The notes under the pieces are model-generated. The model had not been told where the DNA came from. It did not search any database and worked only from the letters and a program-made list of their open reading frames with translations. The translations under genes and the position numbers were made by a program. From Nitrospinota bacterium (GTDB lineage: Bacteria; Nitrospinota; Nitrospinia; JACRGO01), in NCBI GenBank assembly GCA_016212295.1, contig JACRGO010000206.1, forward strand, positions 1 to 35,138: a stretch of 35,138 nt of DNA, written 5' to 3'. This document shows, one piece after another, positions 1 to 35,138 of this stretch. Each line of letters opens with the position of its first letter. Position 1 is the stretch's first letter.

Positions 1-100
1 ACTGGAGCTCTGTCTCTGAATGACGGTTTTACTTGATTATCCTTTTTTGACACGATATTCTACTCCCATTCAATAGGCATTCATGAAGACGTCACCTTTC

Positions 101-135
101 GCCAGTAGTAAGTGTTGCGTTAGCTACTGGCTAAC
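101..135. repeat. Overlapping, mutually exclusive small inverted repeats (GCCAGTAG/CTACTGGC and GTTAGC/GCTAAC)
   Basis: 101-108 pairs with 124-131; 119-124 pairs with 130-135; the two stems share bases. Confidence 0.4.
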
Positions 136-172
136 GGGCATTAATAAAATTAATGATATAGTATTACTCCAT

Positions 173-192
173 ATTTGCCTGGCCCGGCAAAT
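173..192. repeat. Hairpin ATTTGCC-tggccc-GGCAAAT followed by an A-rich run; possible terminator of an upstream gene
   Basis: Perfect 7-bp stem, just upstream of the TPR gene. Confidence 0.35.
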
Positions 193-227
193 GGTTAAAA
201 AAACTTTATTTTTCAATTAAGTATCCC

Positions 228-2546
228 ATGAAAAAAATAACTCCAATAATTTTTATAGCGGCCGTTTTTCTGGCCGCGTGCGTCTCAGGAGTAAACCTCC
301 CTGGCATGGCGGTGGGGACCAAGGAGTATTTACAGGGAGACTACCCCGCGGCCATAGGGCAATTCCAGGAGGCGTTGGCACGTGACCCCGCCGACCCGAC
401 CGCCCTGCGAATGTTGGGCTGGAGTTACTACCGCATGGGGGAATATCCGAGGGCGGAAGAGGCGTTCATGGATTACGGCAGGCATTATCCGGCGGAGCCG
501 GAAGTGTACAAGGGCCTGGCGTGGTGCCATTACCAGATGGGGGAATTCACGCGGTCCGTGAATGAATATCAAAAATGGCTGTCAATCGCCCCTCAATCCC
601 AGGAGGCCAGGGAAGGGCTTGCTTCCTGTTACATAGAGCTTGGCCAGGACACCACGGCCATGGAGCATATGCGCCCTTATTACAAGCTGGAAGAGCTGCC
701 TCTCAAATTTCCCCGGTGGCACTATCCATTTCTCCTACTAGGACAAAAGGGAATGGAGGAAAAGAATTATGGCGCGGCCCACCATAACTTTCAAGCTGCC
801 CTGCAATTGAAAACCGATTCCCCGGTCGCGGTGGAAGGCATAAAGCAAATCCTGTCCATTGGAGAAAAAAGACTGGAATTGGCCAGGCAATACCAGGAAA
901 AGGAGCGGTATAAAGTAGCGATACGGTTCTATTCCCAGATATCCGGGGAATTCCCCTTCTGGGCGGAGCCGTACATAGGAATGGGAGAATGTTTTATCAA
1001 AATGAATTCCTTCAATGAAGCTGAAGCCTCCTTCCGCAAGGCTTTATACCTGGAGCCAGGCAGCGAAAAAGCCAAAAAATGGATCAGGGAAACCGTCAAT
1101 CAAAGGGACCCGAACCTGAAGGCCGCGCGGGCAAGTCTGGAGAAGGGCGAATATCTTGACGCAGTGGCGTCATTCGAGATAGTAACAAAGGGCCCAGCCC
1201 TTTACAACGTGCCGGAAGACGAAAGATGGGCGGTTTTCCAAGGCCTCGGATCAAGTTACCAGGGCCTTGGAAAAATGGAGGAAGCCAGGGAATATTTTCA
1301 GGAGGCCCTTAGGCTTAAACAAAACGACCCGGAATCCCTGAAGGGGTTGGGGTTGACTTATTATCATGATAAAAAATACGCGACCGCCGAGATGTTCCTG
1401 GAAATGGCGGAAAAATACATACATAAAGACCACGAACTCTCCCTTGCCCTTGGCTGGACATATAGCAGCAGGGGTAAATTCGAGAAGGCCTCCGAACAAT
1501 TCGATACCGCTTTGTCCCTCCTTCCCAACGACCCCAAGGCCATAAAGGGCCTGGCATGGGCTGTCTATAAATCAAAAGACAAGGAAAGGGCCAAGACTGA
1601 ATTTCAACGCCTTTTAGAGCTGGAGCCGGATTATATGGCGGACGAGGAATTCCAGCAATTGGTCCTTCAAAATTCCAGTTGGTGGGAACTGTCCAATCAG
1701 CTTGGCTGGCGTTACTATAAGGAAAAAAACACGGCCAAGGCCGCAACTGCCTTCCTTTCCTCGCTGGAGCATGCCCCCGGCAATCCCCAAGCCCTCCAGG
1801 GGCTGGGCTTCGTGAGATTCAGGGAGAAGAACTGCGAGGAGGCCGCTCAAAGGCTGAAAACCGTTTTGGACGCCGGGAAGGAAACCGCGCCTATATCTGA
1901 CCTGGATGTATTTGACAGCAACGCCAAGGTCCTAACCAACGCCCGCGAGAAACTGGCATGGTCCTATTACTTCACCTCGAAATTCAAGGAGGCGGCCGAG
2001 GACTTTCAAAAGGTCATTAAACTGCATTCTGACTGGGCAGGACCCGTTTACGGCCTGGCCCTTGCCCAGCAAAAACTTAAACAATACGATGAAGCGGACA
2101 AGAATTTTAAAACCGTCCTTACCATGAGTCCAGGGCACGCCCTGGCCAAGGCTGGAATCGAAGACAATAAAAAATCAAGGGAAGAGGACAAGAAAAAGAG
2201 TAAAAAGAAAAAGAGCGCTGTGAAGAAGAAAGACGCCGAAGAGAAACTGGGAGATAGCGCTGGAGGCAAAAAAGAGGTTAAAAAGACAGACGCGGCTGGG
2301 AATGAGACTAAAAAGCCGGAGGAGCCCAAAAAAACGGTTTCTGAAAAAGAATTTATACAGGAACTGGTAAAGGAACGGGAAAAAGAACAGGGCAAGGAGA
2401 AGGAGAAAGACAAGGAGAAGGCGCTGGAAAAGGAACAAGAGAAGGTGAAGGAACTGGCAAAGGCGTTGGAGAAGGGAAAAACAAAGGACAAAGAGAAGGG
2501 ACCGGAAAAGGAACCAGAAAAAGAGAAGGAGCCGGACGGTAAATGA
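228..2546 (+). CDS. TPR-repeat protein, probable lipoprotein, Lys/Glu-rich C-terminal tail
   Basis: Signal peptide with lipobox-like LAAC; many TPR motifs (e.g. AEASFRKALYLEPGSEKAKK); charged low-complexity C-terminus. Confidence 0.85.
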   Translation: MKKITPIIFIAAVFLAACVSGVNLPGMAVGTKEYLQGDYPAAIGQFQEALARDPADPTALRMLGWSYYRMGEYPRAEEAFMDYGRHYPAEPEVYKGLAWCHYQMGEFTRSVNEYQKWLSIAPQSQEAREGLASCYIELGQDTTAMEHMRPYYKLEELPLKFPRWHYPFLLLGQKGMEEKNYGAAHHNFQAALQLKTDSPVAVEGIKQILSIGEKRLELARQYQEKERYKVAIRFYSQISGEFPFWAEPYIGMGECFIKMNSFNEAEASFRKALYLEPGSEKAKKWIRETVNQRDPNLKAARASLEKGEYLDAVASFEIVTKGPALYNVPEDERWAVFQGLGSSYQGLGKMEEAREYFQEALRLKQNDPESLKGLGLTYYHDKKYATAEMFLEMAEKYIHKDHELSLALGWTYSSRGKFEKASEQFDTALSLLPNDPKAIKGLAWAVYKSKDKERAKTEFQRLLELEPDYMADEEFQQLVLQNSSWWELSNQLGWRYYKEKNTAKAATAFLSSLEHAPGNPQALQGLGFVRFREKNCEEAAQRLKTVLDAGKETAPISDLDVFDSNAKVLTNAREKLAWSYYFTSKFKEAAEDFQKVIKLHSDWAGPVYGLALAQQKLKQYDEADKNFKTVLTMSPGHALAKAGIEDNKKSREEDKKKSKKKKSAVKKKDAEEKLGDSAGGKKEVKKTDAAGNETKKPEEPKKTVSEKEFIQELVKEREKEQGKEKEKDKEKALEKEQEKVKELAKALEKGKTKDKEKGPEKEPEKEKEPDGK

Positions 2547-4036
2547 TCTGCGTCCCGATAATAGCAAGGACCAATGAAGAGGCGGTCCATAAAATGGCGG
2601 CGGCTTCCTTGGTGGCCGACGTCATCGAACTTCGCATCGACTATATTCCCTCCCCTGACTTACCGAAACTTCTTCACGGAAAACCCAAACCGGTGATTGT
2701 GACTTGCAGGACCCTCAAGGACCGGGGAGAATTCGGCAAGGCGCCGGAGCATGAAGGCGGGTCCGAGGAAAAACGATTGGGAATGCTGTTGGCCGCCTTG
2801 AAGCTCGGCGCGGATTACGTGGATATCGAGTTCGACGCGCCGGAAGATTCCAGGCAAAGAATTTTCGAGGCCGCTGGTTCTCCGGGCCGCGTCATCCTTT
2901 CCAGCCATGATTTCGAGAGGACCCCTGCCAGCCTGGAACCGCTCAAGAACAGGATGCTCGCCTCTTTCCCCGGGGCCATTATAAAGATAGCCGTCTTTGC
3001 CCAATCCATTGACGACAATTTAAAAATCCTCGATCTCCTCAAAAATAAAAAAGAGGGAGAAAGACTCGCCGCCTTTTGCATGGGAGAGAATGGAGAGATA
3101 AGCCGCGTCCTTTCCCCGTTGTTCGGAGGCGAGCTCACCTTCGGCTCCCTTGGTCCTGGTGAAGAGAGCGCCCCAGGCCAAATCCCCGCTTCCGTGTTGC
3201 GGGACGTCTACAGGGTCAACCAACTGAAAGAGGACGTCGAGATCTTCGGGTTGATCGGAAATCCCGTGAAGGAAAGCATGGGATACCTGATCCATAACAG
3301 GTCCTATATAAAGATGGGGATGAACCGCGTTTATCTCCCCTTTCTCGTGAAGGACCTGAGACCGTTTATCGAAAAATTCAAAGGCATGTTCAAGGGAATG
3401 AGCGTCACCATGCCTTTCAAGCAGGACATAATCCCTCTCCTTGATGAAGTGGACCCCCTGGCGGCCAGGATCGGGGCGGTCAACACCATCGACGCCCGTA
3501 GCGGAAAACTTGTGGGATACAACACCGATTCCTCCGGCGCGGTGAAGGCCATGGAGGATTTGGCCTCCCTCCAGGGAAAGACCGTTTTCATGATAGGCGC
3601 TGGCGGGGTGGCCAGGGCCATAGGATTCGGGACCGCCAATAAAGGGGCCAAAATAATCATTTGCGATGTAGACGAAGCCAGGGCGGGCCGGCTGGCGGAA
3701 GAACTCGGCGGGAAAACCTGCTCCAGGGAGGAGTGGGAGGACATCCGCTACGATATACTGGTCAACTGCTCCCCTATCGGCATGCACCCGAACATCGAAG
3801 AGACCCCATTTCCAAAAGAGTTTTTCAGGCCCGGGTCTATAGTTTTTGACGCGGTTTATAATCCGCTTGAAACAAGATTGCTTAAAGAGGCCGCCGGGGC
3901 GGGCTGCCGCGTTATCAGGGGACTCGAACTCTTCGTCAACCAGGCGGTGGACCAGTTCGAGTTGTGGACCGGAGAAAAAGCCCCCAGGGAGATAATGGAG
4001 AGAACTGCCTTGGAGAGGCTATCCAAAAATACTTGA
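2543..4036 (+). CDS. aroDE: Bifunctional 3-dehydroquinate dehydratase (type I) / shikimate dehydrogenase
   Basis: N-terminal type I DHQ dehydratase (ELRIDYIP, VIVTCR, SSHDFERTP); C-terminal AroE (GLIGNPVKESMGYLIHN, GYNTDSSGA, MIGAGGVARAI, FVNQAVDQFELWTG). Overlaps the TPR gene by 4 nt. Confidence 0.9.
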   Translation: MICVPIIARTNEEAVHKMAAASLVADVIELRIDYIPSPDLPKLLHGKPKPVIVTCRTLKDRGEFGKAPEHEGGSEEKRLGMLLAALKLGADYVDIEFDAPEDSRQRIFEAAGSPGRVILSSHDFERTPASLEPLKNRMLASFPGAIIKIAVFAQSIDDNLKILDLLKNKKEGERLAAFCMGENGEISRVLSPLFGGELTFGSLGPGEESAPGQIPASVLRDVYRVNQLKEDVEIFGLIGNPVKESMGYLIHNRSYIKMGMNRVYLPFLVKDLRPFIEKFKGMFKGMSVTMPFKQDIIPLLDEVDPLAARIGAVNTIDARSGKLVGYNTDSSGAVKAMEDLASLQGKTVFMIGAGGVARAIGFGTANKGAKIIICDVDEARAGRLAEELGGKTCSREEWEDIRYDILVNCSPIGMHPNIEETPFPKEFFRPGSIVFDAVYNPLETRLLKEAAGAGCRVIRGLELFVNQAVDQFELWTGEKAPREIMERTALERLSKNT

Positions 4037-4097
4037 AATTTTGTAACATTTTAGCTGTTTGAAAAACCGCGAAAACAAACACCTAAAAATTTTTTTT

Positions 4098-4290
4098 ACC
4101 ACAGAGGCCACAGAGAAAAGAAGAAGAGTGGTAGGACCATTAAAGACCTATGCCGAGAGGCCAGAACTTTTTGTTTTCCGCGTCTTCACTGCGGAAAACA
4201 AAAAAATATTTACCTTGGCGACCTCTGTGCCTTTGTGGTTCAATTTTCTGTTTTTCTCCGCGATCTTGGCGTCCTCTGCGGTGAAAATTT
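4098..4290. repeat. Dispersed self-complementary repeat, CCACAGAGG...CCTCTGTGCCTTTGTGG type, with an inner 14-bp hairpin
   Basis: ACCACAGAGGCCACAGAG at 4098 opposed by CCTCTGTGCCTTTGTGGT at 4222-4239; inner stem TTTTTGTTTTCCGC (4168-4181) / GCGGAAAACAAAAA (4191-4204). Confidence 0.7.
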
Positions 4291-4379
4291 TTTATTTTTT
4301 CAAAAAGCTAAAGTATTACGAAATTTTTTATTCATTGCAAAGCTTTGCGGTGAAATATCAGATAGGTGAGTCAGTATTC

Positions 4380-5270
4380 ATGTGGATCGGCGAAAAAATA
4401 AAAAACTGGCTGGTTGATAAGCTCATCGAACTCCTTATCTGGGACAAGGACCTTCCCAGCACGCCATTCTGCGACTTCGAGCAGACCCGGTTCGAGCTCC
4501 GCCCTTGCGACGTGCTGCTTGTCGAGGGACGCAGCCGCATCAGCGACGTTATCAAGACCATCACCCTGAGCCGCTGGACCCATGCGGCCCTTTACATAGG
4601 ACGGCTCAACGATATCGAAAACCATGGGATCCGGAAGATAGTGCGGCATTATTATATGGGCGACCCGGACGTGCAACTGTTGATTGAGGCCCTTGTGGGA
4701 AAAGGGACCATTATTTCCCCGATCACCAAATACCAATACCACAATTTACGCATCTGCCGGCCCAGGGGCCTCACGCCTCACGACTCGCAAAAGATCGTCG
4801 AACACGCAGTCAAATGCGTGGGAATGGGTTACAATACCCGCCAATTGCTGGACCTGGCCCGGTTCCTGTTCCCTTATGGCGTGCTTCCGAGACGGTGGCG
4901 CTCCAGCCTGTTTGAGAAAAAGATCGGCGACTCCACCCGCACCATCTGCTCCACCATGCTGGCTGAGGCATTCGCCGCTGTACAGTTCCCGGTGCTCCCC
5001 TTCGTGCAAAGCGTGGAGGGAGGGGAATTCCGCTGGTTCAACCGCAACAGCAGCCTTTTCATTCCCAGCGACTTTGATTATTCCCCCTATTTTGAAATCA
5101 TCAAGTATCCCTTCTTCGGAGATGATCTGGCCATTTACAGGAGGCTCCCCTGGGACAAAACCGGCGTTATCTATAGTGACGAGCGCCAGATCCAGTTGGA
5201 GATGATAAGGAACGGATCAGTCCATGGCAATAACGGAAAGAAAGAGCCAGGTGAACCAGCCGGGGAGTAA
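4380..5270 (+). CDS. YiiX/YebB-like permuted papain-like (NlpC/P60 superfamily) protein
   Basis: ELRPCDVLLVEGRSRISDVIKTITLSRWTHAALYIG (Cys/His-box style) and TICSTMLAEAF. The supplied ORF starts at 4059, but that part lies in a noncoding repeat; ATG 4380 is preceded by an RBS-like ggtgag. Confidence 0.65.
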   Translation: MWIGEKIKNWLVDKLIELLIWDKDLPSTPFCDFEQTRFELRPCDVLLVEGRSRISDVIKTITLSRWTHAALYIGRLNDIENHGIRKIVRHYYMGDPDVQLLIEALVGKGTIISPITKYQYHNLRICRPRGLTPHDSQKIVEHAVKCVGMGYNTRQLLDLARFLFPYGVLPRRWRSSLFEKKIGDSTRTICSTMLAEAFAAVQFPVLPFVQSVEGGEFRWFNRNSSLFIPSDFDYSPYFEIIKYPFFGDDLAIYRRLPWDKTGVIYSDERQIQLEMIRNGSVHGNNGKKEPGEPAGE

Positions 5271-5539
5271 GGCGTGGAGGCGGGAAAAGAGGAGAGGGCG
5301 AGGGTAAACTAAGCCTAAATTGGGCGATTTTCTTTCGCCCCCTTCAGGGCCTAATGGATCTTGCCACGAAACTGAATTGGCATGACGCAGCAGGCATGCT
5401 TCTCGGCAAGCTGGCTGCCCCCGATGGTTCGTAGCCTTTGCGGTTAGTTTGAAACACCACCGTTAGTGGGATCGGTGGCAGACCTTGCTTTGTAATTGTT
5501 ATTTGCCGATGATGTAGTTCAGCGATGAAGGAAATTTTC

Positions 5540-5821
5540 ATGTTCGACCGGGTGCTGAATGAAATGAGGGCTAAAGTTCGAGAACGGAAATATGTGATGA
5601 CGATTCACGGGGAAGAAGAAATGAACAACGATTGCTTTTCAATTTACGATGTTGAAAGCGGCATACTTACCGGGAAAATAGTGGAACGCCAGAAAGACAA
5701 GGCAACTTCAGAGTGGAAATACCGAATAACCGGACACGCAATCGATGGCAATGAAGTTGAGGTTATTGCCAAATTGAGCACAACGGGCAAATTGGTTATA
5801 ATCACGGTGTATGCGCCATAA
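5540..5821 (+). CDS. DUF4258 domain protein (toxin-like partner)
   Basis: KVRERKYVMTIHGEEEMNNDCFSIYDVESGILTGKIVERQKDK...YRITG; RBS-like gaaggaa before ATG 5540. Confidence 0.7.
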   Translation: MFDRVLNEMRAKVRERKYVMTIHGEEEMNNDCFSIYDVESGILTGKIVERQKDKATSEWKYRITGHAIDGNEVEVIAKLSTTGKLVIITVYAP

Positions 5822-5824
5822 TTT

Positions 5825-5862
5825 ATATTATTACGTTCAGAAATTTCTGAACGTAATAATAT
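5825..5862. repeat. Perfect 38-bp palindrome ATATTATTACGTTCAGAAATTTCTGAACGTAATAATAT
   Basis: Exact self-complementarity; shares its arms with 26763-26913. Confidence 0.9.
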
Positions 5863-5932
5863 CATCGAACGTTTGAATACATCGAAATTTATTTTGATTG
5901 CGGCCATGCCGCGCTATGAGAGGAAAAAATAT

Positions 5933-6166
5933 ATGCGATGTGATATTTGCGGAAAAGATGGTGCGCGAAAACACAAGGTTGCAAGGACGTATGGCAAAGG
6001 GGAAGAAATACTGGTTATAGAAAACATACCTGCCGTAACCTGTTCGCATTGTGGAGAAAGTTATTTGGAGGCCGAAACGCTTCACGAAATCGAGCGCATA
6101 AAACTGCACAAAAAGAGTTTTGCGGTAAAACGCACTATCCCTGTGGCCGATTTTGTAACAATTTGA
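5933..6166 (+). CDS. YgiT-type zinc finger protein (MqsA-like antitoxin N-terminal type)
   Basis: CDICGKDGA...VTCSHCGESYLEAET: two CxxC knuckles; follows the DUF4258 gene; RBS-like agagg. Confidence 0.75.
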   Translation: MRCDICGKDGARKHKVARTYGKGEEILVIENIPAVTCSHCGESYLEAETLHEIERIKLHKKSFAVKRTIPVADFVTI

Positions 6167-6241
6167 AAAAAGCCGCACCCCGCTTCATATCAATACGTCG
6201 AATTTTCGCTTAACCTTTCACAATTTTTCAGGAGGGCTTTC

Positions 6242-7639
6242 ATGAAAAAAAGGATATTGTTTTTCCTGTTATTGCTTTCGCCGTTTTTCACGCTGGCGCT
6301 ACCGCGCGAAGCTGCCGCCGCCAAGGGGACGCTCGCTGTTGTCACGCAGGATAGCGGCAAGAAGCAGATCGACGCCCCTATCTATGTGGACGGGGTCCTG
6401 AAAGGAACCGGCAAGGTGACCCTTTCGCTTGCTCCAAAGACTTATCTGGTGAAATTCGGAGAAATGACCGGGTATGCCATTGTGTCTCCCAGGAGCGGAA
6501 AGAAAAGCGTCCAGGTAAAGTCCGGGAAGAAGACATCGCTCAAGGCGACCTACAAGAAGTCTTCGTCAACCGGCGCGTCCTCATTCACAGCCACAAAAAT
6601 CGCGGCTGGATGGGCCCATACAATAGCCCTGAGGAGCGGCGGCGCTGTATGGGCATGGGGAGATAACAGCTATGGCCAGCTTGCGGATGGGACAAATACA
6701 AATAGAAAGACCCCTGTCCAGGTGAGCGGGATTACAAGTGTTTCCGCTATAGAGAGCGGGGTTTATCATACAATAGCCCTGAGGAGCGGCGGCGCTGTAT
6801 GGACATGGGGAGATAACAGCTATGGCCAACTCGGTGATGGGACTAATACAAGCCGCAATATACCTGTCCAGGTGAACGGGCTTGCGAATGTCACGGCTAT
6901 CGCGGGAGGAGATTATCATACAATAGCCCTGAGGAATGACGGCACTGCATGGGCATGGGGAAATAATTTATCCGGCCAGCTAGGTGATGGGACTAGTACA
7001 AACAGCAATACCCCTGTCCAGGTGAGCGGACTTACAAATGTTACGGCTATCGCGGGCGGAGACTTTCATACAATAGCCCTGAGAAATGACGGCACTGTAT
7101 GGGCATGGGGAAATAATAGCTATGGCCAGCTAGGTGATGGGACTAATGTAAGCAGCGCCACCCCTGTCCAGGTGAGCGGGCTTACAAATGTTTCAGCTAT
7201 AGAGTGTGGAGTTTTTCATACAATAGCCCTGAAGAATGACGGCACTGTATGGGTATGGGGAGCTAATGACCATGGCCAGATAGGAAACGGGACAAATACA
7301 AGCAGCAATATACCTGTTCAGGTAAGCGGGCTCATGAATGCTACCGCTATCGCGGGTAGAGGATATTATCATACAGCAGCCCTGAAAAATGACGGCACTG
7401 CATGGGCATGGGGCTATAATGCCCACGGACAGTTAGGAGATGGAACGACTACGGATAGAAATACCCCTGTTCAGGTAAGCGGGCTTACAAATGTTACCGC
7501 TATCGCGTGTGGAACATACCATGCAATAGCCCTGAAGAAAGACGGCACTGCATGGGCATGGGGATATAATGGCTATGGCCAGTTGGGAAATGGGACAATC
7601 ACAAACAGCAATGTTCCTGTTCAGGTGAATGGACGGTGA
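6242..7639 (+). CDS. Secreted PEGA-like domain + RCC1/BNR-type repeat protein
   Basis: Signal peptide; PIYVDGVLKGTGKVTLSLAPKTYLVKFG PEGA-like module; about seven ALRNDGTVWAWGNNSYGQLGDGT repeats. Confidence 0.85.
   Translation: MKKRILFFLLLLSPFFTLALPREAAAAKGTLAVVTQDSGKKQIDAPIYVDGVLKGTGKVTLSLAPKTYLVKFGEMTGYAIVSPRSGKKSVQVKSGKKTSLKATYKKSSSTGASSFTATKIAAGWAHTIALRSGGAVWAWGDNSYGQLADGTNTNRKTPVQVSGITSVSAIESGVYHTIALRSGGAVWTWGDNSYGQLGDGTNTSRNIPVQVNGLANVTAIAGGDYHTIALRNDGTAWAWGNNLSGQLGDGTSTNSNTPVQVSGLTNVTAIAGGDFHTIALRNDGTVWAWGNNSYGQLGDGTNVSSATPVQVSGLTNVSAIECGVFHTIALKNDGTVWVWGANDHGQIGNGTNTSSNIPVQVSGLMNATAIAGRGYYHTAALKNDGTAWAWGYNAHGQLGDGTTTDRNTPVQVSGLTNVTAIACGTYHAIALKKDGTAWAWGYNGYGQLGNGTITNSNVPVQVNGR
6590..7635 (+). 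repeat. Near-identical ~150-bp tandem repeats encoding RCC1 units
   Basis: CATACAATAGCCCTGA...GGCATGGGGA...CTATGGCCAGCT...GTCCAGGTGAGCGGGCTTAC recurs about every 150 bp. Confidence 0.85.
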
Positions 7640-7674
7640 TCATTTATTTTTCACAATTTTTCAGGGGGCATTTC

Positions 7675-8583
7675 ATGAAAAAAGAAACGTTGTTTTTCCT
7701 GTTACTGCTTTTGCCGCTTTTCACTCTGGCGCTTCCGCCCGAAGCTGCTGCGGCCAAGGGGACTCTCATTGCCGCCACGCAGGACAGCGACAAGAAACAG
7801 ATCGACGCCCCTATCTATGTGGACGGCGTCCTGAAAGGCACAGGCAAGGTAACCCTTTCGCTTTCCCCCAAGACGTATCAGGTGAAATTCGGGGATTTGA
7901 CGGGATATACCATCGTGTCTCCCAGGAGCGGAAAGAAAAGCGTCCAGGTGAAGTCCGGCAAGCCAACGCGGGTCATGGCGACTTACAAGAAGTCTTCGTC
8001 AACCGGCGCGGCCTCATCCTATATTTATTTCAAACGAAACGGAACCACAACTCCACAAACCGCGACTCTTGCCAATGGCACGCTGAGTATCGATGGAAAG
8101 ACCATCTCCGGGGTCTATTTCTCAACAAGCATGGCAGGGGTTACCTGCCTTGCCGGCGGGACCGGGACTGATCTTACCTCATGCCACAGCCCCCAGGACA
8201 GCCCGCACACCATGCTTCTCTGCGGCCCGGACCCGGTCAGCGCGGCTCCAGACACATTGCTTTACGTGCTCTTTGATTCCCCTGACGCCAATAGGGTCAG
8301 CGCTGACGCGACCGGCCTTTTGAATGCGTTGCAGAGCGAAACAAATTATCTTGGCATCGGAGTTTATACGGACTGTTCCGGCTCGGCCCACACGGCATGG
8401 ATTCGTAATTATCCCTATACAAACTACTATTTATGGCCTGACGTTTTCACGACTTACGACGCCGGCCACGTTTCCAGCCTTCTGTCCGGCTCGGTTATCT
8501 TCAGCGCTCCCGCAGCAGGCAATATTTATAATCAGTATGTCGCCGTCAGGTCGGCTGCAAATGTTTTTGAGGTTTGGCATTGA
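7675..8583 (+). CDS. Secreted protein with PEGA-like N-terminus and an unrelated C-terminal domain
   Basis: First ~115 aa nearly identical to the 6242 gene; C-terminus has no RCC1 repeats. ATG 7675 preferred over 7636 because MKK signal peptide and RBS match the upstream paralog. Confidence 0.75.
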   Translation: MKKETLFFLLLLLPLFTLALPPEAAAAKGTLIAATQDSDKKQIDAPIYVDGVLKGTGKVTLSLSPKTYQVKFGDLTGYTIVSPRSGKKSVQVKSGKPTRVMATYKKSSSTGAASSYIYFKRNGTTTPQTATLANGTLSIDGKTISGVYFSTSMAGVTCLAGGTGTDLTSCHSPQDSPHTMLLCGPDPVSAAPDTLLYVLFDSPDANRVSADATGLLNALQSETNYLGIGVYTDCSGSAHTAWIRNYPYTNYYLWPDVFTTYDAGHVSSLLSGSVIFSAPAAGNIYNQYVAVRSAANVFEVWH

Positions 8584-8612
8584 GGTTGGTGGTTGACGGT
8601 TTTCGGTTTCAA

Positions 8613-8638
8613 GTTGCCGGGCACTGTAGGCCGGCAAC
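8613..8638. repeat. Hairpin GTTGCCGG-N10-CCGGCAAC
   Basis: Perfect 8-bp stem downstream of the 7675 gene. Confidence 0.45.
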
Positions 8639-8662
8639 GTATTCCTGATAATCAAGCCTAGT

Positions 8663-8692
8663 ATGAGGCAAAAAATATTTTGCCCCTCGCAT
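8663..8692. repeat. Imperfect hairpin ATGAGGCAAAAAATATTTTGCCCCTCGCAT
   Basis: Near-palindromic, AT-rich core; intergenic. Confidence 0.4.
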
Positions 8693-9021
8693 TCCCATAT
8701 ATTGTCACTTCCTGGCCGCTTTGGTATAATCCTTTCACTTTTATTAGTCGTTGCGGTCCTGATATTTTAGAACCTATTGATATGCCTGAATCACTCATAG
8801 ATTCACTCCCCAAAATTGTCGCCGAGGGGAAAAAGGAGCTTAACGAGAAGGAGTGGCACAACCGGCTTGTTTACGGCGACAATCTTCTCGTGATGCAGGC
8901 CCTCCTTGCCGGAGACCCGGCTACGGGCCTTCCCTCCATGCGCGAGAAGATTGACCTGATTTACATTGACCCTCCCTTTGACAGCAAGGCAGATTACCGC
9001 ACAAAGATCATATTGCCTGCC

Positions 9022-9049
9022 GTAGGGGCGACCGGTCGGTCGCCCTTAC
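9022..9049. repeat. Palindromic repeat GTAGGGGCGACCGGTCGGTCGCCCTTAC inside mod
   Basis: Stem GGGCGACCG/CGGTCGCCC; second copy of the core at 30846-30865. Confidence 0.85.
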
Positions 9050-9629
9050 AAATCGAACAAAAACCCACGGTACTTAAAACGTATGCAAGAATTGATAGAC
9101 ACAAATTTAGTAGTTCAGACAAATCCAGGAACTGTCCCAATGCAGAAGAAATATTTAGACGAATCAAAAGGGGTCCAGCTTGGGACTTGGTGGGATGATA
9201 TTAGCATGATTAGAGGATGGTCTGGTGAAAAATTGGGATATACAACCCAAAAACCCGAAGCCCTTCTCGAACGTATAATCAAAGCCTCCTCCAACGAAAA
9301 TTCCATTGTCGCTGACTTCTTCATGGGTTCCGGCACAACCGGCGCGGTTGCCGAAAGGCTTGGCCGCCGCTGGATCATGTCGGACATCGGCAAGCCCGCC
9401 ATAACCAACTATTCGTCCGATATTGATGAAATAAGCATTGAGTTGGACAACTACGTCCTCCTCTCTCCGGACGCCCTTCCCCTGGATACGGAAAACAGGG
9501 AAAAGCTCCAGGGCGTCATGGCGCGGGAGCCGCTGGCCCTGATAGAATACTGGAGCGTTGACCCGGACTACGACGGCGAGACCTTCCGCAGCAAGTGGCA
9601 GGACTACCGGGGGAACACGGAAAACGATG

Positions 9630-9742
9630 ATGACCCGTTCCGTGTCGTGAAAGAGACGAGAATCCTGGCCCCGAAGGTCAAGGGCAAACGTAAAATATGC
9701 GTCAAAGCCGTGGATGTGTTCGGATTTGAGAGCGTTGTGGTG
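9630..9742 (+). repeat. 113-bp direct repeat, copy A (3' end of mod)
   Basis: 112/113 identical by eye to 10955-11067 (CTGGCCCC vs CTGGTCCC). Confidence 0.95.
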
Positions 9743-9752
9743 GAGGTCTTGG

Positions 9753-10946
9753 ATGCTGAATGAACAGGAAATTTTAAAGCTGCTTGCAAGCGGCGAAAAC
9801 TCCTATGTTGAGTTCAAGGAGGACTCTATTGATAGTAAAGCGCTTGCCCGTGAAATTGTCGCCCTTTCTAATCTTAAGGGGGGATATATTTTTCTGGGTA
9901 TTGACGACAAAGGGGGTGTAGCCGGGCTGACACGCTCTGATAACGAAGAACGGATAATGAACTTATGTTCTGATTTAGTTCGACCCATTATTGATCCGAT
10001 TTATTATGAAGTTACAGTCGAGGAAAGGAAAATAGGCGTTATAGAGGTCGAAAGGGGCTGCAATAAACCATATTACCTCAAGGATGCGCCTGCAAAAACC
10101 AACAGATACTACAAAAGATACGGCAGCACGGTACGGGAGGTAAAGGAACGGGATGAATTACAGCGATTGCTTCAGGCCTCCGGCAATCTGCACTATGAGC
10201 TTTTACCGGCCTCTTATGCCAAATTAAAGGACCTGGATGATTTCGGAATCAGAGAGTTTATCAGGATAAACAGGCCAACCATTGATATAGATAAACTCTC
10301 TGAAACAGAGGCTATGAATCTTTATTTAAATCTTGATTTAATTATGGAGGTTGGCGGTGAATACCAGCCGACAATCGCCGGACTCTTGCTTTTCGGCAAA
10401 GGACGAGTAAAGAGATTTCTGCCTCAGTCCGACATCATGTGCGTTAAAGTCGCCGGGAACGACATAGCGGACGAAAAGGAAAATCTGAAATTCTTTGAAA
10501 GAAATATTTTTGAGAATTACCGTGATGCTGTCAGCTTTTTTTATATATATAATACCCACGCCTTTGAAGTAAAGAGTATCAAGCGCACCGATTACTTTGA
10601 TTATCCTGAACCGGCCTTTCGTGAACTATTGGCTAACGCGCTTATTCATAGAGATTATACGATTTTTGGAACCGATATCGCTGTCTGGATATTCAGCGAC
10701 CGGATTGAGATCAAGAGTCCTGGAGGATTGCCCAATACCCTGACTTTGGAGAACATGAAGCTCGGTCTGAAATATCACCGGAACCCGGTTCTTGCCCAAT
10801 ATTTCTTTGAAGCAGGCATGGTTGAACGCGCCGGCCAGGGGATTATCAAATGCGAACGCTGGCTTAAGGAAAACGGAAATCCTCCCCTTGAAATTATCGA
10901 GGATGAATATGAGGTCAAGGTGATTATGCGGAAACGGCGCGTGTGA
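9753..10946 (+). CDS. AlbA_2 (Schlafen-like)/ATP-binding domain protein, RecG-like C-terminal type
   Basis: GENSYVEFKEDSIDSKALAREIVALSNLKGGYIFLGIDDKGGVAG (AlbA_2); FRELLANALIHRDYTIFGTDIAVWIFSDRIEIKSPGGLPNTLTLENM (HATPase_c_4-like). Confidence 0.85.
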   Translation: MLNEQEILKLLASGENSYVEFKEDSIDSKALAREIVALSNLKGGYIFLGIDDKGGVAGLTRSDNEERIMNLCSDLVRPIIDPIYYEVTVEERKIGVIEVERGCNKPYYLKDAPAKTNRYYKRYGSTVREVKERDELQRLLQASGNLHYELLPASYAKLKDLDDFGIREFIRINRPTIDIDKLSETEAMNLYLNLDLIMEVGGEYQPTIAGLLLFGKGRVKRFLPQSDIMCVKVAGNDIADEKENLKFFERNIFENYRDAVSFFYIYNTHAFEVKSIKRTDYFDYPEPAFRELLANALIHRDYTIFGTDIAVWIFSDRIEIKSPGGLPNTLTLENMKLGLKYHRNPVLAQYFFEAGMVERAGQGIIKCERWLKENGNPPLEIIEDEYEVKVIMRKRRV

Positions 10947-10954
10947 ACACCTTT

Positions 10955-11067
10955 ATGACCCGTTCCGTGTCGTGAAAGAGACGAGAATCCTGGTCCCGAA
11001 GGTCAAGGGCAAACGTAAAATATGCGTCAAAGCCGTGGATGTGTTCGGATTTGAGAGCGTTGTGGTG
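10955..11067 (+). repeat. 113-bp direct repeat, copy B
   Basis: Duplicate of 9630-9742 on the other side of the AlbA_2 gene. Confidence 0.95.
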
Positions 11068-11082
11068 ATGGAGGTTTTAATA

Positions 11083-11970
11083 ATGAAGAACTTAATTATT
11101 AACAGCAAATACAATTCAGGGTTGTCGCGGTTTTTTTCTTCATCCGTTATGAATGAGTTGGCACGAAAAGGGCATTCCGCTTTTTTCAAAGAAATTCTTT
11201 TTGTTTCCGGGCTTCATGAAATTATCGATGAGAATATAACACTGAGCGATTTTCTCCAGATAGTTTACAACCATCTTTTCAAGAATTACCGCGGCGAATA
11301 CATCTATAAAAATGCCATTGCGAATAAAATTTTACTTGGCAGACATTCGCTCAACACGGCTTTTATGTTGACGGAATTCCGTGTAGCGGATTGCAAGGCG
11401 GATTCTGTTGTGCTCAACGGCACTTCAAATGTCTATGAAATAAAATCAGAATTGGATTCCATGGACCGTTTAAAGCGGCAAATTGATGCTTATAGCCAAG
11501 TTTTTGATTTTATACATGTAATCACATCTCCTTGCCAGATTATGAAGGTCAAAGCGTGCGTTCCTGAATCAGTCGGAATAATGCGCCTCACGGATCGAAA
11601 TACAATATCAACGGTTCGTGAAGCGTCAACCGGAAAACATTCAGTAACGCCCTCCGTTATTTTTGAGTCTCTCCGCAAGGCAGAGTACACATCCATAATA
11701 AAAGAGCAATACGGCTATATTCCTGATGTGCCGAATACTCGGATATACAGCGCATGTCGTGAAATGTTTGCCAGGTTTTCGCCAGAAAAGGCCCATGATA
11801 GTATGGTCCGAGTGTTGAAGAAAAGGGGGAAGTGCCGGCAGTTGAAAGATTTTATTGCCGACTCACCTGAATATTTGCGGGCTTACTCAATAAACTCCGG
11901 TTTAAGCATTAAAGAGACAATTAAGCTAAGGGAAATGCTGAACGCCAGATGCAAATCCTTTATAAGATAG
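11083..11970 (+). CDS. sce7726 family protein, candidate PD-(D/E)XK-like nuclease
   Basis: ANKILLGRHSLNTAFMLTEFRVADCKADSVVLNGTSNVYEIKSELDSMDRLKRQIDAYSQVFD: D-x(n)-ExK followed by Q. ORF is open from 10972 through the repeat; native start probably 11083 (or 11068). Confidence 0.75.
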   Translation: MKNLIINSKYNSGLSRFFSSSVMNELARKGHSAFFKEILFVSGLHEIIDENITLSDFLQIVYNHLFKNYRGEYIYKNAIANKILLGRHSLNTAFMLTEFRVADCKADSVVLNGTSNVYEIKSELDSMDRLKRQIDAYSQVFDFIHVITSPCQIMKVKACVPESVGIMRLTDRNTISTVREASTGKHSVTPSVIFESLRKAEYTSIIKEQYGYIPDVPNTRIYSACREMFARFSPEKAHDSMVRVLKKRGKCRQLKDFIADSPEYLRAYSINSGLSIKETIKLREMLNARCKSFIR

Positions 11971-11983
11971 TCCTGGAGGAACC

Positions 11984-12919
11984 ATGTATTATCCATATTT
12001 CAGAGGCAAGCAGTACGAATTAGTGACAATAAGAGAGCGAGCGGCTTTGATGGCGGAGAATAAATTTCTTCCCATTATTGAACCGGTAAAGGATAATTTA
12101 TCACCCTTAAAACGTTCTATTGATGAACTTACAAAACAAGAGGCAAAATTTATACTGGTTGTGAATCCAAAATTTGGTGATTTAAAAAATAATCCAACAT
12201 CACTTTTTAAAGATTTAATCAATGACAGCTTAAAGGGTTATACCCATTTAATGCTCGGCTATATTGTGGATGCCAACAGCAATTTAATTGATATCAAGGA
12301 TTTTGTTGATGAATATAAGGATTTCTCATTAGCTTTGATTCACCATGGATTTCCAAATGGCAAAGATTTGAAAGAAGCTACTGATAAAGATAACGTAAAA
12401 AAGCATATATTTATTGACAGGCTTTCCGGCAAGCTTTATCAAAAGCATTTTAAAGGGTGTAATCGAATTTTAATACGCGATGGTTTTGAGAAACAAAAAA
12501 ATGCCGATTATCCGCCATCCGAACATTTTTCCGATCTTCACATAACCTATGATGACGAAGGAATGGATGGATTTGGAGATTTCTTGATTGTAGGCGATGA
12601 TTATATGGAAACCGGTGGACCTGCGTATGCCGTTGCAATTCATCTTACCTATACGGATAAAGAAGGAGACATGTTTATGCGGCATTTTGTATCCGACAGG
12701 ACGAATACTCCGACGGACCCTGCCGGTAAATTTTTTGAGGCCCTTGAAAAATTGAAAGTTGAAGTTGAAGATTCCGGAAGTATGATATTCAAGTCCTCGG
12801 CAGTAAATGAATTTTTGGAACTACATAAGCGCGGCCATTTCCCTGGATTGGGTTATGTAAAAAAACTATCAATGATTCATCATATTGAGCTGATGGCCGA
12901 TTTTATGAAGAGAGTATAA
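11984..12919 (+). CDS. sce7725 family (beta-protein-like) protein
   Basis: MYYPYFRGKQYELVTIRERAALMAENKFLPIIEPVKDNLSPLKRSIDEL; 13 nt after the sce7726 stop, with RBS ctggagg. Confidence 0.75.
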   Translation: MYYPYFRGKQYELVTIRERAALMAENKFLPIIEPVKDNLSPLKRSIDELTKQEAKFILVVNPKFGDLKNNPTSLFKDLINDSLKGYTHLMLGYIVDANSNLIDIKDFVDEYKDFSLALIHHGFPNGKDLKEATDKDNVKKHIFIDRLSGKLYQKHFKGCNRILIRDGFEKQKNADYPPSEHFSDLHITYDDEGMDGFGDFLIVGDDYMETGGPAYAVAIHLTYTDKEGDMFMRHFVSDRTNTPTDPAGKFFEALEKLKVEVEDSGSMIFKSSAVNEFLELHKRGHFPGLGYVKKLSMIHHIELMADFMKRV

Positions 12920-12920
12920 G

Positions 12921-13937
12921 ATGCTTTGTTGCGGCAATTGTTTTTCAGATCGCCACCTTGAAGAGCATATCCAGAAAGAGTCAAAAGAGACCGGCAATTG
13001 CAGCTTCTGTGGCAGTATTGCTGTGGCTTTAATTGACCCGCTTGGTTTGTCAGACATTTTTCAACAGGTTATTGATCTGTATTCGGAAACAACTCAAGGG
13101 GGAGATTCTCTTGTTGATCTTTTAAAAAGGGATTGGCATCTCTTTGAAACCATGAATGACGATAAATGCTATGATCTGTTAGGTTTTATTTATCCGGGCA
13201 CGAGCTATAAAGGGAAAAGTTATCAGCCAAGGATTTACCCCGACTCTATACGAATTGACAGATGGAATATTTTCAGGGAAGAACTAAAACATAAAAACAG
13301 GTATTTCCCGCAGCAGGCGCCGGACCTTGAACACCTCAGAAATCTGTTTAGTTATATGAATCTTCCTATAGGCGAATCACCTGAATTGATGTATCGAGCA
13401 AGATGCAACAACGAGGAAAGGATGTTTTCAGTCGATGAAATGAAGAAACCGCCAGAGAGAGCAGTCAGCGGCGGACGGGCAAACCCCATAGGCATTCCAT
13501 ATCTGTATACCGCATCTGATCCCTTAACAGCGATAGCAGAGATTAGACCGCACAAAGGAGATAGCATCTCTGTTGCCGAGATACTCATAAATAAAAGGCT
13601 GATTCTTGCGGACCTGAGAAACCCCAGGAAAACAATATCGCCGTTTAAATTGATCGCAGACGATGTTAATCCATACATAGAGATAGAGTATTTATGCAAG
13701 CTTGGAGAAGAACTTACCAAGCCGATTCTCCCGCGTGACGCACACTTGGAATATCTGCCCACACAATATCTTTGCGAATTCATAAAGCATTGTGGTTTCG
13801 ATGGCGTGGTATATAAAAGCTCTGTTGGGGAAGGGGATAATTACGCCATATTCAATGATGACAAACTGACTATAGCCGATGTTTTCCTTTATAACGTTAA
13901 GGAAACAATAATAAACGCGGAAAAAGTTGATGGCTAA
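12921..13937 (+). CDS. HEPN/RES N-terminal + RES domain protein (candidate NAD-degrading effector)
   Basis: N-terminal Cys-rich CCGNCFSDRHLEEHI...GNCSFC; RES core with MYRAR (R), LTAIAEIRPHKGD (E), GFDGVVYKSSVGEGDNYAIF (S). Begins 1 nt after the sce7725 stop. Confidence 0.8.
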   Translation: MLCCGNCFSDRHLEEHIQKESKETGNCSFCGSIAVALIDPLGLSDIFQQVIDLYSETTQGGDSLVDLLKRDWHLFETMNDDKCYDLLGFIYPGTSYKGKSYQPRIYPDSIRIDRWNIFREELKHKNRYFPQQAPDLEHLRNLFSYMNLPIGESPELMYRARCNNEERMFSVDEMKKPPERAVSGGRANPIGIPYLYTASDPLTAIAEIRPHKGDSISVAEILINKRLILADLRNPRKTISPFKLIADDVNPYIEIEYLCKLGEELTKPILPRDAHLEYLPTQYLCEFIKHCGFDGVVYKSSVGEGDNYAIFNDDKLTIADVFLYNVKETIINAEKVDG

Positions 13938-13942
13938 ATAAA

Positions 13943-16059
13943 ATGGCTACTTCCTTGAACATAGGCACCAGGGACATTCCTTTAAAATTCGCGCGCGAGC
14001 TTTCCATAGAGGTTCTGGTTCAATGACGTCTTTTGTGACGCAAGAAGCATGAATTTCCACGCCGGGCAGAAGCAGGCGATCCTCAATACCATCTATCTTC
14101 ACGAAATAGCAAAGACAGATTCGGTATCCGATATGTATTCATATATGGAATCGTCCGGCGATACGTCCATTGCCGCTGAGATGGATATCGTCTATCTGAA
14201 GAAGGACAAGTTCAGCCACCCGAAATATTGCCTGAAGATGGCCACGGGGGACGGGATGATAGCCATCACCAACTGGCACCTCCTGACGGGTGAGGATGAG
14301 GACGGGATTCGCGAGGTTTCTCCCCTGGAAGACCCTTCCGCGACTGTCAGGGAGCTGCTCCCCGTTACGCCCGGGACATCGGCGGGGCATTCCCTGGAAG
14401 TCCTGGACAATAAATACCTGGCGGGCGGAGAGATTGAGTATCTGGCTGCCCTTGAAAACCTTGTGGTTTTTAATGACGAGGCGCACCATATCCATGAGAC
14501 CAAAAAGGCCGGGATTGTGTCGGAGGTTGAGTGGCAAAAGTCCCTGAACAGGATCGCGGAAGGAAAGGGGAGCAGGTTTCTGCAGATAGACTTCTCCGCC
14601 ACCCCTTATGGCGTGGCTGGAAGCGGTCAGAAGCGGACCAAGCATTATTTCCCGCATATAGTTGTTGACTTCGATCTTAAAACCGCCATCCACAATGGCT
14701 TGGTCAAGACCATCGCTCTAGACAAGCGCAAGGAAATAGCAACGATGGCGCTTGACTTCAAGGCGGTCCGCGACGGAAATAATGTCATAGGTCTTTCAGA
14801 CGGCCAGAAACTCATGCTCCGGGCAGGTTTGCAAAAATTGAGAATATTGGAGCAGCAGTTTATTGAACTGACAAGGGGCAAGGCGGGCGTAAGTGATAAA
14901 TACCCGAAAATGCTGGTTATTTGCGAGGACACGGCCGTGTCGCCCCATGTTGTGGATTTTCTGGTAAACAGCGAGGGAATGAGCGAGGAAGATGTTGTCC
15001 AGATAGACTCCGGCCGCAAGGACTCCATCCCGGCCAAGGAATGGCAGAGGGTAAAGCAGCGCCTTTTTAATATGGACAAGCATGAAAGGCCGAAGATTGT
15101 CGTCTCGGTTTTGATGCTGCGGGAAGGTTTTGATGTAAGCAATATCTGCGTGATCGTCCCGCTGCGTTCAACTCAGGCGCCTATTCTCCTGGAGCAAATC
15201 ATAGGCCGGGGGCTGCGCCTCATGTGGAGGGAGCCGGAGTATCAGGACAGCAAGAATGAAAACAGGGCCAGGCTGCTCCGGAAGAAACAGGAACCGTCCA
15301 ACTATCTCGATAAAAGATTATCCCGTTATGCAGATAAATAATGTCGCGCTGGCAAAGACAATAGATGACTTCATAAAAAACCGCCTTTTCAATCAACCGT
15401 TTGATCCCTTTGTCGACAATAATTGGAGGGTTCTCCTGCTGTCCAAGGCCGGGATAACGGAGCATCTTATTAAAGAAGTGAGCAGGACAATTTACGACAT
15501 GCAGAATAATATTAAGATCGAAGATGCCATTGTTATCAAAAAATTCTTCTCGGAGGTCGAAGAACTGAAGATGCGGGAAAACTTTTCACTTCCCGTGGCC
15601 AAGGCCATCTATGAACGATTGCCGTATCCCTCGAATAAGGGTGAACTGGAGAAGAATTTTATCCTGTATTGCGACAGCGATTCCGGCGTGGACAGTTTCC
15701 TGAAAATAAACGAACACCAGCACCATTTCGCCCATCTGGCCTATATCCGCACGGACGGGATGCTCTCTGCATACTATCCTGATTTTATTGTAAAGGCGGG
15801 ACCGGATGTTTATCTTGTGGAGACCAAGGCCCAGAAGGATGTTAATGATCCGAATGTGAAACAAAAGGAGCTTGGAGCATTAGACAGGCTCAGGAAGATT
15901 AACGAGCTAAATCCAGAGGATAGGATGGAAGCGGAATGGAAATATGCGCTTCTTGGTGAAACGACGTTTTATTCAATGCGGGACAGGGGGGCGTCGGTCA
16001 AGGAGACGCTCGAATTTTCAAGGCTGACGATGGAGAAGATTAAAGGAACATTGTTTTAA
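13943..16059 (+). pseudogene. Decayed type III restriction endonuclease (res)
   Basis: N-terminal fragment MATSLNIGTRDIPLKFARELSIEVLVQ*; then NFHAGQKQAILNTIYLHEIAKTD...YCLKMATGDGMIAITNWHLL with Walker A missing; DEAH box (NDEAHHIHE) retained; frameshift near 15,330; C-terminal YYPDFIVKAGPDVYLVETKAQ in another frame. Confidence 0.85.
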
Positions 16060-16160
16060 TGTTTGCTTATAGCTCTGTGAAATTCGCGTTAATTCTCGGT
16101 TCAGGCGGCCTTTTTTCAAAAGGCTGAAGTATTAAAAAATTTTAATTTGAACGGAAAAAA

Positions 16161-18608
16161 ATGAAAATTCCTATATGTGTACTTTTAATTTTTCTTATCG
16201 GATTCCTGGCATATATTCGCGCCACGCTGGCGGCGTCCACCGGGGCAGTGGCAGCCGCGCTTCTGATTTTAACTAAGATTTCAGGCGCGCCCGCGGCCTG
16301 TCTGATTTTTTGCTGGACGGTTTTTCTCCTCGCGGCCATCTTCCTGAATACCCCTTTAATAAGGCGCCGCTTCCTCACGGACTATATGTTTTCCTTTTTC
16401 CGTAGCTCAATGCCTAGCATGTCCTCCACCGAGCGTGAGGCGTTGGAAGCGGGAACGGTCTGGTGGGACGGCGAGCTCTTCAGCGGAAGGCCCGACTGGA
16501 AAAAACTTCGTTCAGCGCCGAAGCCCGGACTCTCCAGGGAGGAAGAGGACTTTATCAACGGTCCGGTGGAGGAGCTTTGCGGCATGCTGGATGATTGGCG
16601 CATCACTGAGGAACTCCAGGACCTCCCCCTGGAGGTATGGGACTTCCTCAAGCAAAAGGGGTTCTTCGGGATGATCATCCCGAAAAAATACGGCGGGCTG
16701 GAGTTCTCCGCCCTGGCCCACTCCGGCGTGGTCATGAAAATAGCCAGCCGCAGCATCAGCGCGGCTGTCACTGCAATGGTCCCCAACTCCCTGGGGCCGG
16801 CGGAACTCATACTCCATTACGGGACCGATGAGCAAAAAAATTATTATTTGCCCCGTCTCGCCAAGGGAGTGGAGGTCCCGTGCTTCGCGCTAACCGGACC
16901 AGAAGCAGGGAGCGACGCCGCGTCCATGCCCGATACCGGAATAGTGTGCCGCAGCGGCTTCGAGGACCAGAAGGACATTCTGGGCATCCGCCTTAATTGG
17001 GAAAAACGCTACATAACCCTTGCGCCGTCCGCCACAGTGCTGGGACTGGCCTTCAAGCTTCTCGACCCATCTCATCTCCTCGAACAAAAGGAAGAAATAG
17101 GCATAACCCTGGCCCTGGTTCCCACCAATATATCCGGGATTTCCATCGGCACACGGCATTTCCCCCTCAACTCCGCCTTCCAGGTGGGACCCACGTGGGG
17201 CAAGGACGTATTCATTCCAATTGACCGCATAATAGGCGGACCTGCGCGGGCAGGACAGGGCTGGCGGATGCTGATGGAGTGCCTTGCCGTGGGCCGCTCG
17301 ATATCCCTCCCGGCCTTGAGCGTCGGCTCAGGAAAACTCGCCGGGCGCGTCATCGGCGCCTACGCGAGGGTCCGCAGGCAATTCAAAATGTCCATAGGCC
17401 GCTTCGAGGGAGTGGAGGATGCCCTTGCCAGGATTGGGGGCAACGTCTATCTCATGGACGCGGCCAGACTCCTCACAGCCTGCGCGGTGGACCGCAAGGA
17501 AAAACCCTCGGTCATCTCCGCGATGGTCAAATTCAACCTCACGGAACGCGCCCGGAAGATACTGAATGACGCGATGGATATACAGGGAGGCTCAGCCATC
17601 TGCATGGGTCCTCGCAATCTCCTGGCCCGCGTTTACCAGTCACTGCCGATAAGCATCACTGTGGAAGGGTCAAATACCCTTACGCGGAGCATGATCGTCT
17701 TCGGCCAGGGCGCCCTTCGCTGCCATCCCTATCTGCAAAGGGAACTGAAGACAATGGAGGACCCGGACAAGGAGCGCGGCAAAAGTGATTTCGACAAGGC
17801 CATCATTTCACATATCGGCCTGGTGGCCGGCAACGCCGTGAGGTCATTGTGGCTCGGCGTCACCGGTTCCCATTGCACGGTAGCGCCGGGCTCGTCATCC
17901 ACGCGGCCTTATTATAAACGGTTGGCCAGGATGAGCGCGGCCTTTGCCCTGGCCGCCGACCTCTCCCTTCTCGTATTGGGCGGGGCCTTGAAGAGGAAAG
18001 AGAAATTGTCGGGACGTCTGGCCGATATCTTCAGCAATCTTTATCTGATGTCAGCCGTGTTGAAGCGCTTCGAGGACCAGGGGTCTCCCGCCGAGGACCT
18101 TCCCTTCTTGCGCTGGGCCTGCGATGACTCCCTCCACGCCATCCAGGAAAGTTTTTACGGACTGTTCAAAAATTTCCCTAACCGCTACCTGGCGATGGTT
18201 TTGCGTTTATTGACGTTCCCGCTTGGCCGCTCTTTTTTTCCGCCAAGCGACAGGTTGGGACGCGAGGTGGCGGACCTGCTTCTTAGTCCGGGGACCGCAA
18301 GGGACCGCCTGACTTGCGGCATTTTCCTTCCGTCAAGCCTGGAAGAGCCTTTGGGCAGACTCGAGGACGCCCTAGCTAAAACCCTGGCCTCTGAGCCGGT
18401 GGAGAAAAAAATCCAGCAAGCCATAAAGGACGGGCTTTTGAAAGCGGAGAGCCTGGAAAAAGGGATTGACGCCGCCCTTCAGGCGGGCGTGATAAATGAA
18501 GAAGAGGCCGCGATAGTCCATGCCTCGGTTGCGGCGCGAAGGGAGGTCGTCCGCGTGGACGATTTTCCAAGGGACAAGTGGAAGAGGGATAAGATGCAAG
18601 TGAGCTAA
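16161..18608 (+). CDS. fadE: Acyl-CoA dehydrogenase, FadE type
   Basis: N-terminal TM segments; KKYGGLEFSALAHSGVVMKIASRS; CFALTGPEAGSDAASMPDTG; QGGSAICMGPRNLLARVYQSLPISITVEGSNTLTRSMIVFGQGA. Confidence 0.9.
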   Translation: MKIPICVLLIFLIGFLAYIRATLAASTGAVAAALLILTKISGAPAACLIFCWTVFLLAAIFLNTPLIRRRFLTDYMFSFFRSSMPSMSSTEREALEAGTVWWDGELFSGRPDWKKLRSAPKPGLSREEEDFINGPVEELCGMLDDWRITEELQDLPLEVWDFLKQKGFFGMIIPKKYGGLEFSALAHSGVVMKIASRSISAAVTAMVPNSLGPAELILHYGTDEQKNYYLPRLAKGVEVPCFALTGPEAGSDAASMPDTGIVCRSGFEDQKDILGIRLNWEKRYITLAPSATVLGLAFKLLDPSHLLEQKEEIGITLALVPTNISGISIGTRHFPLNSAFQVGPTWGKDVFIPIDRIIGGPARAGQGWRMLMECLAVGRSISLPALSVGSGKLAGRVIGAYARVRRQFKMSIGRFEGVEDALARIGGNVYLMDAARLLTACAVDRKEKPSVISAMVKFNLTERARKILNDAMDIQGGSAICMGPRNLLARVYQSLPISITVEGSNTLTRSMIVFGQGALRCHPYLQRELKTMEDPDKERGKSDFDKAIISHIGLVAGNAVRSLWLGVTGSHCTVAPGSSSTRPYYKRLARMSAAFALAADLSLLVLGGALKRKEKLSGRLADIFSNLYLMSAVLKRFEDQGSPAEDLPFLRWACDDSLHAIQESFYGLFKNFPNRYLAMVLRLLTFPLGRSFFPPSDRLGREVADLLLSPGTARDRLTCGIFLPSSLEEPLGRLEDALAKTLASEPVEKKIQQAIKDGLLKAESLEKGIDAALQAGVINEEEAAIVHASVAARREVVRVDDFPRDKWKRDKMQVS

Positions 18609-18793
18609 AGTTAGAAGTGAGCTAAAGTGACTAAAGTTGGAATTTTATAATGGTTCACAGTTCCCGGTTTACAGTTAACGGTTGGTGAAAGCAAAAAGCA
18701 TGATTTATGATTCATTAACCGTAAACTTCGTGAACTGCTAACCGTGAACGGTAACTTTAGTTCACTTTAGTCACTTCTAACTTTAGTCACTAT
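18598..18793. repeat. Nested self-complementary repeat: outer AGTGAGCTAAAGTTAGAAGTGA... arms (~39 bp), inner GGTTCACAGTT...AACCGT arms
   Basis: Left arm from 18598 is complementary to AACTTTAGTTCACTTTAGTCACTTCTAACTTTAGTCACT (~18752-18791). Confidence 0.85.
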
Positions 18794-18802
18794 AAGTTAA
18801 AA

Positions 18803-20104
18803 ATGGAAACCACCAAACGAAACGTCTATATAGTTGACGGCGGCCGCACGCCGTTTCTGAAGGCCGCGGGCAGGCCTGGACCGTTTGCCGCGTCCGATCT
18901 TGCCTTCCTCGCGGGCAGGGCCTTGCTCGCCCGCCTGCCCTTTCTCCCGACGGAACTGGATGAGGTTATCCTGGGGTGCATGATCCCGGGGCCTGACGAG
19001 GCCAACATCGCCCGCATCGTGGCGTTGCGTCTTGGCTGCGGGAAAAAGGTCCCGGCCTGGACCGTGCAAAGAAACTGCGCCTCCGGGATGCAGGCCCTGG
19101 ACTGCGCCTGGTGGAATATCGCGGCCGGCCGTTCGGAACTGGTCCTTGCCGGAGGGACCGAGGCCATGAGCCACGCGCCCCTGCTGCTGGGTCCTGCAAT
19201 GGTGAATTGGCTCGCGGATTGGGCCGCGGCCATGGATTGGAAGGCCCGCGTGAAAATTTTGCTCAGCCTCCGCCCCGGCCATCTTAAACCTGTGATAGCC
19301 CTCCTGCGCGGCCTGACTGATCCAACTGTCGGCCTCTCCATGGGCCAGACCGCTGAAATTCTGGCCCATCGCTTTCAAATCAGCAGGGAGGCCATGGATT
19401 CCTATTCACTGGAAAGCCATCGCAGGCTGGCGGAGGCCCAGGACAAGGGACGTCTTGCGGAAATCGAGACCATTTACGACGGCAAGGGAAATTTTTTTGA
19501 TCGGGACGAAGGGCTGCGCCGGGAAACGGACATGGGAAAACTGGCCAGGCTGAAGCCGGTGTTCGATCGCGGCGTCGGCAAGGTCACCGCCGGAAACAGC
19601 GCGCAGGTCACGGACGGCGCCGCCATGCTGGTCCTGGCGAGCGAGGACGCCGTGAGAAAATACGGCCTGCCGGCCCTGGGGAGGATCGTTGATTGCCGCT
19701 GGGCCGGGGTCGATCCCTCCCAAATGGGATTGGGACCTGTCCACGCCGCCGCTTCCATCCTGCGGAAAAACGGGACCAGGATGGAGGACATTGATTTTTG
19801 GGAGATCAACGAGGCATTCGCGGCCCAGATATTGGCCTGCCTTGAGGCATGGAAGGACGAGGCATACTGCCGCGAGGAGTTGGGGCTGGATAGGGCCTTG
19901 GGCGGGATCGACCCGGCGCGGCTGAACGTTGACGGCGGCGGGATCAGCTTAGGGCATCCAGTTGGGGCAAGCGGGGCGCGCATCGTCCTTCACCTTCTGC
20001 ATGTCCTTAAACGCGAAAACGCCGCGAGAGGCGTCGCCACTCTCTGCATCGGAGGAGGACAGGGAGGGGCCATGTTGGTGGAGAGGGAAAAATCCGCAGC
20101 CTGA
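18803..20104 (+). CDS. fadI: Acetyl-CoA C-acyltransferase (thiolase, FadI-like)
   Basis: RNCASGMQALDCAWWNIAAG; VTAGNSAQVTDGAAMLVL; NEAFAAQ; NVDGGGISLGHPVGASGARIV; CIGGGQGGAMLVE. Confidence 0.85.
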   Translation: METTKRNVYIVDGGRTPFLKAAGRPGPFAASDLAFLAGRALLARLPFLPTELDEVILGCMIPGPDEANIARIVALRLGCGKKVPAWTVQRNCASGMQALDCAWWNIAAGRSELVLAGGTEAMSHAPLLLGPAMVNWLADWAAAMDWKARVKILLSLRPGHLKPVIALLRGLTDPTVGLSMGQTAEILAHRFQISREAMDSYSLESHRRLAEAQDKGRLAEIETIYDGKGNFFDRDEGLRRETDMGKLARLKPVFDRGVGKVTAGNSAQVTDGAAMLVLASEDAVRKYGLPALGRIVDCRWAGVDPSQMGLGPVHAAASILRKNGTRMEDIDFWEINEAFAAQILACLEAWKDEAYCREELGLDRALGGIDPARLNVDGGGISLGHPVGASGARIVLHLLHVLKRENAARGVATLCIGGGQGGAMLVEREKSAA

Positions 20105-20130
20105 AATTTAAAATATCTTTTGCCAGGCTC

Positions 20131-21240
20131 TTATTTTCGTCCTTCTCCCATTCCCACGATTTCCTTTACGTCTTTTTCAATCCTCATAAATATTTCCACC
20201 AGGCGGGGATCAAGCTGTTTGCCGGATTCCGCCTGGATCATGGAAATGGCCTCCTCGTGGGAGAAGGGGGGCTTATAGACCCTCTTGTTGGTCAAGGCGT
20301 CATAAACATCCGCTATGGCCATGATCCTGGCCTCCAGGGGTATTTCATCCCTCACCAATCCGGACGGATAACCGCCGCCGTTCCATTTCTCATGGTGGTG
20401 GAAGGCGATATTCCTTGCCGTTTCCAAAAAGGAGCTTCCCTTCAAGGACTTTTCGGCCTCCTCAATGGCCTTTCCTCCGCCGGCGGAATGGGCCTTCATC
20501 TCCTCGAATTCCTCGTTCGTAAGCTTCCCAGGCTTGTTCAGGATATGGTCCGGCACTCCCACCTTCCCTATATCGTGCAAAGGGGCGGACCTGTAAAGGT
20601 TTCCTATGAAATCAGAGGTCACCTGCTCCGAAAAACGCTCATCCAGGGACGCCGCGATGGCCAGGGCCATGCACAGGGCGCGGGTCCTCTCTATGTGAGC
20701 GCCGGTTTCCGGGTCGCGATACTCCGCCAGCTTGGCGAGTCCGATTAGAAGCGCCTCCTGGGTCTCTTCAATGGTCCTTGTCCTTTCCTTTACCTTCCGG
20801 TCCAGGTCCCTGTTCGCCTCCAATAATTTAAGCTCAAGACGCTTTTGTTCGGAAACCATGCGTTTGATCTTCACGTTAACGCTTACCCTCGCGATAAGTT
20901 CCTCCTGATTGAAGGGCTTATTCACGTAATCATTGGCGCCGGCTTCAAAAATCCTGGAGATGTTCTCCTGGCCCTTCAGCGTTGTCACGACAAGGATGGG
21001 GACGAAACGCGAGTCCATCTTTTTCTTGATTTCCCTGCACGCGGTAATGCCGTCCATGACCGGCATTTCAACGTCAAGGAGGACGATGTCCGGGTCTATG
21101 CCGGAAACGGACTCCAGCGCCTCCAGGCCGTTCACCTTGAGAAAAAGTTCGTATTGGCCGCCGGAAAAGATATGGCGGTACATGGATCTCACCGTCCGGC
21201 TGTCATCCGCTATAAGTATTTTAATGGGGTGTTGTTCCAT
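20131..21240 (-). CDS. Response regulator with HD-GYP domain (RpfG-like, c-di-GMP phosphodiesterase type)
   Basis: REC ILIADDSRTVRSMYRH...DIVLLDVEMPVMDG; HD-GYP LHDIGKVGVPDHIL, HHHEKWNGGGYPSGL, IADVYDALT. Confidence 0.9.
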   Translation of the reverse strand: MEQHPIKILIADDSRTVRSMYRHIFSGGQYELFLKVNGLEALESVSGIDPDIVLLDVEMPVMDGITACREIKKKMDSRFVPILVVTTLKGQENISRIFEAGANDYVNKPFNQEELIARVSVNVKIKRMVSEQKRLELKLLEANRDLDRKVKERTRTIEETQEALLIGLAKLAEYRDPETGAHIERTRALCMALAIAASLDERFSEQVTSDFIGNLYRSAPLHDIGKVGVPDHILNKPGKLTNEEFEEMKAHSAGGGKAIEEAEKSLKGSSFLETARNIAFHHHEKWNGGGYPSGLVRDEIPLEARIMAIADVYDALTNKRVYKPPFSHEEAISMIQAESGKQLDPRLVEIFMRIEKDVKEIVGMGEGRK

Positions 21241-22231
21241 AAGTAGATTTTTCTCCAGGCGCTGGACGGCAGGCGAAGACCAGGAGGCCGAAGGCCACCC
21301 ATGTCAACTCCCGCAGGCGGCGGACAAGCCCCAGGGCCAGTCCGGTGGCCGGGTCTATGGATAATAGATTAAATATAAAAATCTTGCCCCCTTCCTGTGT
21401 GCCTACCCCGCCGGGAATAAAGAAAAGGGCTGTGTTTATGATAAGGGAAAGGACCTCTATGATAAGGGCGACGGAAAGCGTCGCCTTCTCCACCCCCAGG
21501 AAAAGAAGAATCAAATAGATCTCCAGGAATCCCACCATCCACCCAATGGTGAAAAAGATAAGAGACAGGAAAAATTTGAATTTCCGGCTGGAGTAAAACT
21601 CCCTAAGCCCCAGGTCCAGGTCGTCAAAATGGACTATCTTTTCCTTGTGCCTGGCCGGGATGGCGAAGAGCCTTCTTTCCACGAATCTCATCATCGGCCC
21701 GAAAAGGCCCCTGTGTTGCGCAAGGAGCAGGAACACGCATAAAAGAAAAAATAATGTGATGGCGGACATGACGCCCCTTTTGAACTCCAAGGAGAAGTGC
21801 TCGTTGTTGATGGTCAATAACATCCCTGCCATGACAAAGAAGGCCAGGGAAATGGTCTTGATGGTCCTGGCCGCGATAACGGAGCCCAGGGCCTGGACGC
21901 CTCCTAAATCCTTACGCAGGGAAAGGGCCTTCAATGGCTCCCCCCCCATTTGTCCTCCGGGTATTATATAGTTGAATGCCTCCCCCAGCAGGTGAATTTG
22001 AAATAGGTTTTGAAACGGAGAAGATTTTCCGGAAAACGCGAACTTCCAGCCATAGACGAAGAGCGCCTGCTGCATGCCCGCCGGAAACAGGAGAATAAGC
22101 GGAAGGCGCCACCCCATTTTGTAAATTTGGTCCATCACATGCCCGGCCCCGATCTTTTTGACAAGATAGATCAATATGGCTAGCCCCAGGATGAAAAAAA
22201 ATAATTTAAGTTTCCTGGCGTGTTTCATCAA
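21221..22231 (-). CDS. Flippase-like / lysylphosphatidylglycerol synthase TM-region family membrane protein
   Basis: Multi-TM; GEAFNYIIPGGQMGGEPLKALSLRKDLG and FFIPGGVGTQEGGKIFIF motifs. Confidence 0.75.
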   Translation of the reverse strand: MMKHARKLKLFFFILGLAILIYLVKKIGAGHVMDQIYKMGWRLPLILLFPAGMQQALFVYGWKFAFSGKSSPFQNLFQIHLLGEAFNYIIPGGQMGGEPLKALSLRKDLGGVQALGSVIAARTIKTISLAFFVMAGMLLTINNEHFSLEFKRGVMSAITLFFLLCVFLLLAQHRGLFGPMMRFVERRLFAIPARHKEKIVHFDDLDLGLREFYSSRKFKFFLSLIFFTIGWMVGFLEIYLILLFLGVEKATLSVALIIEVLSLIINTALFFIPGGVGTQEGGKIFIFNLLSIDPATGLALGLVRRLRELTWVAFGLLVFACRPAPGEKSTYGTTPH

Positions 22232-22300
22232 TTGTACCGCATGGGAATTTTCATTTTTTGTTTATAAATCAAACAGTCGCATAATAGCGGCATCAGACAG

Positions 22301-22386
22301 TAGTCATTGGTCAATAGTCATTGGTCATTGGTCATTGGTCATTGATAAGCAGGAAGACGCCCTAATGGCCAGTGGCCAATGACTAA
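22301..22386. repeat. Word-type inverted repeat TGGTCATTGGTCATT... / ...GGCCAATGACTA, copy 1
   Basis: Arms surround the loop GATAAGCAGGAAGACGCCCTAATGGCC; second copy at 25379. Confidence 0.85.
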
Positions 22387-22387
22387 T

Positions 22388-22413
22388 AAGTCCGCCAGAA
22401 GGGCGGTAAGTTC
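22388..22413 (-). repeat. Short hairpin module AAGTCCGCCAGAAGGGCGGTAAGTTC
   Basis: Inverted copy of GAACTTAAYGCCCTTCGGGSGGACTTTAA at 24932 and 29374. Confidence 0.7.
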
Positions 22414-22456
22414 TTTTCTCCGCGTCCTTCGCGAACTCAGCGGTTAAAAAACGAAT

Positions 22457-22909
22457 TCAGATATTTGTTTTCGTGGTTTGCAGAATCCGGCAAAGGCAGT
22501 CCATGAGGGTTTTCTTGAGAAAGGGCTTATCTATAAAACCAGCGGCCCCCAGGTCCAAGGCCCCCTTTACCTTTTCCCTGTCTCCGAACCCGGACATGAC
22601 AACTACCCGGGTCCGGAGTTTTTCCGCTTTTTCGATCTCCTTGATCTTTCGAAGCAAGGTCAATCCGTCCATCACCGGCATGAAAATGTCAGTTAAGACA
22701 ATTGTATAGGGGTCCCTTTTCCCGGCCATCTCCTTGAAAGACGCCAGGGCCTCCATCGGGTCCCCAAAAATGGAGAGCCTTTGTCCTGGGAAAAATCTGG
22801 AAAGGACGTTGGTTATGACCTCTTCATCGTCCACTACCATGATCCGTTCTTTTTTCAGGGCCTCCTCCAGCTCTTCCGGACCCCATTTCAAGCCTGTTGA
22901 TTTTTGCAT
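22457..22909 (-). CDS. Stand-alone response regulator receiver protein
   Basis: ERIMVVDDEEVITNVLSRF...YTIVLTDIFMPVMDGLTLL...VVMSGFGD...GFIDKPF. Confidence 0.85.
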   Translation of the reverse strand: MQKSTGLKWGPEELEEALKKERIMVVDDEEVITNVLSRFFPGQRLSIFGDPMEALASFKEMAGKRDPYTIVLTDIFMPVMDGLTLLRKIKEIEKAEKLRTRVVVMSGFGDREKVKGALDLGAAGFIDKPFLKKTLMDCLCRILQTTKTNI

Positions 22910-22918
22910 AAAAGATCG

Positions 22919-23088
22919 TTGTCCGTTATCCGTGGCCGTTGTCCGTTATCCGTGGCCGTTGTCCGTGGCCGTTATCCGTGGCCGTTATCCGTGGCCGTTG
23001 TTCGTTATTTCCTTTTACGGACACGCCTCACGGACACGAATAACGATTTTTTACGGACACGAATCCCGGTTTTTTTACGGACACGATT
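22919..23088. repeat. Word repeat GTCCGTTATCCGTGGCCGTT (iterated), then TTACGGACACG units
   Basis: Multiple CCGTGGCCGTTATCCGTGG iterations, followed by four antisense-like ACGGACACG units. Confidence 0.8.
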
Positions 23089-23138
23089 AATATACCCCAA
23101 ATCCCTGGAAAGTAAAAGTTGACGTCTCTAAAAACAAA

Positions 23139-23291
23139 GTAACTACTCAGGTTGTTTAGACTGTAGTCTATTAGGACTGCGCAAAGAACGAATCAAGGAT
23201 CCCAACACCTTTTCTGAGCTTTGTGTGATCTCGCATGTTTCTTCCTCCCTATCCACCTAAATACCTACAGACTATCCACCTGAGTAGTTAC
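23139..23291. mobile_element. 153-bp MITE, IS66-like ends
   Basis: Termini GTAACTACTCAGGT / ACCTGAGTAGTTAC (14-bp perfect TIR, imperfect to ~36 bp) flanked by the exact 8-bp duplication AAAACAAA (23131-23138 and 23292-23299). No ORF. Confidence 0.85.
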
Positions 23292-23302
23292 AAAACAAAA
23301 AA

Positions 23303-23327
23303 GCCCCGGGGAAAATTTCCCCGGGGC
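23303..23327 (-). terminator. Rho-independent terminator of the fliC-flaG unit
   Basis: GCCCCGGGGAAAATTTCCCCGGGGC, 12-bp stem, followed on the minus strand by TTTTTT. Confidence 0.85.
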
Positions 23328-23345
23328 ATTAATTGCTGCGGATAT

Positions 23346-23711
23346 TCATCCGTTTTCATTAAAGATCAAACCTCTTAACTCATCAGCTCGAGAAGCCAGT
23401 TTCACCATTTCTTCGGACGGGATCTGGCGAATGACCTCCTTGGTTTCCTTATTAATGACCTGCACGATCACTTGCCCGGACTTGTCATCAACCTGAAACC
23501 GGAGTTGGCTGTTCATCACTTTCGCCATATCGTTGGACTTATCCACGGCTTTTTCCAGGGACATGGGGCTTTCCTTCCTGTTCCCTTGGTTTGCCTTTTT
23601 AGCCACTTCCACTCGGTCCGCGTCTTGTTTGAAAACAGCCCTGGCTTGACCAGCCTGTTGACTTAATTCCGGCTTGATCGCGTCCCTTAGGGCCACGCTT
23701 TGAGGAATCAT
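23346..23711 (-). CDS. flaG: FlaG family flagellar protein
   Basis: LRFQVDDKSGQVIVQVINKETKEVIRQIPSEEMVKLA; start set to the ATG after AAAGGAGGTAATAGCA. Confidence 0.85.
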   Translation of the reverse strand: MIPQSVALRDAIKPELSQQAGQARAVFKQDADRVEVAKKANQGNRKESPMSLEKAVDKSNDMAKVMNSQLRFQVDDKSGQVIVQVINKETKEVIRQIPSEEMVKLASRADELRGLIFNENG

Positions 23712-23788
23712 TGCTATTACCTCCTTTTTTTGATTTTGCCCGTGGAGAAGGGAAAACCCTTCCACGCCAGGCATAAATCAAGGATAAA

Positions 23789-24640
23789 TTAACCGAGTAG
23801 TTGTAAAACGGCCTGTGGCAGGATGTTTGCCTGGGCAAGCATCGCGGTGGCGGCCTGTGTCAGGATCTGGTTCTTGGTGAAGTTCGCCATTTCCGTTGCG
23901 AAGTCGACGTCCTCGATCTGGGACCGCGCTGCTGAATAGTTTTCCGACGTGATGCCAAGATGGTCGAAGGCGAACCGGAGCCTGTTCTGGACCGCGCCCA
24001 AATTACCTCTGTTGGCGACCACCTTATTTATGGCGGAGTCAAGGACCGCCAGGGAGGTGGTTGCCCCGGATGAGGTCGTAACCGACAAGTTGCTGAGGCC
24101 CAATCCGGCTGCATCCAGGTCCCCGATGTTCGCTTGGGAGTTCAGTGAAAGCTGGGAAGTGGAGGCTGCGGTCAAGCCGACTTGCAGCACAACAGAGGTG
24201 GCGGCGGAAGAGGCCAGGGCGCCGTTCAAGAGGAACTGCCCGTTGAACTCACCTATGTCCGAGAGACGCTGAATTTCACTTCTAAGCGATGAGAACTCGT
24301 TATTGATGGTTGTCCGTTCAACGCTTCCTACTGACGCGTTTGAGCTCTGCATGGCCAGGTCCTTCATACGGCTCAGGATGTCCATGTCGATCTTCAAGGC
24401 GCCGTCAGCCACCTGAATCATGTTCACGCCGTCGTTTATGTTCCTTTGGGCCTGCATGAAACCGTTGATATCGGTCTTTAAGGAACTGGCGATCGCCAAT
24501 CCGGCTGCGTCTTCCGCTGCTTCGGTTATTCTTAAACCGGATGAGAGTTTTTTAAGGGATTTTTCCAGGTTGGAATTGACTTTCGCCAGGTTCCTGCTGG
24601 CGAACATTGCGGTAATATTAGTATTTATCTGTAAACCCAT
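23789..24640 (-). CDS. fliC: Flagellin
   Basis: INTNITAMFASRNLAKVNSNLEKSLKKLSSGLRITEAAEDAAGLAI and C-terminal IEDVDFATEMANFTKNQILTQAATAMLAQANILPQAVLQLLG; RBS AAGGAGG. Confidence 0.95.
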   Translation of the reverse strand: MGLQINTNITAMFASRNLAKVNSNLEKSLKKLSSGLRITEAAEDAAGLAIASSLKTDINGFMQAQRNINDGVNMIQVADGALKIDMDILSRMKDLAMQSSNASVGSVERTTINNEFSSLRSEIQRLSDIGEFNGQFLLNGALASSAATSVVLQVGLTAASTSQLSLNSQANIGDLDAAGLGLSNLSVTTSSGATTSLAVLDSAINKVVANRGNLGAVQNRLRFAFDHLGITSENYSAARSQIEDVDFATEMANFTKNQILTQAATAMLAQANILPQAVLQLLG

Positions 24641-24817
24641 GATGTATCCTCCTTGAATTAAGACCCTTTAAAGAGTCTGTCGGGCTTCCTTGCCCATTGT
24701 TATGGAAAAATTTGGACCCTTTTGTTCATTTTCGCGGCTTGCGCCGCCCTTCCCTCTTCTTTCCTCACCTCCTTTTTTCAAAAATTTCAAAAGGACCTGT
24801 TTAATGATCTGTATTAA

Positions 24818-24845
24818 TTATCGGTGGGGGAGAAAAAAAACATTA
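24818..24845 (-). promoter_or_regulatory. Candidate sigma-28 (FliA) promoter for flagellin
   Basis: Minus strand TAAT-N16-ACCGATAA, close to TAAA-N15-GCCGATAA, ~175 nt upstream of the start codon. Confidence 0.45.
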
Positions 24846-24931
24846 GGGTTTTTTCAAGGAAGAGGATAGTGACGGGAATTCCGGATTGCTGATTTACAGC
24901 CAACGCTTCGAGGTGAATAGATGGCGGGAGG

Positions 24932-25070
24932 GAACTTAATGCCCTTCGGGGGACTTTAAAGACCTTAACATCGAACATTGAACGTCCAACATCGAACGTC
25001 GAAAAAGGAATAAAGGATTTAACACACTTCGATGTTGGAAGTTCGACGTTCAATGTTCGATGTTCAAGTT
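24932..25070. repeat. GAACTTAATGCCCTTCGGGGGACTTTAA module + CGAACATTGAACGTC word inverted repeat, copy 1
   Basis: Left arm AACATCGAACATTGAACGTCCAACATCGAACGTCG, loop AAAAAGGAATAAAGGATTTAA, right arm CGATGTTGGAAGTTCGACGTTCAATGTTCGATGTT. Confidence 0.85.
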
Positions 25071-25114
25071 TTTCCCTCCTGGATATTTTACATCTAAGAT
25101 TCGGAATAAAACGT

Positions 25115-25354
25115 TCAAGCCTTCTCTATGGTCAAACGAAAAGTTTTTTCGTCTTCTTTCCGGACTTTAATTATTTTATGGCCTTCCTCCTTCACGCTGA
25201 TCGGAACGCTCCGCATGGACTCCCCGGCGGGCAAAGTCACTTCCAGCGTTTGTCCTGGCGCCAATTCTTCCAATTTCATTTTTGTCTTTACAAAAGTCAT
25301 GGGGCAAACCTCGCTTCGGAGGTCCAACTCCGCGTCCGCTTTTTTTTCTTCCAT
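25115..25354 (-). CDS. TusA/SirA-family sulfurtransferase-like protein
   Basis: ELDLRSEVCPMTFVKTKMKLEELAPGQTLEVTLPAGESMRSVP. Confidence 0.85.
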   Translation of the reverse strand: MEEKKADAELDLRSEVCPMTFVKTKMKLEELAPGQTLEVTLPAGESMRSVPISVKEEGHKIIKVRKEDEKTFRLTIEKA

Positions 25355-25378
25355 TATCTTTCCTCCTCAACAAGTGAA

Positions 25379-25460
25379 GTCATTGGTCAATGGTCATTTG
25401 TCATTGGTAAACAGGAAAACGCCTCAATGACCAATGGCCAATGACCAATGGCCAATGACT
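25379..25460. repeat. Word-type inverted repeat TGGTCATTGG..., copy 2
   Basis: Same arms, and loop GGTAAACAGGAAAACGCCTCAATGACC, as the 22301 copy. Confidence 0.85.
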
Positions 25461-25467
25461 ATGCTTT

Positions 25468-26445
25468 TTATAATCTTTCAAGCAGGCTTTTTTTATTACT
25501 CTCGAATTCGTCTTCGGTTATCAGGCCGTCCATTCTGAACAGGTTCAATAGCTTCAATTCATCCGGAACGGACAGGGACCTTTTTTCAGCCATCAATGCC
25601 TTGGCCTTGCGTTGGTAATCGTTTTCGGAGATAAGCCGGTCCTTTTTCATTTTTTTCAGGTCCTGATACCTTTCCAGTACGCTGCCTTTTTCATTTTCCT
25701 GGGTTTTTCCTTCCGGGCCGGTTTCCTGGCCGGGTTCGCCGCCTCCTCCCTTGAGCCCTGCCACCTTATAATAACTTAACCTGACCATCAAGAAATCCCC
25801 TTGCTGGTATTTCGATATAATTCCGGCTTCAGTGAACAGCTTTTGGCCTTTTTGCGGTTCAAGCCTCCAGTTGGGCAATTGATTTTCATCCTTTTCCCAC
25901 GAGCGTTTATATGGATCCTTGTAATCATAGGAAAGACCGTTTATCCAGTTGAAATCCCAATACATGGTTTCCCCCGCTATAAAGGCAAATCCCATGGTCT
26001 TCGAATTTCCTTCCACGACATTGAAATGAACCGCTTCCACAATTTTTGCCTTTTTAAAGGTGTTTGATAAATCCACGGCCAGTTGGCGGCTCACGTTTTC
26101 GGAGAATACGGGCTTTGGTTTCCCGAAGATTCCAAACCTGTCCCACTCGGAATAATATATGGACTGAAGGATCGCGCACATCTCGCTTTCGGAAAAGGAA
26201 AAGGGATGGTTAAGGCCGTCACGGAATTTTTCCGGGACGTTTCTGGAAACCTTCCTTGTCAGGACTTGAACCTGAATCGGTGATTGGCCGGATGTCGAGG
26301 GGCTTTTCTTGCGGGAAATTTTCGTCGGTGGGTCGGCATCGTACTGTTTAGAGGCGCAAGAAACCTGAAGGAAAAAAGAGCAAAAAACGCAAGAAAAGAA
26401 AATAATCCTTATTTTAGAAGACATAATGAAACCTGAATTTTTCAT
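25468..26445 (-). CDS. Putative lipoprotein with C-terminal SHOCT-like repeats
   Basis: Lipobox-like LQVSCAS; two C-terminal helical repeats (LKKMKKDRLISENDYQRKAKALM and LNLFRMDGLITEDEFESNKKSLL). Confidence 0.6.
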   Translation of the reverse strand: MKNSGFIMSSKIRIIFFSCVFCSFFLQVSCASKQYDADPPTKISRKKSPSTSGQSPIQVQVLTRKVSRNVPEKFRDGLNHPFSFSESEMCAILQSIYYSEWDRFGIFGKPKPVFSENVSRQLAVDLSNTFKKAKIVEAVHFNVVEGNSKTMGFAFIAGETMYWDFNWINGLSYDYKDPYKRSWEKDENQLPNWRLEPQKGQKLFTEAGIISKYQQGDFLMVRLSYYKVAGLKGGGGEPGQETGPEGKTQENEKGSVLERYQDLKKMKKDRLISENDYQRKAKALMAEKRSLSVPDELKLLNLFRMDGLITEDEFESNKKSLLERL

Positions 26446-26461
26446 TTTAATAACTTTTTCC

Positions 26462-26677
26462 GTAAAACCGTTCGCGTAGTGTCATGGAAAACGCCGCCAA
26501 GCTCAATTGCAGAGGGAGTTACATCCCCCTTGGTCCCCCTTGTTAAGGGGGAATTAAAACAGATACCCTTTTATAGGCGCTACTGGATTCCCCCTTATCA
26601 AAGGGGGACCAAGGGGGATGTAAAAACCAGCGAATGAAGCTCTCCCTGGTTTTTCATGGCCACGCCGCAAACGGGTA
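26462..26677 (-). mobile_element. 216-bp IS66-like MITE, diverged copy 1
   Basis: Homologous in inverted orientation to 33202-33417; contains the CATCCCCCTTGGTCCCCCTT / AAGGGGGACCAAGGGGGATG inner inverted repeat. Confidence 0.75.
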
Positions 26678-26678
26678 C

Positions 26679-26706
26679 AAAATCTAAAATCACAAATCTA
26701 AAATAA
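26679..26706 (-). repeat. AAATCTAAAATCACAAATCTAAAAT word repeat beside MITE copy 1
   Basis: Reverse complement of AAATTTGTGATTTTAGATTT at 33156. Confidence 0.6.
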
Positions 26707-26762
26707 TATCCTTGATTTATGGCAATCAGCTTACCATAACCATTGATTGTTATCCAATCTTC

Positions 26763-26913
26763 ATATTATTACGTTCAGAAATTTGCGTTTTCCGCTTTAA
26801 ATAAAATCAGCGTTGAATGCAAAAAGAAATTTATTTTGGTTGCGGCCATGTCGCGCTCCAGGAAGCGGTTTAAAATTTGCGCGGAAAACGCAAATTTCTG
26901 AACGTAATAATAT
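26763..26913. mobile_element. 151-bp MITE-like element with perfect 33-bp terminal inverted repeats
   Basis: 26763-26795 and 26881-26913 are exact reverse complements (ATATTATTACGTTCAGAAATTTGCGTTTTCCGC). Confidence 0.85.
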
Positions 26914-26982
26914 AAGGTTTGATTTTTTTATGTTCCTGTCCTATACTTTCTAATCCGCCTAATCCCCCTGTGGAGATAGAAA

Positions 26983-29301
26983 ATGGAAAAAAAATCATGC
27001 TTCAGGGGAGGACTTGTCCTCCTGATTGTCCTCGCAATCGGTTTTTTATGGTTTCAGGATCTTGTCAAGAAGCAGCTCGTGGAACACACCAAGGATTCCG
27101 CTAAGTATATCGCCACCCAGATACTGGCGGACAGGAAGTGGGCCGCGTTCAGGCATAAGGAAGGGTCCCTGACCCTTCTGCCGGCCCAGGTCACGCGGGA
27201 AACCACTTCCATAGCCAGCGAGTCGGGCGACTTCAATGTCCGCCTTACCTCCCGCCGTCCGGTCAATCCCAAGAACGCGGCCAAGGATTCCTTTGAAAAC
27301 ATGGCCCTGGAAGAGATAGAAAGAGGAAAGGACTCCTTCGAAATCATTGAAGGAAAAGGAAACCAAAAAGTCTTTCGCAAGGCATTGGCTGATAAGGCGA
27401 CGGCGGACAGTTGCGTTGACCCTAAATGCCACCCAGGGAAAAAACTCGGGGACGCTCTTGGCGCCCTGAGCATAACCGTCCCCCTCTGGAAAGCGGATAG
27501 GGACGCTGGTTTTAATTCCGTCTTTTTAATCATTTTTTGGCTGGGCCTCGGCGGATTATGGTGGCTTTTCAACGCCATGGGAAAAAAGAAAGACGCTTCG
27601 GGAAAAGTCGCCCTTCTCCTTTCCCTGCAAAAGAAAGAGGCTGGGGCGGAATCCCTGGCCAGGAAAATTCTCGTCCCCACGGTTATTTCATTGATCGCCG
27701 GATTTGGAATCCTTTTGCTCATTAATTTGAGAACCGGCGAGGAAAACATAATGGGGGAGGGCAGAAGGAAATCCGACTTGATGGCGGTGAGCATCATAAA
27801 AAGTCTGCAAAGCATGATGCTTAACGGCCACGCCCTTGAGGTAAAACAGTGGTACGAAGACCTGGCGTCCATAGACAAGAAAGAGGCCAAATTCATTCAA
27901 ATTTTGCGCCTGAACGGGGACGAGGCATTCAGTGACGACCATACCATTAAGGAAGTAAACCATCATTTGGAGGCCGAGGCATTCGCTCCGCGCGGAAAAG
28001 AGGAACATCGCGAAAAAGTGCCGTTCGACCAGGCAAAATTCCTTGAGGCCAACAGGACCAAGAAAAAAGTTTATTATTTTGAAAACATTGGAGGCGAGGA
28101 ACTCCTGACCCAATTTACCCCTATTGAAAATCTTGAGCAGTGCCACCAATGCCACGGATCGGAACATGGGATCAGGGGGGTCTTGAGAATTTCCACTCCC
28201 ATCCTGGAAGTGCAAGAGAAAATCTCCAAGACCCGCCGGAACTCCATAATTATCGCGTTTTTAGTCACCGTGGCCACCTTCCTGCTCATAGGCTGGCTCG
28301 TCCGGAGAAGGGCAACCGAGCCCGTGACCCTTTTGATGGGAGCTATCCAGGAAATCGCCACCGGTAATCTGACACAGAAGATTGATTTCGAGTCCAGGGA
28401 TGAGATAGGACGGCTCGCTGAGAACGTCAATAAGATGGTTGCCGACATGAACCAGGCCCTTACCCAAGTGGTTTCGACATCCGGGAAAGTATCCAATTCC
28501 ATAGTGGATTTGGCTGAATCTTCCAACCGGATATTAGACGGCTCCAGGGAGCAATCTAATAAGACCGGGCAGGTCGCGGCCGCCATGGAAGAGATGTCCG
28601 CCACTGTAAACGAGGTTGCGCAGAATGCCAGCAACGTGGCCGGGGCCGCCAAAAACGCCACCAGCGTAGCAATGGAGGGAGGGGAAATCGTCCGGAAAAC
28701 CATAGAGGGCATGGAAAAAATTTCCAGGACGGTTGAAAATTCCTCGGCAATCATGAAAGGACTTGGAAAATCCTCGGAAAAAATAGGAGACATCGTCAAG
28801 GTCATTGACGATATAGCGGACCAAACCAACCTGCTGGCCCTTAACGCGGCTATCGAGGCGGCGCGCGCCGGCGAGCAGGGAAGAGGGTTCGCCGTGGTCG
28901 CTGATGAAGTCAGGAAGCTTGCGGAAAGGACAACCACGGCCACCAAGGAAATCGCGCAGATGATCAATGAAATCCAGAAAGAGACTTACAACGCCGTGAA
29001 CGCCATGGCCGAAGGAACTGACCAGGTCCAGGACGGGACCGATCTCGCGAGAAAAGCAGGCAGTTCCCTGGAGGAAATCGTTTCCGCTGTCAATAAGGTC
29101 TCGGACATGATTTCCCAGATCGCCACTGCCGTGGAGCAGCAATCCGCCGCCACGGAAGAGATAACGAACAACATCGCGACTATTTCCAAAGTCAGCGAGG
29201 AGGCGGAGAAAAAGGCCGAACAGTCCTCTAATACCTGTAAAGAGGTGGAGGCCCTCGCGCAGGAATTGAAAAAATCAGTTGCGAAATTTAAATTGAATTA
29301 A
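26983..29301 (+). CDS. Methyl-accepting chemotaxis protein with two c-heme-type sensor modules
   Basis: CVDPKCH (CX4CH) in the N-terminal sensor, CHQCH (CXXCH) in the second; four predicted TM segments; HAMP; hairpin tip [43 protein letters not shown]. Confidence 0.9.
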
Positions 29302-29318
29302 CGCCCTTAGGAAAGTAT

Positions 29319-29367
29319 GTCATGAGCCATGGGTGGTGAGCCATGCGCTCATGGCACATGACACATG
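29319..29367. repeat. Word-type inverted repeat GTCATGAGCCATG...CATGGCACATGAC
   Basis: Self-complementary CATGAGCCATG words. Confidence 0.55.
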
Positions 29368-29373
29368 TACTGT

Positions 29374-29565
29374 GAACTTAACGCCCTTCGGGCGGACTTT
29401 AAGGAATTGAACATCGAACATCCAACATTGAACGTCGAACGTCGAAAAAGGAAGAAAGGATTTAAAACGTAAAATGAATTTTTCTTACTTCGATGTTGGG
29501 CGTTCGATGTTCGACGTTGGACGTTCAATGTTGGACGTTCAATGTTCGATGTTGGACGTTCAGTT
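29374..29565. repeat. GAACTTAACGCCCTTCGGGCGGACTTTAA module + CGAACATTGAACGTC word inverted repeat, copy 2
   Basis: Same header, arms and loop (GTCGAAAAAGGAAGAAAGGATTTAA) as 24932-25070, with an expanded right arm. Confidence 0.85.
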
Positions 29566-29612
29566 TTTTCCTCTTCCGCATTTAGCGTCTCGTTGATTTA
29601 TAAGCGAAAAAA

Positions 29613-30704
29613 ATGGAAACACCTATACTATTGAACCGATTCCGTGGACTGTCCTTAATTTTTCTGGCGCTTTTAGCTTTAGGGCAAGGCGCGTTGGCTC
29701 CTGCGTCAGCCGTGACGCCGGATGAGGAAAACAATGTCTCCGTCTACAAGGAAAGAAGCGGCGGGGTTGTCAATATCACCAGCACAGCCATAGGATACGA
29801 CTATTTTTATAATCCCGTTCCCACCAGCGGGGCCGGGTCCGGAATAGTTATAGATAAAAAAGGGCATATAGTCACCAACAACCACGTGATCAGGAACGCC
29901 CAGAGGCTGGAGGTAACCCTTTCAGATGGCAGCAAATGGCTGGCCAATTTGGTTGGCACGGACCCTAAAAACGATATCGCCGTAATTTCCATAGATTCTC
30001 CGGCTGACAAATTAAGTCCTGTTCCCTTCGGCGACTCCGCTCATCTGGAAGTCGGCCAAAAGGTATTGGCCATTGGGAACCCCTTCGGGTTACAAGGCAC
30101 CTTGACCACCGGAATCATAAGTTCCCTGGTAAGGACCCTCAGGACCGAGGAAGGGGTGACCATGGAAAATATCATTCAAACCGACGCCGCCATAAATCCC
30201 GGCAATTCCGGGGGACCTCTCCTGAACACCGCCGGGGAACTTATAGGGGTCAACACCGCCATATTCAGCCCCTCCGGCGGGAACGTTGGAATAGGTTTCG
30301 CGGTCCCGGTGAGCGTGGTCAAGAAGATCGTGCCCCAACTGATTTCCAAGGGCTATGTATCCCATCCATGGCTTGGCGTGACAGTGCAGACCCTCAGCCC
30401 GGAAATAGCGGATTCTCTAGGAATCAAGTCCAGGAAGGGGGCCATAGTGGTGCAAGTGGTGGCCGGGGGGCCGGCGGACAAGGCGGGCCTCATCGGTGGC
30501 CAAAGGACCGTTCGCGTTGGGAACACCATAGTGGTCGTGGGCGGCGACATCATTCTGGAAATGGACGGGAAGCCGGTGGAGGAAGCTCAACAAATGATTA
30601 GAAGCATTTCCGAAAAAGAGGCCGGGGACAAGATTTCCCTGGTCTTGCTCCGCCAGGGTAAACGCCTGGATATCACGGCCGCGCTCGGAGAAGCGCCAAG
30701 GTAA
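29613..30704 (+). CDS. htrA: HtrA/Deg family serine protease with PDZ domain
   Basis: HIVTNNHVI, NDIAVISID, INPGNSGGPLLNTAGELIGVNTAIFSP triad context; C-terminal PDZ. Confidence 0.9.
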   Translation: METPILLNRFRGLSLIFLALLALGQGALAPASAVTPDEENNVSVYKERSGGVVNITSTAIGYDYFYNPVPTSGAGSGIVIDKKGHIVTNNHVIRNAQRLEVTLSDGSKWLANLVGTDPKNDIAVISIDSPADKLSPVPFGDSAHLEVGQKVLAIGNPFGLQGTLTTGIISSLVRTLRTEEGVTMENIIQTDAAINPGNSGGPLLNTAGELIGVNTAIFSPSGGNVGIGFAVPVSVVKKIVPQLISKGYVSHPWLGVTVQTLSPEIADSLGIKSRKGAIVVQVVAGGPADKAGLIGGQRTVRVGNTIVVVGGDIILEMDGKPVEEAQQMIRSISEKEAGDKISLVLLRQGKRLDITAALGEAPR

Positions 30705-30761
30705 TCCATAAGGCCCCGCCAATAGCTGAAATTCCTATATAATCAAAAAATTTTTGTATCT

Positions 30762-30940
30762 ATGCAGCTAACCGCAAAGACGCAAAGTTCGCAAAGGAAA
30801 GCTTGGCAAGAAAAAACAAAAAAGAGATTTTTATCATGGACGTTGGGGCGACCGGCCGGTCGCCCGTGCGAATTTCTTAAATTTTTTTCTCTCCAAAATT
30901 CACTTTGCGCTCTTTGCGTCTTTGCGGTGAATAGTTGCAT
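30762..30940. repeat. Dispersed self-complementary repeat, ACCGCAAAGACGCAAAG...CTTTGCGTCTTTGCGGT type
   Basis: Arms at ~30768 and ~30902-30930; nested palindrome at 30846-30865. Confidence 0.8.
30846..30865. repeat. Perfect palindrome GGGCGACCGGCCGGTCGCCC
   Basis: Exact 20-bp self-complement; same family as 9022-9049. Confidence 0.9.
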
Positions 30941-30957
30941 CCGGAATAAAAAAAAGG

Positions 30958-31605
30958 ATGGGCATGGAAACAGCAAAACCAAAAACGAAAAAAAAGGGCG
31001 ACAGGCAGCATGTGAGGCTGGATATCTCCTTTCCCATGGAGTTCACTGTCATCGAAAAGGATGAGTACCAATTAAAGAGAAAAAGCTATCTGAAGGAAAA
31101 AACCGTGGACAGGGTGGAAACCGGGGCGCGGCCGGTTCGGGTGTCTCCGCATGATCCAGTGGATGGCAGTATTCTTAATAAACTGGACCCGGACATAGCC
31201 GAGGTATGGGTGTATCAGATAAGAATGCTGGTTTCATTGGAGAAGAAGCTGGACCAACTCCTTCGCCTTATGAAGGGGCCGGGAGTCGATGTGGAAAAAG
31301 GGGATTGGCGGGAAGGAGTATGCGGGAATATCGCGGGTAACGGCATGGCCTTTTTCTGCGATGAAAGATTAAAGTCCGGCGCCTTGCTTGAAATAATGAT
31401 GACTCTTCCCAAGCTCCCGCCCATTTCAATAGGCGTTATTGGAATAATAATCAAGTCCGAAGCAGCGGACGAGGCCGGGGCGAAAGGAAAATATTTGGTA
31501 GCGGTGAAGTTCGCCGCTATAAATGAAGACGACAGGGAAGAGATTATTTCCTTTGTGCTGAAAAGGCTTAGGGAGCGATTAAAATTAACGAAGAAAGGGG
31601 TTTAA
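30958..31605 (+). CDS. PilZ-like domain protein
   Basis: DRQHVRLDISFPMEF; REGVCGNIAGNGMAFFCDERLKSGALLEIMMTLP; VAVKFAAINEDDREEIISFVLKRLRE; directly upstream of motA. Confidence 0.6.
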   Translation: MGMETAKPKTKKKGDRQHVRLDISFPMEFTVIEKDEYQLKRKSYLKEKTVDRVETGARPVRVSPHDPVDGSILNKLDPDIAEVWVYQIRMLVSLEKKLDQLLRLMKGPGVDVEKGDWREGVCGNIAGNGMAFFCDERLKSGALLEIMMTLPKLPPISIGVIGIIIKSEAADEAGAKGKYLVAVKFAAINEDDREEIISFVLKRLRERLKLTKKGV

Positions 31606-31611
31606 GATTTC

Positions 31612-32367
31612 ATGGAAATAGGAAGAATCCTCGGTATAGTCAGCGGTTTAACCGCGATGCTTATTTCTATCTTTTTAGAAGGAGGGCAGGTCATTGCCTA
31701 TATGAATCTGTCCGCGTTTATAATTATCGCGGGGGGGTGTTTCGGGGCGGTTTTATTGGCCGTCGGCGGGGATGAAATAAAAAGAGCACCCCGCCTGTTC
31801 ATGGTGGCCATGTCCGCCGGCAATGACCCGGACCCCAAAATGCTCATAAAGATATTGATGGATCTTACCAATATAGTCAGAAAGGAAGGATACAAGGGGC
31901 TGGAATCGAAACTGAAGTCCATCAAGGACCCCTTCCTGAGAAGCGGCATAAAATTAGTCGTTGACGGAATGAGCGAGGACGCCATATCGGAGCTTATGGA
32001 ATATGAGATACAAAATATTTCCAAAAGACACAAGAGCGGGGCGGAAGTCTTTAATATGCTGGGAGGGTACGCGCCCACCATGGGAATTATCGGAACGGTC
32101 CTGGGGCTTGTCAATATGTTGATGCACATGGGAGAGCTGGGCAGCGAGGGCCTTGGACACGCGGTGGCCGTGGCTTTCATCGCCACCCTGTACGGCATAC
32201 TTTTCGCTAACTCCATATTCCTCCCGCTGGGATCGGCCCTTAAAATGAAAAGCGACAAGGAACTGGCATACAAAAAGGCCATAGTGAAGGCCATCCTCTT
32301 GCTGCATGCCGGCGAAAATCCGCGCGTTCTGGAAGACAAGGTTAAATCAATTCTTGGAATAAAATAG
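31612..32367 (+). CDS. motA: Flagellar motor stator protein MotA
   Basis: Four TM; GGYAPTMGIIGTVLGLVNMLMHMG; AVAVAFIATLYGILFANSIFLPLGSALK. Confidence 0.93.
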   Translation: MEIGRILGIVSGLTAMLISIFLEGGQVIAYMNLSAFIIIAGGCFGAVLLAVGGDEIKRAPRLFMVAMSAGNDPDPKMLIKILMDLTNIVRKEGYKGLESKLKSIKDPFLRSGIKLVVDGMSEDAISELMEYEIQNISKRHKSGAEVFNMLGGYAPTMGIIGTVLGLVNMLMHMGELGSEGLGHAVAVAFIATLYGILFANSIFLPLGSALKMKSDKELAYKKAIVKAILLLHAGENPRVLEDKVKSILGIK

Positions 32368-32376
32368 GAGATTGCA

Positions 32377-33147
32377 ATGAGCGCTAAGGGAAAAGGGAAA
32401 AAGGCCGCGGCTAGTAGCGGCCATGATGACCACGGCGACGGAGGCGGCGGGGGGGGGCATGACGCCGGGGGGGGCTTGCGGTGGCTGCTTACTTACGCGG
32501 ACATGATCACCCTCCTCCTGGTTTTTTTCATCATCATGTTCGTCATCTCGGACACCAATTCAAAAAAACTTGAGATGTTCGCTAAATCCGTGCAGAAGGG
32601 ATTCCGCACTGAGAAGGGCAGGGCCAACGTAAAAAATGCGGCGCAGACCATAAACGAGGTCGCCAATGAAGAGTCAAAAGTTAAACAGGAAAAAATAGAC
32701 CCGGAGGAACTTCTCAAGCAATTCACGGCCAGCTTTTCCCAGGAAGCCGGATATGGGTTTATTAACCTGGAAAGGGGAAAAAAAGGGGTCACCCTGAAAA
32801 TGGAAAGCTCTTCTCTCTTCGCGACCGGCAGCGCGGATATCATGCCCGAAGCCGAGACCGCGTTAAAAAAGCTGGCCGGAGACCTGAAATATGTCCCCAA
32901 TAGGATTTCAGTGGAAGGGCATACGGACGCGGTCGCCGACCGCGGCGGCAGGTTTCCAACTAATTGGGAGCTTTCCGCTATCCGGGCCGTCAATATCGTG
33001 CGATACCTGGTGGAGAAGGGCGGCGTGGACCCCCGCAAGATTTCCGCCGCGGCCTATGGCGAATATAAACCCATTGCCATCAATATGCCGCAAGTCGGCG
33101 CCGCTGAGAACAGAAGGGTGGAGATAATCATACTGGATGAGTTGTAA
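32377..33147 (+). CDS. motB: Flagellar motor protein MotB
   Basis: LRWLLTYADMITLLLVFFIIMFVIS plug/TM; OmpA-like ISVEGHTDAVADRGGRFPTNWELSAIRAVNIVRYL. Confidence 0.93.
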   Translation: MSAKGKGKKAAASSGHDDHGDGGGGGGHDAGGGLRWLLTYADMITLLLVFFIIMFVISDTNSKKLEMFAKSVQKGFRTEKGRANVKNAAQTINEVANEESKVKQEKIDPEELLKQFTASFSQEAGYGFINLERGKKGVTLKMESSSLFATGSADIMPEAETALKKLAGDLKYVPNRISVEGHTDAVADRGGRFPTNWELSAIRAVNIVRYLVEKGGVDPRKISAAAYGEYKPIAINMPQVGAAENRRVEIIILDEL

Positions 33148-33155
33148 TTAATTTT

Positions 33156-33184
33156 AAATTTGTGATTTTAGATTTAAGATTTAA
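33156..33184 (+). repeat. AAATTTGTGATTTTAGATTTAAGATTTAA word repeat beside MITE copy 2
   Basis: Inverse of 26679-26706. Confidence 0.6.
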
Positions 33185-33201
33185 GGCAGGAAAAAATTTT
33201 C

Positions 33202-33417
33202 GTAACCGTTCACAGGGATGTCATGAAAAAGCGTAGAAAGCCTCATTAGCGATTTTTTACATCCCCCTTGGTCCCCCTTTGCTAAGGGGGAATTAAACAG
33301 AGCCCATTTTAGGGGCGTTTCCCGTATTCCCCCTTAGCAAAGGGGGACCAAGGTGGATATGGTTTCCTTGGCAATTGAGCGTGAAGCCGTTTTCCATGAC
33401 ATCCCGTGAATGGTTAC
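33202..33417 (+). mobile_element. 216-bp IS66-like MITE, copy 2, with 8-bp target duplication
   Basis: Ends GTAACCGTTCACAGGGATGTCATG / CATGACATCCCGTGAATGGTTAC; flanked by AAATTTTC at 33194-33201 and 33418-33425; nested CATCCCCCTTGGTCCCCCTT inverted repeat. Confidence 0.85.
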
Positions 33418-33477
33418 AAATTTTCTAAGTGAAAAATTGCGGCTGAATATTTATTCCGGCTTGTTAGGCTTGACTTC

Positions 33478-34995
33478 ATGGAAGAGCAGCCAAAAACGGA
33501 CGAGAAGGAAAAAAAGAAAAAAAAATCCACCTCGGTGGAAAGGGCCAAGGACATTGAAAGCTCATTCAACGTCCTTGAGGAGTGTTTGAATAAACTACGG
33601 AAGATATCCGGTCTTCCAACAATAGATAAAGCCGATTATAAAAAAACCGCCCAATCCAAAACAGAAAAAAAGGCGTTTAAATCCAAGGAAGAGAAAACTT
33701 TTTGGGAGCATCGGCAGATCAACCATTTCCGGGGCGATGCCCTTAGAAACGCTGTCGCCACATTAGGAGAAGAATTCACTAAAAGAAAGGAGAAGGCGGG
33801 AAAAATCGCCGCGCTCCTTCCCCTTATAGACTCGATTCAAGCCAATATTCAATCCATTCAGAAAGATTTGAAAAACTCCATTTCCTGCCGCGACAGGGAA
33901 CTGAGCGAGGCCCAGGAAATCCTGGCCGAAAAAGAGCGCAAACTGCAGGCCCAAATGGCCCTTGGCGTAAAAGGGGACCTCAAGGACGATGAAACCGCGA
34001 AAAAAATGAAGGCCCTGTCCCATGTGCGCGATGAGGCCATTCACTCCAACATCCTGGCGATAGAAGCCGTTGAGGAGGCAATGGAGACCTTAGGGGAACT
34101 GAAAGCCATGTCCGGCATGGCCCCAATGCTCCTTTCGTATTATAAGGAATATGCCTTTGTATTATGGATGGGAGGCGCGGTTATCCTGGGAGGGTCCCTG
34201 CTATTTGTCTCCGCCTCCCTGGTCTACGAAAAAATCTCTTTAGCTCCGTCAAGGTCCAAGAAAATATCTCCCGCGAAAAAAGAACCAGCGGAGGGAATGG
34301 GCGCGGAGGCCCCGACAAAACAGATAGTAGTGGAGGAAGAAAGCCCCTCCCTCCCGGTTATGCCCATTCCCGATGTCGCAAGGGAAAAGGAATTGACACC
34401 AGACGAGTCATTTAATAAAATCTTGCTGAAAGAAAGCCCTTTCATACCGACATGCGAGAACAGCTATGTCGTGCTTGCCGATGAAAGTCTTGAGCAAGCC
34501 ACTTTCGAAAAGGACGTTAAACATTATTTAGCATCAAAAAAATTTCCCGTGGAAGGGGACAGGGCAATTCAGGTTATCAAGGTCAGGGACGATAATGAAA
34601 TGATCATGGCCTTTGAGAACGGGGCGGTCAACAGTCCTTATTGCGTTAATGGAAAACTTTTTCTCCCAAGGGATATAGGATATGATCTTGGAAGGTTCCC
34701 TGTGCTTCTGGCCGCCGGCATGGACCCAATGAGCGATAATGCCCGGCTTCTCATCAAGGAACAGATAGAGGCCGCCAAGGAAAAAATGGGAAAAAATCTT
34801 GTCATTCTCCTTCCGAAGTTATACCTTGGGAAAACCGTGGAAGCGAAGGCCGGCGAAAACCAGGAAAACCAGGAAAACCAGAAAAATCAGGAGGATCAGG
34901 AGTATAATGAGGCTGTTAACGAATATTGGGACCGCTACCTGCGGATAAAGTCAGCGGCCGAGGGAAAAATTCCAGGTAAAGTTAGAAGTGACTAA
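33478..34995 (+). CDS. Uncharacterised single-TM coiled-coil protein downstream of motAB
   Basis: Long charged coiled-coil N-terminus; TM VLWMGGAVILGGSLLFVSASLV; C-terminal domain of unknown family; ENQENQENQKNQEDQE near the end. Confidence 0.7.
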   Translation: MEEQPKTDEKEKKKKKSTSVERAKDIESSFNVLEECLNKLRKISGLPTIDKADYKKTAQSKTEKKAFKSKEEKTFWEHRQINHFRGDALRNAVATLGEEFTKRKEKAGKIAALLPLIDSIQANIQSIQKDLKNSISCRDRELSEAQEILAEKERKLQAQMALGVKGDLKDDETAKKMKALSHVRDEAIHSNILAIEAVEEAMETLGELKAMSGMAPMLLSYYKEYAFVLWMGGAVILGGSLLFVSASLVYEKISLAPSRSKKISPAKKEPAEGMGAEAPTKQIVVEEESPSLPVMPIPDVAREKELTPDESFNKILLKESPFIPTCENSYVVLADESLEQATFEKDVKHYLASKKFPVEGDRAIQVIKVRDDNEMIMAFENGAVNSPYCVNGKLFLPRDIGYDLGRFPVLLAAGMDPMSDNARLLIKEQIEAAKEKMGKNLVILLPKLYLGKTVEAKAGENQENQENQKNQEDQEYNEAVNEYWDRYLRIKSAAEGKIPGKVRSD

Positions 34996-35000
34996 AGTTA
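34978..35000 (+). repeat. AAAGTTAGAAGTGACTAAAGTTA repeat unit
   Basis: Same unit as the outer arms of 18598-18793. Confidence 0.75.
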
Positions 35001-35138
35001 TAGAGCCTACGCATAAATTAAAAAACAACAAATCAATTTTAAAAAACCCAACAAAATCAATGAGTTAGGATTTTAGGGTCTATGGGTAAATTGAAAACCA
35101 GTAAATATAAACTTGTCAATTTTGAAGCAGTCCCATAA

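Follow-up and report, generated by a model that had tools for sequence, protein, structure and literature searches.

A stretch of Nitrospinota DNA carries two inverted-repeat features, a 151-bp element and a short palindrome beside a toxin-antitoxin locus, and raises the question of whether the two are copies of one mobile element and, if so, what its ends are, where it inserts and what moves it. The window, that is, the whole 35,138-nt stretch analysed, is contig C163 of a 237-contig draft genome (3.74 Mb, 90.5% complete). The element at 26763-26913 (151 bp; ATATTATTACGTTCAGAAATTTGCGTTTTCCGC ... GCGGAAAACGCAAATTTCTGAACGTAATAATAT) has perfect 33-bp inverted arms and a DNA fold with z = -8.5; the feature at 5825-5862 is a perfect 38-nt palindrome that has 22-nt outer arms identical to those of the 26763 element and is followed by a shared block at 5884-5915. 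The earlier note on this DNA gave the 22-nt outer arms, the 33-bp repeats and the shared block correctly, coordinates included; its account of how they are related is revised below.

A dispersed family, not a toxin-antitoxin module

Counted at up to 3 mismatches with reversed patterns as controls, the 22-nt arm has 189 sites in the 3.74-Mb genome and the block has 145, with 0 for either control, and about 40 relatives of the 151-bp unit are close to full length. The arm and block counts are far above chance. This genome-wide search, which the earlier note had proposed as a check, reveals many dispersed copies and places both loci in one repeat family with definable ends. The family statistics given below refer to 1.84 Mb of stretches, the window included, that were picked around listed arm and block matches and within which (fetched stretches plus window) arm and block were mapped. 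Outside this genome the arm is scarce: the exact 21-nt arm has 0 matches in a collection of 84,980 genomes (own genome left out), the arm was not found at up to 1 mismatch in the 76 other genomes of the class, and a genus-mate genome holds one diverged copy. No Rfam family matches within the window. The element, gene-less, short and present at well over 100 sites, is a variant of the known small mobile repeats of bacteria.

The neighbours of the copies include uvrA and ruvB (which we take to be these genes from their translated sequence rather than from a database match), a tRNA and many other genes. In the window, copy B lies between a DUF4258 gene and a YgiT/MqsA-type gene, both of them genuine. 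Because copies adjoin such unrelated genes as those named first, the toxin-antitoxin link is incidental, and no association of the family with toxin-antitoxin pairs is apparent to us; the earlier suggestions that the element had captured a toxin-antitoxin leader, or goes with DUF4258/YgiT genes, are not borne out. A stricter form of the idea, in which the block is conserved YgiT-type coding or leader sequence captured with the locus, draws on the position of the block directly upstream of the zinc-finger gene; it is refuted by the distribution of the block, with its 145 sites genome-wide and copies flanking unrelated genes, and keeps next to no probability. Neither of the findings that the earlier note named as fatal to its proposal, zero further copies or a block that is YgiT coding sequence, was encountered. 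Elsewhere in the window, an RCC1-repeat protein gene (PF00415) at 6242-7639 contains, and is surrounded by, strong DNA repeats that are 80-86% identical over 370-830 bp.

Table 1. Window features of the two copies and their immediate neighbours (LE, left end; a slash marks a junction with the element).
Feature	Position	Strand	Remarks
Copy A	26763..26913	-	long form lacking spacer and outer block; in minus-strand reading, from left end 26913 to inner inverted arm 26763
Copy A, true left-end (LE) arm, 33 nt	26881..26913	-	flank in LE orientation ...aaacctt/ATATTATT, T at -1
Copy A, inner block	26826..26857	+	read as the nested inverted copy's right-end hairpin region
Copy A, inner inverted arm	26763..26795	+	outward spacer (21 nt) and outer block of intact copies missing here
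Copy B	5825..5915	+	complete short form of 91 nt, followed by ATG; consists of arm palindrome, spacer and outer block, with the interior apparently deleted
Copy B, fused arms	5825..5862	+	38-nt perfect palindrome
Copy B, spacer CATCGAACGTTTGAATACATC	5863..5883	+	conserved in the family
Copy B, outer block	5884..5915	+	right-end hairpin GCGGC-CAT-GCCGC; ends in GCGCT
Copy B, flanking ATG (target triplet)	5916..5918	+	does not serve here as start codon for the zinc-finger gene
DUF4258 gene (PF14076)	5525..5821	+	neighbour, outside the element
YgiT/MqsA-type zinc-finger gene (TIGR03831)	5933..6166	+	neighbour, outside the element; likely start codon 5933

Ends, length classes and probable nesting

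Comparison of copies defines the real unit as ATATTATTACGTTCAG...GCGCT, usually followed by ATG, with a fixed left end, ATATTATTACGTTCAGAAATTT, and a fixed right end (RE), the hairpin TTTTGGTTGCGGC-NNN-GCCGCGCT, after which comes the conserved ATG. Most full copies carry, 21-22 nt outside one arm, a second block that is the reverse complement of the inner block. Starting from the left-end arm, the intact long form consists of arm (LE), linker, inverted block, linker, inverted arm, 21-nt spacer and block; it measures about 208-211 nt counting the ATG and ends ...GCGCT, then ATG. Two-ended copies, defined as having both ends within 260 nt, number 60; they range from 39 to 211 nt in many length classes, and LE and RE are the same throughout; the shorter classes look like internal deletions, often at shared short words such as AAATTT or CCGCGC. 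Since most full copies have the second block outside one arm, the block at 5884 can be recognised as the normal outer block. Copy B reads as an internal deletion of the family element, its block being the ordinary right end rather than displaced interior. The 26763 copy, by the same comparison, reads as an end-trimmed member of the family whose right end is missing; a recognisable outer block is missing in three other long copies as well. The earlier picture of modules rearranged between copies gives way to one in which the outer block is the standard right end and the inner block the end of a nested inverted copy.

The LE ATATTATTACG and the RE ..GCCGCGCT have no inverted-repeat relation to each other, and the 33-bp arms are the LE plus an internal inverted copy of it. 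This bears on the view of the element as a classic MITE of an IS630/Tc1-type DD(E/D) transposon, comparable to Correia and RUP. On that view, which takes up the terminal inverted repeats and the possible TA duplication of the earlier note, the element would end in its 33-bp inverted repeats and duplicate TA on insertion. The perfection of the inverted arms speaks for such a MITE; however, the arms do not form both ends, as spacer and outer block extend past one arm in most full copies, and LE and RE are not inverted repeats. The long form is most readily understood as a single element that contains a second copy of itself in inverted orientation. Of the inner blocks scored, half (9/18) have GCGCT followed by ATG, which agrees with nested insertion before an ATG.

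The two halves of a copy resemble each other more than shuffling predicts: the match of inner to outer block within a copy is 742 vs 651 +/- 11 for shuffled pairs, the corresponding arm match is 773 vs 737 +/- 6, and several single copies, for example L096, L101 and L121, have private variants on both sides. The within-copy advantage of the blocks is smaller when measured against the three closest relatives (p = 0.02), so shared descent accounts for part of the match. Template switching and selection for pairing are both possible explanations of the within-copy matching.

Three further observations concern the left end. At L140:3557-3613, a 57-nt palindrome consists of two left-end arms with no spacer and no block. 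Some left-end copies (L083:13595, L130:14381, L147:14067 and L157:16341) bear an extra hairpin like CTGCCTGTGCGTCGCACGCGGACAGGCG, and the genus-mate copy, in L062, has a hairpin similar to it. All left ends, as well as window positions 26763-26774, contain TATTATTAC, a motif that seems to agree with the nonanucleotide TANTATTAC of origins of the rolling-circle (HUH Rep) type, possibly by chance.

Insertion immediately before ATG

When the right flank is scored without requiring ATG, this triplet follows 92 of the 121 outer or solo blocks (76%), and the conservation of its letters is 93% for A, 90% for T and 83% for G. The left flank is T-rich: of 120 good copies, 96 have T at -1, compared with 110 that have A at 0 (p = 0.015), and 18 of 22 long copies have T at -1, giving T/A at the left junction. 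Most copies have TA at both junctions. Empty sites allow the junctions to be read directly. A paralogous site lies inside another repeat, filled in L122 (GTGTGTTTTT/element/ATGAAATATTCG) vs empty in L166 (GTGTGTTTTTATGAAATATTCG). An orthologous site between ruvA and ruvB is filled here (GTGTGATG/element/ATGGAAAAC) vs empty in the genus-mate (GTATAACC/ATGGAAGAT), from which it follows that the flanking ATG is the start codon of ruvB and was there beforehand. The uvrA site (CCTTAT/element/ATGCAATTAAACGAA vs genus-mate GGAACAT/ATGCAGCTC) looks the same, with a pre-existing ATG. At these few empty sites insertion is precise: the left flank is T-rich, and the ATG on the right was already in place.

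By itself, a T/ATG site fits either insertion with no duplication or a duplicated TA, in which case the element begins TATT and ends GCGC. No duplication is favoured because T(-1) is less conserved than A(0), because the ruvB copy has G at -1 and because a conserved TG follows the right TA. Insertion seems, therefore, to proceed without target duplication, and the TA duplication that the earlier note had entertained is disfavoured: the empty sites point to insertion immediately 5' of an existing ATG, and a plain TA target leaves unexplained the 90% and 83% conservation of the T and G that follow the right-end A. For the DD(E/D) MITE, the T at -1 and A at 0 of most copies, the TA after GCGC in most copies and the one degraded DDE_3 fragment in the genome count in favour; the weaker conservation of T(-1) than of A(0) (p = 0.015), the 83-90% conserved TG after the right TA and the surroundings of the DDE_3 fragment, which contain no arm or hairpin match, count against. 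Together with the asymmetry of the ends, these points leave that reading unlikely.

In 14 of 52 usable complete copies (about a quarter), those at uvrA and ruvB among them, the flanking ATG opens an ORF of at least 150 codons, compared with 9.3% of TATG sites that have non-coding sequence before them (p = 2e-4); the gene calls behind both figures are crude, being longest ORFs. The excess at start codons may represent targeting, or may represent survival of insertions in gene leaders. A rival reading takes the copies for retained host regulatory elements, such as mRNA leader hairpins or terminators, which selection rather than insertion preference would place before start codons. The start-codon excess, the strong hairpins and the pairing kept within copies are consistent with that reading; yet many copies are truncated or located elsewhere, the arm is absent at up to 1 mismatch from the 76 other genomes of the class, with one diverged copy in the genus-mate, Rfam is silent on the window and no common theme is seen among the neighbouring genes. 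We consider a host regulatory origin very unlikely.

Candidate enzyme, shared hairpin and known systems

Four transposase families were looked for: Y1, TnpB, IS110 Transposase_20 and DDE_3. TnpB and IS110 (PF02371) are absent from the genome, DDE_3 is represented by the degraded fragment, and Y1 by two genes, both of which score nearest to REP-associated tyrosine transposases (RAYTs) and not to IS200. The full element flanks neither RAYT-like gene. One of them (C179, L163:6862-8010) is followed, 10-13 nt past the stop codon, by an arm remnant, which is suggestive only. Beyond that remnant lies a separate long inverted repeat, AGCGGGGTATCCACTTA...TAAGTGGATACCCCGCT. The other (C211, L176:14240-15400; NF047646, 97.9 bits) is embedded in arrays of TTGCAATCCGTAACG-type hairpin repeats and, with these repeats of its own, looks like a self-contained REP system. 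A search for an autonomous copy, spanning left end to right-end block within 4 kb, gave a list of candidate spacings, among which no repeated gene-bearing unit was recognised.

Our preferred reading, to which we assign a probability of roughly one half, is that both window features belong to one high-copy, non-autonomous mobile repeat moved by an HUH/Y1-like enzyme that recognises a hairpin, with the long form arising by inverted self-insertion. The element would move as single-stranded DNA through an HUH/Y1-type transposase, as REP and IS200-type elements do. When TnpA-REP proteins cleave single-stranded DNA, they do so alongside a hairpin (PMC8266576). For RAYT-like genes, long flanking inverted repeats in place of tagged REPs are on record (PMC3733652). 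The transposase would recognise the right-end hairpin and cut beside it, at the predicted positions CAT^AGCGC on the bottom strand and AATAT^A at the other end; one copy inserting, inverted, into another would yield the long form; and template switching or selection for pairing would keep the two blocks and two arms of a copy more alike than those of random copies. The HUH/Y1 assignment is our inference; the reading as a whole draws on several lines: copy numbers with zero controls, identical ends across length classes, the ATG flank and empty sites, ends that are not mutual inverted repeats, inner GCGCT-ATG junctions, block and arm matching within copies, the presence of two RAYT-like Y1 genes in a genome where TnpB and IS110 are absent, the arm remnant after one of them, and a hairpin common to several unrelated repeat bodies and many phyla. 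Against the reading stand the failure to find an autonomous copy, RAYT-like genes that lack a full flanking element, a hairpin with no GTAG/CGTC REP tag, the T/A at the left junction of most long copies, the weaker block match against closest relatives, and the lack of any orientation bias relative to local GC skew, which lagging-strand insertion would predict, although this is a weak test in a draft genome. The element might instead move by some other mechanism that makes no duplication, such as one of the IS91/Helitron-like Y2 kind or one that relied on a lost transposase of another type. Such a mechanism would fit the lack of a demonstrable duplication and the asymmetric ends with one terminal hairpin; nothing positive points to it, TnpB and IS110 are absent, and we regard it as quite unlikely.

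The right-end hairpin extends beyond the family. Its context is TTTTGGTT before and GCTATG after, and at up to 1 mismatch it has 108 sites in this genome vs 0-2 in each other genome of the class. Exact matches occur at 41 places elsewhere, in genomes of many phyla (Kiritimatiellae, Lentisphaeria, Verrucomicrobia, Planctomycetota, Acidobacteria, Sumerlaeota, Hydrogenedentota, anammox bacteria, Magnetococcales and others); with two queries, no RAYT homologue was detected in these 41 loci at E < 1e-3. In this genome the hairpin GCGGC-NNN-GCCGCGCYATG also terminates several dispersed repeat bodies unrelated to the arm family. Those bodies include GTAATTT-rich, CTGTGGTT, AACTTTAG and TTCGTGG families (for example L095, L087, L135 and L152), and mosaics of the hairpin with other repeat bodies occur in genomes of other phyla too. 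A bolder proposal, which we put forward as doubtful, casts the cross-phylum hairpin (GGTTGCGGC-NNN-GCCGCGCY, then ATG) as the end recognised by a duplication-free transposition system that is new to science. Such a system would aim at ATG triplets, those of start codons among them, and would move several repeat bodies that are otherwise unrelated; in this lineage it would drive an element that inserts into itself inverted, its halves being kept matched by concerted evolution.

Small gene-less repeats shape regulation and genome plasticity, yet few of them have a known mobiliser and target rule. In the present family, sequence alone reveals the ends, the length classes and a target rule (insertion just before ATG), and the shared hairpin offers a handle for an enzyme search across uncultivated phyla. 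If start codons are truly favoured, each such jump would replace the ribosome-binding region of a gene, an unusual form of expression rewiring. The element is ordinary in kind; its asymmetric ends, ATG-flanking insertion, nesting and cross-phylum hairpin are unusual.

Among known systems, the Correia/NEMIS and RUP MITEs are about 100-155 bp long, with inverted repeats, internally deleted short forms and TA beside the ends. The present element is like them in size, inverted-repeat length, short internally deleted forms and TA beside the ends, and unlike them in that its inverted repeats are not its two ends and its target lies just before ATG. PATEs, which derive from IS200/IS605, have hairpin ends, no target duplication and a fixed short target beside one end. 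The likeness extends to hairpin ends, to the favoured lack of duplication and to a fixed short flank (ATG; CAT on the bottom strand), but this genome lacks TnpB and IS200-type TnpA, and the end hairpins here are candidate substrates only. REP/REPIN sequences with RAYT (TnpA-REP) are likewise short, gene-less, high-copy hairpin repeats that form inverted doublets, and this genome has RAYT-like genes; in contrast, our element has no GTAG or CGTC tag, is longer (39-211 nt), is asymmetric in that its two ends differ, has a conserved flanking ATG and does not flank the RAYT-like genes in full. A further likeness is to the TIR repeats of TIRYT genes (TIRtrons; PMC3733652), long inverted repeats that flank RAYT-like genes, occur as dispersed families too and have no REP tags; in our element, by contrast, such repeats lie within a nested unit, and neither RAYT-like gene has them on both sides. 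BOX elements of Streptococcus pneumoniae, which are reported to have TIRs and to cause target duplications (PMC3049150), are alike in being modular, with constant end modules and a variable interior, and in nested insertions among repeats. Constant end modules around a variable interior are what the 60 two-ended copies display in their many length classes; unlike in BOX, the two ends are dissimilar to each other and no duplication is shown.
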